Assembly (NCBI GenBank): GCA_902787185.1
Contig: CADAFP010000012.1
Coordinates: forward strand, 26,469 to 90,468
Length of the DNA: 64,000 nt
From: an uncultured Bacteroidales bacterium
GTDB lineage: Bacteria > Bacteroidota > Bacteroidia > Bacteroidales > Muribaculaceae
Direction of reading: 5' to 3'
Shown here: positions 1-64,000 of the stretch, piece after piece
Layout: each line of letters begins with the position of its first letter
How positions within the stretch are numbered: position 1 is the stretch's first letter
Position numbers and translations under genes: made by a program
The notes under the pieces: model-generated
The model's input: only the letters and a program-made list of their open reading frames with translations
What the model was told of the DNA's origin: nothing
Databases searched by the model: none

Positions 1-1960
1 TCCGTTTCAATCCACGCACCCGCGAGGGGTGCGACACGTCGAGTTTGTCCGCGTTCATCTGATCCCAGACGTTTCAATCCACGCACCCGCGAGGGGTGCG
101 ACCCTCCACACCATTGACATCAATCGTGGCCACCTCCATGTTTCAATCCACGCACCCGCGAGGGGTGCGACCGTCCTGGACTGGATGAGGTGCAGCGTTT
201 GAGATGTTTCAATCCACGCACCCGCGAGGGGTGCGACGCTTTGGTGCAAAGGTACCACGGCAGCCAATGAGGCGTTTCAATCCACGCACCCGCGAGGGGT
301 GCGACAGAGGAGTTTGAACAGCTGAAGCAAGAATTGTTGTTTCAATCCACGCACCCGCGAGGGGTGCGACATCAACAACCAGTCCAGCCACAGTGAGATT
401 AAGGTTTCAATCCACGCACCCGCGAGGGGTGCGACTTCGCCAAGTCGCGCAGTCCGCTATCCTTCAAGGTTTCAATCCACGCACCCGCGAGGGGTGCGAC
501 CAATGGCGACAACAACGCTCCACCACGGGCACTGTGTTTCAATCCACGCACCCGCGAGGGGTGCGACATGCCGTTGATCCAATAGTAGTTACTGTATCAG
601 GTTTCAATCCACGCACCCGCGAGGGGTGCGACCATGTTACCACATTTCTCAAGATAAACCATAGACGGTTTCAATCCACGCACCCGCGAGGGGTGCGACC
701 CAGACCAGGAACAATTATCTGTCATGGCTCGGGTTTCAATCCACGCACCCGCGAGGGGTGCGACCAAAAACTCATGCGTAAGATGAAACGTGAGGGCAGT
801 TTCAATCCACGCACCCGCGAGGGGTGCGACTTATTAAAAAGCTAGGTTTACCTGATACATATTGAGTTTCAATCCACGCACCCGCGAGGGGTGCGACGCA
901 AGGAGTTTAGGAATTAAAAGGATAACATTTAAGTTTCAATCCACGCACCCGCGAGGGGTGCGACCCTGTGGAGGGCGGCGAGCTTGAGGACGTGTATGTG
1001 TTTCAATCCACGCACCCGCGAGGGGTGCGACATATGGTTTATAAAACTGACGACAATGGAAACGAGTTTCAATCCACGCACCCGCGAGGGGTGCGACCGT
1101 GACCTGTTGCTGCAATTTTCGTACTTAGGTGTTTCAATCCACGCACCCGCGAGGGGTGCGACAATGCCCAGTTACGTAACATTGACGCTGATACGGTTTC
1201 AATCCACGCACCCGCGAGGGGTGCGACATTTCAACCCGTTGACCCTCACAATCACCCTGATTATGTTTCAATCCACGCACCCGCGAGGGGTGCGACGACT
1301 TGCCCATATCTGCGAACATACCTGCGACTGTTTCAATCCACGCACCCGCGAGGGGTGCGACAAAATTTCACAAACAAAAACAAAAAATGAGTAAAGTTTC
1401 AATCCACGCACCCGCGAGGGGTGCGACAACTCCCGCAGAGTTGTCTATCACGGCATTTCTTGAGTTTCAATCCACGCACCCGCGAGGGGTGCGACGCATT
1501 GCTTTTTCGTAAATGGCATCAATCTCGTTGTTTCAATCCACGCACCCGCGAGGGGTGCGACACGTTGATGGACGCATTCACTTGGTGTCTCTATGGTTTC
1601 AATCCACGCACCCGCGAGGGGTGCGACAAAGGAACGCTCTATGGCAAAACTGGAGGCTTTAAGTTTCAATCCACGCACCCGCGAGGGGTGCGACTTCTTT
1701 CTTATTCTTGATTTGTGAGGCCTCAAGAGTTTCAATCCACGCACCCGCGAGGGGTGCGACTTTTACTTCGTGTCTGCCGTGGCAGCAGCGCGGTGTTTCA
1801 ATCCACGCACCCGCGAGGGGTGCGACACGTCCAGAGCGCAGCACGTCAAGCACTCTACAAGTTTCAATCCACGCACCCGCGAGGGGTGCGACACACAGCA
1901 GCGCATTACCGGCAATGTGGTCCTCGGGGTTTCAATCCACGCACCCGCGAGGGGTGCGAC
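1..1960 (-). CRISPR. Type I-C CRISPR array, 30 repeats visible, continues past left edge
   Basis: Thirty 32-bp repeats lie between 4-35 and 1929-1960, with 29 complete spacers of 33-37 bp. Every repeat copy looks identical. Read on the minus strand the repeat starts GTCGCACCCC and ends GGATTGAAAC, the known type I-C (Cas5-processed) form; it folds as CGCACCC/GGGTGCG with a five-base loop. The cas genes lie to the right on the minus strand, so the leader-proximal (newest) repeat is 1929-1960 and the oldest spacers are cut off at base 1. Because no terminal degenerate repeat is seen, the array is longer than shown. I saw no duplicated spacers by eye. Spacer targets cannot be told from the sequence alone. 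Confidence 0.98.
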
Positions 1961-2128
1961 TGTATATTAAGAAGATTGCTGATTTTCAAACAGTTCTAAG
2001 CAATCTTTTGCGAAATTAGTCAAAAAAAGCCAAACACAAACAAAAATTCACAAAAAAAACGATCTATGTCCCTATAACTCAATAGCTGCGAAACTTACTA
2101 TTTTTTGGCTATCACTATAGGTTCGCAG
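1961..2128 (-). promoter_or_regulatory. Type I-C leader between cas2 and array
   Basis: This AT-rich 168-bp gap separates the cas2 stop from the first repeat, where the leader of a I-C array is expected. It holds two inverted repeats. AAGATTGCT (1972-1980) pairs with AGCAATCTT (1999-2007) right beside the first repeat. CTGCGAA (2086-2092) pairs with TTCGCAG (2122-2128) right after cas2. The outer hairpin could end the cas mRNA. The array promoter and integration signals should lie between the two, but I cannot assign them precisely. Confidence 0.8.
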
Positions 2129-2419
2129 TTATATAATCAATTCACCTTGTATATTAACGCCTTTTTTAACTCCTAATGTCTCTACCTTGGTTTCATAATT
2201 TTTCCCTAGACGATAGAATCTGATACTATCTATATCTTCTGAAATGATGCCTTTTAAGTTCATTTTTAGTTGAGTGAACTGGGTGAGATCCACGACACAT
2301 TCAAACACTGAGTTTTGAACCCTTTGGCCATAATTCATACATTCCTTCGCTACATGTCTCAACCGACGTTGCCCCTCTGGGCTCGTAGTATCCACATCGT
2401 ATGTTACTAAAATAAGCAT
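2129..2419 (-). CDS. cas2: CRISPR-associated endoribonuclease Cas2 (type I-C)
   Basis: A 96-residue protein of usual Cas2 length, starting MLILVTYDV, with the conserved metal-binding aspartate D8 at the end of the first beta strand. Cas2 dimers bridge Cas1 dimers in the spacer-integration complex. It is the last gene of the operon, 4 bp after cas1, and its stop borders the array leader, the standard I-C order. Cas2 serves adaptation rather than interference. The assignment is secure from sequence and position. Confidence 0.97.
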   Translation of the reverse strand: MLILVTYDVDTTSPEGQRRLRHVAKECMNYGQRVQNSVFECVVDLTQFTQLKMNLKGIISEDIDSIRFYRLGKNYETKVETLGVKKGVNIQGELII

Positions 2420-2423
2420 CGTA

Positions 2424-3458
2424 TTACTGTACTAAAAAAACAGGGTAATTATCTAAATCTCCACGCAGAAAACGAGCCATTAGCATCGCTTGAATATACG
2501 GTAACAATCCAATTGGAACGCTTTCTTTGATAAATGGATGCATCATCGTGTCTTTTTTTCTTTTTTGCCATGACGCAAGCACCGTTTTCTTGCAGCCATC
2601 ATTCATGATAATGTTTTCTGCTCCATTTTCAACAAAATCTTCAGCTTCTACTTGTTTGCGGTTAATGAGAGACAAGACAAATCTATCGGCCATGTATGCT
2701 CTCAATTCTTCCATCATGTCAAGTGCCAATCCTGCACGGCCAGGTCTATCTGTATGAAGGAAGCCAACATAGGGATCCAGCCCCACAGTTTCGAGTGCAG
2801 ATTGCATTTCATGAGCTAATAATGTGTAGACAAATGAAAGCAAACAATTCGTACGGTCTCTCGGCGGTCTCCGGTTTCTACCAATAAATGTGAAAGCAGG
2901 TTTTTGCGCGACAATCATGTCATCAAATATTGAGAAATAATTTACGGCGGCATCACCCTCAACGCCACGCAACTCATTCGCAGATTCGGTATTCATTGCC
3001 TGGCGCATATTCACTTTCAGGATATTTGAGATGCTTTCAACCCGTGAGAGTTCTTCAGTAGATGAAACATGGTCTCTCTTAAATCGTTCAACTATTTTGC
3101 GCGAGTTGTGTATTTTCCCTCTAATCATAATTTTGCTGATTAGTAGTGCTTTATCCTTATCATCCGCCAACCGATATTGCTTACGCCGCAATAAAACATT
3201 GCCATTGGTTCCACCAGTCACCCGTGCCAAAAAACGTCCGCTCGAAGTTAAGAAGCAAAGGCCTATATTGTGCTCAGCGCACATAGCCATCAAGTACTTG
3301 GATGCCCCCAAGTTATTAAAGCACACAATACTCTCAAGGTTAAGAGCAGGAAGCCTCATCACTTCACGATTCTCAATTTTTGCGACAACGTTATCGCCAT
3401 CCTTTGACAAAAAGACATCAGGATTTGTCACGTACAGGGTATTCAGTAATTTCCTCAT
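2424..3458 (-). CDS. cas1: CRISPR-associated endonuclease/integrase Cas1 (type I-C)
   Basis: Integrase of the adaptation complex, which inserts new spacers at the leader end. Using the start at 3458 it has 344 residues and begins MRKLLNTLYV. This start overlaps the cas4 stop as ATGA (3455-3458), suggesting translational coupling. The frame is open upstream to 3524, but those 22 residues would lie over cas4 and are not typical of the family. The likely metal ligands are E167 (in VEGDAA), H235 (in GFLHTD) and D247 with E250 (in LALDMMEELR), matching the Cas1 E/H/D triad. It sits between cas4 and cas2, as in all I-C operons. Confidence 0.97.
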   Translation of the reverse strand: MRKLLNTLYVTNPDVFLSKDGDNVVAKIENREVMRLPALNLESIVCFNNLGASKYLMAMCAEHNIGLCFLTSSGRFLARVTGGTNGNVLLRRKQYRLADDKDKALLISKIMIRGKIHNSRKIVERFKRDHVSSTEELSRVESISNILKVNMRQAMNTESANELRGVEGDAAVNYFSIFDDMIVAQKPAFTFIGRNRRPPRDRTNCLLSFVYTLLAHEMQSALETVGLDPYVGFLHTDRPGRAGLALDMMEELRAYMADRFVLSLINRKQVEAEDFVENGAENIIMNDGCKKTVLASWQKRKKDTMMHPFIKESVPIGLLPYIQAMLMARFLRGDLDNYPVFLVQ

Positions 3459-4126
3459 TCTACATCCATTTGTTTTAAATAGTGATTTACGCTCATTGCT
3501 CTTTTCATTGAGTTCACGAAACACTTATCTTTCAATGAGCATGAACGACAATAGCTGTGATACTCTGCTTGTGGAGTAATTCCTGCATCAAACAGTTCAT
3601 GCATTACAGCCGAGTAGTACCTTACTTGTTCACGCAATTTATTCGAGAAGGTTACTGGGATGCGCCTTCTAATAGATTCATAGAAAAAGGCTCCTTCTTG
3701 AATACTAATTGTGTACATTTCTTCAAGACACAAAGCCTGAGCACACAGTTGAACCTCATCAACTTCGTCATGCTTGGGCTTGCCGTGTTTGTACTCAATT
3801 GGATAAACAGTCCATCTACCAGGATACTTAGGAACCTCAATAGTGTTTTCTTCATTCTCGGCAGCAGTGAGTTCAAGTAAATCAGCAATCCCGCTGAAAC
3901 CAAGCTCATGAGAAACGAGCGCAACAGAACGCAGGTGTACCACGTTCTTGTTGCGCTCTATAGCACGAGAATTATCTACCTTGCGATGAAGCCAACGTCC
4001 CTCGACAGTCAAGTGGTTTTCTTCCCATTGCTGTTCAATGTGAATCAGTCCCCACTGCCGTGGACAAAAAGCGAAATGTTGAATTCCTGACAACATCAGC
4101 AGGTCGTCATCCTCATAATATGCCAT
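3455..4126 (-). CDS. cas4: CRISPR-associated exonuclease Cas4 (type I-C)
   Basis: A 223-residue RecB-like iron-sulphur nuclease. Cas4 trims prespacers and helps choose PAM-bearing ends before Cas1-Cas2 integration. Four cysteines fit the 4Fe-4S cluster: C21 (in FCPRQW) and C193, C196 and C202 near the C terminus (CRSCSLKDKC). The PIEYKHGKPK stretch is the conserved E/K part of the PD-(D/E)XK fold. Its stop overlaps the cas1 start by 4 bp, and it follows cas7 by 11 bp. The gene is complete, with no missing ligand. Confidence 0.96.
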   Translation of the reverse strand: MAYYEDDDLLMLSGIQHFAFCPRQWGLIHIEQQWEENHLTVEGRWLHRKVDNSRAIERNKNVVHLRSVALVSHELGFSGIADLLELTAAENEENTIEVPKYPGRWTVYPIEYKHGKPKHDEVDEVQLCAQALCLEEMYTISIQEGAFFYESIRRRIPVTFSNKLREQVRYYSAVMHELFDAGITPQAEYHSYCRSCSLKDKCFVNSMKRAMSVNHYLKQMDVE

Positions 4127-4137
4127 GCCCTCGCTTG

Positions 4138-4986
4138 TTAGATAAGTTCCTCAACCTTTACGCCAGTAGGCAGATGCTCTTTGTCGATGGTCACGGCGTA
4201 GTCTACAAATGAGCGGGCTGGCTTAGACTTGTCCTTTAACTCTATCTTGACAAGGTCAAAGAGTTTGTTGGCAGGGGCGTTGCCCAATACCGAGTCATGC
4301 TTGAAGGCAATCAAGCGCTGGGCACTCATCATGCCACGTGCTGCTGAACGGTCAACATCAAACATGTTCTTCAATGCGTCAAAGAAAAGGTCAAGGTCTT
4401 CCTCACTGAAACCCGTCTGCTGCGCTAAGTTGGCAGAAATAAAGCCGTGGCAAACATAGAGACCATAAGGAACAGTTGCCTTACGGCCCATGGTGCGTTC
4501 TTTCTCAAGATCGGCCTCCTTCGTAACGGCCATACGTGTAATCGAGTGTTCAAGAGTTGCAACAGGGTCAATAGAACGTGCAAAGGTCATCTGGATTGGG
4601 CCTCTCACTTGATCTTGTTTACCACTAGTGGCAATCACTGCGCCAAATGTGCGAATATCATAAAAATTACGACACATGACTTTTTTTGCAACTGCCCTTC
4701 GTTCATCTTGCGGAGCTTGTGTTATTTCGGATAAATCATAAGTCTGATTAACAATACTATCAAGCACGGCTTTCTCCTTGATGAAGATGTCATAGCCAGG
4801 AGCAAGTTGCTTGGCAACCTGCACATAGTTGCGAACTTTGCGCTTGAGGCAAACGTCGGTCACAAGACCCATACCAGTTTCGGCATCCACTCGGGGCAGG
4901 TTTCCTGCATCGGGGTCACCATTGGGATTACCATCCTGCACATCAAAAATGTACACAAAATCGATTCTGTTCTTTAATTCTAACAT
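4138..4986 (-). CDS. cas7: Cascade backbone protein Cas7 (Csd2, type I-C)
   Basis: A 282-residue backbone subunit that polymerises along the crRNA spacer in the I-C Cascade. The N terminus carries the hallmark DGNPNGDPDAGNLPRVD segment of Csd2/Csh2-type Cas7 proteins; typical Csd2 length is about 280-290 residues. It lies 12 bp downstream of cas8c and 11 bp upstream of cas4, so it is in the same transcript. Nothing in it looks damaged. Confidence 0.97.
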   Translation of the reverse strand: MLELKNRIDFVYIFDVQDGNPNGDPDAGNLPRVDAETGMGLVTDVCLKRKVRNYVQVAKQLAPGYDIFIKEKAVLDSIVNQTYDLSEITQAPQDERRAVAKKVMCRNFYDIRTFGAVIATSGKQDQVRGPIQMTFARSIDPVATLEHSITRMAVTKEADLEKERTMGRKATVPYGLYVCHGFISANLAQQTGFSEEDLDLFFDALKNMFDVDRSAARGMMSAQRLIAFKHDSVLGNAPANKLFDLVKIELKDKSKPARSFVDYAVTIDKEHLPTGVKVEELI

Positions 4987-4998
4987 AGTTGTAAAGTA

Positions 4999-5370
4999 TT
5001 ATTGGTTATTGTTGTTTTCTTCTTTCTCATTCTTGGTGAAAAACGCCTGACGCTGGTGATAGAAACCGACGAAAAAGCGGCCCTGATCTTGAAGGTCGAG
5101 ATGGGCAGGGAAACCATCAGCGTCAATCTTGTCGATAATCTCCTGCTTGAGTTGATCAAAAAAGACATTTCTTCCCTCATTCAGTTTCTCGGAATGATGA
5201 GACGAGAGATTAAGAATTGTGGCAAACACGGCAGAGGGCGTCGCACTTGCTGAATTCATGTACCGTTCACGAATGGTGTGCTGATTGTTTGCGTCCTCTT
5301 GAATCTTGTCAAGCACAGCAAACAAGCGGCCACACAGATAACCTGGATTGGTGTTGTTCTTGTCTAACAT
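4999..5370 (-). CDS. cas11c: Putative Cas11c small subunit by internal translation of cas8c
   Basis: An in-frame ATG at 5370-5368 inside cas8c would give a 123-residue protein starting MLDKNNTNPGYLCG, nearly the length of the known Cas11c made by internal initiation in Desulfovibrio vulgaris I-C. The bases before this ATG (GAACAAAATATAAAAGTT) are A/T-rich, resembling the purine- and A-rich initiation regions that replace Shine-Dalgarno sites in Bacteroidetes. The length match and position are seen; internal initiation is inferred from other I-C systems. Confidence 0.6.
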   Translation of the reverse strand: MLDKNNTNPGYLCGRLFAVLDKIQEDANNQHTIRERYMNSASATPSAVFATILNLSSHHSEKLNEGRNVFFDQLKQEIIDKIDADGFPAHLDLQDQGRFFVGFYHQRQAFFTKNEKEENNNNQ

Positions 5371-6699
5371 AACTTTTATATTTTGTTCATTAATATTGTT
5401 GAGTCTATTTAAATATGCCTTGATAATCGCAGCACGGGTCGTATAGATGCTTTGTTCCGCCCTAATGCGTCTGATGCATTCGGCAAACAAAGTATAAGGA
5501 TAAGGAATACCTTGAAAAATGCTCTTGACTAATGCATCGGGCAAATTGGGAGTCGCATCAGAAGCCTTGCCACCTAAAGTGACAGCGCCCAAGATAGAGC
5601 GTAATGCCATGTATGGTTTGTTTGCTCCCGTAATCTCCATATCTTCAAAATGGCGATTGATGCGCTCGGCAAATTCCTTCAATGGGATTTCTGCCCAATA
5701 AACAACGGCGATTCGCGCGGCATTAGGTGCCAACCCCAGGATATAGAACTTGTCATCAAGTGAGGTATTCAACTCTCCTGAGTAAATGGCTTTGAACACT
5801 TTTCTCACCTGCTCAATTTTGGCATTAGGGTCATCGTCTTCAGCATCAGAGAAACCAAAAATATCAAAGATGCTCTCCTCAGTTTTTCTTCCAGCCTCAT
5901 CATCGTTGGATGCCCAGAAAACAAAGGTACGACTGCCAATTTGAAACTTATTTCGCGAGTTTCTGTCTAGCATATGATTCAGGGCCGTTGAGTAGGCAAA
6001 TTCCGCTTCTTCACTCACAGGGGCGTTTATGCCTTGTGAATGACCATAAGAGTCATAGCCCTTCCCGTCCTTAAACGAGACAAGTGAAGTAAACTTATTT
6101 CCCTGAAGAGGAATTTTTGAATGCAATCTAGCGGTAGCACCTTTGACGCCAGTCACCAGACACACATGAGCTTCGCCATTTCCAATTTGATGACTTGAGT
6201 AACGGATAACATCGTCATCAGCTGCAGCAATAGTTGTATTCCCTTGCAACAAGAAAGAGATATTCTTTTTAGAACCCACCATTTCTTGCCACAGAGCGTC
6301 ACGTTCAACAACTTTCTGTATATTAGGATATCTATTATAAAAAGCACGGATAGCTTCAACGGTCAGATTGCCAGGAAGATGTCCTTTCAATTCTTCCACC
6401 CGCTGCACAAACGCATCTTTACAGTGTCTTGCTTTATCCATATTGGTCGCTGAATACCCTATCACATAATCACAGTTGTCCCAAAGGAAATTCGCTACAA
6501 ACTTTCTTCCTGAACGTGGTACAGTTTGACTGACCAGATAACGTGTTGCTATTTGATTGTCTATCATTCGGCTCTCGAGACGTAAAAAAGTACCATCTTT
6601 ATCAATAACAATCAAATATCCAATTTCTTTGAGTTCGGTACCCATTAATGGCAAATCCGAACTCCTGTGATAATAATCATATAGTGCTTTGAGTATCAT
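4999..6699 (-). CDS. cas8c: Cascade large subunit Cas8c (Csd1, type I-C)
   Basis: A 566-residue large subunit that recognises the PAM and recruits Cas3. The N terminus MILKALYDYYHRSSDLPLMG and overall length match Csd1. The start codon overlaps the cas5 stop as ATGA (6696-6699). In studied I-C systems the last part of cas8c is also translated separately as the small subunit Cas11c; a matching internal start is listed at 4999-5370. The C terminus is asparagine-rich (ENNNNQ), a likely disordered tail. The gene is intact. Confidence 0.96.
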   Translation of the reverse strand: MILKALYDYYHRSSDLPLMGTELKEIGYLIVIDKDGTFLRLESRMIDNQIATRYLVSQTVPRSGRKFVANFLWDNCDYVIGYSATNMDKARHCKDAFVQRVEELKGHLPGNLTVEAIRAFYNRYPNIQKVVERDALWQEMVGSKKNISFLLQGNTTIAAADDDVIRYSSHQIGNGEAHVCLVTGVKGATARLHSKIPLQGNKFTSLVSFKDGKGYDSYGHSQGINAPVSEEAEFAYSTALNHMLDRNSRNKFQIGSRTFVFWASNDDEAGRKTEESIFDIFGFSDAEDDDPNAKIEQVRKVFKAIYSGELNTSLDDKFYILGLAPNAARIAVVYWAEIPLKEFAERINRHFEDMEITGANKPYMALRSILGAVTLGGKASDATPNLPDALVKSIFQGIPYPYTLFAECIRRIRAEQSIYTTRAAIIKAYLNRLNNINEQNIKVMLDKNNTNPGYLCGRLFAVLDKIQEDANNQHTIRERYMNSASATPSAVFATILNLSSHHSEKLNEGRNVFFDQLKQEIIDKIDADGFPAHLDLQDQGRFFVGFYHQRQAFFTKNEKEENNNNQ

Positions 6700-7391
6700 T
6701 TCAACACCTCCTCACTGTCTCTTGGTGGAACATTAATCACTCCATTTTCCATGATGGCATGATAGAACATGGCATCGGGCTTATTCACATTCCCATCAAA
6801 GTCTATATCGTAAAGCATCAAGCCCAAATCACGACTGTCGTTGTAGGGTGCGCTCAATTCCTCTTGTTCGGGATTTATAAGGCGGAATGACGCCGAGCAC
6901 TCCCGGGTGCCGAGATAAGGCTGGTTAAAGCATTGCCCTTTACTTGCCCTACGCTCAAACATCGCATTGTACTTGCCAGGGTTCTCATCCTTGCGCAAGA
7001 AATCTTTTTCCTCCTTGTCAATCAATGGATTCTTGCTCTCGGCACGCTTGCTGACAGGGATAAATTCAAGTTTAGCCCAAATGCGGTAGCGCACATCCTG
7101 CAACATCAAGGTGTTCTTTTGCTGTCTCTTCTCCTCAATGAAAACAGGCTTGGATGCGACAGCACCCACCTCGTTGCGACGGATTGATGTCCACTTGATG
7201 GGATTGAGCACTTCAATTTTGGTCACCTGCCATCTGATGGCTGGTTTCCAAAAGATAGCCTCAAAGATGGCTCGTGCAGCCGATGGCGTGATGACATCAT
7301 AGCTCACACGCTCCACCTTGAGTTCTGGTCGGGTAAAGCAGGCGATTGGCCCCCATACCTCCAAGCAAAATTCTTTATCAAAATGTTCCAT
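6696..7391 (-). CDS. cas5: crRNA-processing Cas5 (Cas5d/Cas5c, type I-C)
   Basis: A 231-residue Cas5 of the I-C type, starting MEHFDKEFCLEVWGPIACFT. In I-C systems, which lack Cas6, Cas5 cuts the pre-crRNA at each repeat hairpin and stays bound to the 5' handle. The PSAARAIFEAIFWKP segment and the C-terminal half (RDLGLMLYDIDF) are typical. No cas6 is present, which agrees with this role. It overlaps cas8c by 4 bp and starts 7 bp after cas3. I did not map the catalytic residues with certainty. Confidence 0.96.
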   Translation of the reverse strand: MEHFDKEFCLEVWGPIACFTRPELKVERVSYDVITPSAARAIFEAIFWKPAIRWQVTKIEVLNPIKWTSIRRNEVGAVASKPVFIEEKRQQKNTLMLQDVRYRIWAKLEFIPVSKRAESKNPLIDKEEKDFLRKDENPGKYNAMFERRASKGQCFNQPYLGTRECSASFRLINPEQEELSAPYNDSRDLGLMLYDIDFDGNVNKPDAMFYHAIMENGVINVPPRDSEEVLK

Positions 7392-7398
7392 ATCGATA

Positions 7399-9576
7399 TT
7401 ATATGATTAATGTTTCTTCTAACCATTGGTTGTCGGTGATTAAGCCGACCTTATCATCATAGAGTGACTCTTTAGAGAGTACCCAAATGCCATTTATTTC
7501 TTCCAATGCCCCTGCATCGTTCAGTGTCTGGAAATCTTTCTTCCTCACACTGACGGCATATTGTGACAATTTCTTCAAAAGAGGATAGGAAGGTTCACTG
7601 CGCTTGAGTTCTTCAACAAGTGCTCTACCGCCATCACGCTGAATGAAAATGCTTGTGGTATCATCATCAATCAAGTGGAATTGGGCGGCAGCTTCCTGGA
7701 ATTGCATTTCAGTTGGTTTATAAAGCAATTGTCCAATTTGATTCTTGTCAAAACTCTCAGTCCTTGAAAACAGTTGGGCAAAATAGTCACGCATCGTCTC
7801 AGGCGCGAACCAATCAAATGCACCCACCATATTGAGTCGAGCATTATTGGCTTGAGAGATATAGCCTGGTGGCAATCGATGCTCACAGCGCAGACTGAAA
7901 ACATGAGTTGTGCAAATGCCTCGTCTGCCCTCGCGGTTGCAACGACCAGCCGCTTGCAAGACGGAATCAAGCCCAGCCTCTTGACGATAAACGACAGGAA
8001 AATCAATATCCACACCCGCCTCAATCAGTTGTGTAGCCACCACACGGATAATCGGTTGATTATCGTCCTTAAGTGCTGCCTTAATTGTCTCGATGGTCTC
8101 ACGCACATGAGCGGGATACATCATGCGAGACAAGTGCAGGGTCAAGCCTTCCTGGGTCAAGCGTTCAAACAGTTCTTTGGCATCCCTGCGGGTGTTCACA
8201 ATACACAACACCCGATCATGCTGAGCGATTTGCCGTGCAACTTCATCATAGGTTTGAGGAGCGTTGTTGATATCAAGTTCCACCCGTCGCAACTTGTCAT
8301 GCAAGCGGGCATCGGCCGGTATGATTTCATGGACATGTGGCAACGCTTTAAATTGGTTTAATCTGTTTGTGCCCCTTATAGTGCCATCAAGAATGGGTTG
8401 GCTTGCTGTTGTGAACAGGAATGATGTGCCAAAGACATTCTTCAACGACTTGAACGTGTTGATGATGGGTTGCAAGAATTCCAGTGGCAACGTCTGCACC
8501 TCATCAAGAATCACCACACTTTTGGCGATATTGTGCAATTTGCGGCATTGTGACGGCTTGTTGCTGAACAAGGATTCAAAGAAGCGCACGTTAGTCGTCA
8601 CCACTATGGGGTAATCCCAGTTTTCGGTTGCAAGTTGAAGTTGCTTGGTGATTTCTTTATTTCCCTCGTCATCATATTCAACATTGGAGTGGTGCTCCAA
8701 CACATTTTCTTCACCAAAAATCGCTTTCAGCGTCGCGGCGGTTTGGACGATGATACTGGTATAAGGGATTGCGATAATGATGCGTTGCAGGTCATTTTTC
8801 ACCGCATGACGCAATGCCCACAACAGCGAGGACAGCGTTTTGCCGCCACCCGTGGGAACCGTGAGGCTGTAGTAATCAATATCACCGTTGCTTTGCTCCT
8901 TACAGCACTGCTGGACATATCGCCTGATGCGGTTGACCTCGGTGTCAGGGGCGCTCTCATTCAGCTTATCAAGATGCGCTTCAAGCTTTGAGCACAACTC
9001 CTTCATACTCGTTTTTGTGCCGCGCAGACGATTCTGCTCAGGCATCATGAACGCCTCAGTATCTAAATAATCGGCATCCACAAGGCAGCTAAAGAGCATC
9101 CTCACCAAGTGATGCATATCCTCTTTGGAAAGCGGTGTTGAGGGGGCTTTCAGTTGTCCGGTTATTGAGGGAATGGTCACCTCGGCAGGAATGTCTTGTT
9201 TCAACAACTCTATCCATTCGCCATCGTTATAGAGACCACGATGATGCCCCATAATGATATTTGACAGTATTGGTGTTGCTGGCCTAAAAAGCCGATGAGC
9301 AACAAGACCTCCCACATAGGCATGACTGAAATCGCCCTCAACCTTCACATCTGGACAATAACCACTCTCTTTCTTGATATGCTGCTGGAATGACTGTCGC
9401 TCTTTTCCGATATCATGCAATAGACCAAGCACCCTGCCCCACTCGCCCATTCCAAAGGCATCGGCAAATCTTGATGCCAACTCAGCGACACCTCGCTGAT
9501 GATCCTCATTGGATTGAATCGACCAATTCCCGGTTGACCCTTTGATGTGTGATATGATAACTTCTATACTTTTCAT
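7399..9576 (-). CDS. cas3: CRISPR-associated helicase/nuclease Cas3 (type I-C)
   Basis: A 725-residue effector nuclease-helicase that unwinds and degrades DNA opened by Cascade. The N-terminal HD nuclease shows H54-D55 (LLHDIGK), H85 and H111-H112 (GHHRG). The SF2 helicase part shows Walker A at about 241-248 (PTGGGKTLSS), Walker B DEVQ at about 358-361, a QLIEAGVDIDFP motif and the QAAGRCNREG arginine-finger motif. It is the first gene of the operon; all later genes are 12 bp or less apart, or overlap. A good Bacteroidetes promoter lies 42 bp upstream. All catalytic motifs are present, so interference should be functional. Confidence 0.97.
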   Translation of the reverse strand: MKSIEVIISHIKGSTGNWSIQSNEDHQRGVAELASRFADAFGMGEWGRVLGLLHDIGKERQSFQQHIKKESGYCPDVKVEGDFSHAYVGGLVAHRLFRPATPILSNIIMGHHRGLYNDGEWIELLKQDIPAEVTIPSITGQLKAPSTPLSKEDMHHLVRMLFSCLVDADYLDTEAFMMPEQNRLRGTKTSMKELCSKLEAHLDKLNESAPDTEVNRIRRYVQQCCKEQSNGDIDYYSLTVPTGGGKTLSSLLWALRHAVKNDLQRIIIAIPYTSIIVQTAATLKAIFGEENVLEHHSNVEYDDEGNKEITKQLQLATENWDYPIVVTTNVRFFESLFSNKPSQCRKLHNIAKSVVILDEVQTLPLEFLQPIINTFKSLKNVFGTSFLFTTASQPILDGTIRGTNRLNQFKALPHVHEIIPADARLHDKLRRVELDINNAPQTYDEVARQIAQHDRVLCIVNTRRDAKELFERLTQEGLTLHLSRMMYPAHVRETIETIKAALKDDNQPIIRVVATQLIEAGVDIDFPVVYRQEAGLDSVLQAAGRCNREGRRGICTTHVFSLRCEHRLPPGYISQANNARLNMVGAFDWFAPETMRDYFAQLFSRTESFDKNQIGQLLYKPTEMQFQEAAAQFHLIDDDTTSIFIQRDGGRALVEELKRSEPSYPLLKKLSQYAVSVRKKDFQTLNDAGALEEINGIWVLSKESLYDDKVGLITDNQWLEETLII

Positions 9577-9617
9577 TGTATTTGTAATTATTAGGCATCA
9601 TTCACTATTTGATAACG

Positions 9618-9649
9618 CAAAGTTAGTTGTTTGCGCCATTAATCCCAAA
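9618..9649 (-). promoter_or_regulatory. Promoter of the I-C cas operon
   Basis: On the minus strand TTTG (9649-9646), 20 bases and TAACTTTG (9625-9618) match the Bacteroidetes consensus TTTG-N19/20-TAnnTTTG. The start should fall near 9612, giving a leader of about 35 bases before the cas3 ATG at 9576. It is the only strong promoter I see for the seven-gene operon. Confidence 0.75.
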
Positions 9650-9767
9650 TAAAGTTATTGACACCTTATTTCTTGCAAAATAAACACATAGGAGTGTCAA
9701 ATCTTGGCACTGCTGATTTATTTTTTGTTAATTGTGCTTTTTATGCCTGTCTTTCCCCTGTAATAAC

Positions 9768-9875
9768 TTGACAGATTTGAGAGCGATTAACTAAGTTGGT
9801 TTACACTCATTTTATCGTTCGCCTAAACTGGGTTGACAGTTTGGCGGTTTTATCACTGATTGGGTTTACAGCTCT
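9768..9875. repeat. Imperfect 65-bp-spaced direct repeat
   Basis: TTGACAG at 9768 and 9833 and GGTTTACA at 9798 and 9863 recur with the same 65-bp offset, and the bases between are loosely similar. The offset equals the repeat-plus-spacer period of the neighbouring Cas12a-type array (65-66 bp). No Cas12a handle is visible here, so this may be very old array sequence or an unrelated duplication. Confidence 0.4.
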
Positions 9876-9923
9876 ACGGGCAAAGTGACCATGACCACAG
9901 ACCCCGGTCAACGACAAAATGCA

Positions 9924-10091
9924 AAATCCAATAGTAGAAATTCTTAGGGTCTTCTAGACAACTGGTGCGTGATTGAATCTCACAATACTTTCTACAATTA
10001 TAGAAATTTGAGTAGTCACTTAGACATGATGCAACCGATAACGGTTGCATTGAGATCTACAATAGTAGAAATTATTTGGGTCTTATAGAAC
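9924..10091 (-). CRISPR. Three-repeat type V-A (Cas12a) mini-array, partly decayed
   Basis: Read on the minus strand, 10091-10055 is an intact Cas12a-type repeat. It begins GTTCTATAAGACCC and ends AATTTCTACTATTGTAGAT, the handle stem-loop (TCTAC/GTAGA) known from Cas12a crRNAs. A second copy (10025-9990) ends AATTTCTATAATTGTAGAA, and a third (9959-9924) has AATTTCTACTATTG followed by a broken loop. The cores CAATAGTAGAAATT, CAATTATAGAAATT and CAATAGTAGAAATT start at 9929, 9995 and 10060, a 65-66-bp period that leaves spacers of about 29-30 bp, normal for V-A. Decay grows away from 10091, so the leader end is on the right. No cas12a, cas1, cas2 or cas4 of V-A type lies in this window. This is either a relic or a stand-alone guide locus. 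Confidence 0.85.
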
Positions 10092-10379
10092 GAGCCTGAG
10101 GCTCGCAATAGATTGACAACTGCCTCGTGTGAATGGGGGTTCCTCGCTTCTCTTTGTCGCCTGATTGACAGGGGGATACTCAAATGGCCGCCCTTTGGGC
10201 GTCTGCCACCACTCGCTATATTCCGAGACTCAACAAAATTTGGTGCGGTTGCCCTGCAAAAAGGGCGGGGAATCTTGGATATGTCGATTTTTTTGTGTAG
10301 TTTTGTGGTGTCCTTGTGTGGTCTAATGGATAGACAGATTAATAGCAAGGTTGTTTTAACGGTTAAAAATCAGAGCATT
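10092..10379. other. Leader side of V-A mini-array; no gene seen
   Basis: This 288-bp stretch lies on the leader side of the mini-array and upstream of the next gene. A small dyad GAGCC/GGCTC (10092-10104) abuts the intact repeat. The frame of the following gene is open here from 10113, but the translation is rich in Cys, Arg and Pro and does not look like protein. Minus-strand frames also look random. It may hold the mini-array promoter, which I cannot pinpoint. Confidence 0.4.
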
Positions 10380-10940
10380 ATGAAACCCGAAGACCATTTC
10401 GACGAGAATCATGTCCCTACCGAGGAGGATTTCGCCCCCGGGCAGGTCGATGAGAAAGAAGAGTCGCGCAAGTTCATCAAGAAGAGCTGCCGTGCCCATA
10501 GCGTCTTTTACATCATTATGGGCATCATATTTCTTATGAACGGCATTATCAATATCGACAGTGTGAGCGACAGCAAACTGTACCAGTGCCCGCTCATTGC
10601 CTTGATGCTGGTGTCGGCCATCGCCATGGGCTTTTATGCCCTCATCTATGAGAGAATCCGCCGAGCCTCGACAGCGAGGGAGATGAAGAAGTTCACCGAT
10701 CTGACGAGCGCCAATACCCTGTTTTCGAAACTCATCCTCATCACCATGACGCTATGCATTATCGTCGCCGCTGTTTTAGGGCTGATTGACAAGACCTCTT
10801 GGTATGTCATCGTGCTGGCTGTTATTGTCATCGGCGCACTTATTGGCGGGCTGTGGTGGCTCATCAAGGACTCAGACAAGAAAGATGCCTGCGATATCGA
10901 AATCGAGAAATTACTGGCCCTGGAAGAGGGAGAAAACTAA
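10380..10940 (+). CDS. Small four-helix membrane protein, function unknown
   Basis: A 186-residue protein I do not recognise. I chose ATG 10380 (MKPEDHFDENHVPTEEDF) because an A/T-rich initiation region precedes it and the longer frame from 10113 is not protein-like. The first 50 residues are acidic and soluble. Four hydrophobic helices follow: about 51-70 (VFYIIMGIIFLMNG), 80-100, 122-143 and 150-170 (VIVLAVIVIGALIGGLWWLI). The C terminus is charged and probably cytoplasmic. It is alone on the plus strand between the CRISPR region and a secreted protein gene. Nothing ties it to CRISPR except position. Confidence 0.75.
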   Translation: MKPEDHFDENHVPTEEDFAPGQVDEKEESRKFIKKSCRAHSVFYIIMGIIFLMNGIINIDSVSDSKLYQCPLIALMLVSAIAMGFYALIYERIRRASTAREMKKFTDLTSANTLFSKLILITMTLCIIVAAVLGLIDKTSWYVIVLAVIVIGALIGGLWWLIKDSDKKDACDIEIEKLLALEEGEN

Positions 10941-11189
10941 CCGTTGGACTCGGGCTCTCACCGGCCTGTGACATGCTGTGTAGAAGAAGTGAAGGCTCAC
11001 TGTTTTAGGGAATGTGGTAGTTTCGGTGCCCATTACTGTTTATTTGGGCATTAAAATGGGGAGAATCTGAGCTGGAAACCGTAAATTTGTGAATCTAAAT
11101 AATTAGCCTCCGCTGATGGGTCAAACGGGTTCTGCCCACCATGCGGCTCGAAACATAAACTGAAATGAACCCACTAAAATTCTTGTTAT

Positions 11190-13088
11190 ATGATAAAAAA
11201 ATTCTCTATGATTGTTGCGGCGTCGTTACTGGCAATCGGCATGGCATCGGCCCAGCAGATTGACTTGAGTATGCCCAAAGCCGACGTTGGCAAGATGCTG
11301 CCGCGTGTTGAACAGATGAGCATCGAGTCCAGCAGCGTTTACCGCGCTCCGCACAAGGCCATCGGTGACGTGATTGCCCACTGGCCGCTGAACACCTTCC
11401 AGGAGTTCTCGATGCTGATGAGTATGGGCCTGATTGACGCCAACGATGACGGAATTGGCTGGGGCGCCACTTCAACGGGCACCAATCTGAACGTCTTCTG
11501 CTCCAGCAATGCTGATGAGGCCAATGACGACTGGTTGATCACGCCCGCCATCTATCTCGAGGCCGGCAAGAATTATCAAGTGAGCGTGCAGCTGCGTGGC
11601 CGCAACGCTGAACGCAAAATGGAGATCATGGCAGGCCAGGAGGCGACAGTCGAGGGCATGACCATCCGCGTGACCGGTGTGGAGACTGTCACGACCGACA
11701 CCTATCACATGCACAAGGGCTCCTTTATTGCCGAGGCCGACGGCGAGTACATGATCGGCTTCCACGATGTGAGCGATGCTGCCGATAGGGCCTACCTTTA
11801 TCTGGCCGACATCATCGTCAGCGAGGCTGCACCGGCTGATGCTCCCGCCGCACCAACCGACTTCACAGTTGTCCCGGGCGAGAATGCCGCCCTCACGGCC
11901 GACATCCACTTCACGCTGCCCACGCTGACGGTGGCAGGTGATGCGCTGACGGGCATCGACTATGCCGAGCTGCTGTGCAATGGCGAGACCGTGTGCACCT
12001 GGAATGATGTGGCCCCCGGCGACGAAATCGCCTATGTAGATATGCCCACCAGTGGCGGCTCAAAGACCTATGTCGTTGTCGCCTATAATGACGCCGGCCA
12101 AGGTGCTCCCGCCGAGCAGACCGTGTGGGTGGGATATGACATTCCCAAGGCCCCGACCAATGTAGTGCTCTCGGCCGCCAACCCCGACGACATGCTGCTC
12201 ACCTGGGATGCTCCCACGGCAGGCTACAATGGATTGCTCTTTGACCCCGAGAACATCTGGTACCATGTTTACTCTGTCCACACGACGATGGCTGGTTCCA
12301 CGCTGGGTGACGTCATCTTCACCACCGAGAAGGGCGTGACCTCGCAGCAGCTGGGCCAGGGCATCGACGAAGGCGAGGAGCGCGGCATGAACTGCTTTGC
12401 TGTGGCTGCCGTCAACGAGTCGGGCGAGGGACCGTTCCAGGGCTCGAACTATCTGCTGATTGGTGCACCCTATCCGCTGCCGTTTGAGGAGAACTTCGCC
12501 AATGGCGTGGCCAGCACGTTCTGGACGGGCTCCGGCTCGGGACTCGGCTATGACTATGGCCTGGCCGGTAGTGGCATCCGCAATGCTAATACCGAGTCTG
12601 GTGGCGCTCTGTTCATGGAAACGTTCTTCAACGATACCATCCAGGGCCACAGCTTCAAGGTGAGCATGGAGGGTGCCAGGGCTCCCAAACTGTCGTTCAA
12701 GCGTTCGACCGAGAACGGACACCTGATTATGCAGGTTATCGTGTACAATGCCGACCGCACGCACGTTGAGACCGTCTATGAGGAGGATATTCCTCAAGCC
12801 GACGAATGGCAAGAGGTGGAAGTGTCTCTCGACGCTTTCGTTGGCGAGCCCCGATACATCTGCGTCGCCTTCTCGGCTATTGACCCCGAAATGTCCAACT
12901 ACTACAAGTATCTGAATGTTACCGACATCCGCATCTATGACGCAGCACCCACTGCCGTTACCGAGGTGCTCAGCGAGCGTGATGTTGACAACACCGTTTA
13001 CTCGATCGATGGACGCGTGATGGGAACCAGCATCGAGAACCTGCCCAAGGGTATCTACATCCAGGGCGGCAAGAAGATTCTGAAATAA
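11190..13088 (+). CDS. Secreted multidomain protein with FN3-like and adhesin-type domains
   Basis: A 632-residue exported protein. A signal peptide (MIKKFSMIVAASLLAIGMASA) is followed by a jelly-roll-like region of the cleaved-adhesin type (DDWLITPAIYLEAG), two fibronectin type III-like units (about 215-320 and 320-420) and a second jelly-roll-like region (PLPFEENFANGV onward). The last 30 residues (SIDGRVMGTSIENLPKGIYI) resemble the C-terminal sorting tails common on secreted Bacteroidetes proteins. It is probably a surface or secreted binding protein; the ligand is unknown. A strong terminator follows at 13115. TAAATTTG at 11092-11099 is a possible -7 element, but without a clear -33. Confidence 0.8.
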   Translation: MIKKFSMIVAASLLAIGMASAQQIDLSMPKADVGKMLPRVEQMSIESSSVYRAPHKAIGDVIAHWPLNTFQEFSMLMSMGLIDANDDGIGWGATSTGTNLNVFCSSNADEANDDWLITPAIYLEAGKNYQVSVQLRGRNAERKMEIMAGQEATVEGMTIRVTGVETVTTDTYHMHKGSFIAEADGEYMIGFHDVSDAADRAYLYLADIIVSEAAPADAPAAPTDFTVVPGENAALTADIHFTLPTLTVAGDALTGIDYAELLCNGETVCTWNDVAPGDEIAYVDMPTSGGSKTYVVVAYNDAGQGAPAEQTVWVGYDIPKAPTNVVLSAANPDDMLLTWDAPTAGYNGLLFDPENIWYHVYSVHTTMAGSTLGDVIFTTEKGVTSQQLGQGIDEGEERGMNCFAVAAVNESGEGPFQGSNYLLIGAPYPLPFEENFANGVASTFWTGSGSGLGYDYGLAGSGIRNANTESGGALFMETFFNDTIQGHSFKVSMEGARAPKLSFKRSTENGHLIMQVIVYNADRTHVETVYEEDIPQADEWQEVEVSLDAFVGEPRYICVAFSAIDPEMSNYYKYLNVTDIRIYDAAPTAVTEVLSERDVDNTVYSIDGRVMGTSIENLPKGIYIQGGKKILK

Positions 13089-13114
13089 ACACTGCATAAA
13101 TACGCAAACACTCT

Positions 13115-13149
13115 AAAGGCTCCAGGCTTGATTGGCTTGGAGCCTTTTT
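13115..13149 (+). terminator. Rho-independent terminator of the secreted-protein gene
   Basis: AAGGCTCCA and TGGAGCCTT form a near-perfect stem around a GGCTTGATTGGCT loop, followed by a T run. It lies 27 bp after the stop at 13088 and points in the same direction. Confidence 0.85.
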
Positions 13150-13549
13150 CTTGAAGGAAACGGCCCCAAAGCCGCCAGCATTATGCTTTGGGATGGATGA
13201 AGACAGGAAAGAAACCGTTGATGAAATTCAAATTGAATTATTAGAGTCCAGGGAAGCATCGCTGATGTTAGCGGTTCGAAGAACTGATTTCAATGAGAAA
13301 GACCATGCAAGAACCTCGAAGAGGTTCGCAGCTTGGTCCATGGGCAGAACTATGCAAGTGCCTCGGAGAGGAACTTTGTGATTGACAGGCATTTGAGTGA
13401 TGCGGAAGTTCGTCTTCGACGCACTTTCTACTTGAGATGGCTGCCACCAAGCTGCGCTCATCTTCGATGAGCTGGCATGGTGTTTTCCATAATTATGCCT
13501 ATATTGAATATCTTTCCCAGGACACTCTAATAAAATTGAATTATTGTAT
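13150..13549. other. Intergenic block with a run of tri-nucleotide-loop hairpins
   Basis: No convincing gene fills these 400 bp, although short open frames exist on both strands. Instead there is a series of perfect hairpins with three-base loops: GTTC-GAA-GAAC (13274-13284), GAACCTC-GAA-GAGGTTC (13311-13327), CCTC-GGA-GAGG (13361-13371), CGTC-TTC-GACG (13411-13421) and GCTCATC-TTC-GATGAGC (13456-13472). The regularity suggests a structured RNA or a REP-like palindromic element. I cannot name it. Confidence 0.45.
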
Positions 13550-13589
13550 TATCTTTGCAAGAGAAAACATTGATTATTGAGAAACAGAT

Positions 13590-14840
13590 ATGGCTCAGAC
13601 GTTGTTGTGGATGATTGTGGCGTTTGTGACGCTGGATTTTGTGGTCAGCAGTGTGCTGTCGTGGTTGAACACGCGGTGGATGACACATCCGGTACCGCCA
13701 GAGTTGGAGGGACTGTATGACGAGGAGAAGTACCGCCGCCAGCAGGACTATATGCGCACCAACAAGCGGGTGTCGCTCGTCGCGCGCTGCGTGTCGTTCT
13801 CGCTGACGCTCGTCATCCTGGGCTTCGGGCTGTTGGGATGGCTCGATGGCCAGTGCAAGGCGTGGACCGATGTGCCCATGCTGCAGGTCATCCTGTTCCT
13901 GGTCATCTACAACCTGTTCAACACCGTCATCGGGCTGCCGTTCAGCTACTACTCGACGTTTGTCATCGAGGAGCGTTTCGGGTTCAACCGCACAACGCAC
14001 AAGACGTTCTGGCTCGACGCGCTCAAGTCGTTCGCTGTCTCGACCGTCCTCAGCGTGGTGCTGATGGCTGTGGTCTATTGGCTATACCAGACCTACGGGC
14101 AGCAATTCTGGATCTGGGCGACGCTGGCCATCGCCGTGTTTATCGTGTTCTTCTCGATGTTCTACAGCAACCTCATTGTGCCGCTGTTCAACAAGCAGAC
14201 TCCCCTGCCCGAGGGCGAATTGCGCGATGCCATCACAGCGGCGGTGCAGCGTTTCGGCTCCAAATTCAAGGACATCTACATCATCGACGGCAGCAAGCAC
14301 TCGACCAAGGCCAACGCCTACTTCACGGGCTTCGGGCCCAAGAAGCGCATCGTGCTGTATGACACGCTGCAGGACCAGATGACCAACGAGGAGATTGTCG
14401 CCGTGCTCGCCCATGAGTTCGGGCACTATAAGCACCGCGACACGTTCAAGAACATGTTCATCTCCATCGCAATGGTGGCGGTGAATCTGTTTATCTTCTC
14501 ACTGCTGGTAAGCAATCCCGACCTGCCTGCCGCCCTGGGAGGCACCGCGCCGTCGTTCATCCTTGCACTGGTGGCCTTCTCGCTGCTGTTCTCGCCCATC
14601 GACCTGCTGCTCAACCCTCTGGGCAATGCCATCTCGCGTCGCGCCGAATACCGCGCCGACGCCTATGCCGCCGAACATGGGCACGGCGAGACGCTCATCA
14701 GCGGCCTGAAGAAACTGGCGAGCCACGGCCTGAGCAACCTCACGCCCCACCCGCTGGTGGTGTGGTTCAGCTACAGCCACCCCACCCTGGCCCAACGCAT
14801 CCGCGCCATCCGCTCGTCAAACAACACTAACAACAACTAA
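13590..14840 (+). CDS. M48 family membrane metalloprotease (Ste24/CAAX protease 1-like)
   Basis: A 416-residue integral membrane zinc protease of the Ste24 type. The zinc motif HEFGH lies at about residues 275-279 (LAHEFGHYKHR), and the third ligand is expected in RRAEYRADAYAAEHG near the C terminus. Several membrane spans precede the catalytic part (MIVAFVTLDFVVSS, SFSLTLVILGFGLLG, VILFLVIYNLFNTVIGL and others). Its length fits bacterial Ste24 homologues, which trim or clear membrane proteins. TATCTTTG at 13550-13557 is a likely -7 promoter element. It appears monocistronic. Confidence 0.93.
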   Translation: MAQTLLWMIVAFVTLDFVVSSVLSWLNTRWMTHPVPPELEGLYDEEKYRRQQDYMRTNKRVSLVARCVSFSLTLVILGFGLLGWLDGQCKAWTDVPMLQVILFLVIYNLFNTVIGLPFSYYSTFVIEERFGFNRTTHKTFWLDALKSFAVSTVLSVVLMAVVYWLYQTYGQQFWIWATLAIAVFIVFFSMFYSNLIVPLFNKQTPLPEGELRDAITAAVQRFGSKFKDIYIIDGSKHSTKANAYFTGFGPKKRIVLYDTLQDQMTNEEIVAVLAHEFGHYKHRDTFKNMFISIAMVAVNLFIFSLLVSNPDLPAALGGTAPSFILALVAFSLLFSPIDLLLNPLGNAISRRAEYRADAYAAEHGHGETLISGLKKLASHGLSNLTPHPLVVWFSYSHPTLAQRIRAIRSSNNTNNN

Positions 14841-14883
14841 ACAACTGGGACAACAATCATAGAAGGAAGAAATAAATGACGGT

Positions 14884-14972
14884 GTGTCATAAATCAACTA
14901 TATTCAACATAACCGCCCGTTGGGCGGGAAATTAAACAAATTATATATAAAATTTAGTATAAATTATGACAC
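14884..14972. repeat. Small inverted-repeat element, MITE-like
   Basis: GTGTCATAA (14884-14892) and TTATGACAC (14964-14972) bound an AT-rich 89-bp segment that also contains the hairpin CCGCCC-GTT-GGGCGG. The termini lie between the M48 gene and the 3' end of the broken CotH gene. It could be a non-autonomous mobile element or a bidirectional terminator. I see no target-site duplication. Confidence 0.35.
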
Positions 14973-15043
14973 GCCTGCCTCCAATCCATCATATCGTGGA
15001 CCCATGTCCCAGCAAATGCAGTTGTTAATGAGGCAGCGCCCCT

Positions 15044-16367
15044 TTAGAAGCTTGAAGAATTGATAGGGCACACCTTGACAGCGTCAACACTACCATCGCC
15101 ATAGGTTGTCAGCATGATGTTGACACCATTCCATGGCTTATCGCTGCTCATTCCCGCCATGTTGATGTATTTCACGTTGACAATACTTTTCTCACCCGAG
15201 TCAGTGACATGATCAAGTCCTGCGGCATGTGGCAGATGCTTGTCAAACCATTCAATATTGGCAATTAACGAGCTCTTTATTCCTTCCACTCTATCAGCGA
15301 TGCTTTCCGTATTGCTGCGGTTCCATCGGATATTGTCTTGATAGAGTGCTTCGCCGCAATGCAGCAGGTTTTCATCAATATATTCCATCCACGGTTGCAC
15401 CTGTACAGGGTAAAACTGACTCCAGGCGTCTTTAACAGCGTCACAAAAGTCACCATCCTTTATCAGTTCACCTATCCAATGTGGAGTGAATCCGTAAGAA
15501 GTTTTCATGCGGAAGGTATAATCGGTTTTCTCTCGTTGATTGCAATTCAAGTCCCACAATGGGCCTGCCATCCAACGGGCACCATCCTCCCAATCCTTGT
15601 GCAGGTAAAAGCTGCCATGAAATCCGTCGCTGTTGTCCAGAACTTCTTGAATGATGAAATAACGCGCCATTGCGTCCACATCAATCAGCCGCTCCCACGC
15701 TCCACTGGTTTTGTCGTCGTCATAGATGGCCGTATTGATTGCCTTAAACTCATCGGTCAACCAATTCTTTTGTGCGCTGGAAAGCGAATCGGGAGAGTGG
15801 TATGTGATTCTGATACCCCATTGGTCATTCTCCGTCAAATAAATCTGATTGGCATCGTAATAATTGTCCACCTCGACAAGCCAACCGTAAGGGATTGTAC
15901 TCCCATCCTTATTCCAGTTGGGTTGCTCATAGATGTTGAGACGGTTCTTGCCGATGCGGATGGTCTCGGTGAGCAGATACAAGCCGACGTAGTCGCCATT
16001 GAGTACCACTTCAACAGGCTTGGTCGATGGGGTCCATTCCATACCCATGATGTTGCCGAGTTGCATTCCTGCCACTGTCGATTCATGAAAATGAAGCAAT
16101 GCCCAATGCCTGTTCTTCTTCATGCCAAGCAACGAGGTTTTATTCGCCAACTTGATTTTATAGGGCTTCTTGGCATCCCTCCATGAGGAGTTTCCTGTCA
16201 ACCGTGTAGTAGGTTGCTGGAACGTAAACTGTCTTGGAAGTGACGGCCTGGTGATTTTGTGTCTCGATGTACATCACAGGCAGTGTGCCCGATTGCCCTG
16301 CCACTGTCAAAACCGCCAGCCACAAATAGAGGGTCGCTGATGTTCTAAAAAGTAGATTTCCTTTCAT
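15044..16367 (-). pseudogene. CotH-kinase-family secreted protein, frameshifted near the N terminus
   Basis: Two frames make one gene. From 16367, a signal peptide and MYIETQNHQAVTSKTVYVPATYYTV form the usual start of Bacteroidetes CotH proteins. The reading then shifts near 16200 into LTGNSSWRDAKKPYKIKL, the CotH (R/T)GNS(S/T)W..KKPYK motif, and runs to 15044. The stretch normally found between these two parts (about 15-25 residues) seems to be missing, so a small out-of-frame deletion is the likely cause. CotH-like proteins are secreted kinase-fold proteins. The second frame would be 385 residues if started internally at 16201, without a signal peptide, so the gene is probably dead. A TACTTTTG promoter element remains at 16401-16394. 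Confidence 0.8.
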
Positions 16368-16393
16368 GATTTGTCAGAATAAAAATTGCGATG

Positions 16394-16526
16394 CAAAAGT
16401 AGAAGTGCCCCCAGTGAACCTCAAGCACACTGAATCATAACTGTTCACAATGTGTTCACAAATGTTCACAAGACGCATATAATACCGTTGCTGCGACAGC
16501 AATATTGCTGAAATGCACTAACTTTG
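16394..16526. promoter_or_regulatory. Divergent promoter region with triple operator
   Basis: Two -7 elements face away from each other: TACTTTTG (16401-16394, minus) for the CotH gene and TAACTTTG (16519-16526, plus) for the TPR regulator. Between them GTTCACAA occurs three times (16443, 16454 and 16464), 11 and 10 bp apart, so on one face of the helix. A 15-bp dyad TTGCTG-CGA-CAGCAA lies at 16488-16502. The plus promoter ends 4 bp before ATG 16531, which suggests a leaderless mRNA. Confidence 0.6.
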
Positions 16527-16530
16527 CGGC

Positions 16531-18123
16531 ATGGAACGATGCGTACAATTCTTGATCGCGTGTTGCTGTTTGCTGACAATTGTTTCATGCGGCAGCAACC
16601 ACTACCCACAACCGCTTGCACTATTGACTGCCGACAGTCTAATCACCAACCACCCCGATAGTGCATTGCGGCTGCTTGCCGAAGTAGCTGCCGATGCCGA
16701 GACATGGCCCAGGGAAGACCGTATGCGGTACTATTTGCTCAGGAACAGGGCCGAGGAGAAATGTCATATCCTACACGACAATGACTCGGCCATGCAAGAA
16801 GCGGTCCGTTACTTTGACAAGCACGGCTCATCTCAAGAGAGGGCGCTTGCCTGGTTTGAATTGGGGCGCGTCTATGACGAGATGCAGCTCACGGGGGATG
16901 CCCTCAACGCCTATAACCATTCACAGGCCACCGATACGCTATCGACTGATAGTGCCGTCCTTTCTATCAGGGCACGCGCTGTCAATCAGATCGGGCAAGT
17001 GAATATGTATCAGGATTTGTACCGCCAGAGCCAGCCACACTTCATGAAGGCCATTCATCTTGGAGAGTTAGCTGGCGATACAGTGGTTCAAATATACGCC
17101 CTCCGCAATCTGGCTCGCAGCCATGTGGCGCTCGAGCAATATGAGCAAGGTGTCGCCATGTTCAAGAAAGCGGCACAGATTGCTCTTGACTGCGATGATG
17201 CAGAATCGTTCCAGACCATTCAAGTGGAGCTTTCGGACACATACCTTAACCTGGATGATTTGCCCCGGATGAAAGCATCGCTCGATGCCTGTCACGGCCT
17301 ACGGACAACCGATAGTTGCATCCTCACCAATCAGTATGCCAACTACTATCTGGCAACTGGCAATCTTGATTCGGCAGCGATATTGTTCCGCCAGGGACTT
17401 GACGCCGACAACCCCTACGTGCAGCGGGATGCCATGCTCAACTCGGCCGACATTCTGGCCGAACGACAACAATATCGTGAAGCATTTGAACTGTTGGGTA
17501 GGAGCATTGCCAAAGATGACTCGCTGACGGCTGTGGAAAAGGGACAGAATGCCAATCTGATTGCCACGCTCAACAAGAAGTTGGACAATGAACGCCGTCA
17601 GGATGCCAAGTTGCGCAGGCAAGACCTGACTATTATCGCCCTGTCAATTTTCCTGCTTGGCATGATGCTGTTTGCTTATTTTACTATCAAGCATAAAAAC
17701 CTGCTCAACCGACTCCAGCGCGAGAAAGCAGACAAACTGATGCAAGAACTGCGTGAGGCACAGCAGCAACCGCGCTCAAGCAGAGTGCAAGGGGCGCGTG
17801 CATTTTCCGAAACTACGCTTTATGCCAACTTCCACGACCCCAGATTTGTGCCCAAGTTAGCAGACTACAATGCTCTTGAAGACGCGCTCAATACCACTTA
17901 TGACGGTTGCATCGAGAAGGTGAGGCAACTCAATGGCAAACTCAAGGACAAAGAGATTACGCTTTGTATGCTTGAGAAAGCCAAAGTTCCCAACAAACTG
18001 ATCTGTGCCTTCCTGGGCATGGAGCCCAACGCCTTGAGCATGATGCGCTCAAGGCTCTATTACAAACTCTTTAAAAGAAAAGGGACAGCCGACCTGTTCC
18101 ATGAATTCATCAGTACCCTTTAA
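16531..18123 (+). CDS. Membrane-anchored TPR lipoprotein regulator with C-terminal HTH
   Basis: A 530-residue protein of a Bacteroidetes signalling type. The N terminus is a lipoprotein signal with the lipobox IVSC. Tetratricopeptide repeats occupy about residues 45-350. A single membrane span (about 367-387, LTIIALSIFLLGMMLFAYF) and a short coiled coil (LLNRLQREKADKLMQELREA) follow. The last 75 residues (KDKEITLCMLEKAKVPNKL...LGMEPNALSMMRSRLYYKL) look like a helix-turn-helix. The layout suggests a periplasmic or surface sensor joined to a cytoplasmic DNA-binding end. It may control the small secreted-protein gene that follows 14 bp later and the divergent CotH gene. Its own target sites are unknown. 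Confidence 0.8.
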   Translation: MERCVQFLIACCCLLTIVSCGSNHYPQPLALLTADSLITNHPDSALRLLAEVAADAETWPREDRMRYYLLRNRAEEKCHILHDNDSAMQEAVRYFDKHGSSQERALAWFELGRVYDEMQLTGDALNAYNHSQATDTLSTDSAVLSIRARAVNQIGQVNMYQDLYRQSQPHFMKAIHLGELAGDTVVQIYALRNLARSHVALEQYEQGVAMFKKAAQIALDCDDAESFQTIQVELSDTYLNLDDLPRMKASLDACHGLRTTDSCILTNQYANYYLATGNLDSAAILFRQGLDADNPYVQRDAMLNSADILAERQQYREAFELLGRSIAKDDSLTAVEKGQNANLIATLNKKLDNERRQDAKLRRQDLTIIALSIFLLGMMLFAYFTIKHKNLLNRLQREKADKLMQELREAQQQPRSSRVQGARAFSETTLYANFHDPRFVPKLADYNALEDALNTTYDGCIEKVRQLNGKLKDKEITLCMLEKAKVPNKLICAFLGMEPNALSMMRSRLYYKLFKRKGTADLFHEFISTL

Positions 18124-18137
18124 TTAACAGTTGAACA

Positions 18138-18731
18138 ATGAAGAAGATCACAGGCTTTATCATTCTTATCCTCATCGGCACGGTACTTGTGGCGGCGGGC
18201 ACACAGCGCCCTAAGAAAAAATACCGCCATGTGCGAACCAATAAAAAGGCATGGGCCAGGCTAGATGCTACCAGCGACACGCTCTCAATAGAAGAATACG
18301 CACCTGAAGTGTGGTTCTCATGGGACTCAATTCTTATCTGTACCGATGTCACCTACAATGATGTGGAAGTGGGCATAGCAGACCAGCTGCACGATTACGC
18401 CGTAATAAAACACTACTCATTTGAGCAGCTCACTCCCGAGCTGGATGAGCACATCGACATCTCGGAATGGGATGACGGAATCTACATGATCAGAATCTAC
18501 ATGAAATATGACCCTGAGGTCTGCCTGTATGGCTACTTTGCCAAGGGCGAACAATACGAGGCCGAGGCTGAAACGCTAAATGATGAAATCTCGGCAGTTA
18601 CGATTGTGGTAGAGGATCGCACGGGCTTGCACGACAACGCTATCTATGACCTGCAAGGGCATCACGTTGCACCACAACACCTGATTGAAGGCCAAATCTA
18701 TATACAAAACGGCAGGAAATTCCGCAGGTAG
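18138..18731 (+). CDS. Secreted protein of unknown function, co-transcribed with TPR regulator
   Basis: A 197-residue exported protein starting with a signal peptide (MKKITGFIILILIGTVLVAAG). The middle part (SIEEYAPEVWFSWDSILICTDV and HIDISEWDDGIYMIRIYM) looks like a small beta-sandwich. The C-terminal YDLQGHHVAPQHLIEGQIYI is a variant of the D-G-R..L-P-K-G-I-Y-I tail seen on many secreted Bacteroidetes proteins. It starts 14 bp after the TPR regulator and is probably its partner or output. No enzymatic motif was seen. Confidence 0.7.
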   Translation: MKKITGFIILILIGTVLVAAGTQRPKKKYRHVRTNKKAWARLDATSDTLSIEEYAPEVWFSWDSILICTDVTYNDVEVGIADQLHDYAVIKHYSFEQLTPELDEHIDISEWDDGIYMIRIYMKYDPEVCLYGYFAKGEQYEAEAETLNDEISAVTIVVEDRTGLHDNAIYDLQGHHVAPQHLIEGQIYIQNGRKFRR

Positions 18732-18763
18732 GCATTTACCACCCGAGGAGCACGTGAGGTATT

Positions 18764-19780
18764 CTAAATGATGACGCGCTGGAAAGGGGGAGCGGTGATA
18801 TCGCAGAAGTCTTTGTCGAGGAACTTGTAGTGGCCGGCGATGGCGATCATTGCGGCATTGTCGGTCGTGAACACGCGCTTGGGGATGAAGGCTTTGAGAC
18901 GATGGCGGCGGGCATAGTCCTCGACGGCGGCCCGCATGCCGCTATTGGCCGACACACCACCGCCGATAGCGATGGTCTTGATGCCCGTGGCCTTGATGGC
19001 CTTGCCGAACTTATCCATCAGGATTTCGATGATGGTGCGCTGCAGCGAGGCCGCGAGATCGGCCTTGTTCTGCTCGATGAAATCGGGGTTCTCTTTGAGT
19101 GCGTCGCGCAGGGTATAAAGGAACGAGGTCTTGAGACCGCTGAAGCTGTAGTTATAACTGTCAACGTGCGGCTTGGCGAATTTGAATGCCTTGGCGTCGC
19201 CCTCGGCTGCCAAGCGGTCAATAATAGGGCCGCCAGGGTAAGGCAGGCCCATTACCTTGGCGCACTTGTCGAAGGCCTCGCCAGCAGCATCGTCGATGGT
19301 CTGGCCCAGCACCTCCATATTGCGCGGCGAGTTGACCTTGATAATCTGGCTATTGCCGCCGCTGATGAGCAGACACAGGTAAGGGAATTCAGGTACCTCG
19401 GCATCGGGCGTCTCTTTGACGAAATGAGAGAGCACATGGCCGTGCAGGTGGTTCACATCCACCAGCGGAATGTCAAGTGCCAAGGACAGCCCCTTGGCGA
19501 ACGAGGTGCCCACATGAAGGGAGCCGGGCAAGCCAGGACCACGCGTGAAGGCGATGGCATCGATGTCCTTGCGTTCGATACCCGCCTGACGGATGGCCTC
19601 GCTCACGACGGGCACAATATTCTGCTGATGGGCGCGCGATGCCAGTTCAGGCACCACGCCACCATATGCCTCATGCACGCGCTGGCTGGCGATGACATTG
19701 CTCAACAGCACCGTGTCGCGCAAGACCGCAGCCGATGTGTCGTCACACGACGACTCTATTCCTAAAATCGTTACACTCAT
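18764..19780 (-). CDS. tsaD: tRNA N6-adenosine threonylcarbamoyltransferase TsaD
   Basis: A 338-residue enzyme that, with TsaB and TsaE, transfers threonylcarbamoyl to A37 of ANN-decoding tRNAs (t6A). The start MSVTILGIESSCDDTSAAV is diagnostic. The metal-binding HLHGHVLSH motif and the nucleotide-binding GGNSQI and GGGVSANSGMR motifs are all present. Length matches the family. CAAAGGTA at 19797-19804 is a minus-strand TACCTTTG -7 element, placing the start about 10 bp before the ATG. It is an essential housekeeping gene. Confidence 0.98.
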   Translation of the reverse strand: MSVTILGIESSCDDTSAAVLRDTVLLSNVIASQRVHEAYGGVVPELASRAHQQNIVPVVSEAIRQAGIERKDIDAIAFTRGPGLPGSLHVGTSFAKGLSLALDIPLVDVNHLHGHVLSHFVKETPDAEVPEFPYLCLLISGGNSQIIKVNSPRNMEVLGQTIDDAAGEAFDKCAKVMGLPYPGGPIIDRLAAEGDAKAFKFAKPHVDSYNYSFSGLKTSFLYTLRDALKENPDFIEQNKADLAASLQRTIIEILMDKFGKAIKATGIKTIAIGGGVSANSGMRAAVEDYARRHRLKAFIPKRVFTTDNAAMIAIAGHYKFLDKDFCDITAPPFQRVII

Positions 19781-19796
19781 AATTCCAAATCCGCTG

Positions 19797-19804
19797 CAAA
19801 GGTA
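19797..19804 (-). promoter_or_regulatory. -7 promoter element of tsaD
   Basis: TACCTTTG on the minus strand fits TAnnTTTG, 16 bp before the tsaD ATG at 19780. No clear TTTG was found at -33. Confidence 0.55.
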
Positions 19805-19859
19805 ATACTTTTTTAGCTATTAGCATCAGCTGGCCAGCCATCGGCATTATCCTATTGTT

Positions 19860-22987
<3,128 letters not shown>

Positions 22988-22998
<11 letters not shown>

Positions 22999-23749
22999 GC
23001 AGGTATTCTTCGGCACGTGCGAGGTCCTCGGGGGTGTCGATGCCGATGGTGGCGGTCGTGGTTATGCCCGCCTTGATGATATAGCCGTTCTCGAGCCAGC
23101 GCAACTGCTCGAGCGACTCGGCCAGTTCCAGCGGCGACTGTGGCAAGCGCGTGATTTCGGCCAATACGGCGGCACGGTAGGCATACATACCCACATGGGT
23201 ATAGTATTGCGTCGCCTTGGGCCATTCGTCGCGTTCACGGCCACGGATGTAGGGGATGACCGAGCGCGAGAAGTAACGGGCGCGCATCTGGTTATCAAGC
23301 ACTACCTTGGGGCTGTTGGGATTCTCCAGTTCGCTATAGGGACGACTGGGGTCGAAGGGGCGCACCAGCGTGGCGATGTCGGTTCCCTCGTCGTCAAAGC
23401 AGGCCATGATGGCTTGCAGCTGGTCAGGCTGGATGAACGGTTCATCGCCCTGGATGTTGATGATGACGTCCTCGCCCCCACCATTCTTCAGGTAGGCCTC
23501 TTGACAGCGGTCGGTGCCGCTGCGGTGTTCGGTGCTCGTCATCACCGCCTTGCCGCCGAAGGCCTCCACCGCCGCCATGATGCGGTCATCGTCGGTAGCG
23601 ACCACCACACGGTCGAGCGCCTTGCTCACCTGGCGGTAAACCCGTTCAATCATCGTCATGCCACCGAGCATCGCCAGCGGCTTCCCCGGAAACCTCGTCG
23701 AGGCAAACCTCGCCGGTATAATCCCAATAAATGTCAATTTCTGTTCCAT
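22988..23749 (-). CDS. kdsB: 3-deoxy-manno-octulosonate cytidylyltransferase
   Basis: A 253-residue CMP-KDO synthetase, which activates KDO for lipid A-core assembly. The N-terminal IIPARFASTRFPGKPLA is the nucleotide-binding signature; TSTEHRSGTDRCQEA, NIQGDEPFI and HVGMYAYRA are further conserved blocks. Length is usual for KdsB. It starts 9 bp after the stop of the DUF1016 nuclease gene (23759), so the two may share a transcript. The last residues, AEEYLRN, overlap the start of a period-7 repeat tract. Confidence 0.97.
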
Positions 23750-23758
23750 ATATGTATT

Positions 23759-24895
23759 TTAATCCTTTTCCTTCTCGTTCAATCTCTCCTCTATCTCCTT
23801 AATAGTGGGTATGGTACCTTCCACCTTTTCAGGATAGAATTTCTCCAGTTCATATTCCGAAATGCCTATGGGCTGGCTGCTCGATTCCAGCGCATACTTT
23901 GCAAGAGTGTTGTCTTTACTGCGGCATACCAACAAACCAATCGTTGGATTGTCTTTTCCTTCCTCCCTCAGCAAGTGGTTGGTTGCTGTTACATATGTCC
24001 CTAATTGCCCAATATCCTTTGAGTCAAATTTATCAATCTTCACCTCGATTACTACATAACACCTCAGTTTAATATTATAGAACAACAAATCTATGAATTT
24101 TTCTGTTTCACCGATCTGTAAACGATACTCTTTGCCAACATAAGCAAATCCAGTTCCGAGTTCTATAAGGAAATTAGTGATATTTGTAAGGAGTGCATCT
24201 TTCAATTGAGCTTCATTATGCCGTTTAGTGACCCCCGTAAAGGCAAAATTATAAGGATCTTTTGTCAGTTCTTGCGCCAGATCACTTGATTCATCGGGAA
24301 TTGTATGCTTGAAATTAGTAATCGCTTTACCTTTGCGTTCATACAGTCCCGTATCAATCCAATTGAGCAGCATTGCTCTGCTCCAACCGTTTTCTACAGT
24401 TTGGCTTATAAAAAACAATGCCTTATTCACATCTCCTTTCACCTTGTCTAAAATGAGCTTGTGGTGTCCCCAAGGCACTTGAAAAATATTATCGGCAATC
24501 AACGATGCATCAGGCACTTGCAATTCGCCCCCAACTTGGGGAAGAATTTCCGTCTTAGCTACCCTATCCAATTCGCCCTCAAGTTGGGGGCGAATTATAT
24601 TTACTTGAGAATAAAGCAGATAAAAGCGTCTGCAGTATCTTAAATTCGTTACTGAAAGACCTTCCACATGAGGCATTTCGCTCTTTAAGTCCTTACTTAA
24701 TTGCTCGATGACACTCTCGCCCCATCGCTCCTCTACTCTCATTTCCACAATGTCTCGTCCTAACATCCAGTTGAATTCCAATTGTTCTGAATTCACCTTG
24801 ATGGCAGCCTTGATTTGACTCTGACGATAACGTGCTACAAGGTTATTCACCCACTGGGTGTAATCTTGATCCAATATGGTGATAGATTTGCTCAT
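23759..24895 (-). CDS. DUF1016 (YhcG-type) PD-(D/E)XK nuclease, copy 1
   Basis: A 378-residue protein with an N-terminal DUF1016_N helical region (SQIKAAIKVNSEQLEFNWMLGRDIVE) and a C-terminal PD-(D/E)XK nuclease (IDLLFYNIKLRCYVVIEVKIDKF: D...E-V-K). The family has been linked to mobile-element and defence-related DNA processing, but its role is not settled. A second family member lies at 25649-26692, separated by a LUD gene; the two have quite different sequences. It carries a direct internal repeat near residues 105-130 (Q-L-E-G-E-L-D / Q-V-G-G-E-L-Q). It is intact. Confidence 0.9.
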   Translation of the reverse strand: MSKSITILDQDYTQWVNNLVARYRQSQIKAAIKVNSEQLEFNWMLGRDIVEMRVEERWGESVIEQLSKDLKSEMPHVEGLSVTNLRYCRRFYLLYSQVNIIRPQLEGELDRVAKTEILPQVGGELQVPDASLIADNIFQVPWGHHKLILDKVKGDVNKALFFISQTVENGWSRAMLLNWIDTGLYERKGKAITNFKHTIPDESSDLAQELTKDPYNFAFTGVTKRHNEAQLKDALLTNITNFLIELGTGFAYVGKEYRLQIGETEKFIDLLFYNIKLRCYVVIEVKIDKFDSKDIGQLGTYVTATNHLLREEGKDNPTIGLLVCRSKDNTLAKYALESSSQPIGISEYELEKFYPEKVEGTIPTIKEIEERLNEKEKD

Positions 24896-24992
24896 ATCAA
24901 TAGCTAAAGTTGCAAGTCCTCAGTGGTTGGTATAAATAACATATTGTTTGTTCAAGCGAATGCCAACTCAGAACGAATGGCTCAAAACAAGG

Positions 24993-25631
24993 TTAGTAGC
25001 CCCAGGACTCGCCGATGAGGATGACGGTGTGGCGGTGAGCCGGGAAACTGTTGCGGGTGAAGTGGACGTAGTTGCAGATGCACTGAGGGCTATTGCAGTT
25101 GTGGCACACACCGTCGAGGCGGCAAGGGGTGTCGCAGCCCAAGCGGGCGGTATTGATGGGGGCAGCAACGTTGCGGGCTCGAGCCAAAGCGGCCTCAATC
25201 GTTGGGGCCACCTTGTTCATCCCGATGACATGTATCACGTTGTGCGGTCCCCAAGTGATGGCGGCGACACGGTTGCCACGGCCGTCGATGTTAACGATAA
25301 CGCCATCGTGGGTGATGGCATTGGCGCTGGTGAGAAAGAAGTCCACGTCCATCGCGTCGAGGTAGCACTGGCGTTTTTCCTCGTTGGTGACGGCTTTGTC
25401 ACGGTCGATGACCTTGTAATGGCCGCTGCCGATGAGTTCAGCCGTCAGCCCCATCTCGCGGATGGTCTGCGAACCGCCCCAGGTGACGCTGCTGCCCTCG
25501 GGCATGAGCGACTTGACAAGGGTGATAGCCTCGGCTGCGGTAGCACAGTAATGTGCATTGAAGTTGCGGCGCTGCAGGTGCTTGATGATGCGACCTGCCA
25601 GCAGTTCGTTATGGATTTCGATTGGTGTCAT
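24993..25631 (-). CDS. LUD domain protein (LutC/YkgG family)
   Basis: A 212-residue LUD-domain (DUF162) protein. Members take part in lactate oxidation with LutA/LutB or act alone with unknown function. The core TWGGSQTIREMGL, DFFLTSANAITHDGVIVNIDGRGNRVAA and GPHNVIHVIGMNKV is typical. A C-terminal cysteine cluster (LGCDTPCRLDGVCHNCNSPQCICNYV) suggests a metal or Fe-S site and is typical of the single-gene LUD subfamily. No lutA or lutB is nearby, so lactate use cannot be claimed. Confidence 0.92.
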   Translation of the reverse strand: MTPIEIHNELLAGRIIKHLQRRNFNAHYCATAAEAITLVKSLMPEGSSVTWGGSQTIREMGLTAELIGSGHYKVIDRDKAVTNEEKRQCYLDAMDVDFFLTSANAITHDGVIVNIDGRGNRVAAITWGPHNVIHVIGMNKVAPTIEAALARARNVAAPINTARLGCDTPCRLDGVCHNCNSPQCICNYVHFTRNSFPAHRHTVILIGESWGY

Positions 25632-25648
25632 GATGATTATAGTTTTGA

Positions 25649-26692
25649 TTATTGTCTATTAAGGAGGTTGTCGACTTTGGATGCAATATCCTGACTGGCG
25701 GGCAGCATAGCCTTATAGTTATCAGGCAACTCGCTGGAAATGCTGTAGGTAGCCACACCAATAGGTGACGCACTATTGCGGAGCGCATATTCTACAATTG
25801 TGCGGTTCTTTGATTTGCAGATGATGATTCCGATTGACGGATTCTCATGGGGCAACTTCACCGTCTCATCAAGAACATTTAGGTAGAACTCCATCTTGCC
25901 TTTATACTCGGGTTTGAAATCGCCCACTTTCAGTTCTATTGCAACCATCGCCTGCATTCGTCTGCTATAGAGCAAAAGATCGATGAAATACTCTTGTCCG
26001 CCCACTACGAGGCGATATTGATTGCCAACAAACGAGAAGTCATGCCCAAATTCCATCAAAAATGCACGGATATTGCGCACTATCGCTGTTTCCAAATCAT
26101 GCTCGGAATGTTCGCCAGCTATATCCAAAAAAGACAGTGAGTAATCATCGCGCAATGCCAACACGGCCTGTTGCTTGATGGTCTCTGGTAATGTGTTGTC
26201 ATAATTGCTCTGACCGAGCAAGTAATTCTCAAATGCTTTGGCTTCAATCTGATGAAGTAACACATTTTTGGTCCATCCGAAACGCTTGGTGGCAAGGATG
26301 TAGAAACGACGCTCTTGAGTGTCTTTGCATTTCGTGAGTATCAAGATATGTTTAGTCCAGCTAATTTCACCAACCAATGGTTGGAGAATTGCATTGGATT
26401 GATATTCAGAGTAAAAACGTGCCATGTCACGCAAATTAGAGACTCCGAAACCTTGAATCCCAGGGAACTCCTTCTGGATGTCTTTTGAGAGGTTTTCCAC
26501 TACGGAATTTCCCCATCCGAGTTCTTTTTGCCGTTCGGTGATTTGTCTGCCAATATCCCAATATAGGGAAATCATTTCTTTGTTGACTGCCCGCATGGCT
26601 TCATACTGCGCACTGCGGATGCGCCGCATGATATCGTCACGAAAACTCAGATATTGGCCATGATTGTTCGATATTTGATGTTCTGATTCCAT
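25649..26692 (-). CDS. DUF1016 (YhcG-type) PD-(D/E)XK nuclease, copy 2
   Basis: A 347-residue protein with the same layout as the gene at 23759: DUF1016_N (MRRIRSAQYEAMRAVNKEMISLYWDIGRQI) followed by a nuclease core (YFIDLLLYSRRMQAMVAIELKVGDFKPEY, with D...E-L-K). It lies 17 bp upstream of the LUD gene and is probably co-transcribed with it. No toxin or restriction gene is adjacent. Copy 1 and copy 2 are only distantly similar, so they are not a recent duplication. Confidence 0.9.
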   Translation of the reverse strand: MESEHQISNNHGQYLSFRDDIMRRIRSAQYEAMRAVNKEMISLYWDIGRQITERQKELGWGNSVVENLSKDIQKEFPGIQGFGVSNLRDMARFYSEYQSNAILQPLVGEISWTKHILILTKCKDTQERRFYILATKRFGWTKNVLLHQIEAKAFENYLLGQSNYDNTLPETIKQQAVLALRDDYSLSFLDIAGEHSEHDLETAIVRNIRAFLMEFGHDFSFVGNQYRLVVGGQEYFIDLLLYSRRMQAMVAIELKVGDFKPEYKGKMEFYLNVLDETVKLPHENPSIGIIICKSKNRTIVEYALRNSASPIGVATYSISSELPDNYKAMLPASQDIASKVDNLLNRQ

Positions 26693-26714
26693 CCTTAGTC
26701 AAGAAATAATTGTT

Positions 26715-27182
26715 TCAAAACAGGTTGATGAGTTTCAAGGAGCCCCAGATGATGGCGGCGTAGCGGAGCAGTTTACCGATGGTCATGGTCAAGAGGACTA
26801 TCCACACGTTGGAACGCACATAGCCCAAGGCCACGCTGATAGCAGTGCCCAACATGGGTACAAAAGCGAAGAAGCCCATCCACGCGCCGCGATTGTGCAT
26901 GAAGTGAAGGGCACGGTTGAGTTTCTCCTCGCTCACGTGGGCATATTTCTCAATCCACTCAATTTTTCCCAAATGTCCCAGCCAGTAGCACGTCATGCCG
27001 CCACTCACATTACCCGCCAACGCCACAAACATGCTGATGAGGGGGTCCATGTGCAACGGTCCCACGCAGGCGATGACCAACGCCTCGCTGCTGAAAGGCA
27101 CTATGCTACCCGCAAGAAAAGACCCCAGGAACAATCCCAGGTAGCCCCATTGGGTAAAGAATTGAATGAGCGTGTCGAGCAT
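26715..27182 (-). CDS. DedA-family (SNARE-associated/VTT) membrane protein
   Basis: A 155-residue membrane protein of the DedA/VTT family, which includes lipid-carrier flippases. I use ATG 27182 (MLDTLIQFFTQWGYLGLFLG). The frame is open to 27290, but that extension is only translated period-7 repeat (IHCQLFT repeated). The conserved parts are GSIVPFSSEALVIACVG near the N terminus and GKLLRYAAIIWG at the C terminus. It is shorter than E. coli DedA (about 220 residues) and fits the short YqaA-like subgroup (GxxGxxxxYWLG, here GNVSGGMTCYWLG). Confidence 0.9.
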   Translation of the reverse strand: MLDTLIQFFTQWGYLGLFLGSFLAGSIVPFSSEALVIACVGPLHMDPLISMFVALAGNVSGGMTCYWLGHLGKIEWIEKYAHVSEEKLNRALHFMHNRGAWMGFFAFVPMLGTAISVALGYVRSNVWIVLLTMTIGKLLRYAAIIWGSLKLINLF

Positions 27183-27187
27183 TAAAT

Positions 27188-27284
27188 TTACAGTGAACAG
27201 TTGACAGTGAATAGTGAACAGTTGACAGTGAATAGTGAACAGTTTACTGTTAATAGTTAATAGTGAACAGTGAATAATAGCAAT
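27188..27284. repeat. Period-7 tandem repeat (GTGAACA/GTTGACA type)
   Basis: About 13 seven-base units of the GTGAACA, GTTGACA and GTGAATA type lie just upstream of the DedA start. Any DedA mRNA leader would consist largely of this tract. Confidence 0.8.
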
Positions 27285-27324
27285 GGGCATCAGTGAGCAT
27301 TACTTTCCACTAACAGCAGAAATC

Positions 27325-28461
27325 TTATTTAAAAATCTGTTGCGCGAAGATGACCAAGTAGTCGCGCCAGTTGGCCCACTCGTGGCCGGCACCGCTCTCG
27401 TGGTAGGTGTAGCGCAAGTGGTTCTTGTCAAGGAGTTGCCTGAATTCCTCATTGTCCTTGTAGAGGAAGTCTTTCTTTCCGATACCCATCCAGTACAGGC
27501 GGGGACGCTGCTTGAACTGGTTGATGAGTTTCTCCTCCAGGTTGTCGTAGATTTTGCTCTTGCCCTGGTCCATGCGGCCGATAGCAGGTGAGAACAGGCC
27601 AACGTAATTGAAGTCGTCGGGCTGGTTAGCGCTGATGTAGAGTGAGTGATAGCCACCCATCGACAGGCCTGCAATGGCACGATAGCGCTTGGCGGCACGT
27701 GTGCGGTAGTTAGCGTCAACCCACTTCATGATATCGTTAAAGCTGCTCTCAAAGGTACCCTCCATCCACTGCTTGTGGGCAAACGTAGGCTGATAGTTGT
27801 TATCAGCACCCATACCTGCAGCTGCCGGGGTGTCGGTATGTCCGTTGGGCATGACGACAATCATCGGCTCGGCCTTGCCTTTGGCAATGAGGTTGTCAAG
27901 TATTTGGGCTGCGCGTCCTTGCTCCAGCCACACGGTCTCGTCACCCCCAGTGCCATGCAGCAGATAGAGCACGGGATACTTTTGGCGGCTCAGCTCATAG
28001 CCTGGTGGCAGATAGATCATCATGCGACGCTTCTCGCCCAGCGTAGGCGAGTCATACCACACGGCACGCACCTCGCCATGGGGCACGTCATGCACCGCCA
28101 TGGGGCAGTCGCCCTTGGGGTCGAGCAAGAAGGTGTTCATCACGCTCTTGACGTCGCGCAGTACCTGGGCATTGTCATTATCGAGCACTTTCACGCCGTC
28201 AATCGTGTAGAAGTACATATACAGGTCTGGCTCCAGGTCACGCAGGGTGATGCTCCACGTGCCACCAGCCTGACGCCTCATCAGCGTGTCCAAGCGTGAG
28301 TCGATAATCAGCTTAACCGTGTCGGCGTCAGGTGCCTTGACTTTAAAGGTTACTGACCCGTCCCTTGAAATCTCAGGGCTCTGAACCGGCGGTGCAAAAT
28401 AGCCCTGCGCGCTCATGGTGAGCGCTACCAACGCAAGAATAAAGAGGAAATACCGTTTCAT
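27325..28461 (-). CDS. Exported carbohydrate esterase (CE1-like) with N-terminal E-set domain
   Basis: A 378-residue secreted esterase. A signal peptide (MKRYFLFILALVALTMSAQG) precedes an Ig-like E-set/CBM48-like domain (about 25-120), then an alpha/beta hydrolase of the esterase D/CE1 type. The nucleophile lies in GLSMGGYHSLY and the histidine in GAGHEWANWRDY. YPVLYLLHGTGGDETVW forms the oxyanion region. Such proteins release feruloyl or acetyl groups from plant xylan in gut Bacteroidales. The natural substrate is not proven here. TAAATTTG on the minus strand (28498-28491) is a likely promoter element. Confidence 0.92.
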   Translation of the reverse strand: MKRYFLFILALVALTMSAQGYFAPPVQSPEISRDGSVTFKVKAPDADTVKLIIDSRLDTLMRRQAGGTWSITLRDLEPDLYMYFYTIDGVKVLDNDNAQVLRDVKSVMNTFLLDPKGDCPMAVHDVPHGEVRAVWYDSPTLGEKRRMMIYLPPGYELSRQKYPVLYLLHGTGGDETVWLEQGRAAQILDNLIAKGKAEPMIVVMPNGHTDTPAAAGMGADNNYQPTFAHKQWMEGTFESSFNDIMKWVDANYRTRAAKRYRAIAGLSMGGYHSLYISANQPDDFNYVGLFSPAIGRMDQGKSKIYDNLEEKLINQFKQRPRLYWMGIGKKDFLYKDNEEFRQLLDKNHLRYTYHESGAGHEWANWRDYLVIFAQQIFK

Positions 28462-28556
28462 AATACACTATTGGTTAAAAAAGTTTTGCGCAAATTTACA
28501 TCAATTGCCCCATAATTCAAAATGATTATAGGGCAATTCACATTCTATAACATGGA

Positions 28557-29261
28557 TTACAAGCGCGCTTTCACGCGCTCCCAAGCGTGCGAGCCGAACA
28601 AGAAGCATTCACGCATCGTCTCCAGCATCGCCGTGAAGCGGCTCATGGGAACCGTGAAGCTCAATTCGTTCTTGCCTACCCATGGCCGCACCGACGGGTC
28701 GAACAGCCCAAGGTAGCAACGGTGCCCACCAAGGGCGTTCTCGACCACGGTCATCGACACCACCGTGCTGCATCCCGAACCAAAGCGGGCAACGACGGCA
28801 TCGGGCTCGTTGGTGTCATAGAAAGCCCAGCCACACAGTCCCGACAGCATATCGGGTGTTGCATAGAACATCACGCCCTCAAAGCCCTCGAGCGACTCAG
28901 CCTGGTCGGCCCTGACGAAATTCAGGTAAGGCTTGGTGGCGCGAGGCATCTCCAAGCCCTTCACATAGTCGGCGACCATCTCGGGCGTGCGTTTGTACTT
29001 CTCGGTGAGCGAGACAAAATTCGGCACCCGCTCGGGCATGTCGCTGAAGCCCGTATAGAGTTTGCCGCCCCCGCAACCGATAACCTCGGCGCTCAGGCTC
29101 ACAGGCGTTCCCTCACGCGCCACCTGCAGCCCCTTGAAGAAACAGCCGCCAATCATTTCAGTCTGCGCCATAGGCACATCACTATAACCGAACAACAACG
29201 GCAACTGCGCCCCATCGCCAAAGGCCTCCCGATAACTCTGAATAAACTCCTTCAATTCCAT
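28557..29261 (-). CDS. DUF169 family protein
   Basis: A protein of about 234 residues in the DUF169 family, whose function is unknown although some members sit near methanogenesis or metal genes. I prefer ATG 29261 (MELKEFIQSYREAFG) over the codon at 29276. The typical features are LLFGYSD, a GCFFKGL segment, CGGGKLYTGFSDMPE, a LVRADQAESLEG-like block and SGCSTVVSMTVVENALGGHRCYLGLFDPSVRPWV. Several cysteines (in GGCF, GCGGG, GLCGW, GCST) could bind metal. It is monocistronic and divergent from the DUF6440 gene. Confidence 0.85.
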   Translation of the reverse strand: MELKEFIQSYREAFGDGAQLPLLFGYSDVPMAQTEMIGGCFFKGLQVAREGTPVSLSAEVIGCGGGKLYTGFSDMPERVPNFVSLTEKYKRTPEMVADYVKGLEMPRATKPYLNFVRADQAESLEGFEGVMFYATPDMLSGLCGWAFYDTNEPDAVVARFGSGCSTVVSMTVVENALGGHRCYLGLFDPSVRPWVGKNELSFTVPMSRFTAMLETMRECFLFGSHAWERVKARL

Positions 29262-29324
29262 ATCATTCTCCAACATTTAATTCAAAAACATCACAAAAAT
29301 AACCATAAATATGATAACTATGCT

Positions 29325-29332
29325 TACCTTTG
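29325..29332 (+). promoter_or_regulatory. -7 promoter element of the DUF6440 gene
   Basis: TACCTTTG fits TAnnTTTG and lies 34 bp before ATG 29367. No consensus -33 was seen. Confidence 0.5.
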
Positions 29333-29366
29333 CAGAAATAAGTAGAATAAATTAATCATTTTAGGT

Positions 29367-29549
29367 ATGAATATGAAGAGATTTGTTTGGCGGAAATCTG
29401 AAGGTTTTCTTAAAGAAACCAGAATTATTGTTGACACTGAAACCGGTGTGAATTACCTTTTTGTTACTGAGGGTTATGGCGGCGGTTTGACACCTCTGAT
29501 TGACGAAAACGGGAAACCCATTATCACCAAGGTTATCATTGACGATTAA
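29367..29549 (+). CDS. Small DUF6440 family protein
   Basis: A 60-residue protein starting MNMKRFVWRKSEGF. The pattern IIVDTETGVNYLFV..GYGGGLTPLIDENGKPII is the hallmark of DUF6440, a small widespread family of unknown function. A second ATG at 29373 is also possible. It has its own -7 element (29325) and a strong terminator (29571), so it is a single-gene unit between divergent and convergent neighbours. Confidence 0.85.
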   Translation: MNMKRFVWRKSEGFLKETRIIVDTETGVNYLFVTEGYGGGLTPLIDENGKPIITKVIIDD

Positions 29550-29570
29550 GGACAGTAAGTCACTAAAACA

Positions 29571-29614
29571 AGATAGTACGGGCCAATGGATTGTTGGCTC
29601 GTACTATCTGTTTT
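29571..29614. terminator. Bidirectional terminator between DUF6440 and dcu genes
   Basis: AGATAGTACG followed by GGCCAA pairs with TTGGC and CGTACTATCT around a short loop, then GTTTT. The minus strand is followed by TTGTTTT. It lies between convergent stops at 29549 and 29636 and can serve both genes. Confidence 0.85.
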
Positions 29615-29635
29615 ATGAGAAATCTCGGTTCTGTT

Positions 29636-31099
29636 TTAAATCCAGCCCATCGAGTGGTAGAGGAAAGCGATGATATAGCCGGCAACACATGCGACGACGG
29701 TGTGAACCATACCCGGCATCATGAACGAGTGGTTCAACAGGTACTTGCCGATGACGGTGGTACCCGTGCGGTCGAAGTTCACCGTAGCGATATCCGAGGG
29801 ATAGTTGGGGATGAAGAAGTATCCATAAACCGAGGGAAGCACGCCCAGCAGAATCCAACCGTCAATGCCCAGCTTATAGGCCAGCGGCAGCATGGCAACA
29901 ACCACAGCGCCCTGTGAATTGACAAGCACTGACACAAGGAAGAACGCAAACGCAATCGACCACGGGTATTGCTCAACCATGCCAGCCAGCATCTCCTGAA
30001 TCTCACCCAGATAGTTGGCGAAGTAGGTGTCAGCAAGCCATGCGATACCATAGATAGCAACCACGGCAACCATACCGCTCTGCCAAACGGGACCAGCGAT
30101 GGCCTTCTTGGGCGACGCCTTGCAGAAGATGATCATCAGCGCTGCGGCGGTAATCATCACAATCTGGATGACGAGGTTCATCTTCAACGGGGTGGGATGA
30201 ACCTTGGTGATACCCTCAATATTGATACCCAACTTGGCCAACTGGTCGGCGGTGATAGTCACACGCGAGCCGATGAGTTCGACAGTGGCATCACCGTCAA
30301 TGGCCTTGATGGTGTCATAGGTGGGCAGGAGTTCCTGGAAAATAGCGAAGAACACGATAACCAGCAGGGCTCCGAAGAAGATATACACGGCACGCTTGCT
30401 CTCGGGAGCAATCTTCTTGTCGAGAGTCGTGGCATTGCTGCCGTAGATGTACTCGCGCTGGGCGGGGTCGGCGATCTTCTTTTGGAACTCGGGATCCTTG
30501 TCCAGATCCTTGCCGCGCTTGTAGGATGCGATTGAGGCCATCAAGATACCCAGCAAGCAGGCGGGAATGGTCACCATGAGCACCTTGGGGATGGTGATGT
30601 CATAGCCGTTAGCGCCGCTGATGGTGATGAATGCCACAACGGCGGCCGCAATGGGCGAGCAGGTGATACCAATCTGCGACGCGATGCTGGCGATACCGCA
30701 GGGACGCTCGGGACGGATGCCCTTCTTGATCGCGATGTCGCAGATGATGGGCATCAACGTGTAAACCACATGGCCAGTGCCGACGAGCACCGTCAGGAAG
30801 AAAGTGCACAGGGGGGCCAGGAAGGTGATGCGGGCGGGATGCTTGCGCAACATCCTCTCGGCTAACTGTATGAGCCAGTCCATACCGCCCGAGGCCTGCA
30901 TAATGCCGGCACAGGTGACGGCTGCAATGATGATGTAAATCACATCGGTAGGCGGGGTGCCCGGTTTCATACCGAAGCCAAAAACGAGAATTGCCAGGCC
31001 GATGCCAGATATTGCACCCAAAGCCAGGCTACCATATCGTGAGCCGAGCCACAATGCGCCCAGCACGATACAGAGTTGTAAAATCATTAAAAGTGACAT
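29636..31099 (-). CDS. dcuB: Anaerobic C4-dicarboxylate transporter, DcuA/DcuB family
   Basis: A 487-residue inner-membrane carrier that exchanges fumarate, malate or aspartate for succinate. It follows E. coli DcuB closely: GKPPVDV-like PGTPPTDVIYIIIAAV, ASGGMDWLIQLAERMLRK, GTGHVVYTLMPIICDIAIKKGIRPERP and RGKDLDKDPEFQK. About 12 membrane helices are evident. In gut Bacteroidales, fumarate respiration makes succinate the main end product. The porin gene at 31183 is directly upstream in the same direction and probably provides outer-membrane passage. DcuA versus DcuB cannot be settled by eye. Confidence 0.95.
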   Translation of the reverse strand: MSLLMILQLCIVLGALWLGSRYGSLALGAISGIGLAILVFGFGMKPGTPPTDVIYIIIAAVTCAGIMQASGGMDWLIQLAERMLRKHPARITFLAPLCTFFLTVLVGTGHVVYTLMPIICDIAIKKGIRPERPCGIASIASQIGITCSPIAAAVVAFITISGANGYDITIPKVLMVTIPACLLGILMASIASYKRGKDLDKDPEFQKKIADPAQREYIYGSNATTLDKKIAPESKRAVYIFFGALLVIVFFAIFQELLPTYDTIKAIDGDATVELIGSRVTITADQLAKLGINIEGITKVHPTPLKMNLVIQIVMITAAALMIIFCKASPKKAIAGPVWQSGMVAVVAIYGIAWLADTYFANYLGEIQEMLAGMVEQYPWSIAFAFFLVSVLVNSQGAVVVAMLPLAYKLGIDGWILLGVLPSVYGYFFIPNYPSDIATVNFDRTGTTVIGKYLLNHSFMMPGMVHTVVACVAGYIIAFLYHSMGWI

Positions 31100-31105
31100 A
31101 TTGTT

Positions 31106-31182
31106 TCAGTTAATAGTGAACAGTGAACAGTGAATAGTGAACAGTGAATAGTTAACAGTGAATAGTTAATAGTTAACAGTTA
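31106..31182. repeat. Period-7 tandem repeat (GTGAACA/GTTAACA type)
   Basis: About ten units of GTGAACA, GTGAATA and GTTAATA fill the gap between the porin stop and the Dcu start, the same sequence type as at 27188-27284. Confidence 0.8.
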
Positions 31183-32307
31183 TTAGTAGCGGATGCTCAA
31201 CTGGACAAAGACGGTGCTGTAGTCGGGATCGGCAAGTGCACGGTCGTGGGTGAAGCAATACTCGGTCTGCACCTCGAGGTACTTGCAGAAGCGGTAATTC
31301 AGACCCACCTCGTAGTTGGTCTTGGCGGCCACACTCGATGCGGTGGGGCGGTAGAGGTCATAGCGGGCCTTGGCCATCAGTTTGTCCTTGACAACGGGGA
31401 CGATGGCGAGGGCATAGATACCGTCGGACTTGTCGTTAGCGACCTCATTGCCATTCTTGTCGGTGTAGGTCTTGATGGCTACATCACTGGCGTTAGCACT
31501 ATTCTGATAGGTGGTGGCAAAGCCGCGGCCTGTCGAGTGGATATACTCGGTGCGCAACTGCAGGTCACCCTTCTTGTACTCGGCACTGAAGGCATAGCGG
31601 TGCTGGCGCAGGCTCACCGTCTGTCCCCCACCCTTGCGGGCATAGGACCCTTCCCAGCCAAAGGCGCCAAGCCTCATGCCGCTGATGGGCATCACCCATG
31701 CGCCGCCAATGATGTCCTTCCTCTCGTCCACGTCCTTGACATTGATGCCCTGGCCGTTGAACACGCCCACCTGGTAATGGATCAGGTTGCGGCCGCTGCC
31801 GTTCTTGAGGAAGTCGCCCTGGAACTGCAAACCGATGTCACGGCCATTGCTGGCGTGCATACCCGTGCGGTCGCTGAAACCCGCCAGTTTGCTCACAGGC
31901 TGTGAATAGCCCATGAAGCCCTGGTCGATGGGGTTCATCGGGTTCTCGTAGGTGAACGGGCGCTTGAACTGGCCCAACTTCACGCGGAAGAATTCAAACT
32001 TCTGCCACTCAATGAAGTAGTCCACCAGCCTGGGGCTGCTGCCCAGCGTCGTGCTGTTACCATTGATTTGGCCCTGAATCTTGTAATAAAAGTCGTTGAG
32101 GATGCGGCCCTCGATTGACGCCCTGACGAGCCTGATGTCAAAAGAGTTACTGTTATTACCGTCCTGGAACGTCGCTTGGTAGGACGCCATGGCAAAACCG
32201 CTGAACTTGGGCTTAGTGAAAATCGCGTTATTGCCGTCGCCCTCGGCAGCCATCGCCGAAAGCAGAAACATCGCTCCCAATAGGGTCAGTAGTAATCGTT
32301 TCATCAT
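31183..32307 (-). CDS. Outer-membrane porin, OprP-like beta barrel
   Basis: A 374-residue outer-membrane barrel. A signal peptide (MKRLLLTLLGAMFLLSAMA; ATG 32304 equally possible) is followed by repeated amphipathic beta strands and ends in aromatic YSTVFVQLSIRY, the usual barrel-insertion terminus. SGFAMASYQATFQ and EFFRVKLGQFKRPFTYENP are typical of the phosphate-selective porin O/P family. It lies directly upstream of the Dcu gene, so it may admit dicarboxylates rather than phosphate. A TACTTTTG -7 element is at 32346-32339 (minus). Confidence 0.88.
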   Translation of the reverse strand: MMKRLLLTLLGAMFLLSAMAAEGDGNNAIFTKPKFSGFAMASYQATFQDGNNSNSFDIRLVRASIEGRILNDFYYKIQGQINGNSTTLGSSPRLVDYFIEWQKFEFFRVKLGQFKRPFTYENPMNPIDQGFMGYSQPVSKLAGFSDRTGMHASNGRDIGLQFQGDFLKNGSGRNLIHYQVGVFNGQGINVKDVDERKDIIGGAWVMPISGMRLGAFGWEGSYARKGGGQTVSLRQHRYAFSAEYKKGDLQLRTEYIHSTGRGFATTYQNSANASDVAIKTYTDKNGNEVANDKSDGIYALAIVPVVKDKLMAKARYDLYRPTASSVAAKTNYEVGLNYRFCKYLEVQTEYCFTHDRALADPDYSTVFVQLSIRY

Positions 32308-32568
32308 TGTATAATTTTTAGAGGTTGATTATTATTCACAAAAGTAATGCTTTTCTTTCAATTAGCTTTTACAAAACGTATTTTTTTGTGAAAAATCTCT
32401 GAATTTTTCACATTTTGTCTTACTGAGGCCATTGCCGAAATGGGGATTTTTGAAAAAAAGCGACGACAATCGGAGTTTTTCCAGGAAAATAGCTATATTT
32501 GCAGGTTGAGAAATAAAGAAACTAAACCGCGAGACGTTCAGTAGCGCCTCCACCAACACCAAATCACT

Positions 32569-33750
32569 ATGATAGAGAACGAGAACATACCCATTCCAGT
32601 GGAGTATCAGGACATCTGCCCGATTCCTGACAAGGATTTCCAGACCGCCATGACCATCCTGGTGCAGGAACCCGGTTTCCAGAACATCGTGAGCATGGCA
32701 TTGCCCAACTACAAGTACTCTGAGTTCAAGCATGTGTTGCTGGGCATCAATTCCAAGCATGAGTTCCAAATTAAGGTGATGAAGCCCTTCATCGAGGGTC
32801 TGATGGCCAAGACAGCCACCACACTCACCACCAGCGGCGCCGAGAACCTGGACAAAGAGATGCCCTACACCTTTGTCACCAACCACCGCGACATCGTGCT
32901 CGACTCGGCACAGTTGAGCTACCTGCTGCTCAAGGGCGGACGTGACGCGTGCGAAATCGCCATCGGCAACAACCTGCTCATCTATGACTGGATTACCAAG
33001 TTGGTGCGCATGAACAAGAGTTTCATCGTGAAGCGCAACCTGGGCCGCATCCAGACGCTGACCGCCGCCGTACAGCTGTCGGGTTACATGCACTTTGCCG
33101 TGCTGCAGAAACACGCCTCGCTGTGGATTGCCCAACGCGAGGGCCGCTGCAAGGACAGCAACGACCGCACCCAGGAGAGCCTGATCAAGATGCTCGCCTA
33201 TGGCAACCGCGACAAGTCCTTCATCGAGAGCCTCAAGGAACTGAACATCGCTCCCATCTCCATCAGTTATGAGTATGACCCCAACGATTACCTCAAGGCC
33301 AAAGAGTTCCTGTGCAAGAGCAAGAACCCCAACTGGCGCAAGGCTCCCGAGGACGACCTCATCAGCATGAAAACGGGCATTATCGGGCACAAGGGCGAGG
33401 TACACTATGCCTTCACGCCGTGCATCAACGAGGAACTGGACAACATCCCCGAGGGTCTGGACAAGTTCCTGGAGGTGGACCGCGTGTGCGCCATCATCGA
33501 CCACGCCATCCATCAGAACTACAAAATCTTCAAGACCAACTACATCGCCCACGACATCCTGTATGACGACAAGCACTTTGCCGACAAATACACCCAGGAG
33601 GAACGCGAGGCATTTGAGCAGTACCTCTCGAGTCAGATTGACAAGACCGAGGGCATCAAGCTGAGCGAGGCCGACCGCTTCTACATGTACAACAAGATGC
33701 TGCAGATGTACAGCAACCCGCTGAGCAACTACTTGGAGGCCACTAAGTAG
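32569..33750 (+). CDS. PlsC-like acyltransferase
   Basis: A 393-residue protein with a glycerolipid acyltransferase motif NHRDIVLD (H-x4-D) near residue 105 and a second block, IAQREGRCKDSNDRTQESL, that matches the family's EGxR site. It probably transfers a fatty acyl group to a glycerol- or amino-lipid precursor at the inner membrane. There is no signal peptide and no long membrane span. TATATTTG at 32494-32501 is a likely promoter element. It is followed by a period-7 repeat and a phosphoesterase gene. Confidence 0.85.
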   Translation: MIENENIPIPVEYQDICPIPDKDFQTAMTILVQEPGFQNIVSMALPNYKYSEFKHVLLGINSKHEFQIKVMKPFIEGLMAKTATTLTTSGAENLDKEMPYTFVTNHRDIVLDSAQLSYLLLKGGRDACEIAIGNNLLIYDWITKLVRMNKSFIVKRNLGRIQTLTAAVQLSGYMHFAVLQKHASLWIAQREGRCKDSNDRTQESLIKMLAYGNRDKSFIESLKELNIAPISISYEYDPNDYLKAKEFLCKSKNPNWRKAPEDDLISMKTGIIGHKGEVHYAFTPCINEELDNIPEGLDKFLEVDRVCAIIDHAIHQNYKIFKTNYIAHDILYDDKHFADKYTQEEREAFEQYLSSQIDKTEGIKLSEADRFYMYNKMLQMYSNPLSNYLEATK

Positions 33751-33756
33751 GCTTCA

Positions 33757-33853
33757 GGCATTAGGTTTTAGGATTTAGGTGGCATCCGCGAACTGAATGT
33801 TAACCCCTAACACCTAAAACCTAATACCTAACACCTAAAACCTAACACCTAAA
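33757..33853. repeat. Period-7 repeat with inverted halves (TTAGG...CCTAA)
   Basis: A left block of TTAGG units (33757-33780) and a right block of CCTAAAA/CCTAACA units (33800-33853) are inverted complements around a short unique core. The tract ends one base before the next ATG at 33855, so it replaces the normal ribosome-binding region. Confidence 0.8.
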
Positions 33854-33854
33854 T

Positions 33855-35030
33855 ATGAAAATTCACTGGTTAGGATTAATCGTCGTGGCGGTGCTCTGCA
33901 TCGCCATGGACGTTTATATCTGCCGACGGTTGCGACGCAGCGGCTATCGGCTGACGGCAAGGTTCAACGCTGTGCTGGCGGTGCTTACTGCAGCTCTTGC
34001 CACCGCTGTCGCTGTCATGCCCCTCAGTGAGGCTTCAACGCCCAACAGCACCTTTGTCACAGGCCAATACCTGCTCTACACCTTCTTTGCCATCATCGCG
34101 CCCAAGGCCCTGGGAATGCTCATCTATGGCATCGGGCGGCTCATCAGGCAACGGTGGATGACCGTGTGCGCCTTCTTGGTGGCGGCGCTGGTGTTTGGCA
34201 TCATGTGGTGGGGAGCCATCATCACACCCGGCAAAATCGAGGTCAAGGAGGTGGAACTGGCATTTGACAACCTGCCAGACGCCTTCGACGGCTACCGCAT
34301 CGTGCAGTGGAGCGATGCCCACCTGGGTACCTATAACGGGCGCACTGCCATCGTCGAGCGGCAGATCAACACCATCAACGACCTCCACCCCGACATGATT
34401 TGTTTCACGGGTGACCTTGTGAGCCGCAAGACCGACGAGGCCCTGCCCTATCGTGACCTGCTGACAAAACTGCGTGCCCCCGACGGCGTTTTCTCGGTGC
34501 TGGGCAACCATGACTATGACAACTATGTGCGGTGGGATGACGAACAGGTCAAACTGGCCGACCGCAAAGCCTTGTGCGACATGCAGCAAGTCGTCGGCTG
34601 GCGTTTGCTCAACGACGATTATGCAATCATCAAGCGTGGCGGCGACCAGATTGTCGTCATCGGCACCGAGAACTATGGTGACCACCCGTTTGAGAAGCGA
34701 GGCAACCTGGCTCGGGCCTATAGCGGCCTGCGCGACAACAACTTCAAGATTGAGTTGCAACACAACCCGTATGCCTGGCGCGCCAACACCCTACCCAACA
34801 GCAACATCGACCTGATGCTGGCGGGCCACACCCATGCCTGGCAGATTCTCTTGAAGCTGGGCGACTGGCAATGGTCGCCCGCATGCTTGCGCTACCCCGA
34901 GTGGGGCGGAGCCTACCGTGAGGGCAATCAACAGCTGTATGTCAACATCGGTACCGGAATGGTGGGACCACCCATGCGCATCGGCGCGACTCCCGAAATC
35001 ACCGTCATCACTCTTCGGAAGAAGAATTAG
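33855..35030 (+). CDS. Membrane-anchored metallophosphoesterase
   Basis: A 391-residue calcineurin-like phosphoesterase of the YkuE/YaeI type. Four N-terminal membrane helices (to about residue 130) are followed by metal-site motifs WSDAHLG, FTGDLVSRK, GNHDYDNY and AGHTHAWQ. NIGTGMVGPPMRIGATPEITVI closes the fold. YkuE-type enzymes act on phospholipids or cell-envelope substrates on the outer face of the membrane; here the substrate is unknown. The start is set by ATG 33855 (MKIHWLGLIV) next to the repeat tract. Confidence 0.9.
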   Translation: MKIHWLGLIVVAVLCIAMDVYICRRLRRSGYRLTARFNAVLAVLTAALATAVAVMPLSEASTPNSTFVTGQYLLYTFFAIIAPKALGMLIYGIGRLIRQRWMTVCAFLVAALVFGIMWWGAIITPGKIEVKEVELAFDNLPDAFDGYRIVQWSDAHLGTYNGRTAIVERQINTINDLHPDMICFTGDLVSRKTDEALPYRDLLTKLRAPDGVFSVLGNHDYDNYVRWDDEQVKLADRKALCDMQQVVGWRLLNDDYAIIKRGGDQIVVIGTENYGDHPFEKRGNLARAYSGLRDNNFKIELQHNPYAWRANTLPNSNIDLMLAGHTHAWQILLKLGDWQWSPACLRYPEWGGAYREGNQQLYVNIGTGMVGPPMRIGATPEITVITLRKKN

Positions 35031-35130
35031 AAATTAGGAATTAGGCTTTAGGCATTAGGCTTTAGGTATTAGGCTTTAGGTATTAGGCTTTAGGGCGCGG
35101 ATGCCAACTAGGGACTAGAAATTAGGGACT
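35027..35130. repeat. Period-7 tandem repeat (TTAGGCT/TTAGGTA type)
   Basis: About 11 units of TTAGGCT, TTAGGCA and TTAGGTA are followed by weaker ACTAGGG/ACTAGAA units, between the phosphoesterase stop and tex. Confidence 0.8.
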
Positions 35131-35167
35131 AAAAACTAAAAAAACTGACAATTAAAAACAAAATAAT

Positions 35168-37306
35168 ATGGCCGATAAACTCTCGACGCTCATTTCTCAA
35201 GAGCTCAACATCCCCATCAACCAGGTGGCAGGCACCGTTAATCTGCTTGACGACGGTGCGACCATCCCGTTCATCAGCCGTTACCGCAAGGAGGTGACCG
35301 GCAACCTCGATGACTTCTCCATCCAGTCCATCGACCAGCGTCTGCGCTACTACCGCGAGCTGGAGAAACGCCGTGCCACCATCCTCAAGACCATCGAGGC
35401 GCAGGACAAACTAACGCCCGAATTGGCCGACCGCATCAACAACTGCTGGGATGCCAACACGCTCGAGGACATCTACCTGCCCTACAAGCCCAAACGCAAA
35501 ACGCGCGCCGAGGCCGCCCGCCAGTTGGGCCTGGAACCGCTGGCCAAGATCATCATGTCGCAGCGCGGCGGCAATATCGAGGAGCGTGCCCGTCAGTTTG
35601 TTGACGGCGACAAGGTACCCGACACCGATGCCGCCATCGCAGGTGCCCAGGACATCATCGCCGAGTGGGTGAGCGAGAACGAGGCGGTACGCAATGCCGT
35701 GCGCCGTGGCTTCAAGTATGACGCACGACTGGTGTCCCATTTTGTCAAGGGTAAAGAGATTGAAGGACGCAACTACGAGAACTACTACGAGTATTCGATG
35801 CCGCTCAAGCGCGTATCCAGCCATCAGCTGCTGGCCATACGCCGTGGCGAGAAAGAAGGGTTCCTCAAGGTGGGTATCGAGATTAACGATGACCGCACAC
35901 TCGACAACATCGCCCGTATCGTCGTCAAGGGTAACGGCGAATCGTCACAGCTGGTCGAGGAGGCTGCCGAGGACAGCTTCAAGCGTCTGGTGAAGCCCTC
36001 GATTGAAACCGAATTTGCCACCGCGGCCAAGGAGAAAGCCGACGATGAGGCCATCGAGACGTTTGCCCAGAACGTGCGTCAGTTGCTGTTCGCACCGCCG
36101 TTGGGCCGCAAACGTGTGCTTGCCGTTGACCCGGGATTCCGCACGGGCTGCAAGGTGGTGTGCCTCGACGAGCAGGGCAACCTGCTGCACAACGACGTCA
36201 TCTACCCCACCGCCCCCCACAACGACATCGAGGGCGCCACCAAAAAGATACACTCGCTCACCGAAGCCTATAAGATTGACGCCATTGCCTTGGGCAACGG
36301 CACGGCAAGCCGCGAGACCGAGCGTTTTCTGAAACGCATCCGCTACCGTCGCCCCATCGACGTGTTTGTCGTGAGCGAGAACGGCGCGTCCATCTATAGC
36401 GCCAGCAAGATTGCCCGTGACGAGTTTCCTGACAAGGACGTGACCGTGCGCGGTGCCGTTTCCATCGGGCGACGTCTGCTCGACCCGCTTGCCGAGTTGG
36501 TGAAAATCGACCCCAAGAGCATCGGTGTGGGCCAGTACCAGCACGACGTCGATCAGACGCGCCTCAAGGAGGCACTGGATTTCACGGTGCAGAGCTGCGT
36601 TAACAGCGTGGGCGTAAACGTCAACACGGCCTCCAAGGAACTGCTAACCTATATCGCTGGCCTGGGTCCCACCCTGGCCCAGAACATCGTCGATTACCGC
36701 GCCGCCAACGGCCATTTCACCTCACGCCAGCAGTTGTTGAAGGTGCCCAAACTCGGACCCAAGACGTTTGAGCAGGCGGCAGGTTTCCTGCGCGTTCCCG
36801 AGAGCGACAACCCGCTGGACAACAGCGCAGTCCACCCCGAGCGCTACGCCTTGGTGGAGCAGATGGCTCACGACTGCGGATGCAGCATCGCCGACCTTAT
36901 CAAGGACAAGGCGCAACGCGACAAAATCGACCTGAAGCGTTACCTTTCCAAGGATGTGGGTGAGCCCACCCTGCGCGACATTATGAGCGAGTTGGAGAAA
37001 CCGGGCCGCGACCCGCGCTCGACAGTGCAGGTATGGGAGTTTGACGACAACGTCAACGACATCAAGGATCTGCGCGAGGGCATGGAGCTGAACGGAATCG
37101 TGACCAACGTGACGCAATTCGGCGCTTTCGTTGACCTGGGCATCCACAAGGATGGACTGGTGCACGTTTCCCAGATGCCCCAGCGCGGCATCCCCGCCGC
37201 CCGCCAAGTCCACGTCCACCAGCACGTGCGTGTCGCCGTCACCGGCATCGACATGGAACGCGGCCGCATCGCCTTGTCGATGCGCGGCATTGACCAACCG
37301 AAATAA
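35168..37306 (+). CDS. tex: Tex family RNA-binding transcription accessory protein
   Basis: A 712-residue Tex protein. It has the helical N-terminal domain (NQVAGTVNLLDDGATIPFIS), the YqgF/RuvC-like core (LAVDPGFRTGCKVVCLDEQG), a helix-hairpin-helix pair (VNTASKELLTYIAGLGPTLA and LLKVPKLGPKTFEQAAGFLR) and a C-terminal S1 domain (GMELNGIVTNVTQFGAFVDLGIHKDGLVH). Tex binds RNA and RNA polymerase and affects transcription. The usual length is about 710-780. The C terminus stops just after the S1 domain. The gene is complete. Confidence 0.97.
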   Translation: MADKLSTLISQELNIPINQVAGTVNLLDDGATIPFISRYRKEVTGNLDDFSIQSIDQRLRYYRELEKRRATILKTIEAQDKLTPELADRINNCWDANTLEDIYLPYKPKRKTRAEAARQLGLEPLAKIIMSQRGGNIEERARQFVDGDKVPDTDAAIAGAQDIIAEWVSENEAVRNAVRRGFKYDARLVSHFVKGKEIEGRNYENYYEYSMPLKRVSSHQLLAIRRGEKEGFLKVGIEINDDRTLDNIARIVVKGNGESSQLVEEAAEDSFKRLVKPSIETEFATAAKEKADDEAIETFAQNVRQLLFAPPLGRKRVLAVDPGFRTGCKVVCLDEQGNLLHNDVIYPTAPHNDIEGATKKIHSLTEAYKIDAIALGNGTASRETERFLKRIRYRRPIDVFVVSENGASIYSASKIARDEFPDKDVTVRGAVSIGRRLLDPLAELVKIDPKSIGVGQYQHDVDQTRLKEALDFTVQSCVNSVGVNVNTASKELLTYIAGLGPTLAQNIVDYRAANGHFTSRQQLLKVPKLGPKTFEQAAGFLRVPESDNPLDNSAVHPERYALVEQMAHDCGCSIADLIKDKAQRDKIDLKRYLSKDVGEPTLRDIMSELEKPGRDPRSTVQVWEFDDNVNDIKDLREGMELNGIVTNVTQFGAFVDLGIHKDGLVHVSQMPQRGIPAARQVHVHQHVRVAVTGIDMERGRIALSMRGIDQPK

Positions 37307-37387
37307 TTTAAACTACAAATTTCACGAATCGACACGAATAACAACACCCGTTGTCGAATCAGAATATTTCGCACTTTTTTCTTCTAA

Positions 37388-37421
37388 TTTGCATCTCATT
37401 TGAAGAAAAGAAGTAAATTTG
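37388..37421 (+). promoter_or_regulatory. Promoter of the structured RNA candidate
   Basis: TTTG (37388-37391), 22 bases and TAAATTTG (37414-37421) resemble the Bacteroidetes consensus with a slightly long spacer. A perfect 10-bp dyad, CAAGTGGTAA/TTACCACTTG, covers the expected start site (37421-37448). Confidence 0.5.
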
Positions 37422-37426
37422 CAAGT

Positions 37427-37628
37427 GGTAATCTTAGGGTTACCACTTGTGACGTATTGAAAAAGAAGCGTTTTGCTTTTCGCTTATTGTAGAAACGTAG
37501 GATCTTTCAACATTGATGCGAGGTTAGCAAGCGGTTCTCACGCTTTGCGTGGGCTGCTTATCTCACATCTGCATCAAGGGTTTCCTACGACCTCTACAAT
37601 AGACGTGGCAATTCAGTCCACGCTTTTT
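37427..37628 (+). ncRNA. Candidate structured non-coding RNA, possibly 6S-like
   Basis: No protein fits this 364-bp gap after tex. A rod-like fold does: ATTGTAGA (37486-37493) with TCTACAAT (37593-37600), CGTAGGA (37496-37502) with TCCTACG (37583-37589), TTGATGC (37513-37519) with GCATCAA (37571-37577), and an apical CACGC-TTT-GCGTG (37539-37551). Unpaired bulges separate the stems. A terminator GTGG...CCAC with TTTTT closes it (37605-37628). The long interrupted hairpin of about 115-200 nt recalls 6S RNA or the Bacteroidales-1 motif, but I cannot confirm either. The same 3' terminator module recurs at 41191-41216. Confidence 0.5.
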
Positions 37629-37670
37629 ATATTAATTAATATCATGAGGACTGCATGAGAAGTTATTAAA

Positions 37671-38372
37671 ATGAAAAAATCATTAGTTTTTTTTACGATG
37701 GTATTGGGGCTCTCGCTCATCGGCGAGGCACAAATTACAACCTACGAGGAATTCAAAGCATCCTCTGAGAATCTTCTAATCTACAAAGGAAAGAAGATGG
37801 ATCAAATCGATTATGAGAAAACCGCGCTTGCACTCGCTGATTTTTATCCTTTGGATAAGCACAATGCAGTTTCTCATTCAATTGTTTACAATGTGCCTGG
37901 TAAAACTAAAGATCAAATTTACGTTGAGGTGAATAACTGGTTCATTCATTCTTTTAATAGCGGAAAGTCTGTTATTCAACTCAATGATAAAGACGCCGGA
38001 AGTATCATTGGAAAAGGTTATGTAGATGCATTAGGCACCAATTCAGGCTTCTTTAATAAGAGCGATGCTGCTGCATGGGTAATTATTCGCGTAGATATAA
38101 AGGAAGAAAAAATGCGCGTTATTGCAACAATTCAATCATATGAAGTCACAAAAACTACTGGAGTAGGAGCTGCACTATTAGGAGCGACACCTCAACCACC
38201 CAGACTCGTTGAGTACATTCCAAATGAGTGTTTCCCTTATACAAAGAAAGAAAAAGGAACAGGTTCTAAAGCATTGACGCTTGCACACTGTTGGATTGCT
38301 ACATTATTTGACAACTTGAATGATGCTGTAAACAATGGTATCACAGGACTTGAAGATGAAGATGACTTTTAA
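37671..38372 (+). CDS. Exported DUF4468 domain protein
   Basis: A 233-residue protein with a signal peptide (MKKSLVFFTMVLGLSLIGEA) and a DUF4468 (TBP-like fold) domain at about 80-155, shown by IYVEVNNWFIHSFNSGKSVIQLNDKDAGSIIGKGYV split by the usual spacing. The family occurs in Bacteroidetes and its function is unknown. The C-terminal 80 residues are lysine-rich and end in an acidic tail. Its A/T-rich codon use differs from the GC-richer neighbours, hinting at transfer. It is followed by a hairpin around 38419-38462. Confidence 0.85.
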   Translation: MKKSLVFFTMVLGLSLIGEAQITTYEEFKASSENLLIYKGKKMDQIDYEKTALALADFYPLDKHNAVSHSIVYNVPGKTKDQIYVEVNNWFIHSFNSGKSVIQLNDKDAGSIIGKGYVDALGTNSGFFNKSDAAAWVIIRVDIKEEKMRVIATIQSYEVTKTTGVGAALLGATPQPPRLVEYIPNECFPYTKKEKGTGSKALTLAHCWIATLFDNLNDAVNNGITGLEDEDDF

Positions 38373-38460
38373 TCAGTAGCAATAACAGATAAGCAGATTC
38401 TGGTGTCTTTTACGTATAGAGGCGGTTACCGTACCAAAGCGTACGATGGCCGCTTTTATT

Positions 38461-38605
38461 ATGGCACAAGATAAAGAAACAATCAACATCGACCTGATGG
38501 TCCCTACTTCTTGGGAAAAGTTAAACGAAAAACAGCTGCGCTGTGTTCGGGCTGATTGCGCACGGTTTCGCCATGCAGCAGATCAAGACCTACTGCCTTT
38601 ATTGA
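38461..38605 (+). pseudogene. Truncated, frameshifted remnant of a Bacteroidetes phage-like protein
   Basis: The frame from ATG 38461 reads MAQDKETINIDLMVPTSWEKL and NEKQLR. After a shift at about 38540 the +1 frame continues AVFGLIAHGFAMQQIKTYCLY and stops at 38605. The joined peptide has the feel of a known N-terminal family pattern (V-P-x-S/T-W-x-x-L-x-x-x-Q-L...L-I-A). A 2-bp deletion in a GCGC run would explain the shift. The rest of the gene is absent, and an AAA ATPase gene with its own control region lies next to it. The family link is from memory and not certain. Confidence 0.55.
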
Positions 38606-38664
38606 AAATGCGGAGTTATAGTCCCGATTTTCACGATTTTTCTTGGTTGAAATGTGCAAAATAT

Positions 38665-38716
38665 CGGAGTGTATTCCGAAAAAATGGCATTTTAGCGGAA
38701 TATAATCCGAAAAAAT
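38665..38716 (+). promoter_or_regulatory. Two dyad boxes upstream of the DUF4143 ATPase
   Basis: CGGAGTGTATTCCGAAAAAA (38665-38684) and CGGAATATAATCCGAAAAAA (38696-38715) are near-identical boxes, 31 bp apart, each with CGGA...TCCG symmetry. They lie 70-120 bp before ATG 38784 and look like a repeated operator. TATCTTTG at 38751-38758 is the likely -7 element. Confidence 0.5.
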
Positions 38717-38783
38717 ACACAAATCCGCTTGCTTTTTTGGATAATATGATTATCTTTGCGCCTGAAATCCAACGACTCACATC

Positions 38784-40067
38784 ATGGTTGAAGAAAAAAT
38801 CATACTCCAGGTCTTGACCGAACAGAGAGACGAAAAGAATGCTTTCGACACAGCTTCATGGGTCGCACGAAGAGAAGAGTCGCTCATTGAGCTTGACAGC
38901 CCGCTTGCTCAGATTGTAATTGGCGTCAGGCGCAGTGGCAAGTCCACTTTATGCCACAAGGTGCTGATTGAGAACAGAATCAATTACGGTTATGCCAACC
39001 TTGACGATGACAGATTGGCAAGCATGAAAACAGAAGACCTCAACACCTTGCTGTCGTGTATCTATCAGATTTATGGCACCGATATCAAGTATCTTTTCCT
39101 GGATGAGATTCAAAATGTAGATGGTTGGCACTTGTTTGTGAACCGTTTGTTAAGAAATAACATGAGGGTAATTGTCACGGGTAGTAACGCGAAGCTGCTA
39201 AGCGGCGAACTTGCTACTCACCTCACGGGACGTTATAACGAGATCAGGCTTTTCCCGTTCTCATTTTTGGAATATTGCCGTTTTCACCATATCAATACCA
39301 CAAGCATTACCACAAAGGCATTAGCCGACCGTCAGCAAGCCTTCATGGATTACATCAACAATGGTGGATTCCCTGAGATTCAATCGTTACACAACAAGCG
39401 AGGATATGTACAAAGCCTAATAGAGGCCATTTTGATAAAAGACATCCAATACCGCTATCAAGTGCGCAGCACTGATGCCTTACGCAAGATTGCTCATCAT
39501 CTGATTTCCAATTCTTGCCATATTATCAATTACGGAGAACTCGCTTCGCTGCTGGGTATTTCTGACAAGACTGTCAAGAAATACGTGGAATACTTACAGC
39601 AGGCATTCTTAATGCAGTTGCTAATCAAGCATTCATTCAAGAGCAAACAGCGTATTCATAATGAGAAAGCCTATTGTGTTGATGTCGGCCTCCAGAACAA
39701 TCGTGACAACTCAATGGCTGCTGAAAACCTCGGATGGCGTCTCGAGAACATTGTGTTCATCGAATTAATGCGCCGATGTGCGCCCCAGTTTTTAGACATC
39801 TATTATTATAAACCATCATCCAGAGCTAAAGAAGTGGATTTTGTCATCTGCAACCAAGACAAAGCCATTGAGCTGATACAAGTTGCCTTTGACATCAGTA
39901 GCCCTAAAGCCTTTCAGCGGGAAACGTCATCTCTGATAAAAGCTTCGGGGGAACTGAGATGTGACAAGCTCACGCTGATTTCATTAAGCGAAACAAGTGA
40001 TGTAGACATTGATGGCAAGAGAATACATATCCGCTCAGCGCTGGACTGGCTGTTGGAACAATCATGA
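38784..40067 (+). CDS. AAA ATPase with DUF4143 domain
   Basis: A 427-residue ATP-binding protein of the ATPase/DUF4143 class common in gut anaerobes. Walker A is in IGVRRSGKSTLCHKVL, Walker B in YLFLDEIQNVDGWHLF, and a sensor in IVTGSNAKLLSGELATHLTGRYNEI. The C-terminal DUF4143 region carries a nuclease-like core (PSSRAKEVDFVICNQDKAIELIQVAFD). The family often travels alone between strains and is suspected of a selfish or defence role; its reaction is unknown. It sits beside a broken gene, consistent with insertion. Codon use is A/T-richer than that of neighbouring housekeeping genes. Confidence 0.92.
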   Translation: MVEEKIILQVLTEQRDEKNAFDTASWVARREESLIELDSPLAQIVIGVRRSGKSTLCHKVLIENRINYGYANLDDDRLASMKTEDLNTLLSCIYQIYGTDIKYLFLDEIQNVDGWHLFVNRLLRNNMRVIVTGSNAKLLSGELATHLTGRYNEIRLFPFSFLEYCRFHHINTTSITTKALADRQQAFMDYINNGGFPEIQSLHNKRGYVQSLIEAILIKDIQYRYQVRSTDALRKIAHHLISNSCHIINYGELASLLGISDKTVKKYVEYLQQAFLMQLLIKHSFKSKQRIHNEKAYCVDVGLQNNRDNSMAAENLGWRLENIVFIELMRRCAPQFLDIYYYKPSSRAKEVDFVICNQDKAIELIQVAFDISSPKAFQRETSSLIKASGELRCDKLTLISLSETSDVDIDGKRIHIRSALDWLLEQS

Positions 40068-40091
40068 ATACTAATCTAATCAACGAATAAT

Positions 40092-40394
40092 ATGGAGAAG
40101 AGAGAGAAACAAGAGAAAATGCCAGTGAGTGCACGGTTAAAAGCGTGCCGCGTGATTGGTATCTTGATGATGGTGGCTGCTATCGCCTATCTGGTGTGGC
40201 CCGGTGACTATGACAACAAGGGCGTCGTGGGCTATGTGGACGACTGTTTCCTGTTCATGGTGGCCTACACGTTCACCAAGGGCAGCTTTATGCGTCCTGA
40301 ACGCCGTTACATCCGCCGCCAACTCTACACGTTGTCGTCGCTGTTCGCCCTGCTCGCCCTGTGCTGGACCATCCTCATGATCTTCACGAAATAA
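40092..40394 (+). CDS. Small membrane protein, weakly DUF1232/YkvA-like
   Basis: A 100-residue protein with hydrophobic helices at about 17-36 (CRVIGILMMVAAIAYLVWP), 45-60 and 78-97 (LSSLFALLALCWTILMIF). YDNKGVVGYVDDCFLFMVAY faintly resembles the P-V-x-G-Y-x-D-D motif of DUF1232 (YkvA) proteins. The match is too weak to name. It starts 24 bp after the ATPase gene and may be co-transcribed. It is convergent with the YefM/YoeB pair. Confidence 0.7.
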   Translation: MEKREKQEKMPVSARLKACRVIGILMMVAAIAYLVWPGDYDNKGVVGYVDDCFLFMVAYTFTKGSFMRPERRYIRRQLYTLSSLFALLALCWTILMIFTK

Positions 40395-40429
40395 TCTGTC
40401 GGCCCCACTTTTGTCAAACCTGTACACCG

Positions 40430-40705
40430 TCACTTGTCATCGTAGTGGCCTTCGACCGAGATGACTAGCACGATGACCACATCATCATAGATGTCATAAA
40501 TGATGCGGTCTTGTCCCGACAAACGTCGGGAATAGGTGATTCCGTTTCCACCTTTCAACGGCTCGGGATGACCTGTTCCTGTTCGAGGGTGCTGTTCCAG
40601 TTCCGGAAGCAAACGGTAGAGTTTCTTGAAAGAGGTTGGGTTAGACTTCTTCCATTTCTTGATGACACGCTGGGCCTCTTCAGCAAATTGAATGCGATAG
40701 CTCAT
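40430..40705 (-). CDS. yoeB: YoeB-type mRNA interferase toxin
   Basis: A 91-residue Txe/YoeB toxin that cleaves mRNA on the ribosome. Key features are HPRTGTGHPEPLKGG, the SRRLSGQDRIIYDI core and the C-terminal VEGHYDDK; YoeB enzymes end in the conserved histidine-tyrosine pair seen here. The start overlaps the antitoxin stop as ATGA (40702-40705), so translation is coupled. Length is about normal (84-92). Confidence 0.95.
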   Translation of the reverse strand: MSYRIQFAEEAQRVIKKWKKSNPTSFKKLYRLLPELEQHPRTGTGHPEPLKGGNGITYSRRLSGQDRIIYDIYDDVVIVLVISVEGHYDDK

Positions 40706-40953
40706 AACTCATCCATCCATTGCTGGGCTGCCGATGCGTTGTCGAACTCAAGTGTTGCACCATCTCGATATTCCTGACGAGCCTTTTCAATTTTTGAAGC
40801 AAGTTGTGGGGTTATCTCCAATTCGCCATCATCAACGACAATAATCGTGTAAGTCTTGTTACCACGACGCACCAAGACCTGCTCACCCTTGTCAACGCGG
40901 TCAAGCGATGCCGCCAAATTACTCCTAAAATCTCTAATCGTTAACGTAGTCAT
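40702..40953 (-). CDS. yefM: YefM/Phd-type antitoxin
   Basis: An 83-residue antitoxin starting MTTLTIRDFRSNLAASLDRV at ATG 40953. The frame is open to 41049, but that stretch overlaps the operator and lacks family similarity. The N-terminal part is the DNA-binding Phd/YefM fold; the C-terminal part (ASKIEKARQEYRDGATLEFD) should wrap the YoeB toxin. The pair autoregulates through the operator at 41010-41033. Together the two genes form a complete type II toxin-antitoxin module. Confidence 0.93.
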   Translation of the reverse strand: MTTLTIRDFRSNLAASLDRVDKGEQVLVRRGNKTYTIIVVDDGELEITPQLASKIEKARQEYRDGATLEFDNASAAQQWMDEL

Positions 40954-41009
40954 ATCATCGTTGTCTTTTTGCGGCAAAGATAATATGTTCACATCAAATA
41001 TGCAAGAGA

Positions 41010-41033
41010 TTGTGTACAAAAATGTGTACACAA
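41010..41033 (-). promoter_or_regulatory. YefM operator with two TGTACA boxes
   Basis: TTGTGTAC (41010-41017) and GTACACAA (41026-41033) form a dyad containing TGTACA at 41013-41018 and 41025-41030, exactly 12 bp centre to centre. E. coli YefM binds TGTACA boxes spaced 12 bp apart. It lies 57-80 bp upstream of the antitoxin start. Confidence 0.75.
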
Positions 41034-41111
41034 GGAAAAACATTGTCACTGACGAAAACGCATTTTTCTTGGAAAAGCGGGGGAAATCTTGTTTTCTTTA
41101 GGGGAAATGGC

Positions 41112-41119
41112 TACCTTTG
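41112..41119 (+). promoter_or_regulatory. -7 promoter element of the 41.1-kb transcript
   Basis: TACCTTTG matches TAnnTTTG. CTTG 20 bp upstream is a weak -33. The transcript should begin near 41125, about 150 bases before the BspA gene start. Confidence 0.55.
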
Positions 41120-41124
41120 CATGA

Positions 41125-41216
41125 GGATGACGGTTCATCGCCATCTATGACTTTATTTGGCGTTTTGCCATCGCCCTACTTCGGGAGGGGGTGGCAAATT
41201 CAGTCCACGCTTTTTT
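41125..41216 (+). ncRNA. Structured leader or small RNA with terminator upstream of BspA gene
   Basis: From the predicted start, three hairpins follow: TGGC-GTTTT-GCCA (41158-41170), CCCTAC-TTCG-GGAGGG (41174-41189, a C(UUCG)G tetraloop) and GTGG-N10-CCAC (41191-41208), then GC and six T (41211-41216). The last module, including its loop AAATTCAGT, repeats the end of the RNA candidate at 37605-37628. It is either a separate small RNA or an attenuating leader for the BspA gene at 41272. Confidence 0.45.
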
Positions 41217-41271
41217 ATTACAACCAGGGCTGCTGAGGGCTGCCAGCAGACCAAAAAAACTGTTATCATTT

Positions 41272-43947
41272 ATGAGAAAACTACTACATTCACTCCGCGC
41301 AGCATTGCTGATGCCGCTACTGCTGGCTCTACTGCTGCCAGCCACAGCTATCGCCCACGACTTCGAGGCTGGCGGCATCTATTACAACATCGTCAATGGC
41401 GAGGCTGTTGTTACCTTCCAGGGGACAAATTACTATTCCGCAGCCTATTCTGGTGACGTGGTCATACCCGAAACGGTCTATTACAACGGCACGACCTATT
41501 CTGTCACCACTATCGGTGAATACGCTTTCCGATATTGCTTTGGATTGACGAGTGCTTCTATCCCAAATTCCGTCACCACTATCGGTGAATACGCTTTCCA
41601 AAGGTGCTCTGGATTAACTAATGTTTCTATCCCAAATTCCGTCACTACCATCGGCAACTGGGCTTTTTCTTACTGCTCAGGACTGACTAGCATCAACATC
41701 CCAAATTCCGTCACTACCCTTGGCGACTATGTGTTGGCGGTCTGCAGGGGGCTGACAAGCATCAACTTACCAAATTCCATCACTTCCATCGGCAACTATG
41801 CTTTCAATAGTTGCTCAGGACTGACTAGCATCAACATTCCAAATTCCGTCAATTCCATCGGTATCGCTGCATTCTCCTACTGCTCGGGGCTGACCAGCAT
41901 CAACTTACCAAATTCCGTCACTCACATCGGTAACGCTGCATTCGGCTACTGCTCGGGGCTGACCAGCATCAACATCCCAAATTCTGTCACTTCTATCGGT
42001 GACAGGGCTTTCACTAACTGCTCGGGGCTGACCAGCGTGACAATACCCAACTCCGTCACTTCTATCGGTAACTATGCGTTTTCTGGCTGTTCGGGAGTGA
42101 CCAGTGTAGTAGTGGCAAGCGATAATCCAATTTATGACTCACGTAGCAACTGCAACGCCATTATCGAGACAGCAAGCAATACGCTGATTAGCGGTTGCCA
42201 AAACTCTGTTATTCCCAATTCTGTCACCGCCATCGGCAATGAAGCGTTCAGGAGTTGCACTGGATTGACAAGTATAACGATTCCCAACTCTGTAACCACC
42301 ATCGGCAATGAAGCGTTCTTGGGTTGTACTGGATTGACAAGTATAACGATTCCCAACTCAGTCACAACACTTGGCAGTTTTGCGTTTGTTGGCTGTTCGG
42401 GACTGACCAGTGTCACTGTAGCAGGCGATAACCCATTCTATGATTCACGCGACAACTGCAACGCCATCATCGAGACTGCAAGCAATACACTGATTTATGG
42501 TAACCAAAACACTGTCATCCCCAATTCTGTCACCGCCATCGGCAATGAAGCGTTTTATAACTGCACGGAACTGACTAGTATCACCATCCCGAGTTCGGTG
42601 ACTTCAATCAGCGACTATGCGTTCTATATCTGTACGGGACTGACAAGCATCAACATACCAAATTCTGTCACTTCAATCGGCAATGATGCTTTCGAAGGTT
42701 GCACTGGACTGACCAGAATCAACATTCCAAATTCTGTCACTTCCATCGGCAACAATGCGTTTGCTTACTGCGAGGCGCTTAACGACGTGTATAGTTTCAT
42801 TTCTTATCCCGATAATATTACAATGGGGCTGAACGTATTCATTAATATCGACAATGATTATTCCAACCGCACCCTTTACGTGCCTCAATCCAGTTCAGGA
42901 AACTATCAACAAGACAGCAGATGGAGTCAATACTTCGGCAATATCGTTGAGATGCCTTCCGAATTTGAGGTTGACGGCATCTACTACAGGTTAATTAATG
43001 CCAACGAAGTTGCTGTCACTTATAAATATGGCCACAAATACACTGGAGATATCATCATCCCCGAGACAATCAATTTTGGAGGCATGACCTATTCTGTCAC
43101 CGCTATTGGCAACGAGGCATTCGAGGGTTGCGTTAACCTGACGAGCGTTTCCATCCCCAATTCAGTCTCTTCCATTGGCCAATGGGCGTTTACGGGCTGT
43201 ACCAAGTTGGCGAACATTAATATTCCCAATTCAGTCACTACCATTGGCAATGGGACGTTCCAGAACTGTATAAAGTTAGCAAACATCAATATTCCGAATT
43301 CAGTCACTACCATTGGCGATAATGCGTTTGCGTATTGCTATCGTCTGACAGAGATTACGGTTCCTGAGTCCGTTACAACGATTGGTCTCACCACATTCAG
43401 TTATTGCTACAGCCTTGCTGAGGTGACGTGGAATGCCCGAAACTGCATGCTTGAATATACTTATTTTGATGACGAAGATCATCTTCCGTTCGCTTTTTGC
43501 CCCAGCCTGAAGAAAATCATCATTGGTAGCGAGGTGGAGAGCATCGACGACGAAATCTTCTGCATCTATGACCCGGTATATAACAACATCGACACAGTGA
43601 TGTGCCTGGCTGAGGTGCCGCCGGTCATCAGCGAGGACTGCTTCTGGACCCATACCTATGAGAAGGCCACGCTGTGTGTGCCCAGAGCATCGGTAGATAG
43701 TTATGCCAGCGCCACAGGCTGGAAAGAATTTGTCAACCGTGCAACCATTGCCACCGACGAAGACTATCCTGGTGACGTGGATAACGACGGCACCGTCACC
43801 ATCGGCGACGTGACCTTGCTCATCGACTACATCCTCGGCACAAACAATCATTCTATCAATTCAGTGAATGCCGACGTGGATGGTGACCGCTACATCACCA
43901 TCGGTGACGTGACCGCTCTGATTGATGACCTGCTGCGCAAGAATTAA
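41272..43947 (+). CDS. BspA-like leucine-rich-repeat surface protein with dockerin-like end
   Basis: An 891-residue exported protein. ATG 41272 (MRKLLHSLRAALLMPLLLAL) gives a clean signal peptide; the open frame to 41191 is leader. The body has more than 20 BspA/Treponema-type LRR_5 units with the repeated I-P-N-S-V-T-x-I-G-x-x-A-F consensus in two blocks, separated by a beta-rich linker near residue 560 (EFEVDGIYYRLINANEV). The C-terminal 60 residues contain two Ca-binding dockerin-like repeats (DVDNDGTVTIGDVTLLIDYI and DVDGDRYITIGDVTALIDDL). Such proteins are cell-surface adhesins. It resembles the minus-strand gene at 59739, implying duplication. Confidence 0.93.
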   Translation: MRKLLHSLRAALLMPLLLALLLPATAIAHDFEAGGIYYNIVNGEAVVTFQGTNYYSAAYSGDVVIPETVYYNGTTYSVTTIGEYAFRYCFGLTSASIPNSVTTIGEYAFQRCSGLTNVSIPNSVTTIGNWAFSYCSGLTSINIPNSVTTLGDYVLAVCRGLTSINLPNSITSIGNYAFNSCSGLTSINIPNSVNSIGIAAFSYCSGLTSINLPNSVTHIGNAAFGYCSGLTSINIPNSVTSIGDRAFTNCSGLTSVTIPNSVTSIGNYAFSGCSGVTSVVVASDNPIYDSRSNCNAIIETASNTLISGCQNSVIPNSVTAIGNEAFRSCTGLTSITIPNSVTTIGNEAFLGCTGLTSITIPNSVTTLGSFAFVGCSGLTSVTVAGDNPFYDSRDNCNAIIETASNTLIYGNQNTVIPNSVTAIGNEAFYNCTELTSITIPSSVTSISDYAFYICTGLTSINIPNSVTSIGNDAFEGCTGLTRINIPNSVTSIGNNAFAYCEALNDVYSFISYPDNITMGLNVFINIDNDYSNRTLYVPQSSSGNYQQDSRWSQYFGNIVEMPSEFEVDGIYYRLINANEVAVTYKYGHKYTGDIIIPETINFGGMTYSVTAIGNEAFEGCVNLTSVSIPNSVSSIGQWAFTGCTKLANINIPNSVTTIGNGTFQNCIKLANINIPNSVTTIGDNAFAYCYRLTEITVPESVTTIGLTTFSYCYSLAEVTWNARNCMLEYTYFDDEDHLPFAFCPSLKKIIIGSEVESIDDEIFCIYDPVYNNIDTVMCLAEVPPVISEDCFWTHTYEKATLCVPRASVDSYASATGWKEFVNRATIATDEDYPGDVDNDGTVTIGDVTLLIDYILGTNNHSINSVNADVDGDRYITIGDVTALIDDLLRKN

Positions 43948-43987
43948 AAGAATCGTCCATCAGCGGCGATAATCAGATAATTGAACT

Positions 43988-44027
43988 CCGCCAACCGGCT
44001 ATCCTTTCCAAAGAAGCCGATTGGCGG
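43988..44027. terminator. GC-rich hairpin after the BspA gene
   Basis: CCGCCAACCGGC (43988-43999) pairs with GCCGATTGGCGG (44016-44027), one mismatch, 41 bp after the stop. No T run follows, so it may protect the 3' end or terminate weakly. Confidence 0.5.
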
Positions 44028-44136
44028 GGTTACTTATCTCGTCACCTCGAAGCAAAACTCATGTCTCTTATTAATGATCGCGCTACGCGCGAGAAATCAA
44101 ATAGAATTACTAATAAAAAATATAAGATGTCGATTC

Positions 44137-44159
44137 GTTGCTTTAGCAACTGTTTTTTT
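44137..44159 (+). terminator. Terminator hairpin GTTGC-TTTA-GCAAC with T run
   Basis: A five-base-pair stem with TGTTTTTTT after it lies between the convergent BspA and acyltransferase genes. Flanking GCGAGAAATCAAA (near 44087) and TTTGATTTCTTGCG (near 44157) can form a larger outer stem. Confidence 0.6.
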
Positions 44160-44208
44160 GATTTCTTGCGAGCTTGAGCGAGCAATCCTTGTTTTGGTGA
44201 ATTGTCGG

Positions 44209-45321
44209 TTATGTCGAGGAGTGGCGGGTGAGGTAGCGGCGGACGGGGCGGTCGTAGAAACGCCAGCAGAGCCATGCCAACAGGATGCAGGCGAGAGGCA
44301 GGGCCACGGCGACGGGCCACACGTCGTTCACTCGGGCGATGGGGACAAGGTTACCGTCAAAGCCGATGTGGGCATAGAACAAGTACATCAGGGGGTAGTG
44401 GACGGCATAGAGGGGGTAACTCAATTCGCCCAGGAAATGGCTCACGCGCCGCGTTGCCGTTCCCAAGGATTGCTGGGAAGTTCCCAACCACACCAAACAC
44501 GGAAAGACCAGGATGACGCACAGGGCATCATAGAGGCCACCCTGCCACGGCTGCAAGTCACCAAACACGAGGGGCACACAACCCACCAGCAGAATGACGG
44601 CGCCACAGAGCCAAAAGGCAGCGCGTATCCCCTTCACGGGGCGGAACACCCTTGCCATGAGCATACCCATCGTATAGGGGAACAGCATTCGCACCAGCCC
44701 AGTCCACAAGCCGCCGTCCACCATCGACCACCCTACTCCCAAATAGCCGTCACTCACAGCGATATAGGCCAGCATGCCGCCCGAAACAAGAGCGATTACC
44801 GCCAGCCAACGTGTGGGCAAACGACGCAACAGCAAAGCGTAGAAGATATTGCCGATGTATTCAAAAAACAGCGACCACGTGGGGCCGTTTAGTGGGAACA
44901 TCTCGCCATTGCCACGCACGTCGGCAGCCGCGCCAGGATAGAGCGGCAACATGAACATGGCCAGCAACATGGCCACCATCACCCACCCGGTCGCAACAGG
45001 AGTGCCATCCCAACGCACACCCCCTTGCAGGAAAAAACACAAGGCTCCGATGAGCGCCCCAATGACGACCATGGGATGCAGGCGGATGAGACGACGCTTG
45101 AAGAATTGCCCTATCGAGAGACCCTCGCCCCAACGGCTGTCGTAGGCATAACCGATGACAAATCCCGAAAGGACAAAAAAGAAATCCACGGCGAGGTAGC
45201 CGTGGGGCACCGGCGACCAGTCGAAACACTCAAACACATGATAAACAATCACCATGAGGGCCGCGACACCGCGCAAGCCGTCAAGGATATCATAGCGAGG
45301 TTTAGACAGGAAACGCTGCAT
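44209..45321 (-). CDS. Acyltransferase 3 family membrane protein
   Basis: A 370-residue membrane acyltransferase of the OafA/NodX type, which O-acetylates surface glycans. The N-terminal YDILDGLRGVAALMVIVYHVFE holds the catalytic histidine, and FFFVLSGFVIGYAYDSR and RLIRLHPMVVIGAL are conserved. About ten membrane helices follow. It lies 16 bp after the Usp gene, so it is probably the last gene of an HTH-Usp-acyltransferase transcript. Confidence 0.93.
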   Translation of the reverse strand: MQRFLSKPRYDILDGLRGVAALMVIVYHVFECFDWSPVPHGYLAVDFFFVLSGFVIGYAYDSRWGEGLSIGQFFKRRLIRLHPMVVIGALIGALCFFLQGGVRWDGTPVATGWVMVAMLLAMFMLPLYPGAAADVRGNGEMFPLNGPTWSLFFEYIGNIFYALLLRRLPTRWLAVIALVSGGMLAYIAVSDGYLGVGWSMVDGGLWTGLVRMLFPYTMGMLMARVFRPVKGIRAAFWLCGAVILLVGCVPLVFGDLQPWQGGLYDALCVILVFPCLVWLGTSQQSLGTATRRVSHFLGELSYPLYAVHYPLMYLFYAHIGFDGNLVPIARVNDVWPVAVALPLACILLAWLCWRFYDRPVRRYLTRHSST

Positions 45322-45337
45322 GACTCAACATCGTCCC

Positions 45338-46444
45338 TTACACGGGGACGACGAGCATAGGGGTGTCGGTCTGGAACAAGACGCGGTGGGCGATGCTGGG
45401 GTTGAACAGGCGCGAGAAGATGCTCGACTTCTTGTTGGGCACAGCGATGAGTTGCACGTTCTCCTCCTTGGCATACTGCGAGAAACTCTCCATGAAAGTC
45501 TTGGCGGCGATGCGCTTGGTCTTGAAGGTGCACTCGGGATAGTGCTCGCGGCAATACTGCACGAGCTGCTGCAGCGACTGGTCCACGAGGCGGCGGTCCT
45601 TCTTATCGACCACGGGGATGATGGTCACCTCCACGCCACGCATGTTGAACAGGCGGGCAAAGCGGTCAAACGACAGCAGGTCCTGCTGGATAAGGTTAGA
45701 GAAAAAGGCCACATGGGTGATGTCGGTCAGCCCCACGTCGGACATACCGATGGGAACAGTAAAGATGGGGAACTTGCAGGCATCCATCACCTCGCCCGCC
45801 ACGCTGCCGATGAGGTTCTGACGGCGGCGGTTGGTGCCGCTGGTGCCCATGACGATGAGCGAGACGTCATACTTCTGCGCATAGTGCAATATCTGTTCCT
45901 CGGGGATACCCTCGGTCACCTTGGTCTCGATTCTCACCTTGGGCAGCTCGCCAGCGGCGATTTTGTCTTTGAGCATCTTCTCGAACTCGGCCATCTGCTG
46001 GCGCGCATTCTTCTTGATGCCCTTAATCTCGTCCTCGGGTGAGTTGTCATAGCGGTCGCTGCCAAAAGGTAACGACATCGTGTGGCGTTCGTTGATGTAA
46101 CTGTGCAGCAACAAGACCTTGCCACGGAAACGTCGCGCATACTCCATGCCCAACTTGACCGACTTGATGGAGTACTTGCCGAAGTCCACGGGAAGCAGCA
46201 CGCAGCACTTGTCGCTGGTCGAAGTCTCGGGCGACTCGATGATCTGCAGCGCCTGCGGCAGGTCACGCTCACGAATGCGCACCCTCACTCCCGAAGCGAG
46301 CACTTTCTCGTCGAGGTTGACGTTGTGCAGTTTCACCTCGATGCCCTCTTCCTCCAGGGTATTCTTCAGGTCCACAGCGCGGTCAAACGTGTGGATGGCG
46401 ACGGTAATCAGCCTGTTGGGATCGTTGTTGTTCTTGTTGTCCAT
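45338..46444 (-). CDS. Universal stress protein with N-terminal DUF2007-like domain
   Basis: A 368-residue cytoplasmic protein. The first 80 residues (TVAIHTFDRAVDLKNTLEEEG) resemble the DUF2007 signal-transducing domain. The rest is one or two Usp domains: CVLLPVDFGKYSIKSVKLG at about 85 and the nucleotide-binding loop LIVMGTSGTNRRRQNLIGSVAGEVM at about 215-240. A second, more diverged Usp half ends at MLVVPV. ATP-binding Usp proteins respond to stress or growth arrest. The gene is 20 bp after the HTH gene. Confidence 0.88.
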   Translation of the reverse strand: MDNKNNNDPNRLITVAIHTFDRAVDLKNTLEEEGIEVKLHNVNLDEKVLASGVRVRIRERDLPQALQIIESPETSTSDKCCVLLPVDFGKYSIKSVKLGMEYARRFRGKVLLLHSYINERHTMSLPFGSDRYDNSPEDEIKGIKKNARQQMAEFEKMLKDKIAAGELPKVRIETKVTEGIPEEQILHYAQKYDVSLIVMGTSGTNRRRQNLIGSVAGEVMDACKFPIFTVPIGMSDVGLTDITHVAFFSNLIQQDLLSFDRFARLFNMRGVEVTIIPVVDKKDRRLVDQSLQQLVQYCREHYPECTFKTKRIAAKTFMESFSQYAKEENVQLIAVPNKKSSIFSRLFNPSIAHRVLFQTDTPMLVVPV

Positions 46445-46464
46445 AGCAGTGGAGAGAATTAGTG

Positions 46465-46716
46465 TCAGGAATTTTGCTCAAGAATCTCGAGAGCCATGTC
46501 AAGAATCTTGGGGTCGTCAAGCACTACCAGGCCGCCGTCGGGACCCGGTTCAAGGTGGAAACCCATGTTGGTACCAAACTCATAATTAGACCCACCAAAG
46601 TAGTTTCTCACCGACTGAACCGGCAGGTTGAGTTTGTCGGCGATAACGTGGATGGAGCCTTCAGGCAGACGGTTCTTGATGCGTCGCAGTTCGTTGAATG
46701 TGATGGTTCTCGACAT
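46465..46716 (-). CDS. Small DNA-binding-type protein conserved in Bacteroidetes
   Basis: An 83-residue protein starting MSRTITFNELRRIKNRLPEG. IHVIADKLNLPVQSVRNYFGG is a clear helix-turn-helix of the kind that scans the major groove. The C-terminal part (VVLDDPKILDMALEILEQ) is a short helix. It heads a probable transcript with the Usp and acyltransferase genes and may regulate them. Its promoter at 46760-46790 is an excellent consensus match. Confidence 0.8.
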   Translation of the reverse strand: MSRTITFNELRRIKNRLPEGSIHVIADKLNLPVQSVRNYFGGSNYEFGTNMGFHLEPGPDGGLVVLDDPKILDMALEILEQNS

Positions 46717-46759
46717 AGGCGATACTGATAATTTTAAAGCGGTATTTCGGTATTTTCCA

Positions 46760-46790
46760 CAAAATTACGACAAATCGGCCAATTCACAAA
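46760..46790 (-). promoter_or_regulatory. Consensus promoter of the HTH-Usp-acyltransferase unit
   Basis: On the minus strand TTTG (46790-46787), 19 bases and TAATTTTG (46767-46760) match the Bacteroidetes promoter consensus exactly. The start would lie about 40 bp before ATG 46716. Confidence 0.8.
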
Positions 46791-46988
46791 AAAAACACAC
46801 CAAAAAAAAGCCATTTTCCAGTCATTCTTCTTTTTAACCATACTTCATCGGCCTCTTTTCAAAGGACCACCAAATGAAAAGCCCGTCATTGCCTCCGAAA
46901 TGGCTGTGTGACACAAGCAAAATTCATAGCAACCGTATATTTAACATTATTTCATCAAATTCTATTCAAAAACCCGAAATATGCCCTT

Positions 46989-46996
46989 ATATTTGC
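46989..46996 (+). promoter_or_regulatory. -7 promoter element of trkA-trkH
   Basis: TATATTTG fits TAnnTTTG and ends 23 bp before the trkA ATG at 47020. No TTTG at -33. Confidence 0.55.
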
Positions 46997-47019
46997 GGCG
47001 TTACTTAATACAATTGATT

Positions 47020-48366
47020 ATGAAAGTCATAATTGTCGGTGCTGATGCCATCGGCGCCCACTTGGCAGAACTGTTCTCCAAAATCAATCAGGATATCGTC
47101 ATCATCGATGAAGACGAGTCCAAACTGGAACGCATTGCGTCATTCTGTGACTTGATGACCATTAAATCCTCGTCCAGCACGCCCATCACATCGTTTCGTG
47201 AAGCCGGTGTCAAGAATGCCGACCTCTTTATCTCGGTAACCCGTGACGAGAACCTGAATCTGAGTCTGTGTGTGCTGGCCAAAGCGATGGGAGCCCAGCA
47301 AACCGTTGCAAGGGTCGAAAATGATGATTTTACCGATAGCCAAATCACCGAGGCATTTAAGCACGCCGGCATTTCATCCATCATCTACCCTGATGACCTG
47401 GCCGCTCAAGATATCATCGCGGGGCTCGGGCTGTCGTGGGTGAGCCAGCGTTGGGACGTGCATGGCGGAGCACTCACCATGCTGGGTATCAAGCTGAAGG
47501 AGCCATGCGGGCTTTTAGGCAAGCCTCTCAAGGAGATATGCGGCCCTGACACTCCATACCATTTCCTGGCCATCAAGCGCGGCGGCGACACCATAATTCC
47601 CACAGGCAACGACATCCTGCTGAACAATGACTATGTTTACCTGATGACGACAGGGGAATATATTCCCGTGATGAAGAAAATCGTCGGCAAGGAAGACTAT
47701 CCCGACGTGAAAAACGTCATCATCGTCGGGGGCGGCAAGACGGCAGCACGCGTGGCGGGCCGTTTGCCAAAGGGCGTGAAAGCCAAAATCTTTGAGACCA
47801 GTGCCGCCCGCTGCAACGAGCTGAATGCCATCTTAGACACCGACCGTGTGATGGTCATTCATGCCGATGGCCGTTCGGTGGCTAACCTGCTTGAGGAAAA
47901 CGTCAAGAACACCCAAGCGCTGGTAGCACTCACCGGCAATGCCGAGGCCAATATCCTGACGTGCATGAACGCTCAGGAGCTCGGGGTTCCCAAGACCATC
48001 GCGATGATTGAGAACATGGACTACATGAACATTGCCAGCAACACCAACATCGGCACAATCATCAACAAGCAAGCCTTGACAGCAAGCCACATCTACCAAC
48101 TGCTGCTCAACGGTGACGTGCGCAACATACGCAGCCTGCTGATGGTCAATGCCGACGTCGCTGAATTTAAGGCCCATGAAGGCTCCCGCATCACCGCCAA
48201 GCGGGTTTGCGACCTTAAGCTTTCCACTTCCATTGAGCTGGGCGGCCTCGTGCGAGACGGTAAGGGTATGCTCATCAACGGCCAGACGCAAATCCAGCCC
48301 GGAGACAACGTCGTGGTATTCTGTCAGGACACCAACATCAGCCAAATCGAGAAATACTTCATTTGA
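47020..48366 (+). CDS. trkA: Trk potassium uptake system peripheral protein TrkA
   Basis: A 448-residue cytoplasmic regulator of TrkH. I use ATG 47020 (MKVIIVGADAIGAHLAELFS), which begins with a Rossmann nucleotide-binding motif; the frame open from 46981 spans the promoter. Two RCK-N/RCK-C units are present, the second starting VIIVGGGKTAARVAGRL at about residue 230. NAD(H)/ATP binding gates K+ uptake. trkH follows after 3 bp, so the two are translated together. Confidence 0.96.
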   Translation: MKVIIVGADAIGAHLAELFSKINQDIVIIDEDESKLERIASFCDLMTIKSSSSTPITSFREAGVKNADLFISVTRDENLNLSLCVLAKAMGAQQTVARVENDDFTDSQITEAFKHAGISSIIYPDDLAAQDIIAGLGLSWVSQRWDVHGGALTMLGIKLKEPCGLLGKPLKEICGPDTPYHFLAIKRGGDTIIPTGNDILLNNDYVYLMTTGEYIPVMKKIVGKEDYPDVKNVIIVGGGKTAARVAGRLPKGVKAKIFETSAARCNELNAILDTDRVMVIHADGRSVANLLEENVKNTQALVALTGNAEANILTCMNAQELGVPKTIAMIENMDYMNIASNTNIGTIINKQALTASHIYQLLLNGDVRNIRSLLMVNADVAEFKAHEGSRITAKRVCDLKLSTSIELGGLVRDGKGMLINGQTQIQPGDNVVVFCQDTNISQIEKYFI

Positions 48367-48369
48367 ACA

Positions 48370-49827
48370 ATGGTCAACAGCAAACTCATATTCAGGATTA
48401 TCGGGTCGTTGCTGAACATCGAGGCGGCATTCATGTTATTGTGCCTGATACTGTCGGTATATTATCAGGAAAACGACATGGTGCCGCTCGGCATCACCGT
48501 GGGCATCACCGTGGTCTCGTCATTATGTTTCAGGGTATTGGGGCGCGGCGCATCCAGCTCATTGAGTCGCCGCGACGCCTATCTGCTGGTGACGCTTGTA
48601 TGGATAGCCTTTGCCGCTTTCGGCTCCCTACCCTTCCTGCTGGGAGGATACATCACCCATGTCGCTGACGCGTTCTTTGAGGCGATGTCGGGGCTGACGA
48701 CGACCGGTGCCACTACCATCGACCATGTGGAAGGCATGCCGCATGGTGTGCTGCTGTGGCGCTCGTTGACGCAATGGATTGGCGGTCTGGGAATCGTGTT
48801 TTTCACCATTGCCATCCTGCCGTCATTCGTAGGCGGGTCGGTCAAAATCTTTGCCGCCGAAATCACTGGCCCCATACAGTCCAAACTGCAACCGCGTCTC
48901 ACGACGAGTGCCAAGGTGCTGTGGGGCGTGTACCTGACGCTGACCGCGGGCTGTGCCCTGTGCTTTTTCATCTTCGGGATGGATGCGTTCGACGCCATCA
49001 ACTATGCCATGACGATTACCGCAACCGGCGGATTTGCGACGCATGACGCCAGCACGGGCTACTTCAACAACCCTGCCATCGATTACACCGCCATCGTGTT
49101 CATGTTCCTGTCGGGCATCAGCTTTGTCATGCTCTACAGCGCGATGTTCAAGGGCAAGATAAAGCATCTGTTCCGTAACGCCGAGTTCCGTTTCTACACG
49201 CTGCTGGCAATCGTATCGACGGTCATCATTGTCGCCTTCTTGCTGCATTTCAACCATTATTCGGTGAGTGATGCCATCAGGGTCTCGCTCTTCCAGGTCG
49301 TGTCGTTCCTCACCACGACAGGCATGTTCAACGAGGATGCCGCGCAGTGGCACCACATCACTTGGGTGGTGCTGAGCCTGTGCATGTTCTTTGGCGGATG
49401 TGCCGGCAGCACGGCTGGCGGATTCAAGTGCGCCCGTGCGGTGATTGCCTTCAAAATCCTGCGCAACGAGATTGTTCACCGCCTTCACCCCAAGGCCATG
49501 CTGCCCGTGAAAGTCAACGACACGACAGTGAACTCATCGGGCCAAATCACCTTGATGGCTTTCCTGTTGGCGTATTTCCTGCTAAGCTTTATTGCCTATT
49601 TCATCATGATTCTCGTGGGCGTTGACAGCACCAACTCCTTCACGATTGCCTTGAGTTGCGCCAGCAACGTGGGTCCCACGCTGGGCCTTGAAATCGGGCC
49701 CACCATGTCATGGAGCGTGCTGCCCATGGGCGTCAAGTGGATTCTCTCGGCGCTCATGCTGATGGGCCGACTGGAGATCTTCACGGTACTGGTCATCTTC
49801 ACCCCCGCCTTCTGGAAAAGCTACTGA
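48370..49827 (+). CDS. trkH: Trk potassium uptake channel subunit TrkH
   Basis: A 485-residue membrane channel for K+ (or Na+/K+) uptake. The four pore loops can be followed: EAMSGLTTTGATTI, MTITATGGFATHDAS, VSFLTTTGMFNEDA and SCASNVGPTLGLEIGP, with about ten membrane helices. LWRSLTQWIGGLGIVF and FFGGCAGSTAGGFKCARAVI are conserved. It forms an operon with trkA (3-bp gap). A period-7 repeat tract follows directly. Confidence 0.96.
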   Translation: MVNSKLIFRIIGSLLNIEAAFMLLCLILSVYYQENDMVPLGITVGITVVSSLCFRVLGRGASSSLSRRDAYLLVTLVWIAFAAFGSLPFLLGGYITHVADAFFEAMSGLTTTGATTIDHVEGMPHGVLLWRSLTQWIGGLGIVFFTIAILPSFVGGSVKIFAAEITGPIQSKLQPRLTTSAKVLWGVYLTLTAGCALCFFIFGMDAFDAINYAMTITATGGFATHDASTGYFNNPAIDYTAIVFMFLSGISFVMLYSAMFKGKIKHLFRNAEFRFYTLLAIVSTVIIVAFLLHFNHYSVSDAIRVSLFQVVSFLTTTGMFNEDAAQWHHITWVVLSLCMFFGGCAGSTAGGFKCARAVIAFKILRNEIVHRLHPKAMLPVKVNDTTVNSSGQITLMAFLLAYFLLSFIAYFIMILVGVDSTNSFTIALSCASNVGPTLGLEIGPTMSWSVLPMGVKWILSALMLMGRLEIFTVLVIFTPAFWKSY

Positions 49828-49829
49828 TA

Positions 49830-49969
49830 CTAATTAGGAGTTAGGAGTTAGAAGTTAGAAGTGAGGAGTGAGGAGTGAGGAGTTAAGGACCTTAAGGACC
49901 CTAAAACCTAATATCTAAAACCTAATGCCTAAAACCTAAAGCCTAATGCCTAAAGCCTAAAGCCTAAAA
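49830..49969. repeat. Composite period-7 tract with central GACCTTAAG block
   Basis: From left to right: TTAGGAG/TTAGAAG units, a short TTAAGGACC dyad core near 49884-49902, then CCTAAAA/CCTAATG/CCTAAAG units. The two arms are roughly inverted complements. It separates trkH and the DUF4954 gene, which converge. Confidence 0.85.
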
Positions 49970-51826
49970 TCACATGTAGAGCTTCTGGTTCTCGAAGTCC
50001 ACCTCGCGGTCGAGCAGGGTGACGAAGTCGTCGAGCACCTCGCGGTCGATGTCGCCCAGGGTGTATTCGTTCTCGGCATCCTCGCGGATGAGGGCAATCC
50101 ACTCGCGGCGGGCGGTGACGTAGTCCTGATGTATGCGTTCTACAATCTCGTCTGTCAGTTCGTCGATACCGTAATAGTCCAGAATGACGCGGTAACTCCA
50201 CGACCAACGCAGCTCGTTATAGTTATTGCCGATGGCCTTGAAACGGGCGTTCACGGCCTCGATGGTGTCGAGTTTGCCGCTGATGATGTCGTTGATGATG
50301 CCGTCCTCAGCACTCTGGGGCATGAGCAGGCCTGCCAAGTCAATCCAGTTGCCTTCGCCAGCTTTTGTGACGGGAGGAATGGGGGCATGACGCTTGAGCA
50401 CGGCACCCATGTAGATGCGCAACGCCATGTCATAGTACTTGATGCCCTTGTGGAGCAAGGGAGCCTTGATGACATACTCGTGGTAATTGTAGGTGCTCAC
50501 TTTGTCGCCGCTGGCGGCACGCAGGTTCTCGAGAATCTTTTTGCCTCGCAGCACCTCACTGATGGTGAAAGGACTCAGCCAGTCGAAGTTAACCACGCTG
50601 CGGTTACCGCCCTTATAGCGCCTGTCACGCTTAGGCCACTTGCGGATGTCGCGGTAGAGTCCCACGGTGGCGAAGTTGCGTCCCGGCTTGAGGTACATCG
50701 TGTCGCCATAGGCGATGAGGTAAGAGAAGGGCAGGTCGCGCGTGTCGGGGTGATACATCAGCTTGCCGAACAAGACGCTGAAGGCACCGATGTTGGCCGG
50801 CAGCAGCAGATAGGCGCCGCTGGCGGTCTTGCAACCGCGCTCCAGATAGCCGTAATGCATGGGGCCCATCTTGTAGGCATGGTTGCTGAAGTTGGTCGCC
50901 GAGCCAGCGTTATAGAACGAATACATGGCGCCGATGAGCAGCGAACTCTTGTGATGGCTCACCGTGAAGGGGCCGCAGAAGGCCGCGCAGGCCTCGCCGT
51001 TGGACATATAGCTGTTGGCAAAAAAGACGCTGCTGGCGGCAGTGAAGCCGTTCTCGAGCACGCAGGACTCGCCCACGAAGCAGTCGGTCAGCTTGACGCT
51101 GCCTATCAGGCGTGAGCCGCCGCTGATGATGGTGTTCTCACAGATGACGCCCGTGCGGATGATGATGGGGTTCTCTATCGAACTGCTGATGGTGCACTCG
51201 CTGAGCCGCGACACGCCGCAAATCTGGCATCCATCATCGATAATGGTATTGATGATAACCCCTGTGTTGACGACGCGGACGTGGTTGCCGATGGTGCTGC
51301 ACTCGGGACGTGATTGCTCAACAGTGTGAGCCACCATGCGCTTGATGGCATCCATCATGGGCTTGTTGTCACCATGTTTCACCATGAGGGCGGCAAGCTG
51401 GCTGTTCAGGTCGCTGAGCAGCAATAGGTTGCCGTCGCCCACCTCGTTGAGTACCGAAATCGTATGCCCCTGGCCGTAGTTGGGGTTGCCTTGGGTGTCG
51501 ATGGTGCTCACATTAGAGATATAGCACCCGTCGCCAATGGCAACGTTGTTCAGGTAGTTGCCAATGTTCTCAATCAGGCAGTTATCGCCGATGGTCACGT
51601 TGCGCAGCGTGGCGTTATAGATGCCGCAGTTCTTCACAAAGCCATCGGTAATCTCAACAGTGCCTTCGCTGCTGCCCAGACGGGCCCAGCCGTAGAATTG
51701 CACACGGTGGCAGCGCTTAACGTCAAACTTATCAGTAACTTGTATATCGTTCCAGTCTTGAGCCCAGCAGTCGTTCTTTTTCAGAGCTTCAATCTGCTGC
51801 TCAGTAAGTTGGATGTATTCTTTCAT
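49970..51826 (-). CDS. DUF4954 family left-handed beta-helix protein
   Basis: A 618-residue protein of the Bacteroidetes DUF4954 family, starting MKEYIQLTEQQIEALKKNDC at ATG 51826 (the frame is open to 51883). Hexapeptide-like repeats (VTIGDNCLIENIG, VAIGDGCYISNVS, TIIDDGCQICGVSRL, IIRTGVICENTIISGG) form a left-handed beta helix as in sugar acyl/nucleotidyltransferases. The C-terminal third is helical. The exact reaction is unknown; a role in nucleotide-sugar metabolism is plausible. A promoter -7 element, TACCTTTG, is at 51866-51859. Confidence 0.88.
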   Translation of the reverse strand: MKEYIQLTEQQIEALKKNDCWAQDWNDIQVTDKFDVKRCHRVQFYGWARLGSSEGTVEITDGFVKNCGIYNATLRNVTIGDNCLIENIGNYLNNVAIGDGCYISNVSTIDTQGNPNYGQGHTISVLNEVGDGNLLLLSDLNSQLAALMVKHGDNKPMMDAIKRMVAHTVEQSRPECSTIGNHVRVVNTGVIINTIIDDGCQICGVSRLSECTISSSIENPIIIRTGVICENTIISGGSRLIGSVKLTDCFVGESCVLENGFTAASSVFFANSYMSNGEACAAFCGPFTVSHHKSSLLIGAMYSFYNAGSATNFSNHAYKMGPMHYGYLERGCKTASGAYLLLPANIGAFSVLFGKLMYHPDTRDLPFSYLIAYGDTMYLKPGRNFATVGLYRDIRKWPKRDRRYKGGNRSVVNFDWLSPFTISEVLRGKKILENLRAASGDKVSTYNYHEYVIKAPLLHKGIKYYDMALRIYMGAVLKRHAPIPPVTKAGEGNWIDLAGLLMPQSAEDGIINDIISGKLDTIEAVNARFKAIGNNYNELRWSWSYRVILDYYGIDELTDEIVERIHQDYVTARREWIALIREDAENEYTLGDIDREVLDDFVTLLDREVDFENQKLYM

Positions 51827-51858
51827 ATTCTTGTGGTTGTTCAGGATGAATTTGGGCG

Positions 51859-51866
51859 CAAAGGTA
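51859..51866 (-). promoter_or_regulatory. -7 promoter element of the DUF4954 gene
   Basis: TACCTTTG on the minus strand, 32 bp before ATG 51826. It argues against the longer open frame to 51883. Confidence 0.5.
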
Positions 51867-51954
51867 GTATTTTTGGCCATCAAAAAAGTGCAATCCCCAT
51901 CATTTTAATATTTGATAGGGATTGTAAATGCTTTTTTAGAACCAAAAAAGGATT

Positions 51955-52108
51955 AGAAATGAGGAGTTAGAAGTTAGAAATTAGGAATGAGAAGTTAGGA
52001 ATGAGGGACCTTAAGGACTTTAAGGACCTTAAGGACCTTAGGGACCTTAGGGACCCTAGGGACCCTAATGCCTAAAACCTAAAGCCTAATGCCTAAAGCC
52101 TAAAACCT
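51955..52108. repeat. Composite period-7 and period-9 tract
   Basis: TTAGAAG/TTAGGAA units, then about seven 9-base units of GACCTTAAG/GACCTTAGG/GACCCTAGG, then CCTAATG/CCTAAAA/CCTAAAG units running into the GH125 stop. It has the same three-part build as 49830-49969 with a larger core. Confidence 0.85.
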
Positions 52109-53567
52109 AATCCAGGCAATGGACGAGGAGGTCGGTCTTGCCATTGTCGATGAGGTGGATGACCAGTTCGCCGAACAGGGTGTTCTGCCAGGCGAACCAG
52201 GCGCGGGTGTAGTGCGACGCATCGTCCTTGTGGAATGACTCGTGCATAAAGCCCATGCCGGCATCGGTCGTCAGCAACTGGCGCATGCACCAGGCAATTT
52301 CCTCGTCGTTGTCGGCGGTGAAGGCCTTCATCATGATGCTCATGGGCCAGATGAGGTTATACGCAGTGTGGGCACCACCGATGCCCTCCCCAGCCTTGCC
52401 CTTGAAGAAACAGGGGTTGTCCTCGCTCCACACAAAGCGGCGCGTGTTGCGGTAGATGGGGTCATCCATGGGCACGTCGCCCAGGTAGCCCATTGCCAGC
52501 AGGCTGGGCACGTTGGCGTCATCGGCAAGGACACGGCCTCCCCAGCCGTCCACCTCGTAGGCGTAGATCTTGCCATACTTGGGATGGTCCACGATGGCAT
52601 ACTTGTGCAGGGCATCCTCGACCTCTTGGGCCAAGGCGCGGCAATCACTTGCCAGCGCGGTGTTATGGTTCACCTTGTCGAGGATTTCGCCCGCCTTGCG
52701 CAGCGAGTTCACCGCCATAAAATTGCTGGGCACCAGGAAGGGCAGCACCGTGGCATCGTCGCTGGGACGGAAACACGACACAATCAGTCCCACAGGGTTG
52801 ACGGGAGGTCCCCAGCCATACCACGTGAGCGACGACTTGGCATCGATGTCGCGACGCATGAACTTGTACGGTCCCTTGTCGCCGTTCTTGCGCTGCTGCT
52901 CTTTGAAGGTGCGCAGCACAGCCTGCATCGCCTCTTGCCACAGGTCGCCAAAGATGCTGTCGTCACCCGTCACCAGCCAGTACTCATAGGCGAGCCTGAT
53001 GGGATAGCACAACGAGTCGATTTCATACTTGCGCTCGTGCAGCTCGGGCTTCATGTCCGTCAGGTCGTTCTCCCACTGGCTGCCCGTCGGCCCATCGTTA
53101 AAGGCGTTGGCATAGGGGTCGAGCACGATGCACTTCAACTGCCGCAGAATCACGCCGCGCAGCATGTGCCGCAACTTCTCGTCACTATTGGCATAGCGGA
53201 CGTAGGGCCACACCTGGGCACCGCTGTCGCGCAGCCACATCGCATGGATGTCGCCGGTATAGACAAAGGTGTCATCCTCGCCATCGTCACTAATGCGGTA
53301 ATGCACCGTGCTGTCGAGGGTGTTGGGGAAGCAGTTCTCAAACATCCACGCCAGCCGCGGATTGCCCTTGATTTTCTTCACCACTTCCTTAATACGCTTC
53401 TCGATGATGGCGCTGGTGAACAGGCGCTCCTCGACGGGAGGCCGCTTGGTGATGTAGTTTGTCGTTTGATCGCTCACCACCGTGGTGTAACGCGGATGCA
53501 CGTCGGCAACGGCAGGCAGCACAGCCACCACCACCACAACACACAATAAAAGATATCTCAGCTTCAT
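52107..53567 (-). CDS. Exported GH125 exo-alpha-1,6-mannosidase
   Basis: A 486-residue glycoside hydrolase of family 125, metal-independent alpha-mannosidases that trim N-glycan mannose. A signal peptide ([21 protein letters not shown]) precedes an (alpha/alpha)6 barrel. Family blocks include [59 protein letters not shown] and [13 protein letters not shown]. Length is typical. It fits foraging on host glycoproteins or fungal mannan. A TATCTTTG promoter element is at 53600-53593. Confidence 0.95.
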
Positions 53568-53592
53568 AGTCTATATTTTTTGGTTTCTGCCA

Positions 53593-53600
53593 CAAAGATA
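53593..53600 (-). promoter_or_regulatory. -7 promoter element of the GH125 gene
   Basis: TATCTTTG on the minus strand fits TAnnTTTG, 26 bp before the GH125 ATG at 53567. Confidence 0.5.
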
Positions 53601-53629
53601 GCAACATTTTCCCAAAAGGCAAACCCCGT

Positions 53630-53683
53630 TGAACGAAAAAGCCGTCTTGCGGCATCCCGACAGGAGAGGGTTGCCGCAAGACG
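53630..53683 (-). terminator. Terminator of the LRR/Fib_succ_major gene
   Basis: CGTCTTGCGGCA and TGCCGCAAGACG (53643-53654 and 53672-53683) form a perfect 12-bp stem, followed on the minus strand by GGCTTTTTCG. It lies 40 bp after the stop at 53723. Confidence 0.85.
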
Positions 53684-53722
53684 CGAGAGGTGGGGTATTA
53701 TCAGCTGTGGGACAAGGCGCCG

Positions 53723-54295
53723 TTACTGCGCGATGCGCACAGGCCGCACGGGAAGCCCTCCGTGGCGATTGAGGCTGCTCCCGTGCACTCCTGAGGAACT
53801 GAATACCACGTCCATCGCGTGGTCCTGGTTGCTATAGTCGAGCATGCGCGACCAAAAGCCGCCGCACGACCCTGCTTCTTCAAGCGAGCTGTCGTAGCGG
53901 ACGCCCGCGGCGGGCAAGAACAACGAGTTCCCATTGGGACCGGTCACCAGGCGACCGTTCACGCCGTTCTGGGTCGTCCATGTCCAGGTGCAATTGGTCC
54001 GCAATTCTGTCTGTTGGGCATATGTCGGCATACGCCAATTCTCGCCCCAGTTAACATAGGCGGCACCGTCCTCGGGATCCAGTTCCGTCTTGTTGTCAAC
54101 CGTGCCGTAACTACTGTTGGCACAGTATTTCGTCAGCGTGGTATTGGTGCCGTTGCACCACTTGTAGGTACTCCAGTTATAGTTTTTCTTGGGTTCAACC
54201 TCGCCCCAGGCAAAGTAATCGCCGTAGTCCTCGGGGCTACTTGCGCCAACTTTCATCGTCGCCCACAGCGTGCCGCTAGGCAGACCCAGGTCAAC
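53723..54295 (-). CDS. Fib_succ_major domain, frameshifted C-terminal part of the LRR gene
   Basis: The frame from 54295 reads VDLGLPSGTLWATMKVGASS and continues PEDYGDYFAWGE, then WSTYKWCNG, a DNKTELDPEDGAAYVNWG-like block, WRMPT and GPNGNSLFLPAAG. This is a Fibrobacter succinogenes major paralogous domain, a carbohydrate-contact-like module of secreted proteins. It is normally joined to an N-terminal domain. Here a TAG lies just before V (54298-54296), and the upstream LRR frame stops at 54253. The only start, ATG 54256, overlaps that stop as ATGA and would cut off the first 13 residues of the domain. Either the gene is broken or translation restarts. It has no signal peptide of its own. 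Confidence 0.75.
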   Translation of the reverse strand, partial: VDLGLPSGTLWATMKVGASSPEDYGDYFAWGEVEPKKNYNWSTYKWCNGTNTTLTKYCANSSYGTVDNKTELDPEDGAAYVNWGENWRMPTYAQQTELRTNCTWTWTTQNGVNGRLVTGPNGNSLFLPAAGVRYDSSLEEAGSCGGFWSRMLDYSNQDHAMDVVFSSSGVHGSSLNRHGGLPVRPVRIAQ

Positions 54296-57200
54296 CTACT
54301 TGTGTGTATCGGCCGAGGGGGCCAGGCACCGTGGAGCAGGTAATCAATCATGGCTGTGCCGTCGGCAATGGTCAGTCTGCCGTCACCGTCGGCATCGGCG
54401 GCTGGATAGGTATCGACGGTAGCGCCGCCAGCCAGGATCAGGTCGATGAGGGCGGTCACGTCGGCGACAGTCACGTTGCCGTCACCGTCCACGTCACCAC
54501 GGATGGATTCAAACACGATGTCAATATAGTTGGAGCCATCATACCGCCTGGGGTTCCAGTACTTGGCCCGTGCAGTAGCACACTGGGCGGCATTTATCAC
54601 GTTGCCCTCATCGTAATACCACTGAAGTGTCATGGTACCCGGATCCGAACTGGTGCACATGGGCAGGCTGTTCACCAGCGTGGTCATGCCATCGCCAGTT
54701 ATATTGTTGAGATAGCAGTCCAAATACCTCAAGGCTGTGCAGCCCTGCACGCTGAGCGAGGTCAACTTGTTGTCCTCGCAGTGCAGGATGTACAAAGCAC
54801 TGCAGCCCTGCACGTTGAGCGAGGTCAGTTGGTTATCAAAGCATTGGATTCTGGTCAAAGCCGTCTTGCCCGACACGTTGAGTGAGGTCAACTTGTTATC
54901 ATCGCAGTAGAGGCTTTGCAGCAGGGCGTTGTTAGTAACATTCAGTGATGTCAGCTGGTTGTTTTGGCAATTGAGGTGTGTCAGATTCGTCAGTGTGGAC
55001 ACATCAAGCGAGGTCAGTGAATTCCTGTAGCATTGGAGCGAGGTCAACGCCGTGTTGCCCGACACGTTGAGCGTGGTCAGGGCGTTGTTGTTGCAGCTGA
55101 GCGTATTCAGCGCCGTGCAGTTGCTGATGTTGAGGGTCTTGAGTGCGCTGTTGCTCGCAACCTCGGCGGTGGTCAACAACGAATTGGTCTGGGCTTCGAC
55201 ATGAGACAACTTCGTCTTATTGGTCAGAGTCAGCGAGGTGAGCTTGTTACTGTAACAGTAAAGCTTCTGGAGGTTGTTCATCCTGTTGCAGGCACTCAGG
55301 TCAGTCAATGCACAACTAAAGCATTGCAGTTCGGTGATGGCGGTGCAGTTGGCCAAGCCAGTGATAGTCGCCAAATTGTAATTGTAGCAGCAATTAAGTG
55401 TTTGTAGCGCCGTGTTGCCTGTCACGTTCAACGTGGTTAACTTGTCAAGGGAACAAGTCAGCGCCGTCAGCGCCGTGCAGTTGCGGACATCGAGCGTGGT
55501 CAATGCGCTGTTGCTGTAGATGTTGGCGGTGGTCAGCGAAGGGTTATTATAGCAATAAACCTCCGTCAGTTTGCTCTTGTTAGTCAGTGTGAGTTGGGTA
55601 ATCTTGGTGCCATAACAGTGCAGTTTCACCAGGTTACTCAGGTTATTGCAATCACCCAGGTTGCTGATGCTGGTATTGTAGCAATAGATTTCCTTCAACG
55701 CCGTGCATCGATACAGGTCTGTGATATACGGCAGGCTGGAGTTGCCATAGCAGGACAAGTAATTCAGTGCTGTGCAGCCCGACACGCTGATCGCATTAAG
55801 ATTGTTATTGGGGCAGTAGAGCGTGGTCAGCGCCGGGCAGTCGATGTTGGTGAGCGTGGTCAGTGCGCTGTTGCCGTAGATGCTGACGGTAGTCAGTTGC
55901 GGGCAGTCGTAGCAATAGACCTCGGTCAGTTTGCTCTTGTTGGTCAACGTGAGCGAGGAAATCTTGGTGTCAGCGCAGTACAGCGTCTCAAGATTGGATA
56001 AGCTGTTCACGGCACTCAGGTCGGTGATACCGGTGCTATAGCAATAGATTTTCTTCAACGCCGAGCAGCCAGCCAAGCCGGTGATAGATGACAGGTTGCT
56101 GTTATCACTACAGCTCAGATAGGTCATTGTCGTGTTGCCTGTCACGTTGAGCGTGGTCAGAGAAGAGTTGCTAGTACAGTAGAGGCTCGTCAGCGATGTG
56201 CAATTGCTGCAGTTGACGCTGGTGAGATACGATTTATTGCTCACTGTCAGGCCCGTCAGCTTGGTGTTGTAGCAAGAAAGCGATTTGAGCTTGGAAAGGT
56301 TGCTCAGGCTGAGCGAGCTGATGCCCGTGTTGTAGCAGGTGAGGGTCTCCAGGTTGGTGCAGTTGCCAATGCTCAACGAGGTCAGATTGGTGTTGGGGGC
56401 GCAGTCGAGATAGGTCAACGCGGTGTTGCTGTTCAGGTTAAGCGAGGTAAATGAGTTGTTGTAGCAGCGCAGGTCCTTGAGCTTGGTGAGTTTCTCGATG
56501 CCCGTCATGTTGCTGATGCTCTTGCCAGCCACGTTGAGATAGGTGAGGTTGTTGAGCTCGGTCGTGGTGAGGTAGCCCTTGGGATAGAGCGCGAGCATGG
56601 CGTTGCGGAAGTTGGCATCGGGGAAGTTGGTCGAGTTCAACAGCAGGGCATAGTTGGGGCTGACAACGATGTCCTGGTTATAGACCTTGCTGCCATTGAG
56701 CACAATAGACTCGCTGGAACTGCTGTATTCAGCACCCCATGGGGCCAGGATGACATTGCCGTTGGTGAAACTACAACCTTTGATCTGGCGTGTGACAGGA
56801 TAACTGCTGTTGTTGGTGGCCTTGAGGGTGACGTTGCAGCTGCTACCAAAGGATACGTTTTTCAGGCCAAGTAGGGAACTCTGAGCACCGGTGACGATGG
56901 CCGTGACATTGTAGAAATTGATATAGTCCGTTGTCGCCGGATCACTTGTGGTGGCGTTCCAGCTGCCATGCCCGGCGATGGCACCATTCTTCGGGCCTGT
57001 GATGTTGTACGTGCCGGGACCCTGGATCCACAGCGTGGTGTTGTCGCGCACATAGATGGCACCGTCACCTGTACTCTTCAGGTTCACGGTCACACCACTG
57101 GCGGCCTCCAGATAGTTCGTGCCGCCGGACTGGTCGCGGATGACACGCCCCTCAGCGGTGAGGTTGCAGGTGCCGACGAACTTCACGGTCAGCCCCTTTT

Positions 57201-57447
57201 TGCTCCTGTTGTGGATGCAGTAGTTGCTGCTGCCGGTGCGGGAGATGGTGACGTTGGTCAGCGTGAGCGTGTTGGTCGAGTAGGTGTAGGTGATCGTGCC
57301 GCTCTTGAGGTCAGTGATATCACTGGCAGTGTAAGTATAATCCTTGTCACACTTGCAATCTTTGCCGGCTATGTTGATGGGGTCGGCTGCCTGTGCTGCC
57401 AGCGTGGCCAGCAGCACCGTCAAGAAAAAAGTCAAGAATCTGTTCAT
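54253..57447 (-). CDS. LRR surface protein with dockerin-like repeats, joined to Fib_succ_major
   Basis: A 1064-residue exported protein from ATG 57447 (MNRFLTFFLTVLLATLAAQA), not the open frame to 57531. After a carbohydrate-repeat-like N-terminal region (about 20-250) come some 25 internalin-type LRRs (L-T-x-L-x-V-x-x-N-T-A-L-x-x-L-x-C). A C-terminal pair of dockerin-like repeats (GDVDGDGNVTVADVTALIDL and ADADGDGRLTIADGTAMIDY) follows. It then reads a short out-of-family tail (WPPRPIHTSRLTWVCLAAR) up to 54253, which is the Fib_succ_major region in the wrong frame. It is one of several tandem paralogues on this strand, with a -7 element at 57536-57529. Confidence 0.9.
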   Translation of the reverse strand: MNRFLTFFLTVLLATLAAQAADPINIAGKDCKCDKDYTYTASDITDLKSGTITYTYSTNTLTLTNVTISRTGSSNYCIHNRSKKGLTVKFVGTCNLTAEGRVIRDQSGGTNYLEAASGVTVNLKSTGDGAIYVRDNTTLWIQGPGTYNITGPKNGAIAGHGSWNATTSDPATTDYINFYNVTAIVTGAQSSLLGLKNVSFGSSCNVTLKATNNSSYPVTRQIKGCSFTNGNVILAPWGAEYSSSSESIVLNGSKVYNQDIVVSPNYALLLNSTNFPDANFRNAMLALYPKGYLTTTELNNLTYLNVAGKSISNMTGIEKLTKLKDLRCYNNSFTSLNLNSNTALTYLDCAPNTNLTSLSIGNCTNLETLTCYNTGISSLSLSNLSKLKSLSCYNTKLTGLTVSNKSYLTSVNCSNCTSLTSLYCTSNSSLTTLNVTGNTTMTYLSCSDNSNLSSITGLAGCSALKKIYCYSTGITDLSAVNSLSNLETLYCADTKISSLTLTNKSKLTEVYCYDCPQLTTVSIYGNSALTTLTNIDCPALTTLYCPNNNLNAISVSGCTALNYLSCYGNSSLPYITDLYRCTALKEIYCYNTSISNLGDCNNLSNLVKLHCYGTKITQLTLTNKSKLTEVYCYNNPSLTTANIYSNSALTTLDVRNCTALTALTCSLDKLTTLNVTGNTALQTLNCCYNYNLATITGLANCTAITELQCFSCALTDLSACNRMNNLQKLYCYSNKLTSLTLTNKTKLSHVEAQTNSLLTTAEVASNSALKTLNISNCTALNTLSCNNNALTTLNVSGNTALTSLQCYRNSLTSLDVSTLTNLTHLNCQNNQLTSLNVTNNALLQSLYCDDNKLTSLNVSGKTALTRIQCFDNQLTSLNVQGCSALYILHCEDNKLTSLSVQGCTALRYLDCYLNNITGDGMTTLVNSLPMCTSSDPGTMTLQWYYDEGNVINAAQCATARAKYWNPRRYDGSNYIDIVFESIRGDVDGDGNVTVADVTALIDLILAGGATVDTYPAADADGDGRLTIADGTAMIDYLLHGAWPPRPIHTSRLTWVCLAARCGRR

Positions 57448-57528
57448 AACGAAAATTGATTTATAGGTGAATAATTGACAATTTAATAGGGTCTTCACCT
57501 TATGGTGGCCTTGAGGATTACTCACCCG

Positions 57529-57536
57529 CAAAGATA
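57529..57536 (-). promoter_or_regulatory. -7 promoter element of the 57.4-kb LRR gene
   Basis: TATCTTTG on the minus strand; TTG plus a T run lies about 20 bp upstream. The start would give a leader of about 75 bases to ATG 57447. Confidence 0.55.
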
Positions 57537-57643
57537 TGCAAATATTTTAAAAAAAACAACAAGAAAAAGCAGGAAATGACAAAACAACAATGGAGGCGCG
57601 GTTTCACGTCTCCATGATGAGGTTGCCATAAAAAGCCGACAAT

Positions 57644-59380
57644 CTACTCTCCAAACAGTATCAGGTCGATGAGGGTGGTCACGTCAACGACATTAATCTC
57701 GCCGTCAAGGTTGACATCAGCTTCTGGATTGGCCTCGGCGGTAGCGGTCCCGCTCAGTATGAGGTCAATCAGCATACTCACGTCGTTGATGCCTATCATG
57801 CCATTGCCGTCGAGGTCACCGGGCAAGGTGACCGTCATGGTTTCCCATTGATATCCGTTGTACTTCTTGGCCTGCCAATACTTGCGCTGAGCAACGGCAA
57901 TCTGTGCGTCGGTTATCGTGTTGCCCTCACCGTCTTTATCAATGACATACAGACTGCCGGGTTCATTAGCCGAACGCTTGGGCAGACTGTTCACCAGCGC
58001 GGTCATGCCGTCGCCAGTGATTTTATTGCGGGTGCAGGTGACATCATTGAGGGCGTCACAGCCTGTCACTTCCAGCCAGGACAAGTCATTCTTGATGCAG
58101 GAAAGTCTGGTCAACGAGGGGCAGGACTCGCAATAGAGAGTGTTGAGCAGCGCATTATTATAGACCCAAATCTCAGTCAGATAGGGGCAATTCGAGAGAT
58201 TGATGCTATAGAGCGTGGCCTTGCCAGACACCGAGAACGTATGCAAGTAGTTGTTGTTGGCGACAACCCTATTGATGTCAGGCATCTGGTCAATGGCGCT
58301 CAGGTCTTCAATCCTGTTGTTGTGGCAGTCAATCATAGTGATGGCAGTGCAGTCTTCCAGATTAGAGATCTGGGCAATGCTGTTGTTGTAGCATTCGAGC
58401 CTGGTGAGACTGGTGCATCCCTGCACATACAGCGACAGCAGCTGGTTGTCATTGCAGTAGAGTTCCTGCAGTTGGGCCTTGCCCTCCAGATTGAGCGACT
58501 TGAGGTTATTTCCCTTGCAATAAAGTTTCTGCAGTGCGTTCAGTGCCGACACGTCGAGCGTGGTCAACTGGTTGTTGGAACAGTTGAAAAATGTCAATTG
58601 GGTAAACGGCGATACGTCGAGGGTGGTAAATGCGCAATTGTCCATGACAAGCATCGTGAGCCCCGTGCAATCGGTCAGGCCGGTGATGCTCGACAAGTTG
58701 TAATTGAGGTAGCACCACAGCTGCTTCATCGCCGTGCAGCCCGTCAGGTCAAGCGTGGTGAGGGCGTTGTAGGCACAGTTCACTCCGGTCAGCGATGGGT
58801 TATTCCTGGCGATGAGTGACGTCAGGTTGTGATAGTTACTGATCACCAGCGTGGTCAACTCTGTGTTGCCCGAGCAGTCGATGGTCTGCAAGGCCGAGGT
58901 GGATGCTGTCGGCAACTGGTTTAACGACTTGAACTGGTTGTTGTAGCAGTAGAATTTCTCGAGCTTACTGAGAAAATACATCCTGAGTTCAGTGAGTTTG
59001 TTGTTGCCACAGTCGAGATAGGTGAGGTTGGTGTTGTTGTTCACATTGAGCGCATGCAGGTTATTGTTCGAGCATGACAGGCTCGTGAGCTCGGTGTTCA
59101 TCTTCAGGTCAAGCGAGACGATGATGTTGTTGCTGCAGTTCAAGGTCTGCAGGCCCGTCAGCAGTTCCACACCCTGCATCGAGAGAATGCCCTTGTTCTG
59201 GACATCCAGCTCGGTCAGCTCATCGACCTGGGCCGTGGTCATGTGGCCGTCGGGGTAAAGAGAGAGCATGTGATTTCTAAAGTTTGCATCGGGAAAGGTG
59301 GTTGTGTTGATGTCAACATCAGCCTGAGCGGCCATCGTGGCCAGCAACATGAGCATGAGAGAGAACAATGACTTTTTCAT
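57644..59380 (-). CDS. LRR surface protein with dockerin-like repeats
   Basis: A 578-residue exported protein from ATG 59380 (MKKSLFSLMLMLLATMAAQA). About 15 internalin-like LRRs (L-T-x-L-x-C-x-N-N) follow. A C-terminal 65-residue region carries two dockerin-like repeats (GDLDGNGMIGINDVSMLIDL and ADVNLDGEINVVDVTTLIDL). NLPDANFRNHMLSLYPDGHM-like segments near the N terminus are shared with the neighbouring paralogue at 54253. It is likely a surface adhesin or cohesin-linked protein. Its promoter lies at 59553-59582 and a leader hairpin at 59455-59503. Confidence 0.92.
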   Translation of the reverse strand: MKKSLFSLMLMLLATMAAQADVDINTTTFPDANFRNHMLSLYPDGHMTTAQVDELTELDVQNKGILSMQGVELLTGLQTLNCSNNIIVSLDLKMNTELTSLSCSNNNLHALNVNNNTNLTYLDCGNNKLTELRMYFLSKLEKFYCYNNQFKSLNQLPTASTSALQTIDCSGNTELTTLVISNYHNLTSLIARNNPSLTGVNCAYNALTTLDLTGCTAMKQLWCYLNYNLSSITGLTDCTGLTMLVMDNCAFTTLDVSPFTQLTFFNCSNNQLTTLDVSALNALQKLYCKGNNLKSLNLEGKAQLQELYCNDNQLLSLYVQGCTSLTRLECYNNSIAQISNLEDCTAITMIDCHNNRIEDLSAIDQMPDINRVVANNNYLHTFSVSGKATLYSINLSNCPYLTEIWVYNNALLNTLYCESCPSLTRLSCIKNDLSWLEVTGCDALNDVTCTRNKITGDGMTALVNSLPKRSANEPGSLYVIDKDGEGNTITDAQIAVAQRKYWQAKKYNGYQWETMTVTLPGDLDGNGMIGINDVSMLIDLILSGTATAEANPEADVNLDGEINVVDVTTLIDLILFGE

Positions 59381-59454
59381 TTCTCCTAAAAAAAAATTTA
59401 ATAACATAGGTGCCTCTTAAGTCCCCGGAATGAGGCGTTTACCTTCTTGAAAAA

Positions 59455-59503
59455 CATAAAAAAGCGCAGGGACTTTGTCTGCCCGCAAGTGGCATGGCGC
59501 TTT
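59455..59503 (-). terminator. Leader terminator (attenuator-like) upstream of LRR gene
   Basis: On the minus strand AAAGCGC (59503-59497) pairs with GCGCTTT (59467-59461), then TTT. It lies between the promoter at 59553-59582 and the ATG at 59380, so it would stop the transcript early unless an alternative fold forms. Confidence 0.5.
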
Positions 59504-59552
59504 CATTTAAAACTGAAATGGCTCACCAGGACAGCCCCGATAAACCACGCCA

Positions 59553-59582
59553 CAAAAGTAGTATAAAAAACCAATATACAAA
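59553..59582 (-). promoter_or_regulatory. Promoter upstream of the 59.4-kb LRR gene
   Basis: On the minus strand TTTG (59582-59579), 18 bases and TACTTTTG (59560-59553) match the consensus. It gives a long leader of about 165 bases to ATG 59380. Confidence 0.7.
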
Positions 59583-59654
59583 ATTAGAGACCTTAAAAAA
59601 CGCAAGCCCAATCCATCATCAATCTAATTTTCAACAAGTTAACACGCAGAAAAC

Positions 59655-59703
59655 AGGAAGATAGTGGAGGCGCAACAGCAACATGCCGCTGCGCCTCCAC
59701 TAT
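59655..59703 (-). terminator. Terminator of the 59.7-kb BspA-like gene
   Basis: ATAGTGGAGGCGCA (59661-59674) and TGCGCCTCCACTAT (59690-59703) form a perfect 14-bp stem, followed on the minus strand by CTTCCTGTTTTC. It lies 36 bp after the stop at 59739. Confidence 0.8.
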
Positions 59704-59738
59704 GGGGAAGCCCCGAAAAGCCCATCGCTTGACGAGAC

Positions 59739-62700
59739 CTACATGATAATATCCATGAGGGCTGTCACGTCCGCGATGGAGATTTCTCCATCGCCGTCAA
59801 CGTCAGCAGCAGGATAGTCCTGGACAGAGGCTGCTCCACTCAAAATCAAGTCAATAATGGCAGTCACATCGCCGATGGTGATATGGCCGTCACCATCCAC
59901 GTCACCTGGCTTTACCGTCATCAGACCTGTGACAACGACGTTGTCCACGGCAAAGTAGTCGCCCGTGGGATTGACGCTGCTATCCTTGTCGTAGGCCCAC
60001 GTCAGGATGTGGGTACCGGCACTGAGTTGGGCGGTATAGTACTCCCAGTCGTTGTCTCGGGCGCCGTACTTGAACATCTGCGACGCGTCAATCAAGAAGT
60101 AGCAGCAGTCATAGTTTGAGCCCTCGCCCCATGCCTTGAAGTCAAACGACACGCTGCCGCCACTACTGCCTATCGTGACGGTGGCCGTCATTATCGACAG
60201 GCTGCCGTGGACGCCGTTGTTGCCCGACACGGCAAAGGTGCGTCCGTCCTCGACCGCGTTGGTCCATGGATACTCATCACCGGTTATGAACTCGATGTCA
60301 CCGCTGGTGCCGGTCAGGGCATGCTCCAGATGGGGTTGCAACGTGGAGAAACTCGTCCAGGAGGTCATCCCTACCTGATAGGCACTGATCGACTCCTTGG
60401 GGACAAACAGCGTGGCTGCGCTATAGGTACCATCGCTGAACGTGGTGTTCTCATCTAACGTGGGAGGGGTATCGGCCAAGCACGTTACAGCCTTCAAGCC
60501 TGTACATCCATAGAAAGCCATGTAACCAATGGAAGTCACTGAAGATGGAATTGTCAATCTCGTCAACGCATAACAATTGAGGAACGAGTAGTTGCCGATG
60601 TTCTTCAATGAGTTGGGCAGTGTCACACTCGTCATGCCTGAACATCCTGAAAAGGCGAGCACCCCAATGTCAGTCACCGAGTTGGGGATTACCACCGACT
60701 TCAGTGATAAACATCCAAAAAACGCGCGTGAGCCGATGGATGTCACCGTGCCAGGTATCGTCACGCTTGTCAAGTCCATGCTTCCATCGAAAGCACTGGA
60801 ACCGATGCCGGTCACCTGATAGGTCACGTTGCCATAGGTCACGCTACTGGGAATCACCACGTTGCCACTATAGGTGCCGCTGCTTCCGTATGATCTGGTC
60901 ACCTCGACGGTGCCGTCGTCCTTGTGGATGTAATAGATGCCATTGACAGAGAAGGTGTAGGGTATTTCCTGGATGCTCGTGAAGTTCTTCCAGCCGTCGG
61001 CGGCCTGGTAGGCGCTCAAGGTGCCCTTGGGAACGTACAGCGCCACCGTGCTGTAGTGGTTGCTGGTAAAGGCACTGGAATAGAGAGTGGGCGGCGTCAA
61101 GGCCCAGCAGTCGACAATCGTCAAGGCCGGGCAACTGGCAAACGCGTCAGAGCCGATGTAGTTGACGCCCGCTCCCAGCGACACGCTCTTCAGTGACGAG
61201 CACATCCTGAAGGTCTCCTTGCCGATACGGGTGACCTTGTCGGGAATGGTGATGCTTGTAAAGGTAGTGCATGCCCTGAAGGCGCCATCGCCCAGATAGG
61301 TGAGCCCGCTGGGAAGCGCCAAGTTCGTCAGATTGTAACTGTAAGAGAAGGCATACGCACCGATGAAGGTCACCGACGCGGGAATCGTCAGGCTCGTCAG
61401 CCCTGTGCAGAACGAAAAGGCATTTGACCCGATTTCGGTCAACGAGTTGGGAAGCGTCAGGCTGGTCAGGCCACGGCACGACTCAAACGCGCCATCGCCC
61501 AGGTAGGTAATCGTGCTGGGTAGCGTCACGCCCGTCAGGTTGCTGCTATTGGCAAAGCATTGACGGCCGACGCCGGTCACCGTGTAGGTCTTGCCGCCGT
61601 AGGACACGCTGCTGGGAACCGTGACGTTGCCGCTGTAGGTCGCCGTCGATTGCAACTTGGGAACCACCTCAACGGTGTTCTCGCCAGTGATGTGATAGTA
61701 GAAACCGTTCACAACAAAGTCGTAGGTCTCTTCAAGGATAGACAAGAATTCCTTCCACCAGTTGGTGCTCTCGTAGGCACTGCGGCAGCCCATGGGAACA
61801 ATGAGTTTGCACCAGGTGCCGTCGATGGTATAGACACTTTCGTCAAACACCGTACGGGCGGCCATCACGGGAGGCGTCACCGCCTTGCACTTGACTTCAG
61901 CCAGCGGGCAACCGGTAAACGCCTGGTCCCCGATGCTGCTCACCGAGGAGCCTATCGTCACGCTGGCCAACGACGAGCAATTATTGAATGCCCCCTCCCC
62001 GATTGTAGTTACCGAGTTGGGGATGGTCACGCTGGTCAAGGACGAGCAATCTTCGAACGCCACATCGTCAATCTTCGTCACCGAATTGGGAATCGTCACG
62101 CTCGTCAAAGCGGAGCAACCGTAAAACGTCCACTTTTCGATGGTGGTCACCCGGTTGGGGATGGTCACACTCGTCAGGCTCGAGCAGTTAAAAAAGGCTT
62201 GAACACCGATGGTGGTCACCGAATTGGGAATCGACACACTCTTCATGTGAATGCACCCATAAAATGCGACGCCCTCGATAGTGGTCACCGAATTGGGAAT
62301 CGTCACGCTCGTCAAGCCCCAGCAATAGTCAAATGCAGCAACGTCAATGAGTGTCACCGTGTTCGGGATGTTGATACTAGTCATATCCTTACAATAATTG
62401 AACGCTCTCCGACCGATGGCAGTGACTGTGTAAGTCTTGGTGCCAAAGGTCACGCTGCTGGGAATATAGACGCTGCCCGTGTAGGTGGTCCTCGAAAAGT
62501 AATACGGATTGTCGTCCCACACAGTCTCCATCTCAAACGTCACCTCGACAGTGTTGGTGCCCGTGACGGTGTAATAGATGCCGTCCTTGAAAAAGTCATA
62601 GACATGGTCTGCTTCATCCTTACTGTAGAGCCAGTAGTCGGCGTCCTGATAGGAGTTCAAGCACCCCTTGGGCACAAGCAGGATGGCACTGCATGGGTAG

Positions 62701-63239
62701 TCGAACGTGTTTTCACAAATCGTGGGCGGCGTGGTGGCCATGCACGTCACGCTTGTCAGGTTCTGGGCACCATTAAACGCTTTATGGCCGATGTAACTCA
62801 CCATGTTGCCGATTTTGATGCTTCTCAAACCAGAATTAGAAAAGGCCCTGTCCTCGATGACGTTCACCGAATTGGGAATGACGAGGTTATACAGACCAGA
62901 GCAACCCCAAAACGCATCTACACCGATGCGTTTTATGGAACTCGGGATGTAAACACTCGTTAAATTTTCGGGTGGGTTTTCATTATTACCGTTACCGCCA
63001 ATAAAAAATGCAAAAGCCCCTTCGCCGATGGCGGTCACTGTGTAGGCTGTGCCGCCATAGGTCACACTGATGGGGATAGTGACGCTGCCAGTGTAACAGC
63101 CATAATGGTCATGGGTCACCTCGACGGTGTTGGCGCCCGTGATGTTGTAATAGATGCCGCCTGATTTAAAGCTGTAGGCTTGGGCCCCGAGGGCTGTGGC
63201 CAGCAGCAGCAATGCCAGTGTCAATAGTTTTGTTCTCAT
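59739..63239 (-). CDS. Large BspA-like LRR_5 surface protein with dockerin-like repeats
   Basis: A 1166-residue exported protein from ATG 63239 (MRTKLLTLALLLLATALGAQA). It contains four blocks of LRR_5 repeats (I-P-N-S-V-T-x-I-G-x-x-A-F), each opened by a short beta domain (F-K-S-G-G-I-Y-Y-N-I-T-G-x-N-T-V-E-V). A jelly-roll-like region (SGGSVSFDFKAWGEGSNYDC) and two C-terminal dockerin-like repeats (DVDGDGHITIGDVTAIIDLI and DVDGDGEISIADVTALMDII) follow. It is close in layout to the plus-strand gene at 41272. It is likely a surface adhesin. Confidence 0.93.
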   Translation of the reverse strand: MRTKLLTLALLLLATALGAQAYSFKSGGIYYNITGANTVEVTHDHYGCYTGSVTIPISVTYGGTAYTVTAIGEGAFAFFIGGNGNNENPPENLTSVYIPSSIKRIGVDAFWGCSGLYNLVIPNSVNVIEDRAFSNSGLRSIKIGNMVSYIGHKAFNGAQNLTSVTCMATTPPTICENTFDYPCSAILLVPKGCLNSYQDADYWLYSKDEADHVYDFFKDGIYYTVTGTNTVEVTFEMETVWDDNPYYFSRTTYTGSVYIPSSVTFGTKTYTVTAIGRRAFNYCKDMTSINIPNTVTLIDVAAFDYCWGLTSVTIPNSVTTIEGVAFYGCIHMKSVSIPNSVTTIGVQAFFNCSSLTSVTIPNRVTTIEKWTFYGCSALTSVTIPNSVTKIDDVAFEDCSSLTSVTIPNSVTTIGEGAFNNCSSLASVTIGSSVSSIGDQAFTGCPLAEVKCKAVTPPVMAARTVFDESVYTIDGTWCKLIVPMGCRSAYESTNWWKEFLSILEETYDFVVNGFYYHITGENTVEVVPKLQSTATYSGNVTVPSSVSYGGKTYTVTGVGRQCFANSSNLTGVTLPSTITYLGDGAFESCRGLTSLTLPNSLTEIGSNAFSFCTGLTSLTIPASVTFIGAYAFSYSYNLTNLALPSGLTYLGDGAFRACTTFTSITIPDKVTRIGKETFRMCSSLKSVSLGAGVNYIGSDAFASCPALTIVDCWALTPPTLYSSAFTSNHYSTVALYVPKGTLSAYQAADGWKNFTSIQEIPYTFSVNGIYYIHKDDGTVEVTRSYGSSGTYSGNVVIPSSVTYGNVTYQVTGIGSSAFDGSMDLTSVTIPGTVTSIGSRAFFGCLSLKSVVIPNSVTDIGVLAFSGCSGMTSVTLPNSLKNIGNYSFLNCYALTRLTIPSSVTSIGYMAFYGCTGLKAVTCLADTPPTLDENTTFSDGTYSAATLFVPKESISAYQVGMTSWTSFSTLQPHLEHALTGTSGDIEFITGDEYPWTNAVEDGRTFAVSGNNGVHGSLSIMTATVTIGSSGGSVSFDFKAWGEGSNYDCCYFLIDASQMFKYGARDNDWEYYTAQLSAGTHILTWAYDKDSSVNPTGDYFAVDNVVVTGLMTVKPGDVDGDGHITIGDVTAIIDLILSGAASVQDYPAADVDGDGEISIADVTALMDIIM

Positions 63240-63322
63240 CTTCGTCAAGTATTTTAATTGGTGAATTATTTCCTTGTTTTTTTACGGCTGACGCCGTGGA
63301 TGGAAACGCACTGGCGTGCGTT

Positions 63323-64000
63323 TTAATTGGCTCTCAGCTGGTCCATGAGGGTTGTCACGTCGCCGATGGTGATGAGGCCGTCGCCACCAGCGTGGTCATG
63401 CCCGCGCCGCTGATGCGGTTCTTGTAACAAGCGAGTGAGAGCATGTAGGGGCAACCTGACACGTTGAGCGAGGTCAACTGATTGTCGGAACAATCAAGGA
63501 ACAACAAAGACGGATTGGGCACGCTCAGCGACGTCAGCCGGTTACTTCCACAGTCGAAATACCACAATTGGGAAAGTGCCGAAACATTAATGCTGGAGAA
63601 GTTGCAGTTATTGATGCGTAAATTTCTCAGTTCAGAGCAACCAGACAGGCCTGGGATGCTCGACAGACCGTGGTTCTCGTTGCACGACAGGAATTCCAGT
63701 CCTGAACAGCCTGTCACGGTAAGCGTGGTCAACGCATTATTGCTGCAATCGAGATTCCACATCTCGGTGCAGTTGCGGCAGGTCAAGACCGACAGTTGCG
63801 GATTATTGGTGATGGTGGCTTCAGCCAAGTCGGGGTTATTGTCGAAATAGAGCGTTGTCAAATTGCTCTTATTGGTCAACGTGAGTTCCGTCAACTTGTT
63901 GTAAGAGCAACTCAGCCCACTCAGTTGGCTCATGCTGTTGACCGCGCTCAGGTCGGTCAATGCACAGTGGTTGCAGTTGATGAAGTCCATGGCTGTGCAA
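63323..64000 (-). pseudogene. LRR/dockerin paralogue with internal deletion, 5' end off window
   Basis: From the right edge the frame reads internalin-like LRRs (LTDLSAVNSMSQLSGLSC) to SGAGMTTLV, then ATASSPSAT and a stop at 63355. One base over, the sequence reads GGDGLITIGDVTTLMDQLRAN and stops at 63323, which is exactly the end of a dockerin-like repeat. In the intact paralogue at 54253 about 110 residues lie between the same two motifs. An out-of-frame deletion has joined them. The gene begins beyond base 64000, so its full length is unknown. Confidence 0.8.

Follow-up and report, generated by a model that had tools for sequence, protein, structure and literature searches.

A V-A mini-array beside a type I-C block

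The window, a stretch of 64,000 nucleotides from an uncultured Bacteroidales bacterium, contains a type I-C CRISPR-Cas system and, on the same strand as its cas3-cas5-cas8-cas7-cas4-cas1 genes, a mini-array of another type (Table 1). The mini-array consists of three repeats with the Cas12a (type V-A) handle, separated by two intervals of spacer length. An earlier note on this DNA had placed it directly upstream of the I-C operon, in the same orientation. The orientation agrees with that of the Pfam-confirmed cas genes, all on the minus strand. "Directly upstream" is misleading, as two elements intervene, a weakened copy of a promoter (9872-9930) and an interspersed repeat roughly 125 bp long (9748-9875), and the distance to the cas3 start (9576), given in the earlier note as 275-515 bp, is about 350-515 bp.

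Table 1. Features of the mini-array and its surroundings (positions in the window).
Feature	Positions	Strand	Remarks
I-C array, leader-proximal part	1..1960	-	88 repeats in all; leaves the window leftward, to about C12:22,640 on the source contig
cas5, cas8c (Csd1), cas7, cas4, cas1 (type I-C)	2424..7391	-	Pfam
cas3 (type I-C)	7399..9576	-	Pfam Cas3 C-terminal, DEAD and HD domains
Likely cas3 promoter	9618..9648	-	TTG-N20-TAACTTTG, read from 9648 to 9618; by the Bacteroidetes consensus
Interspersed repeat of the genus	9748..9875	.	about 125 bp; MITE-like by analogy
Promoter-like 59-bp copy	9872..9930	-	matches C12:22441-22499, past the distal end of the I-C array, at 88% identity; -7 box degraded
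V-A repeat R3	9926..9959	-	last in array orientation; 2-nt deletion breaks handle stem
Spacer 2	9960..9989	-	30 nt; protospacer search without result
V-A repeat R2	9990..10025	-	36 nt, decayed; 3 core mismatches; handle stem pairable in fold
"Spacer 1"	10026..10054	-	29 nt, mostly a 9-bp hairpin, from sequence
22-nt inverted repeat	10029..10050	.	ATGCAACCG-ATAA-CGGTTGCAT (plus strand); 18-bp core 10031-10048
V-A repeat R1	10055..10091	-	37 nt; intact 19-nt Cas12a handle, 0 mismatches in core; handle folds
Right-flank gene	10380..10940	+	DUF1129, below Pfam cut-off; left-flank gene nearby in 6/6 relatives inspected

Our promoter scans used the Bacteroidetes consensus. By its match to that consensus, cas3 likely carries its own promoter, and a likely promoter for the right-flank gene was found at 10275 on the plus strand. 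Of the two 59-bp promoter copies, the one beyond the I-C array follows the consensus strictly, and the one beside the mini-array is degraded.

The interspersed element, which adjoins the V-A unit, has the ends TGTCTTTC...GTTTACAGC, and its copies often lie at contig ends (e.g., L059:8485-8608). We had assumed an insertion-sequence end at 9747-9875 from these contig-end matches, and dropped it: because the L059 copy sits between two ORFs, one of them RecA-like by reading, MITE-like is the better label by analogy. The element also occurs upstream of the I-C cas3 genes of two other genomes of the genus, at the same distance in G343, where the contig ends inside the repeat, and truncated in G283, and is possibly how the I-C block moves. 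It accounts for most of the matches that a 536-base intergenic query found in 36 of the 101 genus genomes (own included). Near the far end of the I-C array, about 44 bp (L020:2535-2578) belong to another genus-wide interspersed repeat with many matches.

To the sides of the I-C block and mini-array are a left-flank gene that is lipoprotein-like by reading and the right-flank gene, which had a match in 15 other genomes. In all six relatives inspected among these, the two flank genes are 175-1750 bp apart, with gaps long enough for another gene in two (L123 and L126). The V-A core, the I-C repeat, the 18-bp dyad described below and the promoter copy are absent from all six gaps at the mismatch limits used. 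The I-C block and the mini-array are therefore an insert between host genes. Among the ORFs typed, we recognised no phage or plasmid genes in the insert. For the mini-array stretch, the phage collection yielded nothing, and plasmids a single 22-base match (E 0.6).

Repeat identity and the search for cas12a

Read from 10091 to 9926 on the minus strand, the repeat cores lie at 10055-10073, 9990-10008 and 9924-9942. They are spaced 65 and 66 bp apart, which upholds the period reported in the earlier note and falls in the range of V-A arrays of the genus (62-70 bp). No other V-A core occurs in the window at up to three mismatches. As 0.02 cores are expected per window (mean of 100 shuffles) and three were never reached in any shuffle, a chance match is ruled out.

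The cores of R1, R2 and R3 differ from AATTTCTACTATTGTAGAT at 0, 3 and 3 positions when counted by substitution, and a 2-nt deletion is the better reading of R3. The UCUAC-loop-GUAGA handle is exact in R1, pairable in R2, where a C-to-T change leaves a G-U pair and a foldable stem, and broken in R3, whose stem lacks 2 nt. R1 had been called intact to the base; this holds for its 19-nt handle, whereas the whole unit, at 37 nt, is one longer than the 36-nt repeats of V-A arrays of the genus. Likewise, the other two repeats are decayed as claimed, except that the handle stem of R2 can still fold. With one 30-nt copy as reference, the remaining two of the three repeats show 63% and 90% identity; because the repeats are not near-identical, as those of a V-A array would be, we term the mini-array a relict. 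The break in R3, the last repeat in array orientation, lies at its 3' end, where terminal CRISPR repeats are often broken. Genus arrays offer parallels: the last copy is altered in L016, and in L056 an altered partial copy comes after the last one listed.

The repeats differ from each other more densely in the 5' half (13/51 positions) than in the handle (5/57; Fisher p = 0.036), a weak difference because the counting was manual and its reference was a consensus drawn from these very repeats. It would fit selection on the handle. This, the intact R1 handle and the pairable R2 stem count against the relict reading. Ahead of R1 we found no V-A leader (best E 0.70), and Rfam had no match over 9500-10500.

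We compared the repeats with V-A systems of the same genus. A search with the TIGR04330 profile identified cas12a in 4 of 101 genomes. In three of these (G303, G341 and G346), arrays of 20, 16 and 11 listed repeats (up to three mismatches), each beside cas12a, carry the identical 19-nt core in 36-nt repeats that mostly start with GTCTAAT. Those of G341 and G346 also have the GTC...GAC 5' half in common with the mini-array. In the fourth genome, G173, the loop of the V-A array is different. Unlike the genus arrays, the mini-array has three unequal repeats and no cas12a match in its assembly.

The source assembly (G000; 80.86% complete, 102 contigs) had no TIGR04330 match, in line with the earlier statement that the window holds no cas12a. 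The profile was also silent in 14 of 14 named control genomes; the genus search serves as the positive control because none of these rang. When four Cas12a proteins of the genus were compared with the contig by tblastn, chance-level matches alone were obtained (best E 0.56), with no cas12a fragment. An assembly that is 81% complete could lack a cas12a that the genome encodes.

A search of the assembly for the same repeat found the core once at up to one mismatch, and elsewhere its 18-nt version is met only at three mismatches, at one site each on contigs C1, C13, C30 and C40. In a family sample of 297 genomes, the core was found at up to one mismatch in four (G000, G181, G217 and G246), and the control pattern had no occurrence among the matches listed. 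An unrelated interspersed repeat, the alternative raised in the earlier note, is rejected, as the assembly has no other copy of the V-A unit at fewer than three mismatches.

Taken together, the mini-array is likely a relict orphan V-A array: what would be left of the V-A locus are three repeats with two intervals of spacer length, and the assembly has no cas12a to go with them. This reading is one of the two that the earlier note had offered. The analysis shows the identity and spacing of the repeats, the V-A arrays of the genus, the absence of a cas12a match from the assembly and the anatomy of the insert. The unequal repeats, the broken end of R3, the lack of a Bacteroidetes-type promoter ahead of R1 and a V-A relict beside another CRISPR type in G217 (below) also favour the relict reading. 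That cas12a was lost and that the mini-array is inactive, as well as the order of events, we infer. The mini-array would ride on, or have been left beside, the ~14-kb I-C block between two divergently oriented host genes. It would most likely be without current guide function; if it were transcribed and if a Cas12a arrived, R1 could yield an RNA that Cas12a can bind. As a relict V-A array near an I-C system, the mini-array is ordinary in kind. We met no such arrangement in the published literature, which is weak evidence.

A hairpin in spacer 1 with a second copy past the I-C array

The first spacer-length interval is unusual. Among the 63,971 overlapping 29-mers of the window, 63, spacer 1's included, contain a hairpin of at least 8 bp with a loop of 3-6 nt, and R1 together with spacer 1 folds with z = -5.82. 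The 18-bp core of the dyad (GCRACCGATAACGGTYGC) occurs exactly twice in the 3.2-Mb assembly, and both occurrences flank the I-C block. The second lies at C12:22613-22630 (L020:2613-2630), 9 nt past the leader-distal I-C repeat. A single compensatory difference separates the two dyad copies, in which G-C is exchanged for A-T on either side of the stem, and the 59-bp promoter copies lie 100 and 113 bp from them, on the same side of each.

These findings raise the possibility that the functional element is not CRISPR-derived: the pair of hairpin and promoter at both block ends could act as a dyad that binds a protein, or as a signal for processing or for a boundary, with the V-A repeats as bystanders or part of a recombination scar. 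The exact repetition of the dyad at the two ends, the paired stem change and the matching promoter copies (88% identical) count in favour of this alternative. However, the stretches between promoter and dyad align no better than shuffles, either as a whole (-21, equalled or bettered by 486 of 500 shuffles, whose mean was -10.4) or over their first 45 nt (-10.5 versus -14.4; 89 of 500), and we dropped the homology of these stretches. As proof of common origin the promoter copy loses weight because, in G299, the promoter region of an unrelated gene matches it at 78%. Nor is the hairpin a common element, since among the genus genomes the exact copy is found in the source assembly alone. At up to one mismatch there are nine matches, spread over 8 of the 101 genomes of the genus with the source counted, so that the seven others are no richer than the reversed control with its ten. 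At up to three mismatches, 15 matches in the source assembly compare with 29 for the reversed control, and for this reason we count exact dyad matches only. Exact matches in six viral stretches are near chance by a rough estimate. We regard a non-CRISPR element as unlikely.

The combination of dyad and promoter copy may mean that both array ends are of shared origin, or the two ends may share a protein-binding or RNA signal. A further idea joins the two kinds of element into a control device across types, in which R1, its hairpin and the matching hairpin at the I-C end coordinate, insulate or mark the ends of the I-C locus and were kept after loss of the V-A effector; this we hold to be very improbable indeed. 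Decay of an ordinary array does not explain the spacer 1 hairpin or its counterpart past the I-C array, which counts against the relict reading; as a structure common to both block ends the hairpin is a concrete, testable oddity.

Guide, decoy and stand-alone handles

The earlier note had also proposed a retained guide that represses the I-C promoter, and had suggested aligning the spacers to the cas3 promoter, prophages and plasmids. On the 90-kb contig, which includes the cas3 promoter, neither spacer has a seed of at least 7 nt after a T-rich PAM. With any PAM, the best match of spacer 1 on the contig besides its own site is 20/29, and spacer 2 has no match of 19 or more. Phage records gave weak matches only (E 0.6 or worse), and thus no phage source; viral contigs contain no exact copy of a 22-nt core of spacer 2.

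Such a guide would resemble the CreR mini-CRISPRs, which have been described for types V-A, I-B and I-E as Crna-like units near a cas operon, as here, including CreR RNAs that guide autorepression by V-A Cas (reviews PMC13131331 and PMC12737573). The mini-array would then yield an RNA that resembles a V-A crRNA and is complementary in part to a cas promoter, through which a Cas12a from the unassembled part of the genome represses near the I-C operon. The intact handle of R1 and the incompleteness of the genome leave room for this, and spacer 2 has a 16-nt stretch in common with 9512-9527 (81%, 9 nt exact). However, that site belongs to the first part of the cas3 coding sequence and not to the promoter, and short families of two copies are often chance, as which we take this similarity. 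PAM-adjacent complementarity to a promoter is absent from the contig that holds the I-C operon, no Bacteroidetes-type promoter (TTG-N17-22-TANNTTTG, the type scanned) precedes R1 in 10,092-10,500 on the minus strand, and no cognate Cas12a matches in the assembly. In addition, the CreRs described so far in those reviews act on their own cas promoter, whereas the adjoining operon here is of another type.

The other I-C loci of the genus do not repeat the arrangement. There are 13 other strong I-C cas3 matches, and at the 12 loci scanned (L148 was left out) no V-A core occurs at up to three mismatches in the available sequence, which can end early at contig edges. Conversely, among 108 loci with V-A cores elsewhere, no I-C cas genes were found beside the core at E 1e-5, distant cas1 matches excepted. 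A live guide at this locus is thus very improbable in our judgement; if it were true, the mini-array would give RNAs of 40-45 nt starting at AAUUUCUAC.

Alternatively, the RNA could mimic a V-A repeat and tie up an incoming or resident Cas12a, as a solitary-repeat decoy does. Such Racrs are already in print for type V-A: PMC10651486 reports three that inhibited a V-A system, and the units it describes combine a V-A handle away from cas12a with subsequent RNA structure, as seen in R1 and the strong hairpin after it. Stand-alone V-A cores are real, as an exact 20-nt core occurs in 21 viral stretches, compared with three for the reversed control; several of the 21 are nearly the same, and 15 have distinct flanks. 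However, unlike a solitary repeat, which has no partner within 100 bp, the mini-array has three spaced repeats within 168 bp, and it lies in a chromosomal insert with no recognised phage or plasmid gene and with only the marginal plasmid match given above. No Bacteroidetes-type promoter was found close upstream, and no intrinsic terminator up to 120 nt downstream of the R1 core. Moreover, PMC10651486 reports a matching host cas operon for 82.9% of 170 prophage solitary repeats, whereas the present assembly has no Cas12a match. We consider a decoy improbable. Neither a guide nor a decoy function of the mini-array is supported, and the relict reading remains the preferred one.

In the genome collection, the exact core occurs in at least 118 stretches, of which 80 were listed. 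Among the matches listed, 37 stretches have a single match, and 28 of these were tested for cas12a, leaving out L200 (the L196 contig), L214 (the L207 MAG), L229 (an array), L262 and L263. cas12a was above the cut-off in 8 of the 28 genomes, on the same locus as the core in two (L234 and L240), and 20 were without, one of which had a sub-threshold fragment. All six positive controls rang, four of them being single-match stretches themselves. In L202 there appear to be over three 19-nt cores. Given the 20 of 28 genomes without cas12a above the cut-off and the viral copies, stand-alone V-A handles are thus not rare.

Terminators were found downstream of 6 of 41 stand-alone cores, as against 1, 1, 1 and 0 of 41 in four control placements, a weak excess in a count that left out 15 loci with short or duplicate flanks. 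L166, L173, L176, L201, L212 and L239 have a hairpin resembling an intrinsic terminator within 120 nt after the core, as a short decoy RNA would have.

Two genomes of the family sample illustrate how V-A remnants can lie. G217, which belongs to the genus of the source, carries a one-mismatch handle followed by a 29-nt spacer and half a repeat, at some 29 bp from where a 27-repeat array accompanied by cas9-like and cas1 genes ends (L017:7828-9623). Orphan and decayed arrays are a record of CRISPR type turnover at one site; V-A relicts at other CRISPR loci, here and in G217, would fit systems that replace one another at shared sites.

G181 has an orphan V-A mini-array like that of the source, with two exact handle cores 65 bp apart (L015:5009-5092) and no cas12a above the cut-off in the genome; a TIGR04330 match below it (E 7e-4, 17 bits) was dismissed as chance on reading the locus. 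It differs in lying upstream of a gene that is ABC-transporter-like by reading, with no array of another type on its 5.2-kb contig. The locus has the same length and match positions as CAMEGQ010000131.1, and its spacer contains, by eye, a 6-bp hairpin.
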